Shown here piece after piece: positions 1 to 64,000 of a stretch of DNA of 64,000 nucleotides. How positions within the stretch are numbered: the stretch's first letter is position 1; every line of letters begins with the position of its first letter. The notes under the pieces are model-generated. The model was not told the DNA's origin, did not search any database, and worked only from the letters and a program-made list of their open reading frames with translations. Origin of the DNA: Deltaproteobacteria bacterium (GTDB lineage Bacteria > Myxococcota_A > Polyangia > HGW-17 > SLPX01); assembly GCA_021162935.1 (NCBI GenBank), contig JAGGXR010000115.1, positions 1 through 64,000 on the forward strand, in the 5' to 3' direction. The position numbers and the translations under genes are program-made.

Positions 1-260
1 GGCAGGAACCGAGCGCGCCGTCTCATCGTCGCCCCACGCGGATCCGTCTCGGAGGCGGCGCCAGGTCCAGAACGAACACCTACGACCAACAGCGCAGCTC
101 CGTGGTGGTTTCCGCACCAGTGGTGGTCTTGACCGACATTGGGTCATCACCCGTCCAAACGGGAACCCGCACCAGGTCCACCACGATTCCACGCCTGCCT
201 CAAAATGAACGCGACGCCCTGGACGCACGGGACCGAGAGCAAACCGGCCCACGAGAAAAG
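1..260. other. Left edge, no gene assigned
   Basis: No start or recognisable domain is visible here. The plus frame of the small ORF that follows is open back to base 3, so it could in principle be the tail of a longer protein entering from the left, but the translated stretch (Arg/Thr/Ser/Pro-rich) does not look like a folded domain. No RNA gene or repeat was seen. Confidence 0.4.
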
Positions 261-407
261 ATGGCCGCCGACACGGAGGTTGTGTTCAAACCGGAGGAGT
301 CCCAGGCCATTCCGAGCAGCGTTTTCGGTGACGAAGGAATATCTGAAGAAAAGAGCCTCGACGAAGTGATCCTAGCCTATCTCAAAGAAGACCTGCCAGA
401 CGAGTAG
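261..407 (+). CDS. Small conserved-looking hypothetical protein (48 aa)
   Basis: Starts at the ATG at 261 behind a weak purine-rich stretch (GAGAAAAG). The 48-residue product ends in a strongly acidic tail around SLDEVILAYLKEDLPDE, and has an upstream SSVFGDEGISEEK segment. I recall very similar short proteins with an SLDEVILxYL tail in Myxococcota-type genomes, but no function is known to me. The frame is open upstream to the window edge, so the true start could be further left; the change from low-complexity residues to an ordered acidic segment at the ATG favours 261. It is convergent with cysS. Confidence 0.5.
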   Translation: MAADTEVVFKPEESQAIPSSVFGDEGISEEKSLDEVILAYLKEDLPDE

Positions 408-433
408 GAATCATTGGCACCAGGACAGACACC

Positions 434-460
434 CGCATTTGGCTAGAGAGGCCGAATGCG
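434..460. terminator. Candidate shared hairpin between convergent genes
   Basis: A 10-bp stem (CGCATTTGGC with GCCGAATGCG, one G-U pair) closes a 7-nt loop. It lies between the small plus-strand ORF and the 3' end of cysS and covers the cysS stop codon. There is no clear T-tract on either side, so it may be a bidirectional RNA 3' end rather than a strong intrinsic terminator. Confidence 0.35.
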
Positions 461-2029
461 CCATTGGGTCGTGCCGGCACCATCTCGAAGCTCCACGCCA
501 AGTCGCAGGAGTTCCTGCCGGATGGCATCGGCGCGTTCGAACTCCTTGTTCTTCCTGGCTTGGGTCCGTTGACGAATTTTGTCCTCGATTTCCGCTGGTG
601 ACAGCCCCATTTTCTCAGCCAACCGATTGTTGTGTCGCACGAGGTACTCGGAGGGATCATCCTGCCAGAGGCCGAGCACGCCACCCACTCGATCCAAACC
701 CTGCCTGATGGCGGCTAGGGTTCGACGACGAACATCCTTGGGTGCCTCCTTGGGGACATCGAGCAGACGATTCGCCAACTTGAGCGTGTCGCTGAGCCCG
801 GCGATCGCGGCTGCCGTGTTGAAGTCGTTGTCCATGGCTTCACGGAAGCGTTCCTCCATGGAATCCGCTGGCGACAGGATCGCTCCGCCCCCAGGATCCT
901 TGCCCACAGCCAGAACCTCGTCGATGCGGGACAGGGTTTCGTAGACGTATTCGAGGCGGGCATCCGCTTCTTCCAGACCAGAAAACCGTGCAGCCTTGCG
1001 CATTGCATCCGGCTCCAGTTCGGCACCGCACGAGGGACAAGTTTCCGCTCCAGCCTCCTCGCCACTGCGTTCCACAAGACGCTCTCCACAGGAAGGACAA
1101 TAGGCCTCCACCTCGAAATTGATGGGCCCCCGATAATGGACCGTCAGCAAAAAATACCTCAGGGACTCGGGGTCGTGACGCCCGAGCAATTCACGAATCG
1201 TGAAAAAATTCCCCAGAGATTTGGACATCTTCTCGCCGTTGAACTGCACGAAGCCATTGTGGATCCAATGCTTGGCAAAGGTCCCCGGACCGTTCGCCCC
1301 TTGGGACTGTGCAATCTCGTTCTCGTGGTGCATGCTGTCGACCAGATCCTTGCCGCCGCCATGAATGTCGAAGGTCGTCCCGAGATACTCCATGCTCATC
1401 GCCGAACACTCGATGTGCCAACCAGGCCGTCCTTCCCCCCAGGGGCTCTCCCACTTGGGCTCGCCCGGCTTGGCCTTCTTCCAAAGCACGAAATCGATCG
1501 GGTCCCGCTTCTCCGGATTCGCGGCCACCCGAGAGCCGGATCGGAGGTCATCCGGATTACGCCTGGACAACTTCCCGTAGTCGGCGAAACGCCGCACAGC
1601 ATAGTACACGTTTCCCGAAGGAGTCACATAGGCCATTTCCTTGTCGATGAGCTTCTGGACAAGCAAGATGATCGGGCCCACGTGCTGGGAAACCCGGGGC
1701 TCAACATCTGCCCTGGCCACCTTGAGGGCATCCATGTCTTTGTGGAACTCCTCGATGAACTGGTCGGCCAACTCAGTGGGCTTACGGGACACCTTCGCCG
1801 CCCGAGCGATGATCTTGTCGTCGATATCCGTAAAATTTCTCACATACGTCACCTCGTTTCCCAGGTACCGCAGATGCTTGACGATCACATCGAAGGCAAC
1901 ATAGGCCCGGGCATGCCCGAGGTGGCAATAGTCGTACACCGTGGGACCGCACACGTATATGCCCACTTTGTTTGGAGACAAGGATTCGAAAGACACCTTC
2001 TTCCCCGCCATCGTATCATAGAACTGCAT
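443..2029 (-). CDS. cysS: Cysteinyl-tRNA synthetase with zinc-ribbon insert
   Basis: Charges tRNA-Cys with cysteine in the cytoplasm. The class I signatures are HLGH at residues 36-39 and KMSKS at 267-271. Likely catalytic zinc ligands are C27, C208 in WHIECS, and the HHENE segment near 233-237. The start at 2029 is preferred over the longer frame (2068) because a GGAGGGAA ribosome-binding site precedes it and IYVCGPT then falls at the usual distance. The 528-residue length exceeds the usual 460-490 because of an insert at about 308-340 holding two CPSC pairs (C311, C314, C331, C334), which reads as an extra zinc ribbon just after KMSKS. Last gene of the ispDF operon, about 60 bp after the preceding membrane protein gene. 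Confidence 0.96.
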   Translation of the reverse strand: MQFYDTMAGKKVSFESLSPNKVGIYVCGPTVYDYCHLGHARAYVAFDVIVKHLRYLGNEVTYVRNFTDIDDKIIARAAKVSRKPTELADQFIEEFHKDMDALKVARADVEPRVSQHVGPIILLVQKLIDKEMAYVTPSGNVYYAVRRFADYGKLSRRNPDDLRSGSRVAANPEKRDPIDFVLWKKAKPGEPKWESPWGEGRPGWHIECSAMSMEYLGTTFDIHGGGKDLVDSMHHENEIAQSQGANGPGTFAKHWIHNGFVQFNGEKMSKSLGNFFTIRELLGRHDPESLRYFLLTVHYRGPINFEVEAYCPSCGERLVERSGEEAGAETCPSCGAELEPDAMRKAARFSGLEEADARLEYVYETLSRIDEVLAVGKDPGGGAILSPADSMEERFREAMDNDFNTAAAIAGLSDTLKLANRLLDVPKEAPKDVRRRTLAAIRQGLDRVGGVLGLWQDDPSEYLVRHNNRLAEKMGLSPAEIEDKIRQRTQARKNKEFERADAIRQELLRLGVELRDGAGTTQWRIRPL

Positions 2030-2092
2030 CTTCCCTCCTCTAGACGCCTCCCAGCGAACTCGTTCCAACGCCGGGAAACGGGATGGATTGCA

Positions 2093-3952
2093 TCACGAAA
2101 GAGCGTCCTTTTCCGACTTTCGTGCATACCTAAAGTAGTCGACCACCGCCCTGACATTGAAAATCATAAAACCGAGCAGGAGCAGATACAGGAGCGGATA
2201 GTACCAAAACTGCGACGGCTTGACCCCCTCCATGAGGAGCCAGGCGTCTTGCGGCATGCGCCGCATCGTGGTCACGGACCCATGCTCGATATGAGAAAAC
2301 GGAATTCGAATGTAGTCACCGGGAGCCTTCTTCCGAAGAACCTTGCGCACCCGCATCGCCACCGGTGCTTTGGCGACAGAAGAAGCCTTGTCGAAAGCCG
2401 CGACCTTGGTGCTGACAGGTGCCTGGTCCGTCGCCCGAGGCGATGGCATCCCTCCCTTTCGTGCCTTCGTGGTCCGATGCCCCGTGGGCACGGCATGAAT
2501 CGATGAGACCTCGTACTGATCGGGCATTCCGGCCCGTACCGGACGGATCACGAGGCTATCCTCCTCCTGATGGAGGTCGGACCATCGACTCTCATACCAC
2601 TCGGTGCGATGGCTTGCAGAATAGGGCGACTTACGCCGTTGCTTCCGGATGATCCGATCCAGTTCCTCCTTGGAGCCCTTGAGCACAAAAGAAAACCCTT
2701 GGGCGTTCTGATCAGCCAAAATGAACGGCAGTCCGAAATTCGCAACGAACCGCTTGACTGTTTCCAAGTCCACGAAGGGGCGTGATTCCAGATCGAGTTG
2801 TCTCTTCGTCGGTGGCTTGCCGCAGCCACCACCACTTGCCGCCACCAAAACGCCTCCTTTGAACGGCACGAGATTCCCCGATGCCGAATCGTACACCTTG
2901 GTGTCCATGGGAACTAAAATGGTTCGGTCGAGTGCGTTCCCCCCCTGCGGCGGAGCCTGCTTGCCCTCGGCCGCCTTCGCCTTCTGCGAAACCGCAACCG
3001 CCGGTGCTTTGGACCAGTTACGCGCCGATATCGTCCCTTTGGTTTCGAGTGGCCCCAACGAAAAGGCCGTCTTCGACTTGATCAGGGTCACGTTACCGCC
3101 CCTCTGCCCTGGGGGACAGGCTTTCGCCCCGGCACCACCGACGAAGGTCACGTGGTCCACCGACAACTTGTATCCACGATCCACAGCCAATTCCAGTTCG
3201 TCTGGATATTCCACATAAAAAGACACCGGAGTTTCCGGCCGCAGCCGCACCGTATGACCCGATCGATCCTCGATGGTGGTGAGACGTTTGCCCAATTTCT
3301 TTCTGAGATTCGCCACCGAAAAATCGTGTTGGTGCTGCAAGGCAGGAAACTTTCGACTCAAAGCCGTGATGAAATTTCCATAGCTTCGAAAAAACGCTTT
3401 CACCTCTTTGAATCTCACCAGTCGTCCGGTCACATCCATCTCGATGACGGGGTGCTTTTCCTCCTTCATTTTTTGCCGGTACGACAACGATCGTCGCACC
3501 ACCACCGCGTCTCTGGTACCGATGAGCACGTAGAAATTGTAGTAGGATTTCGGAGCACTTTTCGGAGCCAACCCACAGCCCCGCCGTGCCACGTTCGCCT
3601 TAGTGTTCAGGTCTGGGGTCCCCTTGAGGTGGACGTATGTGTTCTCCACAAACTTGCCATCCCCAAGCGCCTTGGCTGCCGGGCCGAGGTCGACGGCGTG
3701 CTTGCTCCTAAAAAAATAGACCGTGTCCTTCCACATCATCCACATGACCGCGAGGCTAGCGGCGATGACGATCCCGGCCAAAACGGGATGTTTCGCTCTA
3801 CCCCGCCCCGGCTTCAGAATTCGATCCAGTTCCGCCTGCTCTGCCTCGTCCACCAACGCCTTCCCCGAAGATTTTCCCTCCGAAGAGAAAAAGGCGTCGT
3901 CCAGCCCATCTTCGTGGTTGTGGGTTCCGTGGTCGTCACCTGCTGCTGTCAT
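2093..3952 (-). CDS. Two-TM envelope protein of unknown function
   Basis: The 619-residue product has a short acidic cytoplasmic head, one membrane helix at about residues 58-75, a large middle region of about 500 residues, and a second hydrophobic helix near the C-terminus (YYPLLYLLLLGFMIF) with a short basic tail. The middle is therefore probably periplasmic. It contains several small beta-rich stretches and a Gly-rich GGGCG loop but no motif I recognise. The start is supported by AGGAAGGTG just upstream. It sits 15 bp after ispDF and about 60 bp before cysS, so all three are probably co-transcribed. I do not recognise the family and assign no function. Confidence 0.8.
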   Translation of the reverse strand: MTAAGDDHGTHNHEDGLDDAFFSSEGKSSGKALVDEAEQAELDRILKPGRGRAKHPVLAGIVIAASLAVMWMMWKDTVYFFRSKHAVDLGPAAKALGDGKFVENTYVHLKGTPDLNTKANVARRGCGLAPKSAPKSYYNFYVLIGTRDAVVVRRSLSYRQKMKEEKHPVIEMDVTGRLVRFKEVKAFFRSYGNFITALSRKFPALQHQHDFSVANLRKKLGKRLTTIEDRSGHTVRLRPETPVSFYVEYPDELELAVDRGYKLSVDHVTFVGGAGAKACPPGQRGGNVTLIKSKTAFSLGPLETKGTISARNWSKAPAVAVSQKAKAAEGKQAPPQGGNALDRTILVPMDTKVYDSASGNLVPFKGGVLVAASGGGCGKPPTKRQLDLESRPFVDLETVKRFVANFGLPFILADQNAQGFSFVLKGSKEELDRIIRKQRRKSPYSASHRTEWYESRWSDLHQEEDSLVIRPVRAGMPDQYEVSSIHAVPTGHRTTKARKGGMPSPRATDQAPVSTKVAAFDKASSVAKAPVAMRVRKVLRKKAPGDYIRIPFSHIEHGSVTTMRRMPQDAWLLMEGVKPSQFWYYPLLYLLLLGFMIFNVRAVVDYFRYARKSEKDALS

Positions 3953-3967
3953 GGCTCACCTTCCTAT

Positions 3968-5197
3968 CTACGTGGGCCTGCATACCATCACCACGGCATG
4001 GGCCGCAATCCCTTCCTGTCTTCCGCAGAACCCAAGGCCCTCGGTGGTGGTTGCCTTCACAGACACCCCATCGACGGTCAGATTCAAAGAATCCGCCATA
4101 GCCTGTGCCATGGCCCGACGATAAGGAGAAAGCCTCGGCTCCTGGCACACCACCACGGAATCCACGAAACAAGCCTTCCAACGGTGCGCCTCCAACAAAG
4201 CCTCTGTCCGGGACAAAATCGTGCACCCCGACATCCCCCTCGTCTCCTCATGACCGGGGGGGAAATGTTCGCCGATGTCACCAAGGCCGGCCGCTCCGAG
4301 CAAGGCATCAGCCACCGCATGACAGAGGACATCACCGTCCGAATGTCCGGACAGCCCGCGTTTCGATGGAATGGTCACGCCGCCGAGGTGCAACGGCCCC
4401 GTCTCGTCCAGACGATGCACGTCGTAGCCGAATCCGGTCCGCCATGAAAGCTCGTGACCACCGATTCCAGCAAGAACCTGAGACCGATCCGCGGGACTCT
4501 CCTGGCCACCTGCCCATGGCACGTGCAGCGCAAAAAGCCGCTTCAGCACTTCGAGGTCTGCCGGCCTGGTCACCTTGATGTTCGCCGGATCGCCGTCCAC
4601 GAACGCCACTGGATGCCCCAAGCATCGAACCAACGCCGACTCATCGACAGCCTGTTCCTCCCCGCAGGCAAGGGCCCTTTCCAACAAGTCGCCATCCACG
4701 ACCTGCGGCGTCTGCAACCTGACCAGACCCCGTCGCTCCACCACGTCCCACCCGTCGCCGTCTAGGCGCCCCATGGCGTCATCCACCGGCAACGCGGGAC
4801 AGGCGGCTCCGCTCTGCTTGGCCGCGGCCACCACCTGCGCCACCAGGGCAGGGCGCACCCAGGGCCGCACCCCATCATGCACGCCAATGAGCCCGGTTTT
4901 CGGCCTCAGTGCATCCTTCGCCCGAGCCACAGATGCACGGCGAGTGTCGCCGCCCACGATCACCTCCACCAGTGGCTGCATGGCCGGACTGATCGAACGG
5001 ATCAGGGCATCCTGCCACCCCTTCGGAACGCACACGACCATCGAAGACACGACACCACTTTGCCACAAGGCCTCGATGGTCCAGGCGACCAATGGGCGAC
5101 CCTGCAGGGACACGAATGCCTTCGGCAGGTCCGATCCGAAACGCGTCCCTCGACCGGCGGCCGGCACGATAAACGGTATGGAAGCTGGCATTGACAT
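3968..5197 (-). CDS. ispDF: Bifunctional IspD-IspF (MEP pathway)
   Basis: Fusion of 2-C-methyl-D-erythritol 4-phosphate cytidylyltransferase (residues about 5-225) and MECDP synthase (about 252-405), catalysing steps 3 and 5 of isoprenoid precursor synthesis. The IspD part shows the nucleotide loop PAAGRGTRFG (12-21), HDGVRPW (107-113; commonly HDAARP) and QTPQ (162-165). The IspF part has the zinc ligands D259, H261 and H293 (in GYDVHR and DVLCHAVADALLG) and ends with TTTEGLGFCGR. Fusions of this kind are known in several proteobacterial groups. Two in-frame ATGs (5197, 5191) are possible. First gene of an operon with a membrane protein and cysS. The partner enzyme IspE is encoded at 11.6 kb. 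Confidence 0.95.
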   Translation of the reverse strand: MSMPASIPFIVPAAGRGTRFGSDLPKAFVSLQGRPLVAWTIEALWQSGVVSSMVVCVPKGWQDALIRSISPAMQPLVEVIVGGDTRRASVARAKDALRPKTGLIGVHDGVRPWVRPALVAQVVAAAKQSGAACPALPVDDAMGRLDGDGWDVVERRGLVRLQTPQVVDGDLLERALACGEEQAVDESALVRCLGHPVAFVDGDPANIKVTRPADLEVLKRLFALHVPWAGGQESPADRSQVLAGIGGHELSWRTGFGYDVHRLDETGPLHLGGVTIPSKRGLSGHSDGDVLCHAVADALLGAAGLGDIGEHFPPGHEETRGMSGCTILSRTEALLEAHRWKACFVDSVVVCQEPRLSPYRRAMAQAMADSLNLTVDGVSVKATTTEGLGFCGRQEGIAAHAVVMVCRPT

Positions 5198-5300
5198 GAC
5201 GTATCCGCCTTTTTACCGCGCCAACGACGGATTGCAAGCAGACCATAAGCCACGAGACCTCCGTGGGGCCGACGCACAGCAAAGAACTCATTTTCATTTT

Positions 5301-5337
5301 TCTTGCCGCAAAGATTTCCTTCTCTTACCGCAAAGAT
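5301..5337. repeat. 15-bp direct repeats, 22-bp period, upstream of ispDF
   Basis: TCTTGCCGCAAAGAT (5301-5315) and TCTTACCGCAAAGAT (5323-5337) differ at one base and are spaced by about two helical turns, in the intergenic region between divergent ispDF and the VWA lipoprotein gene. The spacing suits cooperative binding of a regulator on one DNA face. No regulator can be named. Confidence 0.5.
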
Positions 5338-5446
5338 CACGATAAACTCAATGATAGTTCATCATTCTTTGGGTGACGCCGGCCCTGGCAGATGAAGCCA
5401 GAAGATCCTGTAACGATCGCGGCATCGGTGCACACGGAGGTCTGCT

Positions 5447-6589
5447 ATGTTCTCGAACACGAAAATGGTTCTACGCGGCCTGGTCATCTTCGTCGTCTTC
5501 GCTTCTCTGACCGGTGCCTGCGGGCCATCATCGAGCAGCGGAAAAGGAAACGATGGCTCGATCACTGACGACAGTACCACCACCGACGGTGGCCTGCATC
5601 AAGATGGCTCCACGGATGATTCGGGAAAACACGAAGCGGGTATCGAAGGCTGCGATCCCAAAGACTTCGTGCTCCAGCAGGCACCACCCCCCCAGGTTTT
5701 TCTCGTCGTGGACCGATCGGGAAGCATGCTCGAAGCAGGTTCGGACCCACAAAAGACCAAGTGGGAAGAGTTGATCACCGCCATCGAATCAGTCCTGACG
5801 CAGTTTGAAGGCCAGATTCAATTTGGGCTCCTCATGTACCCAACGGGAAACGAATGCGGAACCTCAGGTCCCCAGGTGCAGGTGGCTCTCCACAACAAAC
5901 TCGGCGTCCTCCACTTCCTCAACCAGGCAACGCCAGCAGGAGGGACGCCCACGGCGGCTGCCGTAACCAACGCGGCCCATGCGCTCCAAGCACTTGATGC
6001 CGGTTCCGACAAATTCATCATCCTGGCGACGGACGGCGGCCCAAACTGCAACTACGGACTCAGTGCAGATCCACAGTGCTCATGCAGCCTCACGGATCAG
6101 AACTACTGCTGCACGAACTATCCAGACGGGCAATGCGTGTTCGGCCAGTACTGTCTCGACGACGACCACACAGCGTCCGTGCTCGGTGACCTCCACAGCA
6201 ATTCCACAATCGACACCTTCGTGATTGGTCTGGCCGGAACCGCCGAGTACGCCGAAACCCTCAACGCCATGGCCGACTCAGGTGGTCGTGCTCAATCGGG
6301 CCCGGTCCATTACTACGACGCATCGGACCAAACAGCGCTGACGAATGCTCTGACCGACATTGCCGGCAGCGTCATTTCTTGCCGCATCGACCTGGACGAA
6401 GCACCCGACGAACCGGACTACGTCCTCATTTATATGGATGGAACCCAGGTACCCCGAGACCCGAACAACGGATGGGACTATACGGACGACTCCCACATGG
6501 CCATCGAATTGTACGGGGACGCGTGCGACACACTCAAGAGCGGCAACGACCACGTGATCACGGCAACCTTTGCCTGTGAGGTCCAATAG
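5447..6589 (+). CDS. VWA-domain lipoprotein
   Basis: A signal peptide with lipobox LTGAC predicts lipidation at C25, so the protein is probably membrane-anchored in the envelope. A Ser/Gly/Asp/Thr-rich linker (about 26-70) follows. A von Willebrand factor A domain then runs from about residue 82 to 310, with the MIDAS residues DRSGSM (89-94), the later Thr in AGGTPTAA and Asp in ATDGGPN. A pair-rich Cys segment (CSCSLTDQNYCC) interrupts the VWA domain and probably forms disulfides. The remaining 60 residues form a small beta domain. A GGAG site lies 9 bases before the ATG. Its ligand is unknown; proteins of this layout are abundant in Myxococcota-like genomes. Convergent with the phosphoesterase gene. 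Confidence 0.85.
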   Translation: MFSNTKMVLRGLVIFVVFASLTGACGPSSSSGKGNDGSITDDSTTTDGGLHQDGSTDDSGKHEAGIEGCDPKDFVLQQAPPPQVFLVVDRSGSMLEAGSDPQKTKWEELITAIESVLTQFEGQIQFGLLMYPTGNECGTSGPQVQVALHNKLGVLHFLNQATPAGGTPTAAAVTNAAHALQALDAGSDKFIILATDGGPNCNYGLSADPQCSCSLTDQNYCCTNYPDGQCVFGQYCLDDDHTASVLGDLHSNSTIDTFVIGLAGTAEYAETLNAMADSGGRAQSGPVHYYDASDQTALTNALTDIAGSVISCRIDLDEAPDEPDYVLIYMDGTQVPRDPNNGWDYTDDSHMAIELYGDACDTLKSGNDHVITATFACEVQ

Positions 6590-6661
6590 ACGTCTTTTCA
6601 TCGCTACATCGGGGGACGAAACAGACCCTCGTGATCCAAAACGGTTCCGCAAGCGCGTTCC

Positions 6662-7168
6662 TCACAAACGCACGATCTCGAACCGAACCTGATTGAGATC
6701 GCCATCGGAGGGAATGTAAAGCCGACCCAGAGAACAAAATGGGGCGAATCGGCGATCCGTGGGAGAGCCAGGATTGAGGAAACGGACCCCGGCCTCCACC
6801 CGATCGTCCGCCTGATGCGTATGACCGTAGACCATGATACCGGGTCGATCCCCGTTGAAGCGGCCCAGAACCCGCGTACGAATGTCCCCGCTCCTGCCCC
6901 ACCCATGACACAGGCCCACCCGAACGCCCCCGAAATCCAGCAGTCGGATCTGAGGCAATGACGCCAACCCAGGGTGAAGATCCATGTTGCCCTGCACGGC
7001 AAGCACACGCCACCCATGGGCCTCGATTTCGTCCAGCACCACGGGATGGGTCACATCACCGGCATGGAGAATGGTGGTCACATCTGAGAGGTGAGCCGAC
7101 AACGCATCCATCAGATCCGGGGTGGCCGCATCGAGATGCGTGTCGCTGATGACACCAATGACGGGCAT
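6662..7168 (-). CDS. YfcE/MJ0936-type metallophosphoesterase
   Basis: Calcineurin-like phosphoesterase of 168 residues, close to the usual size of the small YfcE/MJ0936 family, which hydrolyses phosphodiesters with two bound metal ions. All metal-binding motifs are present: DTH (9-11), HAGD (35-38), GNMD (60-63), CHG (87-89) and GHTH (115-118). The ATG follows the rpsA stop by only 8 bases and lacks a clear Shine-Dalgarno sequence, so translation is probably coupled to rpsA. The natural substrate is not evident. Confidence 0.9.
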   Translation of the reverse strand: MPVIGVISDTHLDAATPDLMDALSAHLSDVTTILHAGDVTHPVVLDEIEAHGWRVLAVQGNMDLHPGLASLPQIRLLDFGGVRVGLCHGWGRSGDIRTRVLGRFNGDRPGIMVYGHTHQADDRVEAGVRFLNPGSPTDRRFAPFCSLGRLYIPSDGDLNQVRFEIVRL

Positions 7169-7176
7169 GGAAAAAA

Positions 7177-9156
7177 CTAGGTCTCGTCGGAATCCGCCCC
7201 GTCTGACGACGCATCGGATTCTGGTTCCCCTTCTGGTTGGTTGACGGTTTCCTCCGCGGCAGGTTCCTCGACGGCGGCTTCCTCGACGGCGGCCTCCTCG
7301 ACAGGAGCGGCAGCCTCTTCCTTCGCAGGCTTGGACTCCTCGGCCTGGACCGCATCCTCAGACTCTTCAGGCTTGGACTCCTCGGCCTGGACCGCATCCT
7401 CCGACTTTTCAGTCTTGGTCTCTTGGGGCTTCTCCTCCACCAGACCGCCGAGCTTCGCCTTGAGCACGTCACCCAGGGTGGCCTGGACGCCAGAGACGCC
7501 ACCATACCCTTGGATGTCAGCCAACTCTTCGGACCGCTGGGCCGCCTTGATCGACAAGGAAATCTTTCTCTCCTCGGCGTCGAGTGCGATGATTTCCGAC
7601 TTGATCTTGTCCCCGGCGGTCAGGATCTTTTTCGGGTCCTCGACACGCTCTTCGGACATCTCAGACACGTGGATGAACCCATCGATCCCAGGCTCCAGTT
7701 CCACGTATGCGCCATAATCGAGCACCTTGCGGACGGTCACGTCGAGCATCCGGCCGGGAGGATATTCGCGGGGGATACGCTCCCAGGGATCCTGCTTGGT
7801 CTGCTTGATGCCCAGGCTGATCTTGGGCTTGTCTTGGTCGAACTCGATATTGAGCACCACGGCATCCACATCGTCGCCCTTTTGGAAGAGCTCCAAGGGA
7901 TGTCGTACCCGCTGGGTCCAAGAGAGATCCGAAATATGCACAAGGCCATCGATACCGTCTTCGATCTCGACGAACACACCAAAGTCGGCGATATTGCGGA
8001 TCTTGCCGTGCACCAACGTCCCGGGAGGATACTTCTCCCTGAGGGAATCGTACGGATTGGGCTCGAGCTGCTTCATACCCAGGCTGATCCGGTTGTTCTC
8101 CACATCGATGTCGAGCACCACGGCCTCGACCGTGTCACTCACGTTGAGAATCTTCGATGGATGCTTGATTCTGCGAGTCCAACTCATCTCGGAAACATGG
8201 ATGAGGCCTTCGATGCCCTGTTCCAGTTCCACGAATGCACCATAGTCCTTCAGGCTCACCACGCGCCCCTTGACCACGGTGCCAGGAACATACCGCTCCT
8301 CGGCGCGGAGCCAGGGATCTTCGGTGGTCTGCTTCAGGCCGAGGCTCACCCGCTCGGTCTCCGGGTTGTACTTGAGAACTTTTACGTTGACCTTGTCACC
8401 AACTTTGAAAAGCTCCGACGGATGGTTCACCCGCCCCCAAGACATATCCGTGATATGCAGGAGACCGTCGATGCCCCCCAGGTCCACAAAGGCGCCGTAA
8501 TCGGTCAGATTCTTGATGGTACCTTCGATGATCTGACCTTCCTGCAACCGTTCCAACAAACTGGCCTTCATCTCGGCGCGTTCCTGCTCAAGCAGGACGC
8601 GGCGGCTGAGCACGATGTTGCCGCGCTTCTTGTTGAACTTGATCACCTTGAACTTGAAGGTTTTGCCGATGTAAGCATCCAGATTCCTGACAGGCCGCAG
8701 ATCCACCTGGCTGCCAGGAAGGAAGGCCTTCACGCCGCCTCGAATGAGCACGGACAGGCCGCCCTTGACCCGTTGACTGATGGTGCCTTCGATCAGTTCA
8801 TCGCGTTCACATGCAGCGCTGATCTCGTCCCAAACCTTCAGCCGGTCCGCCTTTTCCTTGGAGATGACCACCAGACCGTCTTCGTTCTCTCTGCTCACCA
8901 GGTAGACTTCGACTTCATCCCCTTCTTTCACGTTGGGGGTGCCGTCTGGTCCAATAAACTCTTCGAGCCGGATCTGTCCTTCAGACTTGAAGCCGATGTC
9001 CACGGTCACCAGATCGGAACCGACGTCGATGACCCGTCCTTTGACGATATCACCTTCGCCCATGTCCACCTGAGCCAGACTGGCTTCGTAAAGCTCCTCG
9101 AACGACTCGCCGGTCTCCTTTCCACTCTGCAGGTTATTGTTTGTATCTGGGTTCAT
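7177..9156 (-). CDS. rpsA: 30S ribosomal protein S1
   Basis: Six S1 RNA-binding domains cover residues about 30-530; the first two are divergent and the last four carry the repeated DYGAFVEL...GLIHVSEMSW pattern. S1 helps mRNA bind the 30S subunit. The C-terminal tail (about 560-659) is Glu/Ala-rich, includes a duplicated SEDAVQAEESKP motif, and is longer than in E. coli. The ATG at 9156 has AAGGAGG at good distance; an adjacent GTG at 9159 is also possible. It follows cmk and an ispH-like gene, an order well known from Clostridia and other bacteria, but a separate promoter and about 95-nt leader precede it. A phosphoesterase gene follows immediately. Confidence 0.97.
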   Translation of the reverse strand: MNPDTNNNLQSGKETGESFEELYEASLAQVDMGEGDIVKGRVIDVGSDLVTVDIGFKSEGQIRLEEFIGPDGTPNVKEGDEVEVYLVSRENEDGLVVISKEKADRLKVWDEISAACERDELIEGTISQRVKGGLSVLIRGGVKAFLPGSQVDLRPVRNLDAYIGKTFKFKVIKFNKKRGNIVLSRRVLLEQERAEMKASLLERLQEGQIIEGTIKNLTDYGAFVDLGGIDGLLHITDMSWGRVNHPSELFKVGDKVNVKVLKYNPETERVSLGLKQTTEDPWLRAEERYVPGTVVKGRVVSLKDYGAFVELEQGIEGLIHVSEMSWTRRIKHPSKILNVSDTVEAVVLDIDVENNRISLGMKQLEPNPYDSLREKYPPGTLVHGKIRNIADFGVFVEIEDGIDGLVHISDLSWTQRVRHPLELFQKGDDVDAVVLNIEFDQDKPKISLGIKQTKQDPWERIPREYPPGRMLDVTVRKVLDYGAYVELEPGIDGFIHVSEMSEERVEDPKKILTAGDKIKSEIIALDAEERKISLSIKAAQRSEELADIQGYGGVSGVQATLGDVLKAKLGGLVEEKPQETKTEKSEDAVQAEESKPEESEDAVQAEESKPAKEEAAAPVEEAAVEEAAVEEPAAEETVNQPEGEPESDASSDGADSDET

Positions 9157-9207
9157 CACCCTTGGCCTCCTTACGATCAGATTTTTCCCTGAACCCGTCT
9201 TTTTCGT

Positions 9208-9224
9208 AAAAGGCCGAGCCTTTT
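9208..9224. promoter_or_regulatory. Hairpin in rpsA leader
   Basis: AAAAGGC/GCCTTTT stem with a 3-nt loop, in the predicted 5' leader of rpsA (minus strand). It could act as a terminator-like attenuator or a structured S1 autoregulatory leader. S1 autoregulation is established in E. coli; a role here is inference. Confidence 0.35.
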
Positions 9225-9261
9225 TCTACGCGAAAAATGAGCCCTGAGAAATTGGTGCCCG

Positions 9262-9290
9262 AGGGTACTTTGGTTTTTTGTGGATGTCAA
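9262..9290 (-). promoter_or_regulatory. Predicted sigma70 promoter of rpsA
   Basis: On the minus strand TTGACA (9285-9290), a 17-bp spacer and TACCCT (9262-9267). Transcription would start near 9255, leaving about a 100-nt leader before rpsA. Confidence 0.6.
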
Positions 9291-9312
9291 ACGAAAACAC
9301 GAAGAGCCGAAT

Positions 9313-10230
9313 TTAGGCGGTCGTCAGGGTTCCCCCCAACCTCTTTCGGAGACGCTCGACCGTGACCACGAGCGTCGACTGGAGGGTCGAACAGCCACTG
9401 ACGACCCCCAAGGCTCGGACATCGGACAGGTCGAGGTCATCCACGTCGTCAAGACTACCGAGTTGTACGACCCGCACGCCCGCCTCTTTCATCCGGTGCA
9501 GGAAACCATCCAGGTTCATGGCGGTCTTGCCGACCACCAGAACGGTGTCGCATCGATCCGCCACCCGAAGTGCTTCCGTCTGTCTATTACGGACCGACTG
9601 ACAAATACTCGGATAGGCCCGGACCTCCTCGAAACGATCCAAAGCGGCCAGGACCACGCCTCCGTACGTCTCAAAGTCACCCGTGGGTCGTAAGAGCACT
9701 GCAACGTGCGCAACGTCCTCGGGCACTTCCGCCTTCACGACCGATCCATCTTCCACCAACAACCCGGCGAACACACGACCATATGGCTGCGAAAGAGAGG
9801 CAATCTGCTCCCTCCAACCTGCTTCGGCCCGGTCCAGGATGGCCATGGCATCCGGTGCATCCGCCCCCCCGACCACCAGAACCGGATACCCATCGATTGC
9901 GAGTCGATAGGCGAGATCCTTCGTGCGGACCAGCCTGGGACAGACCGTCGCAAGAGGCACCCCGCCCCGCTCCTCGACAAGCCGTTCCAGGTCGGGTGTG
10001 CCTCCACAGATCGGCAGGGCCACCACTTGGCCTGAATCGATCTGCTCGACGCCTTCAACCATGACCAGGCCATGCCCGGTCAGTTCCTGCATGACGGCCG
10101 GATCATCCACCACGGAACCAACGCTCACGACGGACCCTGCGCCGTGGCGAGCCAGATGCTGTTCGATCATCCTGACGGCCCGACGAACACCGTAGCATGG
10201 GCCCGCTACACGCGAAAGCACAAGTTCCAC
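9313..10230 (-). CDS. IspH/LytB-like protein lacking active-site His/Glu
   Basis: The 305-residue protein aligns end to end with IspH (HMBPP reductase), the last MEP enzyme. The three cysteines that hold the iron-sulfur cluster are kept: C12 (GPCYGV), C97 (TVCPRL) and C210 (PSICQS). Residues that bind or protonate HMBPP are not. Where IspH has a conserved His before Asn-Pro there is D42, the SHG histidine is C75, and the His/Glu pair of HPEVIG is A125/D127; TT of QTTQ is PT and the SxN loop is AMN. Catalysis of the normal reaction is therefore doubtful. A GTG start one base after the cmk stop, with GGAGG six bases upstream, implies coupling. It could be a repurposed Fe-S protein, with true ispH elsewhere. 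Confidence 0.85.
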   Translation of the reverse strand: MELVLSRVAGPCYGVRRAVRMIEQHLARHGAGSVVSVGSVVDDPAVMQELTGHGLVMVEGVEQIDSGQVVALPICGGTPDLERLVEERGGVPLATVCPRLVRTKDLAYRLAIDGYPVLVVGGADAPDAMAILDRAEAGWREQIASLSQPYGRVFAGLLVEDGSVVKAEVPEDVAHVAVLLRPTGDFETYGGVVLAALDRFEEVRAYPSICQSVRNRQTEALRVADRCDTVLVVGKTAMNLDGFLHRMKEAGVRVVQLGSLDDVDDLDLSDVRALGVVSGCSTLQSTLVVTVERLRKRLGGTLTTA

Positions 10231-10231
10231 G

Positions 10232-10906
10232 TCAATCCTCCATAGTCCTTTGCACCTGCTCGAACATGCGCTCGACCACTTGGTCTGGCGTCAATGCCGT
10301 CGAATCCACCATGACGGCATCCGGAGCGGGCTGCAACGGCGCCACCGCCCTCTGCGAATCCCGATTATCCCGCTCCTGTTGCTCTGCGAGCACGTCCTCT
10401 ATGGTGACCGATCTGCCGCGTGCAGTCAACTCGTCAAAACGGCGTCTCGCCCGCTCCACGGGATCCGCTACGAGAAAAAATTTCGCTCCCGCATTGCGAA
10501 ACACGACGGTCCCCATGTCCCGCCCCTCCGCCACCACCACGTCCGCCGAATGCCCCAAACGTCGCTGAAGGTCCAACAGCACGGCTCGAACCGGCGCGTG
10601 GGCCGACAGCACAGAGGCATCCTGGCTCACCTCGGGCGTCCGAATAGCGTCACCCACTGGCTGCCCGTCCAACAGGACGACCGGTTGAACCTGCCCCGAA
10701 ATGGTCTCGAACCGCACATCGAGATGCGACGCCATTTCCACGAGACCGTCGATATCCGCAGGGGACACGCCTCGTTGCCTTGCTTGGAGGGCAAGACAAC
10801 GATAGATGGCCCCCGTGTCAAGGACCATCCCGTCCAGGCGGGCGGCCAGAAGCTGCGCCACGGTGCTCTTGCCGGCACCTGCCGGTCCATCAATCGTAAT
10901 GATCAT
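10232..10906 (-). CDS. cmk: Cytidylate kinase
   Basis: Phosphorylates CMP/dCMP with ATP in pyrimidine nucleotide salvage and synthesis. The P-loop GPAGAGKST is at residues 7-15, and the EGRDMGTVVF segment is typical of bacterial Cmk. With the start at 10906 the protein is 224 residues, the usual length; AAAGGAAA lies upstream. The longer frame to 10939 adds 11 Lys-rich residues and is unlikely. First gene of cmk - ispH-like - rpsA. Confidence 0.95.
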   Translation of the reverse strand: MIITIDGPAGAGKSTVAQLLAARLDGMVLDTGAIYRCLALQARQRGVSPADIDGLVEMASHLDVRFETISGQVQPVVLLDGQPVGDAIRTPEVSQDASVLSAHAPVRAVLLDLQRRLGHSADVVVAEGRDMGTVVFRNAGAKFFLVADPVERARRRFDELTARGRSVTIEDVLAEQQERDNRDSQRAVAPLQPAPDAVMVDSTALTPDQVVERMFEQVQRTMED

Positions 10907-10925
10907 TTCATATTTTCCTTTGCAC

Positions 10926-10954
10926 TTTTTATTTGCCATCTACAAAATGGTCAA
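10926..10954 (-). promoter_or_regulatory. Predicted promoter of cmk
   Basis: TTGACC (10949-10954), 17-bp spacer, TAAAAA (10926-10931) on the minus strand. It would give a very short leader just covering the cmk ribosome-binding site. Confidence 0.4.
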
Positions 10955-11057
10955 GGAATCTACGGATCGTTGGCAACGCACCCGACAACAGATTGACGCG
11001 AGACCGATCGCTTTTCGCAGCAGCCGCGGTCGGCGAGACATCATTTATAGGAACTCA

Positions 11058-11636
11058 ATGAAACGACAGCTCCCGTTACACATGACACCGGCACTGATTC
11101 CCAGCCTACAACAATTGGCGCAGAAGCTCCATTGGCGCAGGGTCCTCCTCTTGGGTGGACGCCGACGAGTCGTCGACAAACTCAACGAGATGGACCTGGA
11201 CGTCGTCTGGAATGACCCCCATGAATCCAACATCCGAGTTGCTCCCACTTTCGATGCCATCGTCGCCATTTCGCAAATCGGGGGCGTCCGACCGACCCAG
11301 GCCCACGACATGGTCCGGTCATGGGTTGCCCTTCTGCACCCAGGCGGCACCCTCGCTTTGGCCGAACTCGCCGCTGAAGGAGACACGGGGAGTCTCGCCA
11401 TGAAACTGGCTCGTCGACTCCGTGGCAAGGCCTTCATGGACCCTGCCGACCAATGCAGTCTGCTCCTCCATGCGGGCATCCGAGACATCCATCAGGTCTG
11501 GCCGCAGGGGGTCGGATCCTGGGTGCTCAGCCACGGCGTCAAGGCGGCCCTCGCGCATTTGGAACGAGTTCCTGATGCCCAAACAGCAGGGCTGGACCCA
11601 CAAACGGGCCTCCCCCTCGAACACGAGGATGCATGA
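11058..11636 (+). CDS. Methyltransferase-fold protein before ispE
   Basis: 192 residues from the ATG at 11058, which has AGGA six bases upstream; longer frames run back through the cmk promoter and are not credible. The pattern VLLLGGRRRVV, then VVWNDP, FDAIVAI, and ALLHPGGTLALAEL follows the strand order of a class I SAM-dependent methyltransferase (strands 1, 2, 4 and 5). The glycine motif is degenerate, so cofactor binding is uncertain. The last four bases overlap ispE (ATGA), indicating translational coupling. Possibly a degenerate or non-catalytic member. No substrate can be suggested. Confidence 0.7.
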   Translation: MKRQLPLHMTPALIPSLQQLAQKLHWRRVLLLGGRRRVVDKLNEMDLDVVWNDPHESNIRVAPTFDAIVAISQIGGVRPTQAHDMVRSWVALLHPGGTLALAELAAEGDTGSLAMKLARRLRGKAFMDPADQCSLLLHAGIRDIHQVWPQGVGSWVLSHGVKAALAHLERVPDAQTAGLDPQTGLPLEHEDA

Positions 11637-12496
11637 CCTGGCCCAGGCACGAAACTGAAGTTGCCGTGACGGCTCCAGCGAAGATAAATTGGTATCTCTA
11701 CGTCGTGGGTCGTCGACCGGACGGCTACCACGACATCGTCTCGCTCATGACACCTTTGACTCTGGCAGATCAGGTCAGAATCTGTTATAAGCCAACCGAT
11801 ACGAAGCGATGGTTGAGGTGCCCCAAACGGCCAGATCTCGAAGGCCCCCACAACCTGGCACTCCGTGCCGTACGATGGTGGGAGAAACACGTGGAACCCA
11901 TACCAGGCGGCCTGGATATACTGCTGACCAAACACGTCCCGACTGGGGCTGGGTTGGGTGGAGGCAGCGCGGACGCTGCTGCGGTCCTCCGTAGCCTCTG
12001 TCGCTTGTCGGGTAGACAGTCGCTCCATCTGCAGACCTTGTGCGACCTGGGGTGCGACGTCCCGTTTTGCCTCGCATCCAAGGCAGCCCTAGTAACAGGA
12101 CGAGGCGAGCATCTGTCCCCAATCGAAAGGCTTCCTGAACTCGACCTGTGCATCGTATGGCCGGGATTCGAAATCCATTCGGAATGGGCCTACAGCCAGA
12201 GCCGACCGACCCGACTCCCCGACGCCGATACCGACCACCTTTCCCGGATCGGAGACAATGACCTCTGGACTGCTGCGGTCGAAAAGTATCCGATGTTGGC
12301 AAAGGTGCGAAACGACTTGAAGAAGCTCGGAGCCAAGGCAACCGGGATGACGGGAAGCGGCTCTGCCCTCTTCGGTTCCTTCGAATCTCAGACCGCCGCA
12401 GGCCAGGCAGCATCCCGATTCAGGGACAGAGGTTTTTGGGCGACACGTACGCAAACGCGACCCGTGGCCGATTGGTCACCGGCTTGCTCAGCCTAA
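11633..12496 (+). CDS. ispE: 4-diphosphocytidyl-2-C-methyl-D-erythritol kinase
   Basis: GHMP kinase that phosphorylates CDP-ME, step 4 of the MEP pathway between the two activities of IspDF. The N-terminal APAKINWYLYVVGRRPDGYH, the ATP loop PTGAGLGGGSADAA and the late MTGSGSALFG motif are all present in order. 287 residues, the normal length. Starts inside the preceding gene by an ATGA overlap. Followed closely by the PilZ and pssA genes. Confidence 0.94.
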   Translation: MTWPRHETEVAVTAPAKINWYLYVVGRRPDGYHDIVSLMTPLTLADQVRICYKPTDTKRWLRCPKRPDLEGPHNLALRAVRWWEKHVEPIPGGLDILLTKHVPTGAGLGGGSADAAAVLRSLCRLSGRQSLHLQTLCDLGCDVPFCLASKAALVTGRGEHLSPIERLPELDLCIVWPGFEIHSEWAYSQSRPTRLPDADTDHLSRIGDNDLWTAAVEKYPMLAKVRNDLKKLGAKATGMTGSGSALFGSFESQTAAGQAASRFRDRGFWATRTQTRPVADWSPACSA

Positions 12497-12513
12497 CGAG
12501 GACGGACACCATC

Positions 12514-12921
12514 ATGTCGGAGCGCCGTATTCACCACAGACTGCCAATCGAACTCAAGGTGGAATATAAAAAACTGAACACCTTCTTTGCTGACTACACG
12601 AAAAACATCTGCAAAGGAGGGACGTTCATTCGCACGAAACGTCCACTAGCCGTTGGAACCAAGTTCATTTTCAAACTCCACATTCCCAAGTTAGAACATC
12701 CATTGAAGCTGACCGGAGAAGTCAAATGGGTGGTACGAGAAGACCAAGCCCCCCCCCCAGGCGTGCCAGAGGACCATGAACCAGGCATGGGCATTCAGTT
12801 CATCTACACCTCTGACGACGAAAAGCGACGCGTCCATGAAATCGTCGAACACCTCATGACCGACAGTCTCGGGCCGCTCTTATATGGAAAGCTCATCGGA
12901 TTCGAAGACGAGAAAGAATGA
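12514..12921 (+). CDS. PilZ-domain protein (TIGR02266-like)
   Basis: A single PilZ domain, 135 residues, resembling the Myxococcus paralogous family TIGR02266. The RxxxR motif of cyclic-di-GMP binding is present (R5-R9 in RRIHHR). The second motif, normally D/NxSxxG, reads NICKGG (31-36) with Cys in place of Ser, so c-di-GMP binding is plausible but not assured. GMGIQF near residue 90 closes the beta barrel. The start at 12514 is preferred to the frame opening at 12436, which would overlap ispE by 60 bp. The stop overlaps the pssA start (ATGA). Confidence 0.85.
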   Translation: MSERRIHHRLPIELKVEYKKLNTFFADYTKNICKGGTFIRTKRPLAVGTKFIFKLHIPKLEHPLKLTGEVKWVVREDQAPPPGVPEDHEPGMGIQFIYTSDDEKRRVHEIVEHLMTDSLGPLLYGKLIGFEDEKE

Positions 12922-13775
12922 CACGAATCATGACTACTAGCACTGCCAAGGCGTCATGGAAATACCTCGTCCCGAATGCCGTGACCGCCACCAACATGAT
13001 GTTGGGAGTCGCCTCACTGCTCAATACCCTGGCAGGACAATACCAACTCGCTGGGTGGCTCATTCTCCTGGGCGTTATCTTCGACAAATTGGACGGCAGC
13101 ACGGCCCGTTTTCTCAAGGCATCGAGTCGATTCGGAGTGGAATTCGACTCCTTGGCGGATCTTATCACCTTCGGCATGGCGCCGGCGGGCTTCGTCTATG
13201 CCGTGGTCGGCGGCCATATTCCACCCATATCACCGGTTCTTCGCAGCCTCCTCGCAATCGCCTGCGGTGCCTATGTACTGGCTTCGGCCACGAGACTCGC
13301 CCGATTCAATCTGGACGCCGTTGCCGGTGGGTCTCCCATCTACTTCGGCGTCGCCATGCCCATGGGTGCAGCACTGGTGACCACCTTTCTTCTCGTGATC
13401 ATCAAATACCATGGCCAGATCTACGAACCATGGGCCGCCGATCTCATGATCCTGGGCTCATGGCATCCTGCTGAATGGATGTATCGATTCTACTCGATCT
13501 ACGTTTTCGCCGTGGCAGCGCTCATGGTGAGCGACCTCAAGATACCGAAACCAAAGCCGACGGGGAACCGATTGGTCAACGCGTTTCTCATCATCAATTT
13601 CGTTGCCGTCTACATCACGATTCCCCTGCGAATCTTCCCGGAATACTTGGCCCTTTCCGGCATCGAATACGTGCTCATCGCCCTCTACCTGACGCTGTTC
13701 AACAAGAAAACAAAAAGCTACAAGCGTATGACATTTATGGACACACTCGCCATCCCCCCCACAGACGAGGACTGA
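12918..13775 (+). CDS. pssA: CDP-diacylglycerol-serine O-phosphatidyltransferase
   Basis: Membrane enzyme making phosphatidylserine, the precursor of phosphatidylethanolamine. The CDP-alcohol phosphatidyltransferase signature is complete: D56, D59-G60, A63-R64, G73, D77, D81. About seven or eight hydrophobic helices are visible over 285 residues, as expected for PssA of the Gram-positive/archaeal type. The ATG at 12918 overlaps the PilZ stop; a second ATG at 12930 is possible. Last gene of its operon, convergent with the kinase gene 34 bp away. Confidence 0.9.
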   Translation: MTRIMTTSTAKASWKYLVPNAVTATNMMLGVASLLNTLAGQYQLAGWLILLGVIFDKLDGSTARFLKASSRFGVEFDSLADLITFGMAPAGFVYAVVGGHIPPISPVLRSLLAIACGAYVLASATRLARFNLDAVAGGSPIYFGVAMPMGAALVTTFLLVIIKYHGQIYEPWAADLMILGSWHPAEWMYRFYSIYVFAVAALMVSDLKIPKPKPTGNRLVNAFLIINFVAVYITIPLRIFPEYLALSGIEYVLIALYLTLFNKKTKSYKRMTFMDTLAIPPTDED

Positions 13776-13809
13776 CCATCCTCGCACGCCCTCTTGCGCC
13801 TCACAGGGA

Positions 13810-16161
13810 TCACGAACCAGCGCCGGTCCCCTTGACCACCACCGTCTCGCCTCCGTGCACGCGGAAGCGTTGATAGAACACACGCTTACGTCGCGTCAGA
13901 TACAGGCCCACGTCATTGGTCCCAAAGTCCACCTTGAGCCTGGCGGGACAATTCCACCCAGTGTCCCTGCCACTAATATAGATCCGATACATACCGGCAG
14001 GCGAACAGCGAACATCCACGGCCGTCCTTCCAGACCTCGCTTTGCGAAAGGAGTGCGCCAGCCTGGGCAGATACAATTTTAGTTTGTGGTCCCCGAAACG
14101 TCGCACCGTGACCACGCGATCCACCACCCGACAGTTCCGGTGGTTCAGGATGAGATGACACTTCCGTGCGGTTTCGAAATGCAACCGCAGAGGACTGCGG
14201 CCCATGACCCGCTTCCCACAAAGAACCGTCGCCCGCGGGGGCATCGTGATCACGTCGATCTCCCGACTGGATCTGGCCCCTTTCCTTGAAACGACCGATG
14301 GGTCGCCAGCAGACGCAGGCGCCAGACTCCCGGATTCCCGACCTGGCCGGGCAACCGTCCTGGCATCCAAAGACGGTCGGACTCCACCATCGGGCTTCTT
14401 GTGCCCCGGCGTATGCAGGACACGGGGAACCGTGGCGATTCCACCGTCATGTCGCAGCGATTGGACGGCTCCGACTCGATGTCCGCCAGCCCGACCCTTC
14501 GGATGAACGGACCGCCGCGCCAGCACCTCGACATGGCCCGCCGCCCCATGACCACCGTCTTCATCGACCGACGATCGTTTCAGCAACGCCACGTAGGCCG
14601 CGGTCGTCGCCAGCACCATCGACAAAGAGGCCATCGCCAAAATGAGGGTGTGCTTGCGCGTCCAGCGCCGACTATTCTCGTTTGCCTCCATGAGCCCCAC
14701 CTCAGCCGTCCTCGGGCTGAAATGCTCGGGAACCAAACCATATTCGGGCTCCGAACTGGAAAACGTATCCAGCACGGGCAACTCGATGGCAGCAGGCACA
14801 TGTGACTCGGGCACGGGCGCCAAATCATCTTCCAAGGCTTTGCCAGCAGACGCTACCTCCCTCGCGTGGAAATCCACGCCTCCCTCCCCTCGCGCCCCAC
14901 GATCTGCAATCGGCCTCCCTACGGGTGGTCCCGGAGAACTTATCTGAGAACTATCCTGCAAAGCAGACACCAAATGCATGAGGCCCTCTTCGGAATCCGA
15001 TTGCACGTTGGTCACCACCTGGGACGATTCCTGCTCTCCGGGTTCGTATCCATGCCCCGCAACCCCTCCCCGCCGCTCGTAGACTTCCGTCGTGTCCACC
15101 CCCGAATCGGACGTTTCGTACCGATCCGACGTGGAACTCTCCTCCTCCATCCAACGACGAGATCGCCGGCCAATGAGCCGTTCGGGCAGGGTCACCTCCG
15201 AGGTGTTGTCTCCCACGCCATACGAGTACTTACTGTCCTGCAACCGACCGTCCAATGCGGCGAAATACCGGGCGAGATTCATCTCGCCCACCACCTTGCC
15301 CCTGGCTGCCAAAATTCGGGAAAGGACCTCCGAAACAGCAAGCGCACTCTCGAATCGATCGTTCGGCTCGCGAGCCATCAACTTCGGCAAGACCGGTTCT
15401 ATCAAGGGTTCCACCCCGGGAATGGGCGGCACCATGGCTTCTTCGACCTTGCGGATCGTGGCAGGAATTCCGTCCGCATCGAACAGGGGAGCCCCCGACA
15501 GCATTTCGTAGAAGATGGCCCCCAAAGAAAAGAGATCGCTGCGGGCATCCACCTTGGCATTGTGGACCTGCTCGGGAGACATGTAGGCATACTTGCCCTT
15601 GAGTTCACGAGAACGGGACGTATCGTTTTCCCACAAGGCCTTTGCAATACCGAAGTCCAGAATCTTCACCTGCCCCTGACGACTCACCATGACGTTCGAA
15701 GGACTCAAATCCCGGTGCACGATGCCAATTCGCTTTCCAGCCGGGTCGCTCAGGGTATGTGCGTAGTGCAGTCCCTTTGCCACTTCGGAAACCAAAAACA
15801 CCGTGAGTTCCCACGGCATCGTCAGGCCTCGCTCCTTGAGTCGATCGAGGAACCACCGAAGATTCACCCCATCAACGTATTCCATCACCATGAAATAGTC
15901 GCCGTCGATGGCGTCGAGTTCGATGAGCTGAACGATGTTCCCGTGTTCCAAAGTGGCACTGATCTTGGCTTCACGGATGAACATCTCGACGAACTTGGGC
16001 ATCTCGGCGAGATGCTGATGGATCCTCTTCAGGGCAAAATACTTCTCGAAACCCGCCACGGTGCGCAGCCGCGCTCGATAGACCGAAGCCATCCCTCCCA
16101 CGCCCAACAATTCGATGCACTCGTATCGTCCGATTTGAAACGATGAAAAGCGGTCAGGCAT
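13810..16161 (-). CDS. Membrane Ser/Thr protein kinase with PEGA-like C-terminus
   Basis: Hanks-type kinase domain at residues 10-280: glycine loop GVGGMASV (20-27), catalytic Lys K45, helix C Glu near 64, HRDLSPSN from 149, DFG 169-171 and MSPEQ replacing APE. A disordered, acidic Ser/Glu-rich region follows, then one membrane helix at about 503-527 and an envelope-facing part of about 250 residues. Its end (about 640-783) looks like a PEGA-type beta domain (TVLCGKRVMGRSPLRLHF) that may bind cell-wall or other surface ligands. The layout matches the eukaryotic-like kinases abundant in Myxococcota. Convergent with pssA. Confidence 0.92.
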   Translation of the reverse strand: MPDRFSSFQIGRYECIELLGVGGMASVYRARLRTVAGFEKYFALKRIHQHLAEMPKFVEMFIREAKISATLEHGNIVQLIELDAIDGDYFMVMEYVDGVNLRWFLDRLKERGLTMPWELTVFLVSEVAKGLHYAHTLSDPAGKRIGIVHRDLSPSNVMVSRQGQVKILDFGIAKALWENDTSRSRELKGKYAYMSPEQVHNAKVDARSDLFSLGAIFYEMLSGAPLFDADGIPATIRKVEEAMVPPIPGVEPLIEPVLPKLMAREPNDRFESALAVSEVLSRILAARGKVVGEMNLARYFAALDGRLQDSKYSYGVGDNTSEVTLPERLIGRRSRRWMEEESSTSDRYETSDSGVDTTEVYERRGGVAGHGYEPGEQESSQVVTNVQSDSEEGLMHLVSALQDSSQISSPGPPVGRPIADRGARGEGGVDFHAREVASAGKALEDDLAPVPESHVPAAIELPVLDTFSSSEPEYGLVPEHFSPRTAEVGLMEANENSRRWTRKHTLILAMASLSMVLATTAAYVALLKRSSVDEDGGHGAAGHVEVLARRSVHPKGRAGGHRVGAVQSLRHDGGIATVPRVLHTPGHKKPDGGVRPSLDARTVARPGRESGSLAPASAGDPSVVSRKGARSSREIDVITMPPRATVLCGKRVMGRSPLRLHFETARKCHLILNHRNCRVVDRVVTVRRFGDHKLKLYLPRLAHSFRKARSGRTAVDVRCSPAGMYRIYISGRDTGWNCPARLKVDFGTNDVGLYLTRRKRVFYQRFRVHGGETVVVKGTGAGS

Positions 16162-16514
16162 CCACAGACTCCCGAAAACGTTCTATCTTACAGTCTCAGG
16201 GCTCGAACAAAAACAACCTTTGTTCTTGGGCACCGCTTGAATCCGCACGTCCACAGCAATCATCCGTCCCCATGACCAGGATGGCCCATCGCCGCTCCTT
16301 GTGACCTGGGCGTCTTGGCGCCCAAGGCCACGAACGTACTGTTCCGCAAGTCCTTAGGAGGCTGGTCAGAATAAATCTGCCATCTGGAACGCCGATCCAT
16401 CCCGCATGGCTTTGTCGCTCCTCGGTTGCGTACCACCGGTACGCGCCCTCGTCGCTTCGTGCCAGACGGGCGCCTCGACGCCCCAATTTGGCAACCCTAT
16501 TTTGAACAACCTCC
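16162..16514. other. Intergenic region upstream of kinase gene
   Basis: The part nearest the kinase (16162-16300) should hold its promoter; TTTTTG, a 17-bp gap and TAAGAT on the minus strand are only weakly convincing. The part from 16356 is the long inverted-repeat element described separately. A 96-codon minus frame across the region has no domain features and follows from the palindrome. Confidence 0.5.
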
Positions 16515-16515
16515 T
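16356..16515. repeat. 160-bp imperfect palindrome, MITE/REP-like
   Basis: The ends are inverted: AGGAGGCTGGTCAGAATA (16356-16373) against TATTTTGAACAACCTCCT (16498-16515), 15 of 18 pairing. A perfect hairpin GCGTACC-ACC-GGTACGC (16428-16444) sits at the exact centre. Between ends and centre the two arms keep pairing blocks such as TGCCA, CTGG/TTGG and CGACGAGG. The element ends on the first base of the stop codon of the lipoprotein gene, so it would form a long stem at the 3' end of that mRNA. Similar hairpin-bearing intergenic repeats occur in deltaproteobacterial genomes as far as I recall. No second copy was seen in the window. Confidence 0.7.
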
Positions 16516-18836
16516 TACTGCGGCACCACCGACGTCACCCAACGTTCATAACTGACGAGGATTTCAGAGGGGTGGAGCGGATCGAAGTCCTGGCCGATGA
16601 AAACAATCGTATTCGCCGAGGCCCGATAATCGAAACCGTCGCGACGGCTTCGGTCCAAGGCCTCCCCATCCTTTGCACAGGTTATGGACACACTGATGGG
16701 CACATGCCGAAGCACGATCGGCGACGAATTCGCCACGATATCTTCGATGATCACCTGCATGGTCGGCCCAAGATCCGTCTGGCACACCGAACCAATTTGT
16801 CCTCCGAGGGCCGTCACAATATCCGAATAGCCGCGTCCCGTCTCGGTCGCCGTTGAACAACCTCCTGGGGGCGGCGACACGATGGCATGAGCCACGCCAG
16901 CACCTTCCGGGTCTGACAATCCGGTCAGCAAATCCAAGGTAGGCTGAATCACGGGTTGCAGACAGTTCGGGTCAATGGGAGGATCGTTGTCGAATTCATC
17001 GGCGCAACCTGCATCTTCCACCTCATCGGGACGCTCGTCCGACACGTAAATGATCACCAGTTGCGCGTCAGTCCGAATATGCTTCGAATCATTGTCCGCC
17101 CTGGGCAAATGCCCCTGTATGGCATGGAGCCCCTGGGTCAGGCCGTACTCGGCGCCACCTTCTGGTTGAAGCGCTCCCCATGGCTCGATGGCGCAGGCCT
17201 GAAAAGCATTCAAATCACCAGGCCCCAAAAACTGGTCGGCCGACTGGCCGTTCCCCGTGCAGAAGACCCCGTTGTTCTCGATGTTGACGTCCACCACGCC
17301 CATTCTGAAATCCAGGCCATACGCCTGGGCGCGATTGAAGAAGTCCACCGCGTTCGAAGCAACGCTCTGCTGTTCCTCGCTCATGGAACCGGACTCGTCG
17401 ATGACCCAAATGATGTCCGCCTTAGGGACCCGCGACAAAGAATAGGCCTCGCATTCCGGCACCTGACCATCGGTGGGGCCGGCCAAGCAGGTGCCGTTCG
17501 AGGCGTCCTCCAAATGCTGGATGGCATGCTGGTCGTAGTTACTATAGTCGCCCAGCCGGGACACGGCCCCCATCACCACGACCCACATGTCTCCTGAAGG
17601 CGGATCAGGCGGATCGCCGGATTTTTCGTACCGATACTGCACCGTGAACGCCACGACGAACGTGGTATCCGACGCCAGCACAATGGGATTGCCCTGCTCG
17701 TCGGTATAGGCATCGGCCTCGGGTAGAGCCGAATACTCCGAAACCTCACGGCCCATCAGGCCAGCCAGAAGCTTGTTGCGCACATCGATGATATTCGTTC
17801 GGTCCAGGCCTGACAGGTCCACGACCGCCGAGACCACCGTGGGCATCAGGTCATGGCTCACCCGGGCGGCGCCAGAAGCCCTCATGTTGACATGCGTCGT
17901 CCCAAACACACCCGCCAACTCATTCCGAATGGCGAGAGCCTCCTCCTGGACATTGTCAGCGGCAGGCTCCCGAGCCAACACGAAGCCGGCCGTACCGTCG
18001 TCCTGCTCGGGGAGATCGAAGACAGCGGCAGCACCACCGCAGGCAGTCGTGTTGAGGCAGTCCGAATCATCGCAGTCGACCTGGCTGTCCCCATCGTCGT
18101 CCGTCCCGTTGTCGCAACGCTCGTCCCCCTTGTTCATGACACGTTCTTCTACGTACTTGGCCTTGACGGAAATGCCGATCTGGAACTTGGACGTCGTCTG
18201 ATACTGCACAGGCTTTCGTCCGTATGGATTATCCTCGGTCTGCTTGTTGCAAATGAAGCTGCCCTCCTGGGAGTCCGGCACCCCGTCACCGTCCGTGTCC
18301 GAATTGAGGGGATCGGTCTCCCCGCCAGCACATTCGAAAACAACCGGCGGGTCGCATTTGCCAGAGGCAAGGCAGAACTGCCCAGGCCCACATTGATCCC
18401 CTTGTCCAGAGGGATCACAATCGGTCCTGCAATGGCCGACCATTCCGTCTCCGTTGCGGTCCTCTTCGCCGTCCGCCACCCCATCATTGTCGCTGTCGAG
18501 ATCCAAATAGTCGGGGACACCATCGCCATCCGTGTCACGAGGAGGCGTCTGCGGACTGGCATCACCAGTCTCGATAGAGTCCGGAATCCCATCCCCATCA
18601 CTGTCACGATCGAGGTAATCAGGCACGCCGTCGTGATTCGAATCGCGACCATAGTCACCATACATACAACCTTCATCCCCATTGTAGATGGTGTCTCCGT
18701 CGTCGTCTCCCCAAAAATCACACTGATGCGTCCAGGCCGCATCCGCTGGTGTGTTGTCATTGTGCCCGGAAGACGGCGGCGGTCCACAGGCAACCAAAAA
18801 GACAGCCGACATCACTATCAACAAGCGAAATCTCAT
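16515..18836 (-). CDS. TSP3-repeat and VWA lipoprotein
   Basis: The start at 18836 has AAGGAGAGGG upstream and opens with a lipoprotein signal (FLVAC, lipid at C17); the longer frame to 19229 reads through the promoter region and is rejected. Residues about 35-190 carry thrombospondin type 3-like calcium repeats of the form DxDGDGxPD, interrupted by a Cys-rich part resembling the CDNGxDDDGD segments of Myxococcota surface proteins. A VWA domain with VIDESGSM lies at about 475-660. The C-terminal 110 residues are beta-rich. 773 residues in total. Probably a surface-exposed calcium-stabilised lipoprotein; ligand unknown. Its stop codon abuts the 160-bp palindrome. Confidence 0.88.
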
Positions 18837-18917
18837 AGAACCCTCTCCTTGCCTTCGTTCTCTCATGGTTTTCACCACACGTTTACAATTCTGAGAAATA
18901 TTACTTCCATGCGATGC

Positions 18918-18932
18918 TTGACGCAACGTCAA
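18918..18932. promoter_or_regulatory. Palindromic operator candidate
   Basis: TTGACGcaaCGTCAA, six-base arms around a 3-bp spacer, about 85 bp upstream of the TSP3/VWA lipoprotein start and overlapping the possible -35 of its promoter. It may bind a dimeric regulator; not identified. Confidence 0.4.
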
Positions 18933-19068
18933 ATACCAGCCAGGCAAGTCAGGATAATCGCAAAGTCGGACGCACGTGCAAAATGTCATGCCGGGATGGC
19001 CCTGGAACCCACTATGGGGCAGGGTGGCGTCGACTTTGTGAGCGCCCTGACAAACCACGCAGCCCTGG

Positions 19069-19097
19069 TTGACGTTGACCGCTCTATTTACTATAAA
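19069..19097 (+). promoter_or_regulatory. Predicted promoter of HEAT-like lipoprotein gene
   Basis: TTGACG (19069-19074), 17-bp spacer, TATAAA (19092-19097). Transcription would start near 19104, followed by a small hairpin (CCTGTC/GACAGG, 19109-19126) and a leader of about 90 nt. Confidence 0.65.
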
Positions 19098-19195
19098 CCT
19101 GCGTGAATCCTGTCCGTAATGACAGGACACTTCACTGAGCGGCAGGGACACTGGGGTCCCGTTCGGCCATTCGACTGCGGGGAACAGGAGCAACG

Positions 19196-20587
19196 ATGAA
19201 ACAAGTGACAAGACGGATTTGGGTAGCATCGATGATGCTCGCCCTGCTGGGCCTGTCCGGCTGTAAGGTCAGCCTCGACCGAGTGGCCAAATGGAAAAAG
19301 AAGGGAGACACGGCCAGACTCAAGAAATGCCTCTCCGACAAAAAGCAGTCCCTCAAGGTCCGCACGGCGTCCGGCCTGGCCTTGGTCGACCTGGGCAATT
19401 GCTATGGCGTCGAAGCTATGCTCGCCCGAGTCCATAAACGAAGCAGCACCGAGGCATCCACCCTCGCGGATCGCATGGCAAAAGAACTCCTGCCACAGCT
19501 CAAGGGCCTCGACGACGGAAGCATCAAGGCCAAAGATGGTTTGTTCTCCGTGTGGCGGTTTGCCACGGTGTCCGTACGGGCAAACATCGAAGACAGGCTC
19601 GTCAAGTGGCTGCTCGACCACTACGTCGCCGCGGCAACGGCAGGTGAACACTCGGCAGCCAAAATCTTGTCCACCATGGGGCCCTTGGCTAGCAACGTCC
19701 TGGCCAAGTACCTCACCCTGGACCACCCAAAACTCTATGAAATCGCCGGAATCATCCGCAAGACCGCCGATGCGTCCGCCAAAAAGACGATCACGGGCCG
19801 CATCATCTCGAATCTCAAGGCCAATCCAGGCAAAATGAGCCGCCCCCAGGTGCTCTATACACTGGGCAGACTCTGCATGCCATCGGGAGTTTCGTATCTG
19901 CAAAATCTCGCCACAGCCGGAATGAACTACAAGATTCGACGCGAGGCACTCATTTCCTTGAGGCTCTGTCCCAATCCGAAGTCGATCGCAATCGCTGGTG
20001 GAATTCTCAAAACCATTTTGGACAGTGACATCAAAGGCACCCCCGTAGAACTCCCCAGTTTCGACGACCGAAAACCCGGAGTCATCGGCCAATGCTTCGA
20101 GTTGATGGACACGGTCCATCATTGGCCCCTTGCCAAGAAGGCGCTGCGACCGCTCCTGATCACCAACAACAACGCCCCTCTGCCCCAGGATGCCCAGGAC
20201 CAAAAACTCCTCATCCGAATGCAGGGGGCCCAATTCGCCGTGTACATGGGAGGCCTCGACGGACTTAAGATGATCCTGGCGGACCTCCCCAAAGATGTGT
20301 ATCCTCCCATCTACGTCAACACGCCGGCACTGGCGATCCGGCAAAAGTTTGCAAAAGGCAAGGACCGAATCAATGCACTCGCGGGGCTGCGGCAAACCTT
20401 GAAAAATGGAAGCCTCGTGGCTAAAATGATTGCCATAAAAAGTTTGGCGCGAATTGGTGAAAAAACAACTGACCTCCCACTGCTCCGGGCATTAGCTCGG
20501 GATCGGACTCCTGTTGCCGGCTGGAAGCCCGGAACGACGATTGGAGTGCTGGCATCGACGGCAGCAGAACGCCTAGCAGGGAAATAG
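19196..20587 (+). CDS. HEAT-repeat-like lipoprotein
   Basis: Lipoprotein signal with LSGC (lipid at C23). The mature part, about 440 residues, is all-helical with recurrent Leu/Ala-rich helix pairs such as [25 protein letters not shown] and [13 protein letters not shown], characteristic of HEAT/Armadillo-type scaffolds. Such proteins usually present protein-binding surfaces. No catalytic motif is seen. A GGAG site sits upstream of the ATG. The next gene (FHA) starts 42 bp later and may be co-transcribed. Confidence 0.8.
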
Positions 20588-20629
20588 CGCCACACAGGAC
20601 GACGATTGACCACAGGAAGCGGGTTTTCC

Positions 20630-21277
20630 ATGGACCAAAGCAAGAAAACGATGCGCCATTTCTACTGCCGAGATATCCTATGGGATACATTCGAGCAGAT
20701 GGCCAACGACTTCGACTGCTCCATCGACTATCTCATCAACGAAGCGATGCGATACTACGCAACGAGCAAGAATTACCTGACACGTCAGGCCGCAGGCGGC
20801 GCGCCGGCCAAGCCGGCGCTTGCGAACAGACCCCCGGCCAGAATGCCTGACGACGGCGGTTATTCTCCGGCTAGGAGACCTGCGGGCCCACCACCCCCAC
20901 CATCCACCAGGCGGCCGTCGCCAGGACGCAGCTTTGGTTCGGGTCTGTCGAAGCGCCCGGTTCGCCACACACCGAAACCCGAAGGCCAAAGCGCACCAAT
21001 TCTGTACCTGATCTACAACAACCAACGGGTCCCAGTCGACAAGGACCAATTCATCATCGGCCGCGGCTCGAAGACATCGGATCTCGCTATCAAAGACGGA
21101 AACATTTCGCGAAAACACGCGGCTGTCATCCGACGCAACGGCGTCTACTACATCAAGGACCTCGGATCGACGAACGGCATCGACTACAAAGGGATGCGGA
21201 TCGACAACAAACGAATCGAAGAAGGTGACGTCTTTCACCTCTGCGACCACGAAGTGCAATTCACGTTCCGAGGATGA
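20630..21277 (+). CDS. RHH-like N-terminus plus FHA domain protein
   Basis: Starts at the ATG at 20630 (AGGAAGCGGG upstream); the TTG at 20606 is less likely. Residues about 8-45 (HFYCRDILWDTFEQMANDFDCSIDYLINEAM) resemble a ribbon-helix-helix fold. A Pro/Ala/Gly/Arg-rich linker follows, then a C-terminal FHA phosphothreonine-binding domain from about 135 with GRGSKTSDL, SRKH and STNG. This suggests a link to Ser/Thr kinase signalling, such as the kinase at 13.8-16.2 kb. The stop overlaps the recG start (ATGA). Confidence 0.85.
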   Translation: MDQSKKTMRHFYCRDILWDTFEQMANDFDCSIDYLINEAMRYYATSKNYLTRQAAGGAPAKPALANRPPARMPDDGGYSPARRPAGPPPPPSTRRPSPGRSFGSGLSKRPVRHTPKPEGQSAPILYLIYNNQRVPVDKDQFIIGRGSKTSDLAIKDGNISRKHAAVIRRNGVYYIKDLGSTNGIDYKGMRIDNKRIEEGDVFHLCDHEVQFTFRG

Positions 21278-23592
21278 CCCACTGCCCGCCATCCCTCATC
21301 GAACTCCTCCAACTTTGGCTCTGGTCTCCGCCCCAAACAGACAATGACTGGCAGAAGGCTCGCAAGGCATTTCCTCCCCTTGCAGGCTCAGACCCATGGC
21401 GCACAGACCTGGACCGGGCCCTCAAGACCGAACAAGCCTCCGACCTGCAACTCTCAGCGGCGCGAGGACTACGCCTCTGCGACGAGGCAGTGAGCGCGGA
21501 TGGAGTTGGTCCTGCTCCCCGATCGTCGAGCGGCACTTTGGATCAATCCGCCCTGACGAAACTCAAGGGCTGCGGCCCAAAGACAGCTCAAAATCTCTTG
21601 GAGGCAGGCATTGACAACCTAACCGCCCTGGCCATGCTGCTTCCAGTCGGCTACGAAGACTTCCGCAATGCGATCCCAATCGAAAAAGCCGAGGAGGGAA
21701 TGACTGCGGCGGTCACCGGCGATGTGCACAAGGTCGTCTGGGTGGGACCACCAGGCAGGCGACACCTAGAACTGCATGTCAGTGACGACGACGCCAGGCT
21801 GGTCTGCGTTTGGTTCAGGTTGGCCCGCGGCATGGTGGCCCGACTCCATCAAATGGATCGTATCACTGTGGCGGGCAAGATCTACCGCTATCGAAACCGA
21901 CTACAGATTTCGCACCCACGCATTCTGGACCCTCATGCCCTGCCTGGCCTGATGGCAAAGTACCCCGCCATCGAAGGAATTGGGGACCGCCGTTTGGGCC
22001 TCCTCTGCCGCCAGGCCGTGGATGCGGCGCCATGCGACGACGCACTACCGGCAGAAATCACCGACCCACTCGGGTTGCCAGACCTTCCGTCCGCCCTCCG
22101 CTTCCTCCATGATGTTCCCACCGATCTCCCGGAGGACCAAACCGCGCTTCTCCTCTCCGGGCGTCATCCAGCGCAACGACGGGTCCTGTTTTCGCGTATC
22201 TTCTCCGCACAACTCGAGTTGGCGCATCGACGCATGAGCATCGCTCGGGACCCGGCCCCCATCTGCACCAAACCCGTCGACATCACGCAAATGGAGCAGG
22301 TCCTCGAATTTCGCCTGACCGCGTCCCAACAAAGAGTCATCCATGAAATTCACGAGAATCTCGAATCGGGCAGCCCCATGCAACGACTCCTCCAAGGAGA
22401 CGTTGGATCCGGAAAAACCGCTGTTGCCTTCGCTGCAGCAGCCTCGGTGCTCTTTGCAGGGTACCAGGTGGCCTTCATGGCCCCTACCGAACTGTTGGTT
22501 CAGCAGCAGACCACCGTTCTGAGTCGATGGTCGAAGAAACTGGGCTTCTCCGTGCTGACCCTGACCGGCAGGACGCCGAAGCAGGCCAAGGCCAGCGTGA
22601 AGGCCATCATCGAATCGGGCAAGCCTGTCTTGATCGTGGGAACGCATGCCCTGATCAGCGCGTCGGTGTCCTTTGGTGCACTCGGATTGGTGGTCGTGGA
22701 CGAGCAGCATCGTTTCGGCGTGTTGCAGCGATTTCGGCTTCGTTGCAAGGCCGATGGAACCACCCCGCACCTCTTGGTCATGACGGCCACACCGATTCCC
22801 AGAACCCTGGCGCTCACCCTCTATGGAGACCTCGACGTCTCCGTTATCGATGAACTGCCTCCCGGCCGTCTTCCCGTCCAAACGGAGCGATACACCTATG
22901 AGCAGCGGGGTGATGCGTGGAAGCGCCTCAAGACACTCGTCGAAGATGAGAAACGGCAGGCCTACGTGGTCTGTCCCCTCGTCTCGGATTCGGATGAAGC
23001 GGGGTTGGCCGATGCGGAACAGACGGCAAAAAAGCTCGCCCGCCACTTTCCCGACGTAGGCCTCGTCCACGGACGCATGGATCCAGCCGCCAAGGAACAG
23101 GTGATCGAAGCCTTCCGCCGCGGCCTCCATCGCGTGCTCGTGGCCACGACGGTCATCGAGGTGGGCATGGACGTTCCTTCCGCCGCAGTCATCGTGGTGC
23201 TCAACGCAGAACGATTCGGTCTCGCCCAGCTCCACCAGCTTCGCGGGAGAGTCGGCCGCAGTCGGAACAACCAAGGATCCTGTCTCCTGCTCACAGGGCC
23301 CAAGGCCACCTGCCAGGCCGCCGAACGCATCGACACTCTGGTCCGCACCAACGATGGATTCGAGGTCGCCCAGGCGGATCTGGAACATCGCGGCCCGGGA
23401 GAACTTGCCGGTCGCCGACAATCCGGCCAAGGATCCATCCGGCTCGATCACGATTCCGTCCAACTCTTGGCAACGGCTCAGCGGGCCGCACGCGCGCTCC
23501 TTACCAAGGATCCGAATTTCGAGAAGCATCCGCAACTGCGGCGCCGCATGGAACAGATCTCACCCTCCGTGTTCGGGGCAGAAGCGGGGTGA
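21274..23592 (+). CDS. recG: ATP-dependent DNA helicase RecG
   Basis: Branch-migrating helicase for replication fork and recombination intermediates. Walker A is GDVGSGKT (in QRLLQGDVGSGKT), motif II is DEQHRFGV, motif III TATPIPRTLALTLYGDLD, and the C-terminal HQLRGRVGRSRNNQGSCLLL and RGPGELAGRRQSG are RecG hallmarks. The wedge/OB domain lies at about 95-230. At 772 residues it is longer than usual (about 690) through an N-terminal extension of about 80 residues before the LKGCGPKTAQNLL helix-hairpin-helix. Coupled to the FHA gene by ATGA. Confidence 0.95.
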   Translation: MTHCPPSLIELLQLWLWSPPQTDNDWQKARKAFPPLAGSDPWRTDLDRALKTEQASDLQLSAARGLRLCDEAVSADGVGPAPRSSSGTLDQSALTKLKGCGPKTAQNLLEAGIDNLTALAMLLPVGYEDFRNAIPIEKAEEGMTAAVTGDVHKVVWVGPPGRRHLELHVSDDDARLVCVWFRLARGMVARLHQMDRITVAGKIYRYRNRLQISHPRILDPHALPGLMAKYPAIEGIGDRRLGLLCRQAVDAAPCDDALPAEITDPLGLPDLPSALRFLHDVPTDLPEDQTALLLSGRHPAQRRVLFSRIFSAQLELAHRRMSIARDPAPICTKPVDITQMEQVLEFRLTASQQRVIHEIHENLESGSPMQRLLQGDVGSGKTAVAFAAAASVLFAGYQVAFMAPTELLVQQQTTVLSRWSKKLGFSVLTLTGRTPKQAKASVKAIIESGKPVLIVGTHALISASVSFGALGLVVVDEQHRFGVLQRFRLRCKADGTTPHLLVMTATPIPRTLALTLYGDLDVSVIDELPPGRLPVQTERYTYEQRGDAWKRLKTLVEDEKRQAYVVCPLVSDSDEAGLADAEQTAKKLARHFPDVGLVHGRMDPAAKEQVIEAFRRGLHRVLVATTVIEVGMDVPSAAVIVVLNAERFGLAQLHQLRGRVGRSRNNQGSCLLLTGPKATCQAAERIDTLVRTNDGFEVAQADLEHRGPGELAGRRQSGQGSIRLDHDSVQLLATAQRAARALLTKDPNFEKHPQLRRRMEQISPSVFGAEAG

Positions 23593-23668
23593 CCGCCGCA
23601 GGCCTCTACAAGAAAGAGACGACGAAAGTGACGTGTTGTGGCGGGCTCGTGACCGCTCCCTGCAGGGC

Positions 23669-25174
23669 CTACCAGGTCACGTCATACAGGGGGCCGAACC
23701 GCTCTTTGAGGTACCCGGAAAAACTCTCGGCTGAAGGAGGTCGACCCGTCACGCGTTCGACGAGCTGCGGGGCCTCGTAACGTCTCCCCTGCCGATGCAC
23801 CTGATTCCTGAGCCACTCACGAAGGGACATGAGGTCGCCAGCAGCAATCCGATCGTCGAAATCAGTGATCTGCTCCCTCGCAGCAACGGCGAATTGAGCC
23901 GCATACAGATTACCGAGCAAATAGGTAGGAAAGTACCCGATCAGGCCCATGCTCCAATGCACGTCCTGCAACACGCCGTCCGAGTCGGACTCCGGACGAA
24001 CACCGACCAAGGACTCCATCCGCTCATTCCAAGCTTCGGGCAAATCACCGACCGCCAGGTCACCCGCAATGAGGGCCTTCTCCAGCTCATACCGGACCGC
24101 GATGTGCAGGTTATAGGTGACCTCATCCGCTTCGACACGAATGAGACTGGGACGCACGCCGTTGACCGCCAAATGGAACGCTTCGAGGCTCACATCGGAC
24201 AAAACATCTCCAAAGGTCTCCTGAAGCACGGGGTACCAAAACCGCCAAAACGGCAGACTACGACCAATTTGATTTTCCCACAGGCGAGACTGGCTCTCGT
24301 GGAGCCCGAGGGACCCGGGTTCAGACAATGGTGTCCCTATGTGATCGAGGTCGAGCCCCTGTTCATAGAGGCCATGGCCCCCTTCGTGGATCGCCCCGAA
24401 GATAGCAGCCGGCAGGTAGTCGCCATGGTACCTCGTGGTCAAACGAACATCGTGCGGGTCGAAGCTCGTGGTGAAGGGATGCGCCGACTCGTCCAACCGG
24501 CCGGCCTCGAAGTCGAACCCCATGGCGTCGAGCACGCGCCGACAGAACGCCTCTTGTTTCTCAACCGAGAATCCTCGCCGCAGGATATCGGTCCTGGGAG
24601 AAACCGACGACCCCATCACCGCCTGCAGAGCTTTGGACGATTCATCCGACACCTCACGAATCAGGGGGTCCAAAAACGCGACCGTGGCCCCTGGTTCATA
24701 GCCGTCCAGCAGGGCATCATACGGATGTCCTCCATCGGGCCACCCAACCGCTGTTGCCTTCTGTCTCTTGAGGTCGATGACACGACCCAGGATCTCCTCG
24801 AACAGGTCGAAACGCTTGGCGGATCGGGCCGTAACCCAGACCTGATGCGCCTCGGATGTCACGCGGGCCAATTCCTCCACCAGAGACGTGGGCAGACACA
24901 ACGCACGTTTTCGATCCCGAGCCACCCGGTCGACCACCACCCATTCATCATCCGACAGGTCCATATTGGAACAGGCATCGAGCAGTTCTCCGATTCGGTC
25001 CGACGTGAATCTCTCGTGCGCCAGGCCGGCAAGAAGCGCCGTCTGCCTGGCACGCGCCTCCGCCCCAGCCCGGGGCATGAAGGTCTGCTGGTCCCAGTCG
25101 AGCAACTCGTGTATGGCCGCCAAGTCATGGACCCGTACCAACTCGTCCGTGAGTGCTTTCAAAGGATTGTCCAT
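23669..25174 (-). CDS. M32-family carboxypeptidase (Taq-type)
   Basis: Zinc metallocarboxypeptidase of 501 residues, the family's normal size. The metal site HEGGH lies at about residue 264, preceded by FGAI and followed by GLYEQGL as in thermostable carboxypeptidase 1. Upstream HPFTTSFDPHDVRLTTRY and downstream ESQSRLWENQIGRS are further family signatures. Releases C-terminal residues from peptides; cytoplasmic, no signal peptide. GGGGAGGAAG precedes the ATG. It lies 103 bp downstream of the giant TPR gene on the same strand and is convergent with recG. Confidence 0.94.
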   Translation of the reverse strand: MDNPLKALTDELVRVHDLAAIHELLDWDQQTFMPRAGAEARARQTALLAGLAHERFTSDRIGELLDACSNMDLSDDEWVVVDRVARDRKRALCLPTSLVEELARVTSEAHQVWVTARSAKRFDLFEEILGRVIDLKRQKATAVGWPDGGHPYDALLDGYEPGATVAFLDPLIREVSDESSKALQAVMGSSVSPRTDILRRGFSVEKQEAFCRRVLDAMGFDFEAGRLDESAHPFTTSFDPHDVRLTTRYHGDYLPAAIFGAIHEGGHGLYEQGLDLDHIGTPLSEPGSLGLHESQSRLWENQIGRSLPFWRFWYPVLQETFGDVLSDVSLEAFHLAVNGVRPSLIRVEADEVTYNLHIAVRYELEKALIAGDLAVGDLPEAWNERMESLVGVRPESDSDGVLQDVHWSMGLIGYFPTYLLGNLYAAQFAVAAREQITDFDDRIAAGDLMSLREWLRNQVHRQGRRYEAPQLVERVTGRPPSAESFSGYLKERFGPLYDVTW

Positions 25175-25277
25175 AGTCTTCCTCCCCGGTGCCGACAGAC
25201 GATGTTCGTCGCCGACTCCGGAACTCGTCTCGCGAGTCTTCCGTCAGTTGGTATCACTTGTCACAAACGAAGGGAAG

Positions 25278-28200
25278 CTATCCGAGCAAAAGGCCTTCGA
25301 ATCGAGCATCCGCGGCCCAAGCGAGTAGGTCCACCCATTCGGGATGCGCCGTGATCCGCTCATCCAGGTCAGAGACCACGTCAACCTGCAGGGACGACTG
25401 CTCACCTGCAAGTCTATCGAGCGCTCGAAGCGTCAGGTGCAGTTCGCCCGACATGAGCAGCCCAACCCGACGGGCCGTTGCCTGGACGGCTATCCATTGC
25501 TTCGCCACGAGATCTGCAGGTGCCACGCCTCGAACGGCATCGAGTTGCTGCGCAAGCGCGGCCGAACGCTCCTCGCCCAATGCCTCCTTGAAGGCATCCG
25601 CCAGCGTCTGGGCCGCCGCAGAAACAGTCCGATCATCCAGCCACGCCAACAAGGCCTCGCCGAACAGGAGACGATCCGCGTCGTCTCCCACGGCCAAAAT
25701 CCTGTTCCCCGGCCGGGACAGTTCCATACCATATCCAAAAACAAACCGCACTTCGTTTTGAACCAACCGTCTGGCGAACTCGGCATCCAACAGGAGCTGT
25801 GGTCCTTGCCCCACACCGACCACCAACGACCTGCCCTGACCATCGACCCTCCAGGCCATGCCATGATCCAGGCCGAGGCTCTTGGCCACCTCGCCGAAAG
25901 CATTCCCCAAGCCAGTCCGCTCTCCAATGGCCGTGCTCGAACCGAAGTCGCTCCAACGCGACAGGTCCACCACCTGCTCCATCTCGGCCAGCGCCTCCTG
26001 CAGGGTCTTGCTGTGATCGGGGGATCGGACCATCTTTTCATAGTCGTCTTCGGTCACCACGGGAACGAAGGACTTGTCGAACTCCTTGCGCATGTCCCTC
26101 AAGGAACTCTTCAGATCCCGATCCACCTTGCGAACCTCGGACAACAGTGACAGGAGGCACCAGGCCCAACGTCTCCTTCCTTCTGCGACGAGCATGTTAC
26201 CGAGGCGCACGATCAGGTCGAAATACGGAGGACCGAACCGCACCATCCCCGCCAGCACCATCTTCAGCTCTTCTGTATAGTCTTCTTTGGACTCGTACAT
26301 CGTCTTGAGACGTTCGAAAACCTGCCGATTGGGGCGCAATTCAGCCGCCATTCTCAGATAGGCCTCTGCCTTCTCACTGTCGCCAAACCGTTCCGATGCA
26401 ATATCGGCCATACGCACAAGGACCTCGCTCCGCTTCTCCTCCGACAGGAGGTCCTGGGTCGCTTCGAGCACCTCGAGGAGTTGACCCCACTCACCTCGAC
26501 GTTCCAGGATGGCCGCCAGCCCGTCGAGCGCACCCCGATTCCCCGGCTCGTAGGACAGAGCCATGTCGAACGCCTCCATGGCCTGGTCTTCCTGCCCCTC
26601 GTGGGCTGCATGGATCTGACCACGAGCCACCCATAGCGCTGCCAGGTCTTCTGGATCCGTCACGAGCTTGAGCATGCGACTGACGAGTTCTGCCGCTTCT
26701 TCGAGCCGTTCGGACCGTTGCATGAAGCGCAGGGCCCGCCACATCACATCGAGTTGCTCGGCACCTTCCTGCATGGCCCTCCCATAACAAGCACCAGCCT
26801 CTTCGTAATGGCCGAACGCATCTTCGAGAAGCACCCCAAGGGAGCTGTACACATGTGCTCGCGCCTCGGACTGATTCGCCACCACGAGTGCCCGCAAGAA
26901 CGTCCTGGCGGCATCCACGTTCCGGCCGTCGTGGACCAACTCTCCACCGAGGCCGATCAGGGCGCCGGCATGCAGTGGTTGTTTCTCCAAAGCCTTGCGG
27001 AACGCATCCTGCGCCTTATGCGGATCCCCCATCCGTAGAGCACTCTCGCCCAACCGATAGCTGACCATTGCCTGCTGTCCAACGTCCAACATCGCCAGGT
27101 CCGACCTGGTCGCCAGTTCTCCAAAGAGCTTGAACGCACCACGGAAATCCTCGCGATCGAACCGCTCGTTCGCCACCGCCAGGGCAGCACGAACGTCCTT
27201 GGGATTCAACTCGAAAGCTCGGTGTTCCAAGATATCGGCATCTCGTTCCTTGCTGGCAGCCCTCCAGGCCGCCGCCGTTGCATGCAGCCGATCCACCTCG
27301 GTGGCAAGTTCCCGTCCCGGAGCGGTCGTGCGGTCGAGGGCCTGGACGCCCGCCCACAACGCACGTGCCTTGTGCTCCCAATCCGCCATGCGACCGTATT
27401 CTTCGGCCAAGAGATCCCAGGCATCCACGGCGTCGGGCCGAACCACGACGGTCTTCCACAACCATTGCCTCCGCTCCTCGCCGGAAGCGGACCGGGCAAA
27501 CTCCAGCAGCTTCGCCCCGGCCTGCTCGAAGTCCAATTCCTCACCGTCCGGCAGGAGCGTCGCGCCCTTCTTCCAGGACTTGACCCTCCGTCCAAGCGCC
27601 TTGAGCGCCACTTTTGCCAAAGGATTCGTCTCGTCCAGCAGCCGGGCCTTGCGATAAAGACTCAAGGTCGAATGCGTCTGTTGTAGGAACCGATCGTTCA
27701 CTTCCGCGAGATGACAGTAGACGAGCGAAGCAACGACGTCCGGCTGAGTGGCCGCCTCCGCCTCCCGCCAACGAATGTAGCCCGACCAATCCCCGTCCTG
27801 CCCTGCAAGACGAGCCAAAGCCAATCGGGCACACCCAGCGCCCATCTCGGTTTCTTCCAGCAGCCGATAGATGCGACCGGCCTCTCCTGGATCCGAGAGG
27901 CCCCACTCGTACACACGGGCCAACTCCGAAAGAGCCCAGAAGCGACGCTCAGGCTCGGTGGAGACCCCAGCGACCTTTTCGAGTTGCTCGGCCATCTCTT
28001 GATACTGACCCTGAGAACGAAGGTCGAAGAGCAACAGGACCAACGCCTGCGTGTCCTCGGGGTTCACGCCGAGCACCTTCCGACAGAGCCCCTCGATGCG
28101 CACCGCATGATCCGGAACCTGTGCTCCCTGGTCCCGCTCGTGTTCGAGACGAATGGTCAAAGCTTCCTCGAAGGCCCTGAGCGCAACCTGATGGTCCTGC

Positions 28201-31200
28201 TGGGCGTCTCCCCTGCGCTCCACGAAGTCGGCCAGGTCCATCCACCGACCCGACTCGGCCAGGAGCCGCTCCAACACTTCTTCAATCGGCCCGGTCGTTC
28301 CCACGCGACCCACCAAGGAAACCAGCGTCTCGATGGCCCCCTCGGAATCTTCGAGGGTCTCTCGCTGATGTCGCGCCAATTCCAATCCAATGGACACGAG
28401 AGTCTCTCCCTCGGCCCGGGCCAGTTCCAACTTCAGCTTGCGCTGCCGCTGCTCAGCCGACAGCTTGTCCGACATCACGTCAAGGGCCTGTCTCGCCTTC
28501 TCGTTGTCAGGGGCAAGGTCCAACACCTCGGTATAGGCAACCAAAGCCTGCTCGGGCTGTCCGCGGGCTTCAGCCAACGAGGCGAGTTCGAGGTACTTCG
28601 AGACTCGATCCGCATCGGAAGGTGCACAGGCGATCCACTGCTGCAAGCGATGTTCGAGCGCCTCCGCATCCTCGGTTGTCCTCAGATTCTCGATGCAGAC
28701 TTCGAGAGACTCAAGAACCGTCGGGTCCACGGACACGATGCGATTGTGAATCTCGACGGCATCTAAACCGTGCTCACTCGATGCATTGGCGGCCTGGCGC
28801 AACAACTGGAGCGTTCCGCCCACGTCCTGGCTCCTGGCCGCTGCAAACCGCAAACCGTCACAGTAGGCCGCCCATCGCTTGGTTGCGCCCGCCAAAGTTT
28901 CGATGTCATCCGTGGAAACAGTCGGAGCCTGCTCGAGGATGGCGGTCATCAGGTCCTGGGCTCGTTCCTTGTCCTTGAGAAGGGTCTGATACTGCTTCGC
29001 CAATCCCGGCATGTGGTCCATCCTGGCGTCCGAGTCGATCCATGCCGCTTCTGCCATGGGCAGAAAATAGTCCCACTGTTTGAGCCTCTTGGCCGCCTTT
29101 TCGAGGAAATCCTGCAGCTTGTCCGGCGCACTGGCACGATACATCAGCTCCAGTTGATGGAATGCGCCGAGTCGGTCCGACAGCTTGCCGAGCAAGACGT
29201 CGTGACGCTCCCTGACCAATTCCATGAACCTGGCTCGATCCACGGTGCTGAGTAGATCTCCCATGGTCTCGCCCAACTCGGTCCACAATTCATACTTGCC
29301 AGCGACCTCCTGGAGTTCCTTCCAGACCTCCTCGTCCGCCGTGTCCACCAAAAAAGCCCGCCGCACCAGATGAAACGCGCGCGGCCCGTTGTCCAGCTTC
29401 TCGACGACCAGGGCGGCAGCCGTCCTCAACAGGATCGACCGGCGTCCCGGATCCGATCGAGCCACCGACTGGTATGCCGCCATGACCTGCTCGTATCGCC
29501 CCACCTTGTCGGCAATCTGAATGAGCCCATCAAAGACCGCCTGGCCCGGATCGACACCATGGAAGCTCTCCAAGATCATGGCCATGGCACGATCGGGTGC
29601 CTCAAGAGCCTCGGAACAAATACGTGCCCCTCGAAGTCGGAGGGGGACCAGATCGGCGCCTCGATCCGCCAATTCATCCAGCAGAGACAGAAAATCTTCC
29701 ACGCGTCCAGTCTCAATCGCCAGAGCCTCGAGCACGTTGAGGGCCTCGTCCGTCGGCGACTCCATAACCGCCACAGACCGCAGCATGCGATAACGATCCG
29801 TCCCCTCGAATCCATCCGCAACCAGACGCAAAAGACCCGCCCGTGCACGAACGTCGTCAATCTGGCAGTTCAAAAATTCGGTCAGGGCCACGGCCCTATC
29901 CGGCTTACCTGCATCGATCCACAACCTCACCAACCCTTCTCCCGCCTCGAGATTGGATGGAACGAGTCTCAAGACTCGCTCGTAGAAAGCAGCAGCCCGA
30001 ACGACCTGTCCCTGATCTCGGGCTGCAGAAGCGCCACGCAGCAACGCCGACACCTTGGCCTCGATCGCCTCACTCGCCCTTGCCTGACGTTCCAAGAACA
30101 GAATCATCCGATCGCGATCGCCAAGATCGCCAAGGAGCGTCACAGCCGCATCCAGAGCCTGCAAATCGTCGGGAGCCCGATCCAGGACCCGAAGCCACGC
30201 AGCCAGGGCACGCTCCGAATTCGACAGGTTATCCTGAGCATTGATCGCCGCTTCTCGACAATGATCAAGTGCCACCTGAGGATCGTCTGCCATGGCGATC
30301 TCGCGTGCCAAAGCTCGGTCGAGTGCATCGAACTCCCCGCGGCGCCTGTGTAGAGCCATCAACTCGTTGCGGGCCTCCACGTCTTCTGGATCCAAGGTCA
30401 GCACGTCGCGCCAGCAGGCCTCGGCTTCGTCGTCGTTGCTCAATTGATGTGCATACAAACTGCCGAGCTGGCTCAAAATCGCTTTCTTGCCGGAAGGATC
30501 CCGACGAAGGTCCAGTTGCTTCCTCAGAGCAGTGGCGAGTTCCTCCCATCGCTCCACCTTTTCGTAGAGATCCGCCAGGGCCAACCAACTCGTCATGTCC
30601 TCCGGCTTAACCGTGGACCGTTGCACCCACAGGTCGATAGCACGATCGACGTCGCCCATCTCCCTGTCCGCCACCAACGCCATACGCTCGAGCACGGAAG
30701 CCTTCAAATCCCGGTCATCGACTCCATGGAGTCTCTTTTCCAAAAGGGCCAGCAGTTCCTCGAATTGGCCGGCTTCCTTGAGCACCTGCTCTACTGCGGC
30801 CGATGCGTCCTCATCGGCAGGACTCTTTTCCAGGACACGTCGGTACAACCCAGTGGCCTCCTTGTGCCTGCCCCCCTTCCACATCTCGTCAGCGGCCATC
30901 CGCGTCAGGGCGGACACGGCCTCGGCTGGCAATACATCCTCGGATGATTGGACGAGGCCGCCCAGCCCACTCCAGTCTTTCTGGCGTGCCAACACCTCTG
31001 CCTTGGCCAACAAGGCGATGGCATCCGTTCCTCCGTCGGCGAGCAGTTCTTCGACCAAGGTCCGAGCCTGTTCGTAGTCCTTGGACCCATACAGGCTCAA
31101 CTCCACCACCTGACGAATTTGCACGCGACGCTCAGCTGCCTCCTCCCCCTGCGCATCGTCCACCAGAAACGCCGCCAACTCTTTCCAGCGCTCCGTGTCT

Positions 31201-32486
31201 CGATAAAGCTTCATCAATTCGGAACGAACTTCGTACTCACGCGCCCCCAACTTCCAGAGCTTTTCCCACGCAGCCATCGCCATGTCGGCGGAATCCAACC
31301 GTTTCATCGCCATCTGAGCCGCACGACGGGTCCGCTCCATCCGCTCTGCCGGATCCCAAGTCGTCTCTGCGCCACGGACCAGCAGCGTATACAACTTCTG
31401 CCACTGCCCCTTCTTTTCGTAAAAGTCGGTCAAAAACTCCATGGCGTCGCGGCTGGCCGGATCCTCTTCCAACTCTTCTTCGAACACCGAGCGCGCCTGT
31501 TCCAAATCCCGCAACCGATCCCGAAAAATTCGACCAAGGTCTCCAAGCAGGGTCGCTCGTGCCGATCCAGAACGAGCCCAGACAGCGCCATCGAGCGCCT
31601 GCCTCGTCAGGGTCGCCAGTTCCTCCCATCGCTGCTTCAGGGCCAGGCGATGCGCCTGTTCTTGATAGGCATCCCGGTCCATATCGAATTCGGACTGGCC
31701 GGCCGCACCCTCATGGCGGACCGCTTCCGCCTCGTCCTCGGTCGACGTCTCCGAGCCCACCTCGTGCGGTTCGGTTCCTGTGTCGCCTCCAACCGTCTGA
31801 TTCAAGCCGGGCTCTCCCGCCGAAGCTTGCGTTTCCATGGATGCTTCAGCTGCCGATTCGCTCCCTGATTCTTCTGTCGCCTCGACCGCTTCGGCCACCT
31901 CCTCGACCACCTCGGCGTCGGACACCTCGATCGCTCCCCCACTCGTCTGTGCGTCCTCGATGACCACGTCGTCTGTCATCTGCTCGGGCAGAGGAGCCGT
32001 GGATTGACCCTCGGCGAAGCCCTCCCTGGTCTCCGGGGTCAGTGTGGGTTCGGCGTCGCCGAAACCAGCGGCCACATCCAACGCCCGACGGCCCGATTGG
32101 AGATCCCCATGCTCAGAATCAAGATTCAGTTCCGCTGTCGGACGGTCCAAAAAGGCTGCGTTCTCCCCCATGTCATCCAGGTCCTCCAGGTCGACGCGCT
32201 GCACCCTTGCAGACTCCAGGACATCGGAACGAAATGCCACCGCCGTCTTCTCTTTGTCATCGTCACCGCTGATCTCGCCGATACGAACCTCGCCGGTGTT
32301 TTCCACGACCAACAGGTCCTCATCCAAGAACTCCACATCGTCCGGATCCACATCCTGGTCACCAAGCTGCACGATGTCGCTGTCCGACTCCTCCGACCCA
32401 ACATCGAGGTCGCCCTTTGGTTTGCTCTCTCGGGATGCCGATGTGTTCTTGGCTCGTCGTGATCTGGTACCTTCGCGTTTCTTCAT
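25278..32486 (-). CDS. Giant TPR-repeat protein (2402 aa)
   Basis: The ATG at 32486 (AGAGGG upstream) gives 2402 residues; the extra 19 codons to 32543 are not convincing. The first 260 residues are acidic and disordered. From about 280 to about 2150 the protein is built of TPR-like helix pairs with recurrent W..LA..Y and A....Y..AL patterns. The last 250 residues are less repetitive and helical. No signal peptide or membrane helix is evident, so it is probably a cytoplasmic scaffold. Very long TPR proteins are common in Myxococcota-like genomes; the partner is unknown. Divergent from the repeat protein at 32.7 kb, with back-to-back promoters. Confidence 0.9.
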   Translation of the reverse strand: MKKREGTRSRRAKNTSASRESKPKGDLDVGSEESDSDIVQLGDQDVDPDDVEFLDEDLLVVENTGEVRIGEISGDDDKEKTAVAFRSDVLESARVQRVDLEDLDDMGENAAFLDRPTAELNLDSEHGDLQSGRRALDVAAGFGDAEPTLTPETREGFAEGQSTAPLPEQMTDDVVIEDAQTSGGAIEVSDAEVVEEVAEAVEATEESGSESAAEASMETQASAGEPGLNQTVGGDTGTEPHEVGSETSTEDEAEAVRHEGAAGQSEFDMDRDAYQEQAHRLALKQRWEELATLTRQALDGAVWARSGSARATLLGDLGRIFRDRLRDLEQARSVFEEELEEDPASRDAMEFLTDFYEKKGQWQKLYTLLVRGAETTWDPAERMERTRRAAQMAMKRLDSADMAMAAWEKLWKLGAREYEVRSELMKLYRDTERWKELAAFLVDDAQGEEAAERRVQIRQVVELSLYGSKDYEQARTLVEELLADGGTDAIALLAKAEVLARQKDWSGLGGLVQSSEDVLPAEAVSALTRMAADEMWKGGRHKEATGLYRRVLEKSPADEDASAAVEQVLKEAGQFEELLALLEKRLHGVDDRDLKASVLERMALVADREMGDVDRAIDLWVQRSTVKPEDMTSWLALADLYEKVERWEELATALRKQLDLRRDPSGKKAILSQLGSLYAHQLSNDDEAEACWRDVLTLDPEDVEARNELMALHRRRGEFDALDRALAREIAMADDPQVALDHCREAAINAQDNLSNSERALAAWLRVLDRAPDDLQALDAAVTLLGDLGDRDRMILFLERQARASEAIEAKVSALLRGASAARDQGQVVRAAAFYERVLRLVPSNLEAGEGLVRLWIDAGKPDRAVALTEFLNCQIDDVRARAGLLRLVADGFEGTDRYRMLRSVAVMESPTDEALNVLEALAIETGRVEDFLSLLDELADRGADLVPLRLRGARICSEALEAPDRAMAMILESFHGVDPGQAVFDGLIQIADKVGRYEQVMAAYQSVARSDPGRRSILLRTAAALVVEKLDNGPRAFHLVRRAFLVDTADEEVWKELQEVAGKYELWTELGETMGDLLSTVDRARFMELVRERHDVLLGKLSDRLGAFHQLELMYRASAPDKLQDFLEKAAKRLKQWDYFLPMAEAAWIDSDARMDHMPGLAKQYQTLLKDKERAQDLMTAILEQAPTVSTDDIETLAGATKRWAAYCDGLRFAAARSQDVGGTLQLLRQAANASSEHGLDAVEIHNRIVSVDPTVLESLEVCIENLRTTEDAEALEHRLQQWIACAPSDADRVSKYLELASLAEARGQPEQALVAYTEVLDLAPDNEKARQALDVMSDKLSAEQRQRKLKLELARAEGETLVSIGLELARHQRETLEDSEGAIETLVSLVGRVGTTGPIEEVLERLLAESGRWMDLADFVERRGDAQQDHQVALRAFEEALTIRLEHERDQGAQVPDHAVRIEGLCRKVLGVNPEDTQALVLLLFDLRSQGQYQEMAEQLEKVAGVSTEPERRFWALSELARVYEWGLSDPGEAGRIYRLLEETEMGAGCARLALARLAGQDGDWSGYIRWREAEAATQPDVVASLVYCHLAEVNDRFLQQTHSTLSLYRKARLLDETNPLAKVALKALGRRVKSWKKGATLLPDGEELDFEQAGAKLLEFARSASGEERRQWLWKTVVVRPDAVDAWDLLAEEYGRMADWEHKARALWAGVQALDRTTAPGRELATEVDRLHATAAAWRAASKERDADILEHRAFELNPKDVRAALAVANERFDREDFRGAFKLFGELATRSDLAMLDVGQQAMVSYRLGESALRMGDPHKAQDAFRKALEKQPLHAGALIGLGGELVHDGRNVDAARTFLRALVVANQSEARAHVYSSLGVLLEDAFGHYEEAGACYGRAMQEGAEQLDVMWRALRFMQRSERLEEAAELVSRMLKLVTDPEDLAALWVARGQIHAAHEGQEDQAMEAFDMALSYEPGNRGALDGLAAILERRGEWGQLLEVLEATQDLLSEEKRSEVLVRMADIASERFGDSEKAEAYLRMAAELRPNRQVFERLKTMYESKEDYTEELKMVLAGMVRFGPPYFDLIVRLGNMLVAEGRRRWAWCLLSLLSEVRKVDRDLKSSLRDMRKEFDKSFVPVVTEDDYEKMVRSPDHSKTLQEALAEMEQVVDLSRWSDFGSSTAIGERTGLGNAFGEVAKSLGLDHGMAWRVDGQGRSLVVGVGQGPQLLLDAEFARRLVQNEVRFVFGYGMELSRPGNRILAVGDDADRLLFGEALLAWLDDRTVSAAAQTLADAFKEALGEERSAALAQQLDAVRGVAPADLVAKQWIAVQATARRVGLLMSGELHLTLRALDRLAGEQSSLQVDVVSDLDERITAHPEWVDLLAWAADARFEGLLLG

Positions 32487-32558
32487 GGAAATACCCTCTT
32501 GTGACGTCCACGTAACAGTCTTGGATTTGAAACCAGTGCACAACCCGTGCGTGGAATC

Positions 32559-32587
32559 ACATTATCTTCGACAGACGCGTCCGTCAA
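32559..32587 (-). promoter_or_regulatory. Predicted promoter of giant TPR gene
   Basis: On the minus strand TTGACG (32582-32587), 17-bp spacer, TAATGT (32559-32564). About 65 nt of leader to the ATG. Confidence 0.55.
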
Positions 32588-32603
32588 GGCGTGGAAAATT
32601 CAA

Positions 32604-32632
32604 TTGAACATGACCGTCATTCACCGTACAAA
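32604..32632 (+). promoter_or_regulatory. Predicted promoter of triple-repeat protein gene
   Basis: TTGAAC (32604-32609), 17-bp spacer, TACAAA (32627-32632). Its -35 lies 16 bp from that of the divergent TPR promoter, so one regulator could act on both. Confidence 0.5.
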
Positions 32633-32717
32633 TGATGGGGTCAAAGGGAACCGTGCCAGTCTCGAAACGTACATGATCCTTGCGGGTCTCGGCCTTGCAT
32701 CGACGTTGGAGTTGTCC

Positions 32718-34622
32718 ATGCCCAAAGAATTCGACCCTAATGAACCACCTCCGCCAGACAACGACCTCGAACAGCCTGTGTCCGACCGGGATTCGTCTGG
32801 GGAATACGTGCAGGAAATCGTACTCGACGTGATCGCAGAAGACGATGAGACGATTCCCGATACCTTTCGCGGCTGCAGCGTCGTGGAACTCAAGACTCCC
32901 CACGGATCCTCTGTAATTTACAAAGGCCGAGACGGCTTTGCCGTCTCCGAAGACCAGGCGAAAATCCTCATCCAGGCCTACCGACTCGAACAGGAATCCC
33001 TCGTCGGTCGCGGAGAACTGGCAACAGACCGCCGGAAGAAAGAGTCGTCATGGGAGACCCCTATTCCTGGGGACATGGTACTTCGTTCCCTTGGGTACGG
33101 CCCCGACGTTCCGGAAAAACTCCAGGGAAGCCACCTTATCCAACGGGGGAACAAACGCTTCTATCTCAGTCTGGATGGAGAGGCGATTCCAGAAGAAGTA
33201 GGGCTCGCCCTCCTCGAAGCATTCCAGGAACAAGCGCAACCTGCTTCCACCCTTGTCCCACGCGACGAAGCGAGCGAAGATGAACCCACACAGAGCACGA
33301 ATCCGGCGGCAATCGCTGCCGAGCAAAGCCTTTCTGACGACGCGCATGGACTGAATGCACCACCGACGCCTCCGAACACGATCCCCCCCAAAAACACGAC
33401 TGCGCCTTCCGACGTCGTCGACGAACTGCCGGACCGCGAGGAAATTCCAAAAATACTACGAGGAAGCCGCCTCATTCGCTCCTCCGAAGGCTTCTTCTTC
33501 GAAACTCGCTCAGGTGAACGGGTTCCCAAGGAAGTCGGCGAATCCCTGATGGAGGCATGGGAGGCGGAACTGGCCACCCAGACTGTCACGGACGCGCGCA
33601 GCCCCTTTGCCCAACCAGCATCCACCCGCTTCGCACCTTCATCGGAGATCCCATTGCCCGATGAGAAGAACCACCAGGAGGGACCCACAGACGATCAGGC
33701 CGCCCTGGATCGACTCGCGGCCGAGCACGATGCTCAGACATCGGAACCACCGACAGGCCCAACCCCTCAACAAACCAGGGACGATGGGTCGATCTCGCAG
33801 GACGTTCGCCCCGAGACCGGACCGTCTGACGATCTGAATACGACGATCGACGAACAACGCGGCGAGGAGCGCTCGGCTGGCGCGAAACTCGGCAATGACG
33901 TTCCATCACCACAGCCTTCTGCAACGCAGGGCGATGTGCGTCCCCTTTCAGGGGCCGCCCTGGACGAAGCGCTCGATCGAATCAAGTATCAGGCAGAACT
34001 CCTACGCAGAGACCTGGCCACTGGGGTCATCCGAGTCAAAGAATTCGCTCCGGACTCCGATGAGTTCGTTGCAGCCTTCTGGATGGCCGTGGACATGCCC
34101 TGCCAGGACGCCAGATTGGAACGTCTCGTTCAGCGAAGCCTGGACATCCGCGAATCTCTGCTGACGACATGGAAAGACGCAGCGGATCGAAAGGCACAAT
34201 CCTGGCGTAAGGACCTGGAACAGGGGCAGCTCATCCTGGCGTCGGTGAACCCGATTCAGGTCAAGGATCTGGACCTCGTGGCCCTTGTCAGCCTCGTACG
34301 GCTCAGGTCATCGACCCAACGCAATAAACTCCAGCGCCTTTGTGATCGGATCGAACAGGGCGTCATGGACACGTTTCGAGATCGCCTCAAACAATCCGCC
34401 ATCGTGGAGGAAATCGTCGCCACGAGCAAGGATGCCTTCGTGCAGGGCAATGATGCAAAAGAAGCCGTCAGCCTGCTCGTCGCCGAGCACATGGACGCAT
34501 CCATCGAAGCCGTCCTGGACGACGTACGTGGCGACGAAGGTCTGGTCATTCCCAACCTTGCTCACCACCTCGCCACCACCTTGACCCCCGCCGTGACGAG
34601 TCTCGTCGAACGCATCGTGTAG
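32718..34622 (+). CDS. Protein with three copies of an unrecognised ~45-aa repeat
   Basis: Starts at 32718 behind GGAG; the frame is open further up but runs through the promoter. The 634-residue product has three similar blocks: IPDTFRGCSVVEL... (about 40-90), VPEKLQGSHLIQR... (about 130-175) and IPKILRGSRLIRS... (about 240-285). The shared pattern is [IV]P..l.Gs.li....f.....G..vpeevg..LleA. Proline/Thr/Asp-rich linkers separate them and continue to about 420. The last 210 residues are all-helical (from about DEALDRIKYQAELLRRDLA). No signal peptide or membrane segment. I do not recognise the family. Probably a multi-domain cytoplasmic adaptor; its divergent partner is the giant TPR protein. 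Confidence 0.75.
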   Translation: MPKEFDPNEPPPPDNDLEQPVSDRDSSGEYVQEIVLDVIAEDDETIPDTFRGCSVVELKTPHGSSVIYKGRDGFAVSEDQAKILIQAYRLEQESLVGRGELATDRRKKESSWETPIPGDMVLRSLGYGPDVPEKLQGSHLIQRGNKRFYLSLDGEAIPEEVGLALLEAFQEQAQPASTLVPRDEASEDEPTQSTNPAAIAAEQSLSDDAHGLNAPPTPPNTIPPKNTTAPSDVVDELPDREEIPKILRGSRLIRSSEGFFFETRSGERVPKEVGESLMEAWEAELATQTVTDARSPFAQPASTRFAPSSEIPLPDEKNHQEGPTDDQAALDRLAAEHDAQTSEPPTGPTPQQTRDDGSISQDVRPETGPSDDLNTTIDEQRGEERSAGAKLGNDVPSPQPSATQGDVRPLSGAALDEALDRIKYQAELLRRDLATGVIRVKEFAPDSDEFVAAFWMAVDMPCQDARLERLVQRSLDIRESLLTTWKDAADRKAQSWRKDLEQGQLILASVNPIQVKDLDLVALVSLVRLRSSTQRNKLQRLCDRIEQGVMDTFRDRLKQSAIVEEIVATSKDAFVQGNDAKEAVSLLVAEHMDASIEAVLDDVRGDEGLVIPNLAHHLATTLTPAVTSLVERIV

Positions 34623-34637
34623 CTGACGATCCGTCAG
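34623..34637. terminator. Short hairpin between convergent genes
   Basis: CTGACG-ATC-CGTCAG immediately after the stop of the triple-repeat gene and 11 bp before the stop of the convergent membrane protein gene. No T-tract follows, so terminator function is tentative. Confidence 0.3.
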
Positions 34638-34647
34638 GATATTTCGG

Positions 34648-36300
34648 TCACCTGGGCACCCACAAATATCTCGGAGTGCAGCGATTCCCGGTCAGAACGC
34701 CCGGTGCCTGCCCAAGTCGGGATAGGTCTTGTGTCTGTCGATAATATCTGACGAGGCCGGGCAACTGATACGTGTAGGTTCGGTCATGGATCACGGCGGC
34801 CCAACGATGAGACGCAAAGGCATCGACAATCGAACGCCGAAACGCCGCCTTGATGCGCTGATCCCGCTCGGGATCTCCCGTGATGCCATGCGCCCATACT
34901 GATGCATCGTTGACTCCCATAATGTGCATGTGGCCCTGCCCACCAGCTAAAACATTGTAAAAGGGATGATAAGGGACAAAGGTTCTAGGACCCAATCGAT
35001 GGAGGCGCGCCACCAACCTACGGGCATCCTGCACCATGTCTGTGCTGGGCACCAAGGGACTCGTGTCGACCCAACGGATCAAAATATGGGAGGACAGGAG
35101 CATCACGGCTGCCAATGCTATGACGTGGGAATCGATCCCCAACCCTCTTGAGGAAGACCGTCGCAGCACGAACCGATCCCAGAGACTCCTCAAGGACCAG
35201 CGTTGCGGCGGAGACCGCACAGAGGACGGCAATTCGACGGCGACCACGCCTGCTGCCACCGCTGAAAAATACAGCCCCGGAATCAACGCATTGTCGTACG
35301 CACCCTGGGTCGCGGACCCGACAGCGGACGTGGCCAACCCGCACAAGGCCATGGTGACCCAAAAAAAGGACAGGCGACTTCCGACGCCATTGACCACCAC
35401 CACCACCATCCAAACTGCAAGAAGCGACCAGACGGGAAAAGCGAACAGGATGATACGCTCGGGGGTCCCAGGCCAAAGGCGTTCATGAATAAACCGATGC
35501 GACTGGTGGAGTCGATAGATGTAGACCCACATCCACCCGTCAGACGACCATTGGCCGATCAGCACCAGTGCCACGTCCAGCCCCACGGTCGCAGCGGCAA
35601 ACAGCAGCGCCTGCCGCCAGCGGCCGACGAGCGCCAAGGCTCCGACGGCAGCCACCACGAACGGAGCCGCCGTCTGTTTCGTAAAAAAGGCCGCGCTCAT
35701 GACCAAAGCGCCCACCAAAGTGCGCCGGTAGGACAAATCTCCAACTGGCGACAGGACCGCCAACCCGGTAACCGTCAACAAGAGCCACAGAGAGTCATTT
35801 CTGACGAGATCGAACCAAGAGCCGCACACGGGATAGGCGACCGCCACCACCGCGGTGGTCAGCAAGGCGACCGTCCAGGCATGGAGGCGCGAAGACCGCC
35901 AGACCCTGCTCGTTCGAATCACGATCATCGCCGCCACAAAGAGCGCGCCAGCAAAGGACAGAATCGAAACCAATCTTCCGGTCAGATATCCAAGCCCGAA
36001 CAACCAGCCCACTATGGCCAGCAGAGCAGGATGAAGGGGGGTATACAGAAAGGGAACGAAATCCACCGTGGGGGCGACGTAGATTCCCTGGCCGGCCAGG
36101 AGGCGATGAGCATGGACGAGGACACCACCCTCCATCCATTCGAGGTCGAGTGGATAGGTCAAGCGGTACGCAAACACCGTGAACAACTGAATCACGGCGC
36201 CGACGGCCAACAGGACGAAGGGCACCATGGGGATCCAGGTTCTCCAGTCCTGCGCCAACGAACCGACCTGGCTGCCGGCTCTGCGAAGCCACTTCGTCAT
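34648..36300 (-). CDS. Polytopic GT-C-like glycosyltransferase/membrane protein
   Basis: 550 residues with about ten hydrophobic helices spread over the first 430 and a hydrophilic tail of about 120 residues. After the first helix, YPLDLEWMEGG provides the acidic loop expected of GT-C glycosyltransferases (ArnT/PMT-type), which use lipid-linked sugars on the outer face of the inner membrane. Length and layout suit that superfamily, but specificity cannot be read. It lies 33 bp after another large polytopic protein gene on the same strand, so both probably act in the same envelope glycan pathway. Confidence 0.7.
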   Translation of the reverse strand: MTKWLRRAGSQVGSLAQDWRTWIPMVPFVLLAVGAVIQLFTVFAYRLTYPLDLEWMEGGVLVHAHRLLAGQGIYVAPTVDFVPFLYTPLHPALLAIVGWLFGLGYLTGRLVSILSFAGALFVAAMIVIRTSRVWRSSRLHAWTVALLTTAVVAVAYPVCGSWFDLVRNDSLWLLLTVTGLAVLSPVGDLSYRRTLVGALVMSAAFFTKQTAAPFVVAAVGALALVGRWRQALLFAAATVGLDVALVLIGQWSSDGWMWVYIYRLHQSHRFIHERLWPGTPERIILFAFPVWSLLAVWMVVVVVNGVGSRLSFFWVTMALCGLATSAVGSATQGAYDNALIPGLYFSAVAAGVVAVELPSSVRSPPQRWSLRSLWDRFVLRRSSSRGLGIDSHVIALAAVMLLSSHILIRWVDTSPLVPSTDMVQDARRLVARLHRLGPRTFVPYHPFYNVLAGGQGHMHIMGVNDASVWAHGITGDPERDQRIKAAFRRSIVDAFASHRWAAVIHDRTYTYQLPGLVRYYRQTQDLSRLGQAPGVLTGNRCTPRYLWVPR

Positions 36301-36333
36301 GGTCGCCGCCCCTGAGACGATCGGGGCACCCGA

Positions 36334-39153
36334 TCAGGGCAGTACCGTGGCGTCGAAGCAAAAATGTCTGGCACTGATGTCATCCGTTTCAATCTCAAAC
36401 CGTACCGAGACACGGCGGCCAGCCCATGACCTCGTGTCCACCTTCTTGGTCAGAGCCCACCCCACGGCACGACGACGCACCTCGGCAACCTTCTTCCCTG
36501 CAACGTACACACGCATCACCACTGCCGCGCGGCCGCCCACCGACGAGGATGCCAGCCCCCAATCCAAGGCAAGGATGTGGCCCATCATCGTGTCCGGATA
36601 CTCGATCACCAGAACCCCACCGCGGTAGGGATGTGCCCACAGACCCTTGCGATTCAACAGCCCCCACTCCTCGGCGAAGGGCCCCACGTACTGGTGCGCT
36701 TTCGCGCCACAAACATACCGGCCATCGACGAACCACCGACAGGGCTTCTTCTTTCCGTGATAGTCCACGAAGACCTTTGCCCGAGACAACTCCCACGCGA
36801 GGGAGTAGCCCTGCTTGGGCATCGTCGGCGCCGTCGCCCACTTCCCCACCAAAACGAGTGGCGCCAACACGAGCAGGCCCGTCCATGCCATGCCCACGAA
36901 TCGATGGCCGGTGATCCACCCAACGACCGCACCCCAAGGTTTGGTGGCCCAGACACGTCGACGGACCACGGCCCATAGGAAAAAAACGATGCCGACAGAC
37001 AGGGCGGAGACGATCTTTGCCAAAATATCAACCGCCTTCTGGCGATACTCGAACACGACCTTTCCGTTGGTCACGGGCACTTCCATAAGGCCCTTGACGT
37101 GCGGAGCCAGCGAATCGTTCTTCGATATGGTCAGCGTCCGCCCGCCCTGCGTGGCCGTCCAGTTCGCGAAGAACGGCACGTGGAGAACCAATCGTGTCCC
37201 AGGATCGGCCCCGGCAACCTCCACCTCGATGTTCTCATCGTCGAAGCGGGTGACGTGGGCCTCACCCGGCCCGATGACCGTGACGCGATGCGACTCGAAT
37301 CCAGGCCGTTCGTACAGAGACAGCCCGGCCCCCCGCTCCACGAGTTTGGTAGGCCCCAACGACGCAGGAAGGGGCCGATTCGCCAGGATAAAGCGCACCG
37401 ACAGCAGGTCGAAATCACGTCGATCGTCCGGCACATCCGCCGGCTGGGGATGCGCGAGATAGCGATATGTCTCCCCGGGAATGAATGAACACTTCACTTC
37501 GGGCAGTCCGTTCACGATAGGGGCATTGGCGAGAAAATGATCATTGAACCCAGTCCAATAGGCCACCCGAAAAAAGCCTTTGGGGTTCTTGCGTGCCTCA
37601 TCCGCCACCCGCCGCGACAGTCGGACCATGTCCTTGTAGGACGCAACACCCGTCTGTCTCGTCTCGAACTGCGACAGGGGCACGACTCGACGGGCCACCC
37701 AGGCCCAGACGACGGGCACGACGAACGGGGCCACCGCCGCAGCCGCCAACAGACCGACCAGGCGTCTGCGCCACCCCGAAGCCTGCATGGGTCGTCTCAG
37801 AGATGCAGACTCGCCACCATCGGCGCTCGGTCCCAGGCCAAAAAACAGGCGGGCCACCGCAAACCCACAGCCCAACGCCAACAGATACTTGACCACGATC
37901 ACGAACCGCTCGAACTGAATGTGCCGAACCACCGGAAGCCATCGTTCCACATCGGTCTCTGCATATACGGTGATCGACGCCACGAACAGGAGGGCAAGGC
38001 CGAATAGGGCCAGAAACGTTCCCTTTGGTCTACCTTCCAACCAGGCCAGGACCAGCCCCAAAGCCCCCAAGACGACCACCCAAGGTCGGGCGTGACCATA
38101 GAGCGAAGCCTGAATCAGCCCCTCGCCGATCTGGGGCATCGCTTTCCACAGATTGCTTACATGCGCCGAAAACTGCCCGGCACGCAGCAGGTAGGGCAAC
38201 AACCAGAAGGAGGCAAGGCCCATTCCAAGAACCAGTCCTGAGATGCTCTTGGCCCAGGCACCACGCCAACCATGCGCCACGTGCTGATACAGAGCAAACA
38301 AGGGAACGGCGACAAACAGAACCAACAACACGATGGGATGAGCAAGGAGGCCGAGCGCCGTCCACACCGCGAAGCCGGTCACTCCGGCCACGCCGGGTCT
38401 ATCCGCCAGGTGGAGGAGACGCTCGATGGCAAGCATCCCGAAAGAGAGGCCCAAGGCCATGGGCCAGACACCGAACTGAATGGTGAAGACCCACCCCCCT
38501 TCCCGGAACCCCCCCATATCCGTCATGACCACCAGCGCCGCCACCAAACCGGCCACGGGCCCGAACAATCGACGGCCAATGTAATAGGGCACGAGGTTGC
38601 AGAACAGGAGAACCCCCAATAATCCATAGGCGTAGGTGGCCTCCCACGACAGACTCTTGAACGTCAGGTAGCGCACCACCGCCATCCACAGATCTCCGAG
38701 GATCGGATAAAGCTGTTCGGCGGGATAGCCGGCCCCGGACAGATGGGTCCACCCCATAAGCCGCCCAGAGGGCAACAGATGATCCGCAAGCACATATGCC
38801 TTGAATTCGTGGACCGTATGGTCGCCGATCCATGGCATGTGACCCCCTACGAGCGGCCAATAGACGACCAGCGTCAGGGCGATGATTGCAGCCGGCCCAG
38901 CCGCCTCGCGCACGATAGCGCCCAAGGACCAGGGCCCGACGGACAGATCGTTCCAGGGGGCCACCTCCTCGGCCCCCATCCAAGTGGCCAGGAACAGACC
39001 ACAGACCGAGGCGACCTGGAGCAGATAGCTTCGCCCCCACACGAAGACGGCCATGCTGACCACGGCAAGGGCCACAAGCCCAACACGACGGGCGACACGA
39101 CGGGCAACACGACTCTGCATGACCGTGCCGATCGCCTTCCGGATCCTGTCCAC
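36334..39153 (-). CDS. Large polytopic membrane protein, GT-C/YfhO-like
   Basis: The GTG at 39153 has GGAGG at 5 bases and is preferred to an in-frame GTG at 39159 that overlaps that site. About 939 residues: a basic N-terminus, about a dozen membrane helices over the first 480 residues, a large soluble portion (about 520-720), one helix, another at about 745-770, and a beta-rich end. After the early helices comes GDHTVHEFKAYVL...GYPAEQLYP, an acidic loop typical of GT-C-fold proteins and of 6-pyruvoyl-tetrahydropterin-synthase-related membrane proteins in databases. Probably an envelope polysaccharide or glycolipid enzyme. Followed by a second GT-C-like gene. Confidence 0.7.
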   Translation of the reverse strand: MDRIRKAIGTVMQSRVARRVARRVGLVALAVVSMAVFVWGRSYLLQVASVCGLFLATWMGAEEVAPWNDLSVGPWSLGAIVREAAGPAAIIALTLVVYWPLVGGHMPWIGDHTVHEFKAYVLADHLLPSGRLMGWTHLSGAGYPAEQLYPILGDLWMAVVRYLTFKSLSWEATYAYGLLGVLLFCNLVPYYIGRRLFGPVAGLVAALVVMTDMGGFREGGWVFTIQFGVWPMALGLSFGMLAIERLLHLADRPGVAGVTGFAVWTALGLLAHPIVLLVLFVAVPLFALYQHVAHGWRGAWAKSISGLVLGMGLASFWLLPYLLRAGQFSAHVSNLWKAMPQIGEGLIQASLYGHARPWVVVLGALGLVLAWLEGRPKGTFLALFGLALLFVASITVYAETDVERWLPVVRHIQFERFVIVVKYLLALGCGFAVARLFFGLGPSADGGESASLRRPMQASGWRRRLVGLLAAAAVAPFVVPVVWAWVARRVVPLSQFETRQTGVASYKDMVRLSRRVADEARKNPKGFFRVAYWTGFNDHFLANAPIVNGLPEVKCSFIPGETYRYLAHPQPADVPDDRRDFDLLSVRFILANRPLPASLGPTKLVERGAGLSLYERPGFESHRVTVIGPGEAHVTRFDDENIEVEVAGADPGTRLVLHVPFFANWTATQGGRTLTISKNDSLAPHVKGLMEVPVTNGKVVFEYRQKAVDILAKIVSALSVGIVFFLWAVVRRRVWATKPWGAVVGWITGHRFVGMAWTGLLVLAPLVLVGKWATAPTMPKQGYSLAWELSRAKVFVDYHGKKKPCRWFVDGRYVCGAKAHQYVGPFAEEWGLLNRKGLWAHPYRGGVLVIEYPDTMMGHILALDWGLASSSVGGRAAVVMRVYVAGKKVAEVRRRAVGWALTKKVDTRSWAGRRVSVRFEIETDDISARHFCFDATVLP

Positions 39154-39272
39154 AGGCACCTCCCGTTACTCAGTCACCCTGACTCGTCGAGACGGAGTCT
39201 GGCAGAGCCTTTGTGACGGACTCCTCTTTTAACAGACTTTCTCAATCTCACAAGAATGCTATACTCTTGCTC

Positions 39273-40094
39273 ATGTCACCTCGTATTCCAGCAATCCTCG
39301 ATGATCTGGAGATCCGAATCGAAAAACTCAAGATTCGGTACGAGCAATACTTCATGGGCATCCAGCGATTCGAGCCGGTGAAGGATCGCCGTTTCATCGA
39401 CCGGGCCATTCGACATCTTCGCTTGCAGGTCATCGGCAACACGGCCCTGAAGTTTCGTTTCCTGTCCATCGTCCAAAAATTTACGTCATACCAGACCTAC
39501 TGGAATCGGGTGCAGCGTCAGATCGAGGAAGGCACCTATCGAAAGGATCTGCTCAAGCTCCAAAGACGACTCAAAAAACAAGGTATCTCGGCTCCAGATC
39601 TCCTCAAAGCCCATACATCGGGTGAGGTGGAGTCAGCGCTGGCCCGCTACATGGCGTTTGGACAAAGGCGCGCCGGAGCGACACACACAGGCTCTGGACA
39701 CACGGGAGAATTCCCGTCGTCCAACAATGCGACTCCGATATTGGGCGCGAACGACGAGGCAGGCGACGCAAAGGAGGCAGAACCGTCCATCCGGAACCAT
39801 GCCAATCACCAGACCCCACCGCCGCTGCCCGCCGATGCGTCTGGGATGCCGACGACCAAGCAACTTCCACTCCCCAAAGACAGTCTCCGTCGCCTCCACC
39901 ATGCGCTCATTGAAGCCAGACGAAGCACCGGCGAATCGACCGAAGGACTCACGATCGACCGTCTCGCCCAATCCATTGCCAAGCAACTCCCAAAAATCCA
40001 ACGATCTTCAGGAACGAAAGACGTAGAATTCGTGGTCCAGGTCGAAGAGGGCAAGGCTCGATTGAAAGCCATCACGAAGAAGGAACCCTCATAG
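39273..40094 (+). CDS. MXAN_5187-type C-terminal-domain protein
   Basis: Residues 1-110 (ILDDLEIRIEKLKIRYEQYF, RFLSIVQKFTSYQTYWNRV, RQIEEGTYR) match what I recall of the Myxococcus MXAN_5187 C-terminal domain, a helical conserved domain without assigned function. The rest is linker, then a 90-residue helical segment ending in EFVVQVEEGKARLKAIT. The ATG at 39273 lacks a Shine-Dalgarno sequence; TATACT at 39260-39265 sits so that transcription would begin at or next to the ATG, suggesting a leaderless mRNA. 273 residues. Convergent with hflX. Confidence 0.75.
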   Translation: MSPRIPAILDDLEIRIEKLKIRYEQYFMGIQRFEPVKDRRFIDRAIRHLRLQVIGNTALKFRFLSIVQKFTSYQTYWNRVQRQIEEGTYRKDLLKLQRRLKKQGISAPDLLKAHTSGEVESALARYMAFGQRRAGATHTGSGHTGEFPSSNNATPILGANDEAGDAKEAEPSIRNHANHQTPPPLPADASGMPTTKQLPLPKDSLRRLHHALIEARRSTGESTEGLTIDRLAQSIAKQLPKIQRSSGTKDVEFVVQVEEGKARLKAITKKEPS

Positions 40095-40154
40095 CCCACG
40101 ATGAGTCCAAAAGGCACCGATTCGGTCTGTTGAACTACGATCCGCCGAGGTGGT

Positions 40155-41801
40155 TCACGACGCGCCGACGTGCCGAGACGAGGACGCCACGGTGCGCCGA
40201 ATGGCCCGGACCAATGGACCCAGACTCACTGGATCGACCGCGGCAACCACCACATCGGCATCACGGCGAATCAGCCGAACGTCACCCTCGTCGCGGACCA
40301 GGTCAATCTTGTTGTACACCGTCACCTGGGGGATCCCGCCGAGCCCCATCCCAGCCAAAATCCGCTCCACGGACACCCTCTTTTCGGTCCTCCGAGGATC
40401 CGCACCATCCACGACGTGAACGAGCAAATCCGCATCATCGAGTTCTTCGAGGGTGGAACGAAATGCGTCTACCAGATCCGAAGGAAGGTCTTCGATGAAT
40501 CCGACCGTATCGGTCAAAATGATGTCTTGATTCCGAGGAAGTCTCAACCTTCGACTCGTTGGATCCAATGTGACGAACAATCGATTTTCGGTTAGGACCG
40601 AAGCATTCGTCAACGTATTGAGCAACGTAGACTTCCCAGCATTCGTATAGCCGACCAGAGCCACCACCGGAACGCCCTGCCGCATACGCATTTTCCGCCT
40701 GACCGCTCTCTGACGAGAGAGTTTTTTGATCTGGCGTTCCAAATCCACAATCCGCTCCCTGGCCCGTCGCCGATTGATTTCCAACTTCGTTTCACCAGGG
40801 CCGCGCCCTCCGATCTCTCCCGTCAGACGACTCATCATCGTGTTCTTGGCGGCGAGTCGTGGCAACGCGTACCGCAACTGAGCCAGTTCGACCTGAATCT
40901 TACCCGCACGGGTCTGTGCCCTCTGGGCAAAAATATCTAAAATGAGCATGCTCCGATCGATCACCTTCATGTCCGTCATCTGAGTAATGGCACGCGCCTG
41001 ACTCGGTCTCAAATCCGGGTCGAACACCAAAATGTCGGCATTGTGCTGCATGGCCAGAAGTACAACGTCTTCCATCTTTCCTCGCCCCACGACATACTTG
41101 GGATCCGGCCTGGAACGCCTCTGACGAACCACCTGCACGATCTCCAGTCCTGCTGTCTCGGCAAGCTCACGCAATTCGGAAATCCTGTTTTCCACCTCGG
41201 CAGCAGCGTGCTGGCTGACATGCACAAGAATCCCCCGATGGTCCAATTTCGGAGTTGCAGGCTGACGTCCCGCCGTCCGAGCGAACTCCTCTTCCAGCTC
41301 ATGGATGCTCTGGGCAAAATCCATATCGAGGCCCGTCACGGGAACGGGATCTGAAACATCGACGTCTTGCGCCCCACCGGCAGGCAACAGGTGGGCCATG
41401 CTCGCCAGTACAGGTCCCGTGTCCAAAGGCCGGGTCAGAGCAACCACCATGTCGAGTCGCAGAAGAATGAGGTCGGCAAGATCATCCTGCGACAAAGCCT
41501 CGGCACGAAGATGCGTATGGATGAGTCTCAGTCCCCGAAATCGCCCGAGCCCCGCCCGAAGGCGACCGAAATCCGGAAGGTAGATCTTGGCCGCATCGCC
41601 TACGAACACGTGCTCCACCTGCCCACGGCGTTCGATCAAAAGGCCAATCTGGCGCCCTAAATCCTGTGACATCTCATAGAGATGGCGGGCCAAATCAGGC
41701 GTCACCACCATACGGGTCGGAATCTTCCGCCTGTAGAGTCTTTCGAGCGCCCTGAGTTGACTCGATTTGAGTCCTGACGTGTTTCCTGTGACCTGGCTCA
41801 G
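40155..41801 (-). CDS. hflX: GTPase HflX, apparent CTG start
   Basis: Ribosome-associated GTPase of the HflX family (stress ribosome splitting in E. coli). The GTPase motifs are GYTNAGKST (about 385-393), DTVGFIEDLP and NKID. The preceding RGPGETKLE and coiled region, and the N-terminal domain with GLLIERRGQVEHVFVGDA, are family features. The first ATG (41711) would truncate a conserved N-terminus: upstream codons encode SQVTGNTSGLKSSQLRALER, as expected in deltaproteobacterial HflX. The only good start is CTG at 41801, with perfect AGGAGG (41809-41814) seven bases away; an in-frame TGA, the stop of the preceding gene, lies 17 codons further up. Alternative: start at 41711 without a good site. 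Confidence 0.9.
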   Translation of the reverse strand: MSQVTGNTSGLKSSQLRALERLYRRKIPTRMVVTPDLARHLYEMSQDLGRQIGLLIERRGQVEHVFVGDAAKIYLPDFGRLRAGLGRFRGLRLIHTHLRAEALSQDDLADLILLRLDMVVALTRPLDTGPVLASMAHLLPAGGAQDVDVSDPVPVTGLDMDFAQSIHELEEEFARTAGRQPATPKLDHRGILVHVSQHAAAEVENRISELRELAETAGLEIVQVVRQRRSRPDPKYVVGRGKMEDVVLLAMQHNADILVFDPDLRPSQARAITQMTDMKVIDRSMLILDIFAQRAQTRAGKIQVELAQLRYALPRLAAKNTMMSRLTGEIGGRGPGETKLEINRRRARERIVDLERQIKKLSRQRAVRRKMRMRQGVPVVALVGYTNAGKSTLLNTLTNASVLTENRLFVTLDPTSRRLRLPRNQDIILTDTVGFIEDLPSDLVDAFRSTLEELDDADLLVHVVDGADPRRTEKRVSVERILAGMGLGGIPQVTVYNKIDLVRDEGDVRLIRRDADVVVAAVDPVSLGPLVRAIRRTVASSSRHVGAS

Positions 41802-41849
41802 CTTCCGGCCTCCTGACCCAACCCCGATTCCCAGACAAAGCTCAGCCCA

Positions 41850-44537
41850 TCAACCATTGTCGGATTTTCCCTGGTACTGCTCTTCGAGAAGGGTCAAGGC
41901 CACGGCCAGCGCCTTCTTGGTCTTGTCCACAATCATCTGATTCCGCTCGGCCTCCCCCACCTGTCGGCCCAAACGCTGCTCGACCAGGACGACGTTGCCT
42001 TCGAGTTCCGAAATGCGTCCCTGTGCGCTGTCCAACTGTCCCGACAGATCGTCTGCGCGGCTCGACGCCTGCTCCAGTTCCTCGCGCAAACCGGAGATGG
42101 AACCTTCCAGTCCCGCAACCTTGGCATCCCTCGCCTGCTCGATTTCAGATATTTTCTGTGCATGCTCCTCATTCAGGCTGGCAATCTTCGATTCATACTC
42201 GCCACGCACCCGGTCCTGCTCCTGGCTATGCGTCGCCCTGAGCTCCGACACTTCGGCCTCGTGCACCTGTTCCATGGCAGCCATCTTCTGCGCATGCTCC
42301 TCCTGCTGGACAGCCAACTTCGATTCATACTCGCCACGCACCCGGTCCTGCTCCTGGCTATGCGTCGCCCTGAGCTCCGACACTTCGGCCTCATGCACCT
42401 GTTCCATGGCCGCCAACTTTTGCACATGCTCCTCCTGCTGGACAGCCAACTTCGATTCGTACTCGCCGCGCAGTCGGTCCTGCTCCTGACCATGTGCCGT
42501 CTTGAGTTCCGACACTTCGGCCTCATGCGCCTGGTTCAGCTCCGTCACCTCGGCCGTATGCGCCTCCTCCACGGCTGCCATCTTCTGCGTATGTTCCTCC
42601 TGCAGACCCGCAATCTTCAACTCATACTCGCCGCGCAGTCGGTCCTGCTCCTGACCATGTGCCGTCTTCAGTTCCGACACTTCGGCCTCATGCGCCTGGT
42701 TCAACTCCGTCACCTCGACCGTATGCGCCTGGTTCAACTCTGTCACTTCGGCCTGGTGCGCCTGGTTCAGCTCCGTCACTTCTGCCGTATGCGCCTCTTC
42801 CATGGCAGCCATCTTCTGCGCGTACTCCTCCTGCTGGGCAGCCAACTTCGATTCATACTCTCCGCGCAGCCGATCCTGTTCCTGACCGTGTGCCGCCTTG
42901 AGTTCCGACACTTCGGCTGCATGCGTCTCTTCCATCGCCGCCGTCTTCTGCGTATGCTCCTCCTGCAGACCCGCAATCTTCGACTCATACTCTCCGCGCA
43001 GCCGATCCAGCTCCTGGCCATGCGTTGCCTTGAGTTCCGCGACCTCACCCTCATGCGCCTGATTCAGCTCCGCAGTCTCAAAGTTCCGGGCTTCTTCCAT
43101 GGCTGCTATCTTCTGTGCATGCTCCTCCTGCAGATCCGCAATCTTGGCCTCATACTCCCCGCGCAGAGCGTCCACTTCCTCTTCGTGCGTCGCTTTGAGC
43201 CCCGTAAGGACCTGTGCAGCCTCCTCTTTGAGACGAGCGACCTCGCCCCGATGCTGATCCTCGATGCGGGTCAGAGCCTCCTCGTGCTTGGCCTTGAGGC
43301 TCTCCACCTCGGTTTCGTGCGTCGCCTTGGTTTGGTCGATGTCTTCCTTCAGGCCTGCCACGGCTTCTTCGAACGTCGCCTTCTCTGCCGCACGCCGCTG
43401 CTGCTCCTGCTCCAAGGTCTCGGTCAATTCGGACACCTTGTCCTGAGACTGACGCAGGCTCCCGCCTAAGCTCTCTTTTTCAGCCTGGAGGGCCTCGAAC
43501 CGCTCGGCCCCCTCCACCTTGTCCCGTTCCAGTTCGAGATTCTTGCTGGCCATATCCTGTTTAGCCCGCTCCAATTCACGGATCTTGTCCTTGAGGTCCA
43601 GGATCTCCCGCTCTTTGCCTCCCAAAGCCTCTTGGAGATCCAAAACCTCCTTTTCCTTTCGATTGATGGTCTCCCGGAGCTTCAAAAACTCGCGCTCCTT
43701 ACTGACCCCCCCCTTGGAGGACTGAGCCGTCTGCTCACTATTGAGTTGTTCGAGTTCGGCGGCCAGACGATCCCGTTCCTTCCGCAAGACGGACATTTCG
43801 TCTTCCTGGCCCGAAGCCCCAGATTCCTCCCCGTTGACCACGTCATCGAGGCCAAGGTCCAAGACGTCCTCTTCGACGACCTCTTCTTCCTCCATGTCAC
43901 CGACATCGACTTCTTCTTCGACGACCTCTTCCTCCTCCATGTCGCCGACATCGACTTCCTCTTCGACAACCTCTTCTTCCTCCTCTTCGACTTCGTCGAG
44001 AGAGATCGTGTCGCCTCCGCCATCACCATCCAACTCCAACGCAGCGAATGCAGCCTCGGTCTCTGCGTTCAGATCGACGTCCTCCATCTGGTTCACCTTG
44101 GTCTTTTCGTCATCGAACTCTCCACCCTGGACCTCGGGCGCTACGATCTTTTCCCCCAATGGAACGATGCCATCGACCACGTCAAGAAACAGATCGACCG
44201 TAAAAGCGTCGTCTTTGAGAATGTATGCATCGGCTCGCGCACGAAGTCTCTTGTGCTGCTCGAAGGTCTCGGGAACAGCTTCGGAAGACATCAAAATCAG
44301 TGGTATCTTCTTGAGTTTCTTGTCTTTCTTAATCTTCGTACAGACCGCATAGCCGCTCATCTGCGGCAATTCCACGCACAACACAACCAAATCAAAGGAG
44401 CCTGACTTGACCCGTTTGATGGCAGCAGCACCATCTTCAATGAGTTCTCCCTCGAATGCGTAGGGAGCCAAGGCATCGAGCAACTGCCTAGCGAACGATC
44501 GGTCGCTTTCAACGATCAGAACCCGTCTCGAGCTCAT
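41850..44537 (-). CDS. FrzS-like pseudo-receiver with long coiled coil
   Basis: Residues 1-125 form a response-regulator receiver fold ([33 protein letters not shown]). The phospho-acceptor Asp is C54 (VVLCVELP), so it is probably a pseudo-receiver. An acidic stretch with a repeated [10 protein letters not shown] motif (about 180-230) follows, then about 600 residues of coiled coil. The coil contains near-identical 44-residue repeats ([20 protein letters not shown]...; 132-bp DNA period) between about 42.2 and 43.1 kb. The architecture matches FrzS of Myxococcus xanthus, a polar protein for type IV pilus motility. Own promoter; downstream of the pil and roadblock genes; hflX follows. Confidence 0.85.
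42170..43150. repeat. 132-bp coding tandem repeats in FrzS-like gene
   Basis: Successive copies encoding 44 residues with the core EAEVSEL..HxQEQDR.RGEYESK....QEEH.QK.AA; the two nearest 42.25-42.5 kb are almost identical, the more distant ones diverged and partly shortened to ELNQAH units. The copies suggest expansion by unequal recombination. Confidence 0.75.
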
Positions 44538-44604
44538 GTGGACAGCCTTTCTCTTTTCAGTTTATGACGTTGTGAAGCACAGCAACTACAGGATATTGAA
44601 TTCC

Positions 44605-44634
44605 ATGATAGGGTGGATCGGTTTGTCCTGTCAA
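44605..44634 (-). promoter_or_regulatory. Predicted strong promoter of FrzS-like gene
   Basis: On the minus strand TTGACA (44629-44634), 18-bp spacer, TATCAT (44605-44610). Transcription would start near 44598, with a 60-nt leader before the ATG at 44537. Confidence 0.7.
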
Positions 44635-44659
44635 CAGATCTCATGCCTTAAAACCTGGC

Positions 44660-44746
44660 CCGTTTCACGCCTCTACATATGATGAACCGTACACAAAAAG
44701 TCTGTAATGCCATCCAGGCCCCCCCTTTTGCTCCTGGTGAAACGGA
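44660..44746. repeat. Separated 9-bp inverted repeat
   Basis: CCGTTTCAC (44660-44668) and GTGAAACGG (44738-44746) flank a 69-bp stretch between the end of the roadblock gene and the FrzS-like promoter. It may form a long-range stem at the end of the pil transcript. Function unknown. Confidence 0.3.
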
Positions 44747-44759
44747 ATGTTGGGCTGTC

Positions 44760-45125
44760 CTATTCGAGTTGTTTAAGAATCTTGGGAACCTGCATGCGCA
44801 GGACAAATCGCGCTTTACCGAAATTGCCATTCGGGGCAAGGGCCAGCAGCACGAAATACTCCTGGCTGAGAATCCGAAAGACCAAAGTGAGGCGATCCGC
44901 ACGAATAGCCACCTCTTGGACCTGGCCTTCTTCGAGGAGTTCGGCAGCCTTGCTCATCTGGGTCATGACGATGGAAAGCTCCATTCCCACCGTCTGGATA
45001 TCGAAGGGCTCGTCGAGATCCGGCCTCGTGTAGGCATCGATCGAAATCCCGTCGAATCCCATCAACAAGGCGGCCTTAGAGCCTTCGACCTTCTCAACCA
45101 TTTCCTGGAGATGCTCACGAAACAT
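44760..45125 (-). CDS. Roadblock/LC7-domain protein (MglB-like)
   Basis: 121 residues, essentially one roadblock/LC7 domain: helix with MVEKVEGSKAALLMGFDGISI, the central strands and long helix (ELSIVMTQMSKAAELL), and the closing helix (KARFVLRMQVPKILKQLE). In bacteria such proteins form dimers and act with small Ras-like GTPases, as MglB does with MglA in polarity control of Myxococcus motility. No mglA-like gene is visible here. GGAAGGG precedes the ATG. It is the last gene of the pil operon, 24 bp after the lipoprotein gene. Confidence 0.85.
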   Translation of the reverse strand: MFREHLQEMVEKVEGSKAALLMGFDGISIDAYTRPDLDEPFDIQTVGMELSIVMTQMSKAAELLEEGQVQEVAIRADRLTLVFRILSQEYFVLLALAPNGNFGKARFVLRMQVPKILKQLE

Positions 45126-45149
45126 ACGCAGTCCCTTCCGTCAAATCCT

Positions 45150-45899
45150 TCAGGTCCCGGTACCCGAACCGTCAGTGGTTGTTGTGGGCGCCACTGCAGG
45201 ACATACCAGTTCTGCTCCTTGGGTACAACATTCGATTGGATCGTCCTGCGACGGATTGCACCCGTTTCCCTCCTCCGGATCCGATGGAATCGTGTCAGAA
45301 CTGCACAGGCCAAGATTCTTCACCAGGCATCCATTGCAGACGAAAATTGGATACGACATCGAATTGGAGGAAAGGTCATGACTGCCGCGGCTGCCCACGA
45401 TATGGACCTTCGCGATGATCAGCTTGCTGCTGCCCTGGCTGATCTGATCGGCAATCAGTTCGACCACCTGAGAGGGAATGACACGCACGGACACCACCTT
45501 CTCCTCGCCGGGACAAATGGTCATACTCAATGGAACCGAATACTTCGTCAGGTTACTCTCCACATACTCTCCAAGGTCTCCAAGATCGAGGTCCACCCGA
45601 GCCTCCCGAATCGTAATGCAGTTTTCCTCGATGGTTCCAGCCGATGGATCGGCCGTGGACATCAGATTGTTCTGAATCAATGGGTACAAATTATAGTAGG
45701 CTGGCTGGTTCTTTTGCAGGTACCAGGCCACGTCCAACGTACCCTGAGTCCGGTATGCTCCAGTGCCAGAACTGTCCACGCTGCAACCGTCGCCTGGAAT
45801 CTGATTCTGTATGATCAACAGGGTTGCACTGTTGCTCTCACAGCCTCCCAGCACGAGGGCCGACAACACCATCGCCACAAGCAAGCTCCGTCTGGTCAT
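45150..45899 (-). CDS. Lipoprotein downstream of pilQ
   Basis: Signal peptide with LVLGGC (lipid at C20). The 230-residue mature part has a beta-rich core and six or more late cysteines (CNGC, LCSSD, NGC, ECC, VC), ending in a Thr/Gly-rich tail. The ATG is one base after the pilQ stop, with GGAGAAGG inside the end of pilQ, so translation is coupled. A role in secretin assembly (a pilotin-like part) is possible by position only; no sequence match to known pilotins is evident. Confidence 0.8.
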   Translation of the reverse strand: MTRRSLLVAMVLSALVLGGCESNSATLLIIQNQIPGDGCSVDSSGTGAYRTQGTLDVAWYLQKNQPAYYNLYPLIQNNLMSTADPSAGTIEENCITIREARVDLDLGDLGEYVESNLTKYSVPLSMTICPGEEKVVSVRVIPSQVVELIADQISQGSSKLIIAKVHIVGSRGSHDLSSNSMSYPIFVCNGCLVKNLGLCSSDTIPSDPEEGNGCNPSQDDPIECCTQGAELVCPAVAPTTTTDGSGTGT

Positions 45900-45900
45900 G

Positions 45901-48900
45901 CTACCTTCTCCCTCCCCCGGCCGTCGATCGCACGATCCGAGGCGTGATGAAAATCAACACTTCGGAACGATCATCCGACTGCTTTCGCTTCTTGAACAGC
46001 CAGCCAATAATCGGAATATCAGCAAACCAGGGTATCTTCGAATACGCAACCGCAGTCTTGCGGGTATAAATACCGCCAATGACCGCTGTGTCGCCGTTCT
46101 TGACCAACATCTCGGACTCGGCGTCCTTCTTCAAAATCGTCGGGTCGCCACGCGCTCCTGTGTTGACGAAGTCGGGCTCGTTTTTTTCCACCTTGATCTT
46201 GAGACGAACCCGATTGTCGTTCGTCACATGCGGCGTCACCACGAGCCCCAGGTTGGCCTCCACGAATTGCGTGTTCACACCCTGAGCCGACACGACGCTG
46301 ATCGGAATCCGCACGCCCTGTTCGATTTTTGCCTGCACGTTGTCCAAAGTCGTGATCCTCGGTGACGAAATGATGCGAACGTGCCCTGTTTCCTCCATGG
46401 CAGACAGACGCAAATTGATATTCACCGCTCCCCCGAGCGTGCCGAGGCTCAGGCCGAGCGCGCCGCCTCGGCCAGCACCCACCGTCGCAGGCAGGTTGAC
46501 CGCAAAATTCGGATTCGCCGCCCCGGCACCGATGATGCCGCCGCTGTGTGTATCCTGATCCATGCCGCCACCAGCTGCACCAATGGTAAACGGAAACATC
46601 AGCCCCGTGGGCATCCCAGTCGCGGGGGACGCCAACAGGTTACCACCCCATTGTATCCCTATTTCTCTTAAGAAGGTAGAACGAGCTTCCACGATTCTGG
46701 CCTCGATCACGACCTGCGGCGTGGGCGTATCGAGCGTCCGCACCAGCTTCTTCGCAATCTCGATATTGGGCACCACGTCCCGGATGATGATCGAATTCGT
46801 CCGTTTGTTGAACGTCACCTTACCCCTGGCGCTGAGCACATTCTCCTTGAGTTGCTTGGCAACCTCTGCCGCATCTCCATAGTTCACGCGAATCACCCGC
46901 ATGACCACCGGCATAGCCTTCCGCTTGATCTGGTTCGCCTTCTGATAGGTCTGTATCTCTTTTTGGATGTCCTCCATCTTGGCCACACGAATGATGTTGC
47001 GTCCCTCCCATACCAAACCGAGATTTTTGGATTTCAGGATCACATCCAAGGCACGCCCCACCGGTACGTCGATCATTCTGATGGTGACCTTCCCTTGGAC
47101 ATCGTCCGAGACCACGATGTTCTTCTTCCAGACTTTTCCGATGAGCCGCACGACGTTGTGGATGTCGGCATCCTTGAAATCCATGTCGACCTTGGGTCCC
47201 AGCCATCTGCGGCCCATCCGATACTTGCGCCGCCAGGCTGTCGAGGGACGATATGGAGCCATGGCTCTCGTTGCGGACCGATAACCACCCACGCGCCTTC
47301 TCGCAATAGCCACCTTGGTTGGTCCGCTCTGGATGCGCGACAGCTTCGAAAAATCGAGCCACAGAGCGCCGCCGCCACGGTTCACACGAAAACGAGCCGG
47401 ATGCTTCAATTCAACCAAAAGGTCCACAATGCCCCTGGTCCGTCGCTCCTGGTACGCGCTGACCATCTTCACCGGACCAGTGAAGGCAGACGTATCCAGA
47501 CTCCTCTCAAGTCTGCTGGGAAGTCTCACTCCGAACAACCGAACGAGAACCTTGGTGCCCTTCCTGCGGACATCGTAGTCGAATGGGCCAGCCATCCGAA
47601 TCGTCACCCGATGGTCCCTTCCCGTATCTCTGAACTGAACCTTCGACACCCTCGCCCGAATTCGCAGCTTGCGAGGTCGGGCCTTGCGGGCCAACTTGAA
47701 CTGAGATCGAACCTTCTGCAACCGGCGCACCAACGCTCTGTTTTGCACCAGAAGGGCCCGGCGTCGTGCTTCTTCAGCCAGCCGTTCTTTTTTGAGCCGC
47801 TCCACCCTGGAAGCCAACCTATCCAATTGAGCGCCCGTCTTACGCTGAGCACGCCTCACATATCCCAACGCCGCCCGCTGCCGACGAACCAGTCGGGTCA
47901 AACCCGACACCTGTCGTTCAAGCTTCTTCTTCTGCAGAGCCAACCTCGCCAGTCGTCGCTCCTCACCACGTCGTTCCACGACGAGTCGCTCCTTGACCCG
48001 CAACTCCGAGGCACGTTGGGTGCGAATCCCCTGCAACTCCGCGAGCAGCCTCGTCACCTTCTGTTCAGCAGCCTTGCGCTGCCCCGTCGCCTCATCCAGA
48101 TCCCGACGTGCCGCTTCGGCTCGCCTGCGTGAACTCTCCTGCGCACGAACAGCATGTCTCCGTGCCCTGGCGAGCCGCGCCAGAGCCTCTTGTTGCTTGG
48201 TAATGGCACCGGTCAATCCTGCCAGTTGCCGTCTCACCCGCTTAATTTCATTGAGCCTGCGACGACGCTCCCTGGTCCATTGCGCCATGGCAGCCTTCCT
48301 CGTGGCTCGACCTGCACCGGCCAGACGTTGCATCGCCTGCGTGCGTGCATGGCGCAGATCGGCCTGCATCCTCTTGAGTGCCTGCACCTGAGTTGCAAGG
48401 ACTCCCCGTGATCGCCGAAGGGTCCGTCCGTCAGATTCTGCCTGCCGGGCGAGTTGCTCCGCACGTCGTCGCGCCTTCCGCGCCTGCGCCGTCCGACTCA
48501 ATTCCTCGGCCAGCGCCTTCCGCACAATCTTCAGTCGCCGACTCAGGGATCCATAGGCCTTGCGGAGTTGTCTCTGTCGTCGTTCCTCCTTGCCGCTCAA
48601 AGCCACGAGGCGTCGATATCGAACCACCAGGCCCGACACCTTGGTCTCCAGACGTCTCTTCTGCTGCAATGCGGCATCCCGAAGACCTCGGGCCTGGTTG
48701 GCCTGCGATTTCGCCTGCTTCAGCAACGCAATACGCTGAGTGACCTGTTGCTCCAATCGCTGCAGATTCCGGCGTGCTTCTACAGTGGCGCCCTGGCTCG
48801 CTTTCTTGGCCTGCTCGATTTTCGCATACTCGCTGCGTGCCCGACGTAGCTGCTTTTCAGCCTGTTTGAGGGCCTGGCGCACCCTTGCGGCAGCCTTTCC

Positions 48901-50856
48901 GCCTCTTCTTCGAGCCTGCGCCAATCGAGTTCGATACTTCGCCACCACGGCACCGGCGGCACGAACTCTCCCAGAAACCTCGCTCAGTCTCGTCTTGAAC
49001 ACGGCGGTTTGTTCCGCAGCTGCGGCAACGTGACGACGCGCCTGGGAAAGCTGCCGTTCCAAGACCGCCTTTTGGCGAGCCATGTCACGGTGCTCCTGCT
49101 CGAGCGTCCCAAGACGCCGTGCTAAAGCATCTGCCCGACGCTTGGCGACCCGCGCGGATCGCTGATACGAACGTACCGTATTCTTTGTGTCGGCAGCCTG
49201 CCTCGCCAGGGCCTGCATCTGCTTCCGTGCCTGGGAAAGCTGCATCCTGAGAACGCCCTGACGCTTCTTGGCCGCTGCACTCTCGTTTCGATAGGACCGT
49301 GCGTCCGCTCTGGCCCTACGAGCCTCGATACGGAGCTTCGCCAGGTCTGCTTTAACCTGCGTCGCTTCCGCTTTGGCACGCCTCATTTCCGCCCTGAGTC
49401 CCGCGATCTGCTGCAGGGACGCCTTCCGGCGAGCCGCGAGCCACCTTGCTCGCGCCGCCTTGGCTGCAAGACGGGCCCCTCGGGTCTTGAGGCGCCTCGC
49501 CCTCCGTATGGCTCTACGAGCCGCCAGATGCAGTCTCTTCGCCAAAAGTCGTGCAGTGTTGAGTTCGCCTTGCAGCCTCACGGCTTCGGCGCGCGCCTCC
49601 TTCGCTTCAAACTTCGCTGCCCGCGCTTCAGCCCGGACCCATTTCAACTTCGCGGACGTCTCCTGGGCCGATCCTTTCAGACGTCGTGCCTGGACACGAA
49701 GTCGGTCCGCCTCCTGTCTCGCCTGCGCCGCCTCACTCCGAGCACGCAGCACTTCGTGGCGCGCTGCATTGAGGCGCTCCCGGGCGTCGGCTTCGGCCTT
49801 TCGCAGCATGTTGGTCTGCTGGCGCAACCGAGTTGCTTCCTGCGCTGCCTTGGCTGCCTGGCTCCTCGCCTGTACAAGCCTCGCCTGGACCTGCGCCTTC
49901 GATGCCTTCAACCGTGCCGCCTGCTGCGCTGCCTTGGCTGCCTGGCTCCTCGCCTGCGCAAGCCGAGCCTGGACCTGCGACTTCGAGGCCTGCAACCGTG
50001 CCGCCTGCTGCGCTGCCTTGGCTGCCAGCCGCTTCGCCTGCGCAAGCCGAGCCTGGACCTGCGACTTCGAGGCCTGCAACCGTGCCGCCTGCTGCGCCGC
50101 CTTGGCTGCCTGGCTCCTCGCCTGCGCAAGCCGAGCCTGGACATGCGACTTGGATACTTGAAGCCGCGCCGCCTTGGAACGCAGGCGGTTCAATGCCATA
50201 CGCGTTCGGGCCAAGGCGCGTCTATCCGCCGACGAAGCCGCCGACTTGGTCGACTTCATCCGCTGCATCAGCATCCTCAGCCTGGCAGCCTCTCGGCGTG
50301 CCGCTGCGAGCGTCTGACGCTCCGAGGCCGCAGCCGCCTGGTTCGAGGCCTTCAATTTGGCAACGATCGCACGGAGTCGGGCCGCCTCCTGTCGGGACTG
50401 ATCCAGGGCATGGTGGTCCTTGGCCGCATTCGCCGGCGGTTTCGCAGAGGCTGTCACCATCAGCACGACCTTGTTGCCCGAAGAACGCACGTCATAAGCA
50501 CCCGGTCGCCGGAAGGTAATCACCACTCTCGTAATTGCCGATCGGGCATCCGAGAACCGAGAAAGGGCCACCTGGCCCACGGCCCAAGAATCCACATTGA
50601 TGGGACTCGTCAGCCGCATCGTGGACGTGTTGGCCAAATCCACGACCACGCGATCGGGCCTGGTCAGCTTGTACACCGTGAAGGTCGGCTTCGACCTCAA
50701 CGACAGCGTCACCACGGCACTGGCGCCCCTCTGGGTCCAGGTCACCTTGTCGAGGATATTGAGCGTCCTGCCCCTTGCGCTGCCTGCAAGTAGCAAGACC
50801 CCCAAGCCCACGATCACCTGTGGGGTCCCCCATCGTTGCATTCGTACCTTCCTCAT
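45901..50856 (-). CDS. pilQ: Type IV pilus secretin PilQ with giant coiled-coil insert
   Basis: Outer-membrane channel of the type IV pilus. Signal peptide; AMIN domain at about 35-130; about 920 residues (about 145-1065) of Arg/Lys/Ala/Gln-rich coiled coil; a second AMIN-like domain at about 1070-1170; the STN/N0 domain from about 1220 (KVDMDFKDADIHNVVRLIG); N1 (VMRVIRVNYGDAAEVAKQL); and the secretin core ending FITPRIVRS. Canonical PilQ is 700-900 residues; this one is 1651. Part of the insert consists of four near-identical 28-residue repeats. The coding frame is unbroken from the signal peptide to the secretin. The ATG overlaps the pilP stop by 4 bp (ATGA). Confidence 0.93.
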   Translation of the reverse strand: MRKVRMQRWGTPQVIVGLGVLLLAGSARGRTLNILDKVTWTQRGASAVVTLSLRSKPTFTVYKLTRPDRVVVDLANTSTMRLTSPINVDSWAVGQVALSRFSDARSAITRVVITFRRPGAYDVRSSGNKVVLMVTASAKPPANAAKDHHALDQSRQEAARLRAIVAKLKASNQAAAASERQTLAAARREAARLRMLMQRMKSTKSAASSADRRALARTRMALNRLRSKAARLQVSKSHVQARLAQARSQAAKAAQQAARLQASKSQVQARLAQAKRLAAKAAQQAARLQASKSQVQARLAQARSQAAKAAQQAARLKASKAQVQARLVQARSQAAKAAQEATRLRQQTNMLRKAEADARERLNAARHEVLRARSEAAQARQEADRLRVQARRLKGSAQETSAKLKWVRAEARAAKFEAKEARAEAVRLQGELNTARLLAKRLHLAARRAIRRARRLKTRGARLAAKAARARWLAARRKASLQQIAGLRAEMRRAKAEATQVKADLAKLRIEARRARADARSYRNESAAAKKRQGVLRMQLSQARKQMQALARQAADTKNTVRSYQRSARVAKRRADALARRLGTLEQEHRDMARQKAVLERQLSQARRHVAAAAEQTAVFKTRLSEVSGRVRAAGAVVAKYRTRLAQARRRGGKAAARVRQALKQAEKQLRRARSEYAKIEQAKKASQGATVEARRNLQRLEQQVTQRIALLKQAKSQANQARGLRDAALQQKRRLETKVSGLVVRYRRLVALSGKEERRQRQLRKAYGSLSRRLKIVRKALAEELSRTAQARKARRRAEQLARQAESDGRTLRRSRGVLATQVQALKRMQADLRHARTQAMQRLAGAGRATRKAAMAQWTRERRRRLNEIKRVRRQLAGLTGAITKQQEALARLARARRHAVRAQESSRRRAEAARRDLDEATGQRKAAEQKVTRLLAELQGIRTQRASELRVKERLVVERRGEERRLARLALQKKKLERQVSGLTRLVRRQRAALGYVRRAQRKTGAQLDRLASRVERLKKERLAEEARRRALLVQNRALVRRLQKVRSQFKLARKARPRKLRIRARVSKVQFRDTGRDHRVTIRMAGPFDYDVRRKGTKVLVRLFGVRLPSRLERSLDTSAFTGPVKMVSAYQERRTRGIVDLLVELKHPARFRVNRGGGALWLDFSKLSRIQSGPTKVAIARRRVGGYRSATRAMAPYRPSTAWRRKYRMGRRWLGPKVDMDFKDADIHNVVRLIGKVWKKNIVVSDDVQGKVTIRMIDVPVGRALDVILKSKNLGLVWEGRNIIRVAKMEDIQKEIQTYQKANQIKRKAMPVVMRVIRVNYGDAAEVAKQLKENVLSARGKVTFNKRTNSIIIRDVVPNIEIAKKLVRTLDTPTPQVVIEARIVEARSTFLREIGIQWGGNLLASPATGMPTGLMFPFTIGAAGGGMDQDTHSGGIIGAGAANPNFAVNLPATVGAGRGGALGLSLGTLGGAVNINLRLSAMEETGHVRIISSPRITTLDNVQAKIEQGVRIPISVVSAQGVNTQFVEANLGLVVTPHVTNDNRVRLKIKVEKNEPDFVNTGARGDPTILKKDAESEMLVKNGDTAVIGGIYTRKTAVAYSKIPWFADIPIIGWLFKKRKQSDDRSEVLIFITPRIVRSTAGGGRR
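49830..50165. repeat. 84-bp coding tandem repeats in pilQ
   Basis: Four copies of an 84-bp unit encoding 28 residues (four heptads) such as LQASKSQVQARLAQARSQAA. Equivalent bases (CGCCTG on the plus strand) fall at 49867, 49951, 50035 and 50119. The copies are almost identical, indicating recent duplication within the coiled coil. Confidence 0.85.
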
Positions 50857-51521
50857 GGCGCTGCTCCCTTATGTTTGCGTCGCCGCAGATAGCGGTGACG
50901 ACGCCATCCCGACAATCGGATGCCCTGCTCGTCCGGCTTGAGCGGTTGCGCGCTGATTTCGACATCCTTACGACTTGGGTCCACCCACAGGATGCGTTCC
51001 ACAAACGTGGGCCTCTGCCCTGCCGTCAACTGCGGAACCTGAAGAATCACGTGGTCCTCTGCAATGTCGACGATCAGCGCCTTCGACTTGGAAATCCTGA
51101 CCCCTTTCGACACGTTCGTCGTCCGTCCGCCCGGAGTCCGAAACATAGCCATTCGGGGCCGACGCCCGCCAATGCCCGAAAGAGCCAATTCACTCAACTC
51201 ATACTGTTCCAACAACACCACTCTGGTGTCCTCGAAGCTCTCGGCAGGCAAAATCGTTGCTTGTGGCTTGAGAAAATCGCGAAACGGATCCCGGTTCGCC
51301 TCGGTGTTCTCGATAAAGTCCTGCTCCGAAACTTCTGGCAGAGACTTCCATTTGGTCCCTTTCCGATGATGCGTGCGCCTGCCCCCGCTGGATGCACTGT
51401 TTTGTGGCGTCCCCCCCCCGGCCTTCGGACGAGTCTTTTTCTGGCCTCGCCGTCCCGTGCTCTGGACCTTTTCTCCACAGCCAACGAGCAACACGATCAA
51501 CATCAGGCCGAGCCACCTCAT
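50853..51521 (-). CDS. pilP: Type IV pilus lipoprotein PilP
   Basis: Inner-membrane lipoprotein linking PilN/PilO to the secretin. Lipobox LLVGC with lipid at C15, a long disordered Thr/Gly/Arg-rich stretch, then the PilP beta domain from about residue 75 beginning with NRDPFRDFL and LEQYELSELALSGI. 222 residues, somewhat longer than E. coli-type PilP because of the linker and a basic C-terminal tail. Starts 2 bases after the pilO stop with GGAGGT nearby, and ends overlapping pilQ. Confidence 0.92.
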   Translation of the reverse strand: MRWLGLMLIVLLVGCGEKVQSTGRRGQKKTRPKAGGGTPQNSASSGGRRTHHRKGTKWKSLPEVSEQDFIENTEANRDPFRDFLKPQATILPAESFEDTRVVLLEQYELSELALSGIGGRRPRMAMFRTPGGRTTNVSKGVRISKSKALIVDIAEDHVILQVPQLTAGQRPTFVERILWVDPSRKDVEISAQPLKPDEQGIRLSGWRRHRYLRRRKHKGAAP

Positions 51522-51523
51522 CG

Positions 51524-52123
51524 CTACCTCCCACCCTTGGACTTGCGCGATCGATGAGCCAAGTACCGATACGTGGCAGCCTCACAGGTCACGGTCAGCA
51601 AAATTTGGCCGTCCTGAAGGCGTGGATTTTCCATCTTCACATTGCTGACCTTGACGATCCGATCCATCTTTCCAAGCTTCCAAAAAAACTCCATGACCCG
51701 ATGGTACTGCCCCCTGATGGTCATCTTGATGGGAATCCTGGCATATCCGGTATGCTCGTCTTCGTCCTCCCGCTCCACCGATGTCACTACGATACCCGCC
51801 GCATCGGCCATCTTGTGAATCGAACCCAAGGGAATCTCGCCGCTCTCGGGCAAACTCTTGATGAGGCGCAGACTCGTGACACGCAGCCGAGCCGTCTGCC
51901 TCTTGACTTTCAGATAGGCTTTGTACGTCTTGGTGGCATCCGCCAGCTTCTTCTTCTCGACGGCCAAGGTACCCTGAAGGCGGTCTCTCTTGTCCTTGAC
52001 GCCACGATAGAAGCCCACACAGTATCCGAGGCCCACTGCAGCCAGGGTCGCGAGCAGAATCGCCACCTTGGTGGCGTTTTCCATCTTTCCGACCCGGTCG
52101 TACACGGCTTCCATTCCCGGCAT
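51524..52123 (-). CDS. pilO: Type IV pilus assembly protein PilO
   Basis: One membrane helix at about 18-40, then a coiled-coil stretch (GVKDKRDRLQ...KVKRQTARL), followed by the ferredoxin-like periplasmic domain (IPIKMTIRGQYHRVMEFFWKL). 199 residues, normal for PilO. Pairs with PilN in the inner-membrane alignment complex. 19 bp after pilN, 2 bp before pilP. Confidence 0.93.
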   Translation of the reverse strand: MPGMEAVYDRVGKMENATKVAILLATLAAVGLGYCVGFYRGVKDKRDRLQGTLAVEKKKLADATKTYKAYLKVKRQTARLRVTSLRLIKSLPESGEIPLGSIHKMADAAGIVVTSVEREDEDEHTGYARIPIKMTIRGQYHRVMEFFWKLGKMDRIVKVSNVKMENPRLQDGQILLTVTCEAATYRYLAHRSRKSKGGR

Positions 52124-52142
52124 GACGTCCTCGCTTACCTTC

Positions 52143-52850
52143 TCAATAGGCCACCTTGGCCGTAACCTCGAACTGATAGTAGTTCATCTTCCTGTTCTGA
52201 TCCGTGGTCAGGGCGCTGCGGTCCACCCGCACCGACAAGAAGTACCGAGACACCTTGAGCCTGCGCTCGAACTCCGCCACGTCCCCATTGGCCTTCGCCC
52301 CACCAACGATATGGACCTGACCCTGTTTCTCCTCCCAACCCAGGACCCACACCCCTGTCGGATTCCAGTTGGGATTGTAGTAGTCGAGTCGCCTGGTCGG
52401 ATCCAAACCCGACTTGAGGGTCGGGCCCCACTTTTCACTGAGGGCGCGGCTCAGTTCGCGCATCACCAACACGGGGCCTGGGCAAAATCGCTCCATGCGC
52501 TGCGTCGGACCACAACGGCTGGTGCAACTGACCAGCTTCTTGTCGCCGCTGCAACGGCAATAACACCCGGCCAGCACACGCCGATACGCTTTGCGACGTT
52601 TACGATACTTCCTCTTGAGTCGCTCATAATGCGTAACGTTACCGGTTTTGGCGATCACGGTCTTGGTCTGACGTTGCACCTTGGAAATCTGCGTCTCCAC
52701 ATCCCCCGTATCCTTCGCCACGAAGCGTGTGTGCAAAATCGTCACCAAACCAACGGCCGCCACGATGCTCACAAGAAAGAAAACAAGCTGGCGACGCCCC
52801 ATTTGGGCTCGCCTCGCAGCCTTGATCGGGAGTAGGTTAATCCGAATCAT
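52143..52850 (-). CDS. pilN: PilN with six-cysteine insert
   Basis: Begins with the PilN signature MIRINLLPI, which binds PilM, followed by a membrane helix at about 20-40. A basic coiled segment follows, and then GCYCRC...SCTSRC...RFC with cysteines at 96, 98, 100, 109, 113 and 123. The rest (about 130-235) is the ferredoxin-like domain, itself with a long loop. Typical PilN proteins lack this cysteine cluster. Being periplasmic, it could form disulfides or bind metal. The start overlaps the pilM stop (TAATG). Confidence 0.92.
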   Translation of the reverse strand: MIRINLLPIKAARRAQMGRRQLVFFLVSIVAAVGLVTILHTRFVAKDTGDVETQISKVQRQTKTVIAKTGNVTHYERLKRKYRKRRKAYRRVLAGCYCRCSGDKKLVSCTSRCGPTQRMERFCPGPVLVMRELSRALSEKWGPTLKSGLDPTRRLDYYNPNWNPTGVWVLGWEEKQGQVHIVGGAKANGDVAEFERRLKVSRYFLSVRVDRSALTTDQNRKMNYYQFEVTAKVAY

Positions 52851-53905
52851 TACAAATTGTCTCCCGGACGACGTAAAGCCAGCCCAAAAGCCACCGTAGC
52901 AATGGGGGAATGAGCCCGCAGGTACGGCATGTCGAACCGACTCTCATCCACGAACACGTTCCTGAACGGATCCAACACCTCCACGTCCAAATGGGCCCTC
53001 CGTTCGATCGCCTGACGCAACTGTGGTACCTGTGCGGTTCCCCCGCCCAGATAAAGACGCTCCACTTCCGCACCAGCCGTGGTCGCCAAGAAAAAGTCGA
53101 TGGAACGCTGAAGTTCCCCTGCAATGAGGTCGGACACCTGGGCAAGGACACGGCCCACTTCCTGGGGCACCACATCACCACCGCCAAGGGCTCCCGAACC
53201 CACCTTGTAGGCTTCGGCCTCTTCGTAGCCCACATGAAGCTGCTTCTGAATTTCCTCGGTGAACGCGTTGCCTCCGATGGTCACATCTCGCGTAAACATC
53301 GTGATGCCGTCCTGCACGATATTGAGAGTCGAAATGCTCGCCCCGAGATTCACCAATGCAATCGCCTGCCCCGCGGGAAAACCGTAGGACTTCTCGAAGG
53401 CGTTCTGTATGGCAAACGCAGCAATATCGACGACCAATGGATTGAGCTGCGCTTCTCTGGCGACAGCGGCATAGTCATGGACCATGTCCTTCTTCGCCGC
53501 CACGAGCAGCACGTCCATGTTGCCCTGACCATTGTCCTCCCGGAGCACCTCGTAATCCAGCTCCACGTCCTCCTTGTCGAAGGGCACGTGGTGGTCGGCT
53601 TCCCATGAAATCTGCTCGTCGAGTTGATCGGCGGGCATGGGTGGAATCGGTATCTTCTTGATGATGATGGAATGACCGGCAACGGCCAAGGCCACGTCTT
53701 TCTGTCGCACGTGCAACCTTGTGACCACGGCCCGAATGGCGTCAACGATCGCCGACTGATTCATGACGGCTCCGTCGACGATGGCCTGTGGAGGAATGGG
53801 CTCGATACCGAAATTCAAAAGGGTAAGACCCTTTTTCCCCTCCTTCACCTGAACGATCTTGATCGAAGAAGACCCGATATCGAGGCCTATGCAGTTCTTC
53901 GCCAT
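52850..53905 (-). CDS. pilM: Type IV pilus actin-like protein PilM
   Basis: Cytoplasmic actin/FtsA-fold ATP-binding protein that docks onto PilN. LDIGSSSIKIVQV at residues 8-20 is phosphate loop 1, VNLGASISTLNIV is loop 2, and LYLGGGTAQVPQL is the adenosine motif. 351 residues, the usual size. First gene of pilMNOPQ, 61 bp after the HTH gene, and overlapping pilN by one base (TAATG). Confidence 0.96.
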   Translation of the reverse strand: MAKNCIGLDIGSSSIKIVQVKEGKKGLTLLNFGIEPIPPQAIVDGAVMNQSAIVDAIRAVVTRLHVRQKDVALAVAGHSIIIKKIPIPPMPADQLDEQISWEADHHVPFDKEDVELDYEVLREDNGQGNMDVLLVAAKKDMVHDYAAVAREAQLNPLVVDIAAFAIQNAFEKSYGFPAGQAIALVNLGASISTLNIVQDGITMFTRDVTIGGNAFTEEIQKQLHVGYEEAEAYKVGSGALGGGDVVPQEVGRVLAQVSDLIAGELQRSIDFFLATTAGAEVERLYLGGGTAQVPQLRQAIERRAHLDVEVLDPFRNVFVDESRFDMPYLRAHSPIATVAFGLALRRPGDNL

Positions 53906-53966
53906 GGGTGTTCCCGCTTCCGGACGCCCATCGCTCAGCGAACCCTACGTTGCCTGCGACGAAGCG

Positions 53967-54332
53967 TCAATCATCTTCTGGAAAGACCAACTTTCGGTCC
54001 GAGGGTTTCAACCCAAGGGCTTCGAGGATCTTTCGCTTGGTGTCCATGCGGCAATTCATGCCTCGCTCGACACGATCGAGGGTCAACGGAGAAACCCCGG
54101 CCCGACGCGCCAACTCCGCCTTGCTCATCATCATTTCCATACGGAAACGACGCACAAAGTTTGGCAATGGGCCACTCTTCTTCCGAGACCTGCCGCGCTT
54201 GCCTGTGCCGGACCCAGAACCCTGCTTTTCTGCAGGCTGCACATCCGGTGCGCTGCTGTCGGACGGCCGTGGTTCCTGCAAGACATCTACCTTCTGCCCT
54301 GGCTGCTCCACGTGTTTTTCATCCTTGCCCAT
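53967..54332 (-). CDS. XRE-type HTH protein upstream of pilM
   Basis: 121 residues. The first 50 are a Glu/Pro/Ser-rich disordered segment and a Lys/Arg patch (KRGRSRKKS). A helix-turn-helix domain follows at about 55-105 (FRMEMMMSKAELARRAGVSPLTLDRVERG), of the XRE/cI class. A single promoter lies upstream and the gene heads the pilMNOPQ series, so it may regulate its own operon. Spacing to pilM is 61 bp. Confidence 0.85.
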   Translation of the reverse strand: MGKDEKHVEQPGQKVDVLQEPRPSDSSAPDVQPAEKQGSGSGTGKRGRSRKKSGPLPNFVRRFRMEMMMSKAELARRAGVSPLTLDRVERGMNCRMDTKRKILEALGLKPSDRKLVFPEDD

Positions 54333-54384
54333 TTACCATCCATTCCGTTTCGAAATCCCGGACACCAATTGCGGGAACAAACAG

Positions 54385-54414
54385 AGTATGGGCCAATTTC
54401 TCACCGTCTGTCAA
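54385..54414 (-). promoter_or_regulatory. Predicted promoter of HTH-pilMNOPQ operon
   Basis: On the minus strand TTGACA (54409-54414), 18-bp spacer, CATACT (54385-54390). Start near 54377, about 45 nt before the HTH gene. Confidence 0.6.
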
Positions 54415-54443
54415 GTCGAAAACTCGATTCATTTATATTAAAT

Positions 54444-54575
54444 TTATACTAAATTAAGCACCAACGTAGTGACATTTAGTATTTTTTTGTCCACTCGTCT
54501 CGAATAGCACTCCAAACCATACCAGAAAGCAAAAAATGCCACAAAAAAACGTGTGTTATTGAGCTTTTTCTCCAT
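54444..54575 (-). CDS. Possible small membrane peptide (43 aa)
   Basis: The ATG at 54575 has a weak AGGG site. The product begins MEKKLNNTRFFVAFFAFWYG, a short aromatic hydrophobic segment, followed by a polar tail. It lies upstream of, and on the same strand as, the HTH/pil promoter. Composition may simply reflect AT-rich DNA, so this is only a candidate. Confidence 0.2.
   Translation of the reverse strand: MEKKLNNTRFFVAFFAFWYGLECYSRRVDKKILNVTTLVLNLV
54447..54488 (+). terminator. AT-rich hairpin followed by seven T
   Basis: TACTAAAT (54447-54454) pairs with ATTTAGTA (54474-54481), with an inner CAC/GTG pair, and is followed by a T-run on the plus strand. It resembles a weak intrinsic terminator for a plus-strand transcript, although no plus-strand gene is visible here. 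Confidence 0.3.
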
Positions 54576-54928
54576 AATCTGCCCTGGTGTGAGGGCCCGG
54601 CGCACCACCACATCTTGTGGGATGAGCACTCAACATGGGGCACATCCTGAACGCTTCACCGTGACCTACGCCATGGCACATCACGGAAAACAATCTCGCA
54701 CATCCAACCTCACTAGGCCATTATGTACCCAACTATCTTACATTGTAGGTCACACGCGAAGATAGGTCAACTTTTTGGCGGCCCGAACCAACCGACGCCT
54801 AAAACGAAAAGGATAATTTGTGCGATATTTCAACAGGTTATAGGCTATACGCATAGAAAAGCAATCGCCATTTATGCCTGTTCACCGGACGCGACGCCCC
54901 ATCAATTTCACATTTTGAGATATTTTCT

Positions 54929-56386
54929 CTAGAGATCCACCCCGTACTCTTTCATTTTATATAGGAGTGCACGGTGGCTGATCTCCAACAGCTTCGCCGC
55001 CTGAGTTCGGTTTCCCTTGGTCTGTTCCAGGGCCTGACGGATGAGCCGCGCCTCGATCACTCGAGTCGCCTTCTTGATGGAAAGCCCAGCCGAGGCCAAA
55101 TCGTACTCCACGGCCGACGGTTTTTCTGTCTGAAGCTTTTCCGGAAAATCCGCTGGAGTGATCACATCCCCCTCCGCCATCACGACGGCATGGTGGATCG
55201 TGTTCTCGAGTTCCCGAACATTGCCTGGCCAGGCATACTCGACGAGCGCCTTGATGGCAGCCGCCCCCACCGTCGGCATGGTCCGCCCCATCTGTTTTCC
55301 AATCTTTTCGCGAAAGTGTTCCACCAACAGAGGAATGTCCTCTCGGTGCTTTCGCAAAGGCGGCATCTCGATGGGCAGCACGGCAAGCCGATAGTACAAA
55401 TCATCCCGAAACGTCCCTTGTCGCACCATCGCCGGCAGGTCCCGCGCCGTGGCGGCGATGATCCGCGCGTCCACCTTGATGGTCTTCGTGTCCCCAAGCC
55501 TACGGACCATCCCCTCCTGGAGCACGCGCAAAAGCTTGACCTGAAGGCCCAATGGCAACTCGCCGATCTCATCCAAAAACAGCGTGCCTCCGTCCGCCTC
55601 CACGAATAGGCCGTTCTTGTCCCGCACGGCATGCGTGAACGCCCCCTTTCGATGTCCGAACAACTCCGACTCCAACAAATGTTCTGGAATAGCGCCGCAG
55701 TTGATCGCCACGAAAGCCCCGTTCCGTTCGGCACTCAAAGAGTGGATCGAACGAGCAGCCAACTCCTTACCAGTCCCGGATTCCCCCGTAATGAGCGCCG
55801 TCGTCTTGTATTCGGCCACCTTGCGGATCGTCTTGAACACGGCCTGCATCACAGGTGACTCCCCCACGAGTTCGCCCACGCCGACATCGCGGCCCAACCA
55901 GTCGCGGAGCCGCCGATTTTCCCGGCGGAGCAGCTCCCGTTCCTCGGCCTTACGCAGGACGAACACAACCTCGTCCTTCTTGAACGGCTTCGAAATATAA
56001 TCGTAGGCGCCGGCCTTGATGGCAGCAAGAGCCTGATCCACCGACCCGTAGGCCGACATCATGATCACCGTGGTGTCCGGATGCTCGCCCAGAATGCGGC
56101 CCAGCAAATCCAACCCATCCATCCCGGGCATGCGAACGTCACAAAGCACAACATCGAACCTGTGGGCATTCAACTCGGCGAGCGCACCGTCGGCTCCATC
56201 CACCGCGGTGACCGAGTAGCCTTCGCGTCCCAGCAAATGCGCCAGCATGTACCGCACGCTCTCGTCGTCGTCCACGACGAGCAAATTCGCCAACAAAGGC
56301 ACGATCGTCCCGGATCGACCGACTTCTCGATCTCCTTCGTCTTTTGCGCCGCCCTCTTGCTTCCCGTCCACCATCGTAGTCACCAC
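54929..56386 (-). CDS. Sigma54-dependent NtrC-family response regulator
   Basis: Receiver domain at about 30-150 with the phospho-acceptor in LCDVRMPGMDG; AAA+ domain at about 170-400 with Walker A GESGTGKE, LFLDEIGEL and the arginine-finger region; Fis-type HTH at about 440-485. The sigma54-contact loop reads GAFTHA instead of GAFTGA, which could weaken or alter sigma54 activation. GTG at 56386 (GGAG four bases away) or ATG at 56374 are possible starts. PilR-type regulators control pilus genes in other bacteria and the position beside the pil operon fits, but no histidine kinase gene lies next to it. Confidence 0.92.
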   Translation of the reverse strand: MVTTMVDGKQEGGAKDEGDREVGRSGTIVPLLANLLVVDDDESVRYMLAHLLGREGYSVTAVDGADGALAELNAHRFDVVLCDVRMPGMDGLDLLGRILGEHPDTTVIMMSAYGSVDQALAAIKAGAYDYISKPFKKDEVVFVLRKAEERELLRRENRRLRDWLGRDVGVGELVGESPVMQAVFKTIRKVAEYKTTALITGESGTGKELAARSIHSLSAERNGAFVAINCGAIPEHLLESELFGHRKGAFTHAVRDKNGLFVEADGGTLFLDEIGELPLGLQVKLLRVLQEGMVRRLGDTKTIKVDARIIAATARDLPAMVRQGTFRDDLYYRLAVLPIEMPPLRKHREDIPLLVEHFREKIGKQMGRTMPTVGAAAIKALVEYAWPGNVRELENTIHHAVVMAEGDVITPADFPEKLQTEKPSAVEYDLASAGLSIKKATRVIEARLIRQALEQTKGNRTQAAKLLEISHRALLYKMKEYGVDL

Positions 56387-56407
56387 ACTCCGATTCCACA
56401 GAGGCGC

Positions 56408-56566
56408 CTAGAAACACTGCGTCTGCCCGCCACCGGGCAAAGCCGCGCCAGCACCGCACACATCCGCCTCATTGTTGTAGCCGCAAATCCAGGGCCCGTC
56501 CAGTTTCGCAGGCTGCATGTTGGTCAACCTCAAAGTGCACAGCGGTTGCCATGGCGTCATCCCCAT
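56408..56566 (-). CDS. Possible small cysteine-containing ORF (52 aa)
   Basis: ATG at 56566 with AGGT close upstream. The product contains TPWQPLCTLRLTN, DGPWICGYNNEADVC and ends GGGQTQCF, with four cysteines. It stops 21 bases before the sigma54-regulator start, so it could be a leader ORF or the remnant of a Cys-rich protein. No match is recognised and all frames are fairly open in this GC-rich DNA. Confidence 0.25.
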   Translation of the reverse strand: MGMTPWQPLCTLRLTNMQPAKLDGPWICGYNNEADVCGAGAALPGGGQTQCF

Positions 56567-56748
56567 TACCTGCTGCGGAGAGAGCTTCGCTGGCCTCGTG
56601 CTTCGGACTCAAACTGTGGATGCCCCGAGCAGCCGACTTGGCCTACTCCCATTGAATGGCTGCGCATCGCCTTCCTGGCGCTCGGCCTGACGCGAATGGG
56701 CCGCAAGAAGGCCTGACGCATCTGTTCGTCTCATCGCTTCACCAAGAC

Positions 56749-56766
56749 ATGGATCCGTCGATCCAT
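56749..56766. promoter_or_regulatory. Inverted repeat upstream of MFS gene
   Basis: ATGGATC-CGTC-GATCCAT, 7-bp perfect arms, about 120 bp before the transporter ATG and 40 bp upstream of the candidate -35. May be an operator. Confidence 0.3.
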
Positions 56767-56885
56767 GACGCAGCCGACCGGCGTCATCCGCCTTGGTCGG
56801 GCATCCTTGCCGACCAGGGGCTGGCCGTGATACAAGCAAAGCTCTGCCATCGTAACGCAGCGATGGTCGCAAAGGAGGTACCTGT

Positions 56886-58238
56886 ATGGACGTGGTCATT
56901 CCCGAGCAATTCCGAGACAAGCAGTATCGAACCAGGCGAGCAGAAAACTGGCTCATCATCGGTTTTCTGTACGCCCTGTTCTACATGTCCCGATACAATT
57001 TCTCGTCCATTGCGCCCAGCCTCCTCGCGCACTTCCACTGGGTCAAGAAAGACCTGGGCATCTTTGAAATGATCATGCCGTTGGTCTACGGTCTGTCGGT
57101 CGTGTTCAACGGCCCCATTGCAGACCGCGTCGGAGGGAAAAAAGCCTTCCTCTTCGGTGCCACGGGCGCCGTGCTCATGAACTTCCTGTTCGGTCTTTCG
57201 GCCTTCTATGGTCCATCCATGTCCAAAGAGACGCTCAAGTGGACATTGGCTGCCATCTGGGGTGCAAACGGATACTTCCAATCGTTCGGTGCCCTCTCCA
57301 TCGTCAAGATCAACGCCCAATGGTTCCACATCCGAGAGCGAGGCACTTTCGCAGCCATCTTCGGCATCTTGATCAGATTCGGCCTGATCTTGGCCTTTTC
57401 CGGCGTGCCCATCATCATTCGCTACATCCCCTGGTACTGGGGATTTTGGGTGCCAGCGATTCTGGTTGCCGCCATCGCTCTGGCAACATTCGTCTTTGTC
57501 AAGGACACTCCCCTGCAAGCTGGCTATTCCGGACTGGACACGGGCGAGGCCGATGGGGCTGATGAAAGCAGGATCGCCGTGACCGATGTCCTACGCAAAG
57601 TGTTCGCCAGCCCAACCATGTGGGCCATCGCACTTGGATCCATGATGATCGGTTTCGTCCGCAGAAGCGTCGTGGACGCCTGGTGGCCAATCTATCTCGA
57701 AGAGGTCCATCACGTCACGAGTGGAACCGCTTGGACCAGGCAAATCACGGCATGGGGCATCGCCCTGGCCGGCATCGCAGGAGGCTTCGCCTTTGGAATC
57801 TCCTCGGATCGAGTGTTCAAGGGACGCCGGGCCCCGGTGATCGTCATCGGTTTCCTTGGCATGGCACTGACGCTCGGCATGTTCTGGCTCGGAGACGCAG
57901 TGTCCATGAGCACCTGGTTTGCCGTCACCTGCTTGGTTACCCTATCGTTCTTCGTCAACGGCGCCCACGGCATGATCGGCGGAGCCGCTTCCATGGACTT
58001 TGGCGGACGGAAAGCAGCCGCCACCGCAGCCGGCCTCTTCGACGGCATGCAGTATCTCGCCGGCGCCTTCGTGGGCCTGGCGGTCGGCTACATCACCCAG
58101 GGCGACAACGGCTGGCAGCATTGGAAACTATGGCCCATTCCGTTCGCCCTGTTCGGCGCCTTCGTCATGGCATTCTTGTGGAACGCCATGCCGAAGGGCT
58201 CGCGATCCGCAATGCCCAAAGGCTCGCAATCCCACTGA
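56886..58238 (+). CDS. OPA-family MFS transporter (GlpT/UhpT-like)
   Basis: Twelve hydrophobic helices over 450 residues in the layout of organophosphate:phosphate antiporters. The N-terminal helix carries YALFYMSRYNFSSIAP, close to the R/N-containing first helix of GlpT/UhpT/UhpC, and ADRVGGKKAFLFGA is the loop 2-3 MFS motif. Probably takes up a phosphorylated compound or acts as a UhpC-like sensor; the substrate is not evident. AAAGGAGG precedes the ATG. The C-terminus has a small duplicated tail (AMPKGSRS/AMPKGSQS). Confidence 0.88.
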   Translation: MDVVIPEQFRDKQYRTRRAENWLIIGFLYALFYMSRYNFSSIAPSLLAHFHWVKKDLGIFEMIMPLVYGLSVVFNGPIADRVGGKKAFLFGATGAVLMNFLFGLSAFYGPSMSKETLKWTLAAIWGANGYFQSFGALSIVKINAQWFHIRERGTFAAIFGILIRFGLILAFSGVPIIIRYIPWYWGFWVPAILVAAIALATFVFVKDTPLQAGYSGLDTGEADGADESRIAVTDVLRKVFASPTMWAIALGSMMIGFVRRSVVDAWWPIYLEEVHHVTSGTAWTRQITAWGIALAGIAGGFAFGISSDRVFKGRRAPVIVIGFLGMALTLGMFWLGDAVSMSTWFAVTCLVTLSFFVNGAHGMIGGAASMDFGGRKAAATAAGLFDGMQYLAGAFVGLAVGYITQGDNGWQHWKLWPIPFALFGAFVMAFLWNAMPKGSRSAMPKGSQSH

Positions 58239-58354
58239 CGAATATATCTGAAACAGGGTTTGCGATTCTGGAACGAGTCCGCGCATGCCCTTGGACGCCA
58301 CGCCAACAGCAACCAGCGCCGCGCCGAAAGGACGACCCGAGCCCGGCCCTTTGG

Positions 58355-59395
58355 TCAGTCCTCGTGCGACTTTTCAGGCTTCTTCTCGTCGCTCGACGTT
58401 CTTGGTGTCTCGACCGCGGTATTTTCTTCTGCTGCCTTCGCCGTCTCGGCGGCATCCTCGCTGTCAAGGACCAGATCACGGGCCTGGTTCGGATCCCATG
58501 ACCTCCTGCCCTTGGATTCGAGCCGCATGACGACCCGACCGTTTTCGAACACGCTCACCACCCCAGAGCCCTGCGATACCACGACTGCAATGGCATCACA
58601 GTCCCTCGTGATACCGGCGGCGGCCGTATGTCTCGCCCCAAGGCCTAGGGGAACCTTCAGGTCACTGGTCTCCGCCGGGTCAAAGTTCAAATAGCGACCC
58701 GCGGCCAGAACGACCCCGTCCTCACGGATCACGAACGCTCCGTCGAGGACGGCAAAGTTTTCGATGGCGCCGCGAACCCTCGGATTGTGCAGGTTCTTCT
58801 CGGCCTCAGAGTATCCCTGGAATGGATTGAGGGTCAGTTGCCGCGACTTCTCCATGACGTTCGTGACATCTCCCACCACCAAAATCGTACCGATGGGGTG
58901 CCCCTCCCAGCCTGCCTCTGCGATGGAAAGGGCCAATTCCAACACGGCCTCCATGACCTGTGACGGAATGTCCACAGCCTTTTCGAGCATCAAAGAGCTC
59001 AACTGGTCCTTGGAGTCTCCAACGGTCACCACGGTGAGAGCATCCGGATAGGCGGCCGCCGTCTTGGAAATGAGCGCGACCACCACCTCGCCCATCTTGA
59101 ACCAGCCGCCAGACATACCCGCGGCCATGGCGATCTTGATCTTCTCATCAGGGGACAAATCATACGCAGGCAACAGCAGGGCCTTGGCCCCGATGGCATC
59201 ATAGACGACGCGTTGGGATTCACTGGTCACCGCATGGATGAGCTTCTTGCGCACCGGCGACCGAGACTTGATCATGTCATCGGTTGGGGGCAGATCGCTG
59301 ATGAACAGCAGGTGATCCACTTCCTTCTTGCCGGCCAGCGAAACGCCGGCCCGAATGAGCTCCAACCCGAAATCCAGCTTCTTCTTGTCGGTCAT
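58355..59395 (-). CDS. Diadenylate cyclase, CdaZ/DacZ type
   Basis: The C-terminal DAC domain (about 190-300) has DGA (218-220) and the RHxxA motif (R255-H256 in GARHTAAAGIT), followed by VSQGSGVVSVFENGRVV, so it should make cyclic di-AMP from two ATP. The N-terminal 180 residues form an alpha/beta domain resembling the pyruvate-kinase C-terminal-like domain of archaeal DacZ. Start at 59395 with GGAG six bases upstream; an ATG at 59581 would add 62 unremarkable residues and lacks a site. The tail from 300 is acidic and disordered. Cytoplasmic. c-di-AMP synthesis is uncommon in Gram-negatives; no c-di-AMP phosphodiesterase gene is present in the window. Confidence 0.85.
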   Translation of the reverse strand: MTDKKKLDFGLELIRAGVSLAGKKEVDHLLFISDLPPTDDMIKSRSPVRKKLIHAVTSESQRVVYDAIGAKALLLPAYDLSPDEKIKIAMAAGMSGGWFKMGEVVVALISKTAAAYPDALTVVTVGDSKDQLSSLMLEKAVDIPSQVMEAVLELALSIAEAGWEGHPIGTILVVGDVTNVMEKSRQLTLNPFQGYSEAEKNLHNPRVRGAIENFAVLDGAFVIREDGVVLAAGRYLNFDPAETSDLKVPLGLGARHTAAAGITRDCDAIAVVVSQGSGVVSVFENGRVVMRLESKGRRSWDPNQARDLVLDSEDAAETAKAAEENTAVETPRTSSDEKKPEKSHED

Positions 59396-59747
59396 GGTCT
59401 GCTCCAGTACCTCCGTGGGGCCTGTGATCTCCCACAAGACGGCGGGTTCAGGCTCTCGTGAAGAATCAACCCGTTGGATGCCTTCCCGTGAGCCAACCTG
59501 CGTCGCGGCCGGATCCCCCGTCGCCCACAGATTCCGGCCCGTTACCTCAGTATGGTATCCAGAGAACACATTTACGTCCATAATCTTTGCCAGTCCTTTT
59601 CTGTTCCGGATCTTTCCCGCTCGTAAGGACATCCCGTTCCAGACCATTCTCTTTTATTACCGAGTGCTCGAACAATTCCTCTCGGCAGCCGCCCACCTAT
59701 GAAATGCGGCAGCAAAGCGCTTGTACCGATGGACACCGCGCGCGGTG
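59396..59747. other. Intergenic region upstream of diadenylate cyclase
   Basis: Lies between the cyclase start and the lipoprotein stop, both on the minus strand. The cyclase frame stays open to 59647 without a convincing start or motif. No promoter stands out and no RNA or repeat was recognised. Confidence 0.4.
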
Positions 59748-61667
59748 CTACGGCACGGTTGAAAATCCAATGGCCTGACATGTGTGTCCCTCGTATTGCA
59801 TGACACCGTTGACAGGAGAAACCATGATCATATCGCCCGTGGTGATGGGTGGCGGCGCCGCATTGTTCAACGGCATCAACTGCATCGCATCGACGGGCAC
59901 GGTCCCATAGACCACAGGAGAATCGAATCCGATCTGATCGTCTCGCGCCACCAATACCCACTTGACCTGGGACCCCATCGAGGGCTGCACGCTCAGGGTG
60001 GCGATCGAAACCGACGGGGTCCAAAAAAGACTGTTCGTCCCCGCCTCGTAGGTCACGGTGGGCAGCGACACCATGCAGTCCGTCAGGTCGATGGTCAATG
60101 TGATGGGTTCAGTCGGGCAGGTCAACAGCGCCCTCTTGGCTCCGTATTCATACGTTGCCACGCCATCGTCCGACTGCGTCTGAAGCCAGGCTTCAACGTC
60201 GAGTAGACCCAGCATGGCAGCCGTCAAGGTGAACGTGCCCGTTGCATCGGTCATGGCATAATCCTGGCAGCCATCTTGCCCACAGAGGGCGTCCCGCTCC
60301 TCATCCGTCATGCCTTCATCCTCACCGTCGACTAACACACCAGACAGCTCCTGACGGCCGTCCGCCCATCGCACCGTGCCGGTGACCGTGCAGAGCTTCG
60401 GCTGGATCTCGTGTTCCCCATCCAAAGCAATCATCCCAAGGTCTGCACATCCATCCGAGCCACAGGTCCCCTGGCTGGAAGAAATGTCTTCGGGCCCGAA
60501 CTGATACCGTTTGCCAGCAAAACTCCCCTGGACGAGCATGGTCAATGTTTCCCCTGGAACGCCGTTGCCGTTCAGATCCTCACCCTGGGCCTCCGATCGT
60601 CTCATGGAAACACAAAATCTGCCGCTCTCGTCCGTCACGATGGGCTGGGACACACCCGCAAAATTGACACCCTGCACGGTCACCACCGCTCCTGCAACCG
60701 GGGTTCCCAGGTCATCCACCACGACGCCAGTGAGGCATCCGTTCTCCTGGATGGGCCAGTCCACGTTCCAATAGGAAAAGTGCGACACCTCGGAAACGGA
60801 GAAGAGCTCCCCCATGTACGACCCGTCATGAATCAAGGCAAGATCGCTCTCTGCCACCTGATTGCCGTCACCGTCTTCGATGTGACCCGTGCCTTCTCGT
60901 ACCCAGATGCCTCGAACCTCATCGAACGAATACATGGGCACCGTGATCGCCCCATCGCCTGAGTCGATGTCACGCATCTCGGGCCAGGTATCGACAGGCA
61001 CCTTCATACGAATCGTGGCCGTCTGTCCGTTCGGCAGCTTCGTGATAGGATCGTCGTTTTCGTCTCTCAAATCGAAGGCGGCGAAAACCCCGGACACGAG
61101 CACGTTGCCCTGATCATCAGCAAAGGGGCCGGGGAACCGCGCCGCATCAGCAACCGGATTGAAGACCTTGGCATAGCCGCCTGAGACCTCGACGCCGGAA
61201 ATGGACAGCTTGCCCCCATCAGCCACGCAGGAATCACCCGAGCATTGCAGCTCCGTCATCTCCGCCAGGGTCGCATCCGCCACGATGGCGCCTCGTCCCG
61301 ACAATTGAAACGTGCGGATCTGCGGCGCGTAGCCCTCGTAAGAAAACCGAATCACCAGCAGCGCTCCCACCTTGACCTTGGCGTCCAGTTCATAGGTCCC
61401 ATCCGAAGAAGTCACCGCCTCCATGCGCTCCGCGTCGTCGATCCGGCCGTTGCCGTTCAGGTCGCAAAAAGCCTGCACGTCCACGTCTTCGCCTAAATCG
61501 GCTGATGAACCGATGCCCGCTCCAGACAAGAGCATGACCCGACCGGTCACATGCATGGTGTCCGCAGAACCATGTTCTCCCCCAGAATCGTCGCCACAGC
61601 CGAACCCACTGACGACGAGCGACAACCAAGCAAGAAAACACGCTGAAATCCTCGAGTTGCGTTGCAT
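59748..61667 (-). CDS. Large lipoprotein with carboxypeptidase-regulatory-like domains
   Basis: Start at 61667, with GGAGGT at a good distance; the GTG at 61676 is too close to that site. The signal peptide ends in VVSGFGC, a weak lipobox (lipid at about C24). The mature part has repeated beta-sandwich modules of the carboxypeptidase-regulatory type: VTGRVMLLSG, CLTGVVVDDLGTPVAGAVV and CTVTGTVRWADGRQELSGV. Calcium-type loops such as DLNGNGRIDD and DLNGNGVPGE are present, as are several paired cysteines. The C-terminal 110 residues (CMVSLPTVTYEAGTN) look like another beta domain. 639 residues. Probably a surface lipoprotein of structural or binding role. Confidence 0.83.
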   Translation of the reverse strand: MQRNSRISACFLAWLSLVVSGFGCGDDSGGEHGSADTMHVTGRVMLLSGAGIGSSADLGEDVDVQAFCDLNGNGRIDDAERMEAVTSSDGTYELDAKVKVGALLVIRFSYEGYAPQIRTFQLSGRGAIVADATLAEMTELQCSGDSCVADGGKLSISGVEVSGGYAKVFNPVADAARFPGPFADDQGNVLVSGVFAAFDLRDENDDPITKLPNGQTATIRMKVPVDTWPEMRDIDSGDGAITVPMYSFDEVRGIWVREGTGHIEDGDGNQVAESDLALIHDGSYMGELFSVSEVSHFSYWNVDWPIQENGCLTGVVVDDLGTPVAGAVVTVQGVNFAGVSQPIVTDESGRFCVSMRRSEAQGEDLNGNGVPGETLTMLVQGSFAGKRYQFGPEDISSSQGTCGSDGCADLGMIALDGEHEIQPKLCTVTGTVRWADGRQELSGVLVDGEDEGMTDEERDALCGQDGCQDYAMTDATGTFTLTAAMLGLLDVEAWLQTQSDDGVATYEYGAKRALLTCPTEPITLTIDLTDCMVSLPTVTYEAGTNSLFWTPSVSIATLSVQPSMGSQVKWVLVARDDQIGFDSPVVYGTVPVDAMQLMPLNNAAPPPITTGDMIMVSPVNGVMQYEGHTCQAIGFSTVP

Positions 61668-61786
61668 GACCGCCACCTCCTTTGATCCCTAAACGGCCAT
61701 GACCGCCGAGGATCCGCAACAACGTATACGTTCTCGTCGCCGAACGTGACCAGGCAAGGAAAGGTCCATCAATACTGGATGCCAAT

Positions 61787-61822
61787 CGTTCATCCCAACG
61801 TTCGTCCCAACGTTCGTCCCGA
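61787..61822. repeat. 12-bp tandem repeat, three copies
   Basis: CGTTCATCCCAA, CGTTCGTCCCAA, CGTTCGTCCCGA in direct succession, upstream of the lipoprotein gene. Short in-register repeat; function unknown. Confidence 0.8.
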
Positions 61823-62035
61823 AAATCCGACCCGCCCAAAACCTGAACTGTTTGATATTACTCGTGCAGTATCGAAATTCTTCCCGGCACGGTCGCATCC
61901 CTTCGACCTCGATCCGTGGCAGCAAACCGACATTCCACCCTGCAGGCAATCCACCGAACAGAAACGGCACAGCGCGTTCGCATGCCGAGCATCGTCAAAA
62001 AGGGAAACACATCGGGTTTTGGAATGCCCACCGCG

Positions 62036-62085
62036 ATGACAAAGATGAAGCTCAAGCGAGGTGACAAAGATGAAGGTCAAGCGAG
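62036..62085. repeat. 25-bp tandem repeat, two copies
   Basis: TGACAAAGATGAAGCTCAAG and TGACAAAGATGAAGGTCAAG with a 25-bp period, just downstream (minus strand) of the sensor-type gene stop at 62130. Confidence 0.75.
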
Positions 62086-62129
62086 ATGATGGAGTGGCTT
62101 GGCGGGAAGAAGAGACGCGTTGGACGCCG

Positions 62130-63020
62130 CTACACCTGCACGAGCATGTGCTTGGCGAGATTCCCATGGACTCGTCCGACGGCCTTGGACAGATGCAAGA
62201 TCATCGGGATGAGCAGAAACCCCAACAGACACAGCAACGGCACCGCCCAGGCACCGAACAAGTAATGGGTCCCGTTGATAGTCAACAGCGGGAGGTGGAA
62301 CCCGAAACGCGTGATCGGCGAAACAATGAACGCGAGCGCCAGGCTGAGCAGCGTGGTAAACAGAGTGAAGTACACAATCCCCAGGGGCAGCATCAAAAAC
62401 ATGTAGACCATGGACGTCCAAGTCTGCCGTTCTGCAAACAGCCGCTTGATCCGTTCGATCCACCCATCTTCCGAACGACTCATCGCGGGCCGACGGGGCA
62501 TCCGCACCCCGAGCATCGCCTCGACGAAGCGCCCCTCCAAAAAGGAAACTCCCCGGACCGACGCCAGGAACAGAGCAAACAGGGGCAGGCCGATGACCAG
62601 CACCAACAGCCCCAAAGACAGGGACAGACCAATCGCGGCCCAGGTGAAATAAAAGATCCCAGTGAAGAGAGAAAAGAACATGAAGAACAGCGCTGCATAG
62701 GCGGCCGGATCCGCCAACACACCGAACAGACGAGCCAGCAGCCCACGCCCATGCGTCGGCCGTACCGTCGAAGTCCCTGGTGACAATCGCGCTTCGGCGC
62801 TGCGGTACTCCTGGGCAATTTCGGAGGCTGTACCGTACTTAGCAATGACCTCCGAAAGCGCCTCTTGCGGCGACTTCTCAGGCCGACTGCTGCGGAGTGC
62901 GCCGAACTCACTGCGCAGATACTCTTCGGCGTCGTACAGGGCGTCCTGGATGAGAGCCGGATCCGCACCGTACAGTTCCTTCTTCAATGCGTCCAAATAA
63001 GATTCTATTGTTTCAGTCAT
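62130..63020 (-). CDS. Membrane protein with sensor-type domain, paired with PadR
   Basis: N-terminal 70 residues resemble the helical head of DUF1700-type proteins (SYLDALKKELYGADPALIQDALYDAEEYL). About six membrane helices follow in two groups separated by a cytoplasmic loop at about 165-195, in the pattern of the putative sensor domain found in many PadR-linked or kinase-linked proteins. 296 residues. The ATG overlaps the end of the PadR gene by 8 bases, so the two are translated together. The PadR protein may respond to a state sensed by, or control the level of, this protein. Confidence 0.8.
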   Translation of the reverse strand: MTETIESYLDALKKELYGADPALIQDALYDAEEYLRSEFGALRSSRPEKSPQEALSEVIAKYGTASEIAQEYRSAEARLSPGTSTVRPTHGRGLLARLFGVLADPAAYAALFFMFFSLFTGIFYFTWAAIGLSLSLGLLVLVIGLPLFALFLASVRGVSFLEGRFVEAMLGVRMPRRPAMSRSEDGWIERIKRLFAERQTWTSMVYMFLMLPLGIVYFTLFTTLLSLALAFIVSPITRFGFHLPLLTINGTHYLFGAWAVPLLCLLGFLLIPMILHLSKAVGRVHGNLAKHMLVQV

Positions 63021-63381
63021 TGTTGCCTCCTCCGAGCACGGACGTGACGATCCTGCTCGTGTTCATCCAAATCTGTGTCCATTCGGCAAGCGTCGCCCGT
63101 CCCCTATCCGTGATCTCGTAGTACCGACGCGGCGGTCCTGACACGGACGGCTCCACGCGACTGCTCGCAAGCCCTGCCGACTCCAGGGACCGCAGCACCG
63201 GATAGAGGGCCCCTTGCTTCATCATGGAAACATCCTGATCACTCGACTCGATGCTCTTAGCGATTTGGTATCCGTACATGGGTTCGGCGGCTCTATCCAG
63301 AATCGCCAGCAAAATGAGCGAAACGATCCCCGCGTTCAGTTCCTTGCGAAACTTCTTGGTTGTCTTGCGTTCCTCGTCCAT
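63013..63381 (-). CDS. PadR-family transcriptional regulator
   Basis: Winged-helix regulator of 122 residues from the ATG at 63381 (AAGGAAGGA upstream); the frame is open further but that sequence is Arg-rich and unlike the family. LILLAILDRAAEPMYGYQIAK and GALYPVLRSLESAGL are the PadR helices and GPPRRYYEITDRGR the wing. PadR proteins usually repress their own operon and respond to small molecules. It heads a two-gene operon with the sensor-type membrane protein. Confidence 0.9.
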   Translation of the reverse strand: MDEERKTTKKFRKELNAGIVSLILLAILDRAAEPMYGYQIAKSIESSDQDVSMMKQGALYPVLRSLESAGLASSRVEPSVSGPPRRYYEITDRGRATLAEWTQIWMNTSRIVTSVLGGGNND

Positions 63382-63716
63382 CGGATCCTTCCTTATTTGG
63401 CAGCCGGCACGCCGTTTCCACACCCAACCTGCTCGAACAACGGCTGGCATCCTTCCTCGCACTGCTCGCAGTGCTCGCTGATGAACCATACACAGCACTT
63501 CGTCTCATTGTTGCCATCACCATAGGCATAACTTCACGCTAGTCAAGAAAAAAGATTGGTCAACCAGCGCCTTGCTCTGCATAGTTGAAACTGAACACGT
63601 GAGCACAACCAAAACCGCTCGATTCGGAGGCTCCTCCATCGACATGCGGGTGGCTGCCAAGGCAGCCGCGGTGCCATTGCGGGCGAACATCTATAAATGA
63701 AGATAAGGAGCAGCCC
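63382..63716. promoter_or_regulatory. Divergent region between padR-type gene and lipoprotein gene
   Basis: Contains the PadR promoter (63519-63546), TGCC-N9-GGCA (63512-63528) across its -10, and TATAAA at 63691 shortly before the divergent lipoprotein gene. A minus-strand frame from about 63530 to 63400 is rich in cysteine (KCCVWF, CEQCEEGC, VGCGNG) but has no start codon. No RNA gene was seen. Confidence 0.45.
63519..63546 (-). promoter_or_regulatory. Predicted promoter of PadR operon
   Basis: On the minus strand TTGACT (63541-63546), 16-bp spacer, TATGGT (63519-63524). The inverted repeat TGCC-N9-GGCA overlaps the -10 and may be the autoregulatory site. Confidence 0.5.
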
Positions 63717-64000
63717 ATGCGCCGAATGAAAACCACCGTGATGGCCACGATGCTGGCGGCCTTTCAAATCAGTCTGTTGGGAGGCTGTCCAGACCATTCG
63801 TCCCACGCCACCTTGGATGCGTCCATCGATGCTCGAATCGACGGTTCCTCCCTACCAGACTCGACAACGGATTCAGATGGATGGATCGACGATGGAAGTA
63901 ATCGAGACGCCGTCGCAGACGGCGGCTTCGTCCCAACCGTCTGTCACGCCAGTTCGACCCCGAACTGTGCCGTTGTCGCCAACTATCTACCCGTGGTCAC
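63717..64000 (+). CDS. Lipoprotein, N-terminal part, cut by window edge
   Basis: ATG at 63717 with AAGGAG six bases upstream. The visible 94 residues open MRRMKTTVMATMLAAF and have a lipobox LLGGC (lipid at C24). An Asp/Ser-rich linker (ASIDARIDGSS, DSDGWIDDGSN) follows, of the kind seen after the lipobox in the other Myxococcota-like lipoproteins here, and then two cysteines begin a folded part. The rest lies outside the window, so no function can be given. Confidence 0.85.
   Translation, partial: MRRMKTTVMATMLAAFQISLLGGCPDHSSHATLDASIDARIDGSSLPDSTTDSDGWIDDGSNRDAVADGGFVPTVCHASSTPNCAVVANYLPVV

Follow-up and report, generated by a model that had tools for sequence, protein, structure and literature searches.

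A PilQ secretin with a 919-residue coiled coil between its AMIN domains and the possible lateral anchoring of pilus pores in Myxococcota

Results

The pilQ locus and its genomic setting

The window, by which we mean the whole 64-kb stretch of DNA analysed here, contains a pilus operon in the order pilM-N-O-P-Q in which pilQ is the final gene and is preceded by genes with Pfam matches to PilM, PilN, PilO and PilP (Table 1). The pilQ product of 1,651 aa scores 404.5 bits with the NCBIfam model for PilQ (TIGR02515), whose cut-off is 284.4, and its Secretin, N1 and N0 domains (PF00263, PF03958 and PF21305) all score above their Pfam cut-offs. Additionally, the top PDB match for a profile of its core region is M. 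xanthus PilQ (3jc8, E=1.6e-180). By every membership test run the gene is a genuine pilQ. Profile searches of the genome also recovered PilB (806 bits), a PilY1 match and, above cut-off, two ATPases of the PilT family, the presence of which makes a functional T4aP machine likely. A second, separate secretin of 875 aa is encoded on contig 57 beside a PilB/GspE-like ATPase, and the ComEC of this genome scores under the family cut-off.

Three further genes lie on the pilQ strand next to the operon. Directly downstream of pilQ is a gene for a probable lipoprotein of 249 aa that has no family match and is possibly a pilotin or PilQ accessory protein. There is also a gene for a 121-aa protein that resembles Roadblock/LC7 (MglB-like) proteins by eye and has no Pfam match at E 0.01. 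The third gene has an FrzS-like layout, in which a response-regulator receiver domain is followed by a coiled coil of large tandem repeats (33, 132, 165 and 231 bp).

Table 1. Positions in the window of the PilQ features, the pilus operon and the adjoining genes; residue numbers are those of the window PilQ
Feature	Coordinates	Strand	Evidence
pilM	52850..53905	-	Pfam PF11104
pilN	52143..52850	-	Pfam PF05137
pilO	51524..52123	-	Pfam PF04350
pilP	50853..51521	-	Pfam PF04351; immediately upstream, 4-base overlap with pilQ
pilQ	50856..45901	-	ORF list, single open frame
Sec-type signal peptide, residues about 1-29	50770..50856	-	by eye: basic n-region RKVRMQRW, hydrophobic core VIVGLGVLLLAG, ASARG-like cleavage region
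AMIN1, residues 33-136	50449..50760	-	Pfam AMIN, AMIN profiles, AlphaFold2 beta domain
Basic coiled coil, 919 residues (142-1060)	47677..50433	-	composition/coil mask, heptad periodicity z=16, constant register, AlphaFold2 helices
84-bp tandem repeat inside coil, 3.7 copies, unit of 28 residues (4 heptads)	49840..50151	-	repeat scan, 92% identity
Predicted hinge, residues 847-855 (GAGRATRKA)	48292..48318	-	half-heptad phase jump and predicted helix break
AMIN2, residues 1068-1170	47347..47655	-	AMIN profiles; AlphaFold2 pLDDT mostly 83-92
N0 match, residues 1225-1261	47074..47184	-	Pfam PF21305
Secretin_N (N1), residues 1319-1381	46714..46902	-	Pfam PF03958
Secretin, residues 1486-1643	45928..46401	-	Pfam PF00263, 161.7 bits; also genome search
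Probable lipoprotein	45150..45899	-	lipobox LGGC
Roadblock/LC7 (MglB-like) protein	44760..45125	-	by eye
Receiver domain and repeat coiled coil	41850..44537	-	

Domain architecture of the window PilQ

From its N terminus the window PilQ is composed of a signal peptide, a first AMIN domain (AMIN1), a 919-residue coiled coil whose borders were set by a simple composition mask, a second AMIN domain (AMIN2), the N0 and N1 domains and the secretin. The initial annotation had described an unbroken frame running from a signal peptide through an AMIN domain and a coil of ~920 residues into a secretin, and this is confirmed by the ORF, Pfam, AMIN profiles and AlphaFold2. It had termed the second domain AMIN-like, an assignment that holds and can be refined to a true AMIN domain on the basis of the profiles and the AlphaFold2 beta domain. 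Pfam AMIN matches the protein in two stretches, the best at residues 43-131, and by the AMIN profiles built here AMIN1 covers about residues 35-134 and AMIN2 about residues 1070-1169. AlphaFold2 modelling of residues 1-1195 gave beta domains at 33-136 and 1068-1170 (pLDDT mostly 77-92) with helix in between; these are single-chain models from shallow alignments (9 and 12 sequences) with a pTM of 0.27-0.28, in which the boundaries and the helix are usable and the overall shape is not. Thus, both domains flanking the coil have the AMIN fold as judged by Pfam, the profiles and AlphaFold2, with AmiC also present among the Foldseek hits of the L117 model. In the Foldseek search the domains matched secretins and AmiC, and the coil had no informative hit. 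Peptidoglycan binding has been reported for the AMIN domains of M. xanthus PilQ, P. aeruginosa PilQ and E. coli AmiC (PMC10653833).

Composition, heptads and register of the coil

Residues 142-1060 contain no Pro and no Cys and carry a net charge of +178, and the stretch 140-1075 consists of 22% Ala, 20% Arg, 11% Leu and 10% Gln. Hydrophobic residues in the coil recur with a period of 3.5 residues at z=16, and since this value is 16 standard deviations above composition-preserving shuffles the periodicity is beyond that expected from composition alone. Leu, Val and Ala dominate two of the seven heptad positions, with Arg, Lys and Gln prominent at most of the others, which is the pattern of a left-handed coiled coil with buried a/d positions. 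A stable single alpha-helix of the charged ER/K type was rejected on composition, as acidic residues make up about 7.5% and the hydrophobic heptad is strong.

The heptad phase drifts by no more than about one residue across residues 225-847 (about 620 residues). Near residue 850 (LAGAGRATRK) it jumps by half a heptad and is then constant to about residue 1040. This is the sole clear break in the window coil, and AlphaFold2 independently interrupts the helix at 847-855; further AlphaFold2 helix breaks at 273-288 and 502-511 both fall in low-confidence stretches. With the run-finding procedure used, the longest in-register run is 728 residues, the top value among 83 coils, as compared with a maximum of 252 in 20 shuffles. 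A register that holds for ~620 residues with one clear break near 850 argues against repeated hairpins. Additionally, a Gly/Pro (helix-breaker) peak at mid-coil was looked for across 77 coils and none was found, and a mid-coil hairpin is disfavoured on that account.

At 0.15 nm per residue the 919 residues would extend over about 136 nm, while an ordinary Gram-negative periplasm is about 30 nm wide (PMC13039148). The initial description of a basic Arg/Lys/Ala/Gln coiled coil, which as a straight helix would measure ~135 nm and far exceed the width of the periplasm, is in accord with the charge, the Arg content, the heptad signal and the extended length obtained here.

Distribution among Myxococcota

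By its named relatives the source of the window belongs to Myxococcota, probably to the class Polyangia. In most of the 78 relatives searched first the PilQ frame is 1,000-2,300 aa in length, and a survey of 238 genomes across the phylum turned up longer frames still. Once duplicates had been removed, the set of parsed PilQs comprised 157 proteins, all from Myxococcota. Among the 127 intact PilQs with two or more AMIN domains, the gap between AMIN1 and AMIN2 is 240-2,033 residues in 78 (median 681) and 18-99 residues in 49 (median 27), with none between 99 and 240. Looking for homologues of the insert beside secretin domains, as had been recommended, thus located a coil at the same site in 78 of 127 proteins, and the position of the coil is constant in the parsed Myxococcota PilQs, being always the AMIN1-AMIN2 interval. 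Coil-bearing proteins include the 1,466-aa PilQ of the isolate Paraliomyxa miuraensis SMH-27-4 (L108), which has a coil of 656 residues, and those of three single-contig genomes (L182-L184). The records recovered in a scan of named genomes, the Paraliomyxa isolate among them, bore titles of Myxococcota, Myxococcales or Deltaproteobacteria, and those of Polyangium sp. 6x1, a Labilithrix and a Byssovorax had coil-less PilQs of 770-800 aa.

Several individual genomes deserve mention. The longest coil, about 2,030 residues or ~300 nm if extended, occurs in a PilQ of 2,787 aa from a different Myxococcota class (L173, family f28). Two members of one family differ in that L202 has no coil and L211 has about 210-240 residues of coil, and L203 lacks a coil that its sisters carry; these are natural pairs for studying loss or gain of the coil. 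L142, another PilQ of this phylum, has three AMIN domains and lacks the coil.

The initial annotation had allowed that its reading would fall if the insert were an assembly chimera or if homologues encoded insert and secretin as separate genes. No AMIN-bearing coil ORF was seen beside a coil-less PilQ among the short PilQ ORFs inspected (L051, L082, L086, L104, L120, L161, L168, L169 and L172), and the AMIN domains found in a neighbouring ORF for L086, L104 and L120 look like the result of a draft-assembly frame break. The window is from a draft genome of 168 contigs, but a chimera or wrong gene call is virtually excluded, as 78 intact PilQs from many families and dozens of independent assemblies share this architecture, including those of the named isolate and the single-contig genomes.

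Evolution of the coil

In a FastTree tree built from the secretin core without the coil, presence or absence of the coil changes 5 times over 140 scored PilQs, as opposed to an average of 42 with shuffled labels; the tree is unrooted and does not separate gain from loss. The coil has been retained for a long time and is an ancient trait. Its dN/dS is mostly 0.13-0.45 with outliers at 0.68 and 0.94 (simple Nei-Gojobori estimates, with several pairs saturated), and it is under purifying selection that is weaker than that on the secretin core. Among coil indels of at least 5 residues in 15 independent close-relative pairs, 21 of 57 are multiples of seven (14% expected, p=2e-5). Of the 42 high-identity tandem arrays in the DNA of the coils, all 42 have a period that is a multiple of three and 26 have one that is a multiple of 21 bases (p=1.7e-12). 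These periodicities may in part be an artefact of aligning or scanning periodic sequence and are used as support only.

The heptad signal exceeds z=3 in 66 of 83 coils, and with the residue set used about 17 of the 83, mostly Ala-rich, have no clear signal. Coil length varies 8-fold between relatives, many of which have more register shifts than the window coil, so a single straight rod is not general. One relative, L036, keeps one register over 616 of 618 coil residues. Across these comparisons the sequence and length of the coil drift, but heptads, in-frame growth steps of seven residues and purifying selection persist. Net charge ranges from -37 to +245 across relatives, with many coils near neutral and some acidic, and high charge is typical of the order to which the window belongs, where most members have it and several relatives reach +91 to +245, and is also found in a few other lineages. 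Given this range basicity is not a general property of the coil, and the strongly basic character is specific to the lineage of the window.

Lengths of PilN, PilO and PilP

Median lengths of PilN, PilO and PilP are 242, 217 and 232 aa in coil carriers versus 236, 215 and 272 aa in genomes without the coil. Neither PilP (rho -0.04) nor PilN (rho 0.09) varies in length with the coil, and PilO shows a weak positive correlation (rho 0.41) that is uncorrected for descent. In Thermus, where the periplasm is about 70 nm wide, the PilP equivalent is about 60% longer (PMC13039148). As these proteins are not lengthened in carriers and PilP and PilN ignore coil length, the coil is probably not a sign of a wide envelope.

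Discussion

Comparison with known systems

The window PilQ shares with M. xanthus PilQ (901 aa) the pilM-N-O-P-Q setting, the core match and AMIN domains that are N-terminal of the N domains and secretin, but the M. xanthus protein has three AMIN domains where the window PilQ has two, and no coil has been described in it (PMC10653833). The PilQs of P. aeruginosa and Neisseria (714-761 aa in PDB) are arranged like the window protein as two AMIN domains followed by N0, N1 and secretin (PMC10653833), but have no described coiled coil between the AMIN domains and are less than half its total length. Thermus thermophilus PilQ is also enlarged at its N-terminal periplasmic end, in this case by a stack of six ring domains spanning a wide periplasm rather than by a coiled coil (PMC5745081). 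Long periplasmic coiled coils are known from Thermotoga Omp-alpha and other periplasmic spacers, although Omp-alpha is about 50 nm long, spans the periplasm and is not fused to a secretin (PMC5082667). TsaP, as the peptidoglycan-binding anchor of PilQ, resembles the role that we propose below for the coil and AMIN1 but is a separate protein. Since TsaP is reported in all myxobacteria surveyed, in a study that drew pilus genes at equal length (PMC6060248), the coil is probably an addition to TsaP and not a substitute for it. We found no description of a coil-bearing secretin in the open-access literature, and coil-bearing PilQ is apparently both widespread in Myxococcota and unreported.

A possible lateral anchor for the pilus pore

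Our leading interpretation, to which we assign a probability of roughly 0.45, is that PilQ rods pair and extend laterally over the cell wall, with AMIN1 positioned at a distance from the pore as the anchor of a force-spreading outrigger. AMIN1 would then be the outermost peptidoglycan-binding domain, carried at the tip of a very long coiled-coil rod, and AMIN2, N0, N1 and the pore would remain together at the outer membrane. A turn near residue 850 would divide the coil into arms of about 705 and 205 residues, and the greater part of it could then not pair with its own chain. The hydrophobic stripe would most simply be buried by pairing between different subunits of the secretin ring, and neighbouring subunits would most likely pair their rods in parallel. 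The periplasm has no room for rods of this length in an upright position, so they would run sideways along the peptidoglycan and may attach to it via AMIN1 at points as far as roughly 100 nm or more from the pore; with full extension of the coil, AMIN1 could lie as much as about 136 nm away in the window PilQ and about 300 nm away in the longest case. The outriggers would hold the pilus machine in place and distribute retraction force over a wide patch of wall. In M. xanthus the AMIN domains of PilQ bind polar and septal peptidoglycan and are required for polar recruitment (PMC10653833), and T4P retraction forces of >100 pN are reported (PMC3724824). Several observations count against outriggers. 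Coil-less PilQ works in M. xanthus and is the form present in Polyangium-type relatives, so the coil is dispensable for pili as such, and an 8-fold variation in length is unlike a precise spacer. The additional register shifts of many relatives, the coils with no clear heptad signal and the weak correlation of PilO with coil length also speak against this reading, and with its high positive charge the window coil would need an anionic partner or counter-ions in order to pair in parallel. More tentatively, most non-Myxococcia Myxococcota may use lateral coiled-coil outriggers of up to about 300 nm that anchor the T4P pore to distant peptidoglycan and that change in length via heptad-sized tandem duplications.

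The initial annotation had reasoned that the insert must fold back, bundle or extend sideways and could form a cage or ring around the pilus channel. A sideways course fits our results better, and folding back is disfavoured by the ~620-residue register and the missing mid-coil breaker peak. The cage itself is not borne out, and we retain it as an unlikely alternative in which coils fold back or bundle with their neighbours into a compact periplasmic structure. That the coil cannot fit upright, that 12-15 subunits would put >11,000 coil residues beside the channel, that the break near residue 850 could be a hairpin turn and that some relatives have several register shifts are all consistent with a collar of this type. 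It is difficult to reconcile, however, with the long constant register, with the unequal arms that a turn at ~850 would leave largely self-unpaired, with the single register of L036 and with the 77 coils that have no mid-coil Gly/Pro peak. Slightly less probable still is a passive tether, in which repeat slippage extends an unimportant linker in heptad steps that are tolerated and have no function in their length. Such a linker would be expected to evolve as the coil does in its fast length change, its tandem repeats in many genomes, its faster divergence than the core and its complete absence from several lineages; yet it does not account for the bimodal AMIN1-AMIN2 gaps, for so few changes in presence across the tree or for the maintenance of heptads, near-absence of Pro and Cys and purifying selection.

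The high positive charge of the window coil and of several same-order relatives raises the idea that the coil binds DNA during uptake or anionic envelope polymers, and Neisseria PilQ binds DNA (PMC2884949). We regard this as improbable since the charge is not conserved, many coils being near neutral and some acidic, and since the ComEC of this genome falls under the family cut-off. The rod could alternatively be a radial spacer across a very wide periplasm, for which Omp-alpha provides the precedent of a periplasm-spanning coiled coil. This is the least credible of the functional explanations, as PilN, PilO and PilP, which connect PilQ with the inner membrane, have medians that are the same or shorter when a coil is present, PilP ignores coil length and neighbouring families differ several-fold in the length of their coils.

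Implications

To our knowledge, how an outer-membrane pore withstands the pull of its pilus is not well understood. Within the open-access literature searched, a secretin with a giant coiled coil would be the first one found. A location of AMIN1 at the tip of a rod that is longer than the periplasm is wide, together with retention of this arrangement across the phylum, would provide a natural experiment on how such machines are anchored and placed. If the outrigger interpretation is true, then lateral outriggers would be load-bearing structures of a class new to the bacterial envelope.
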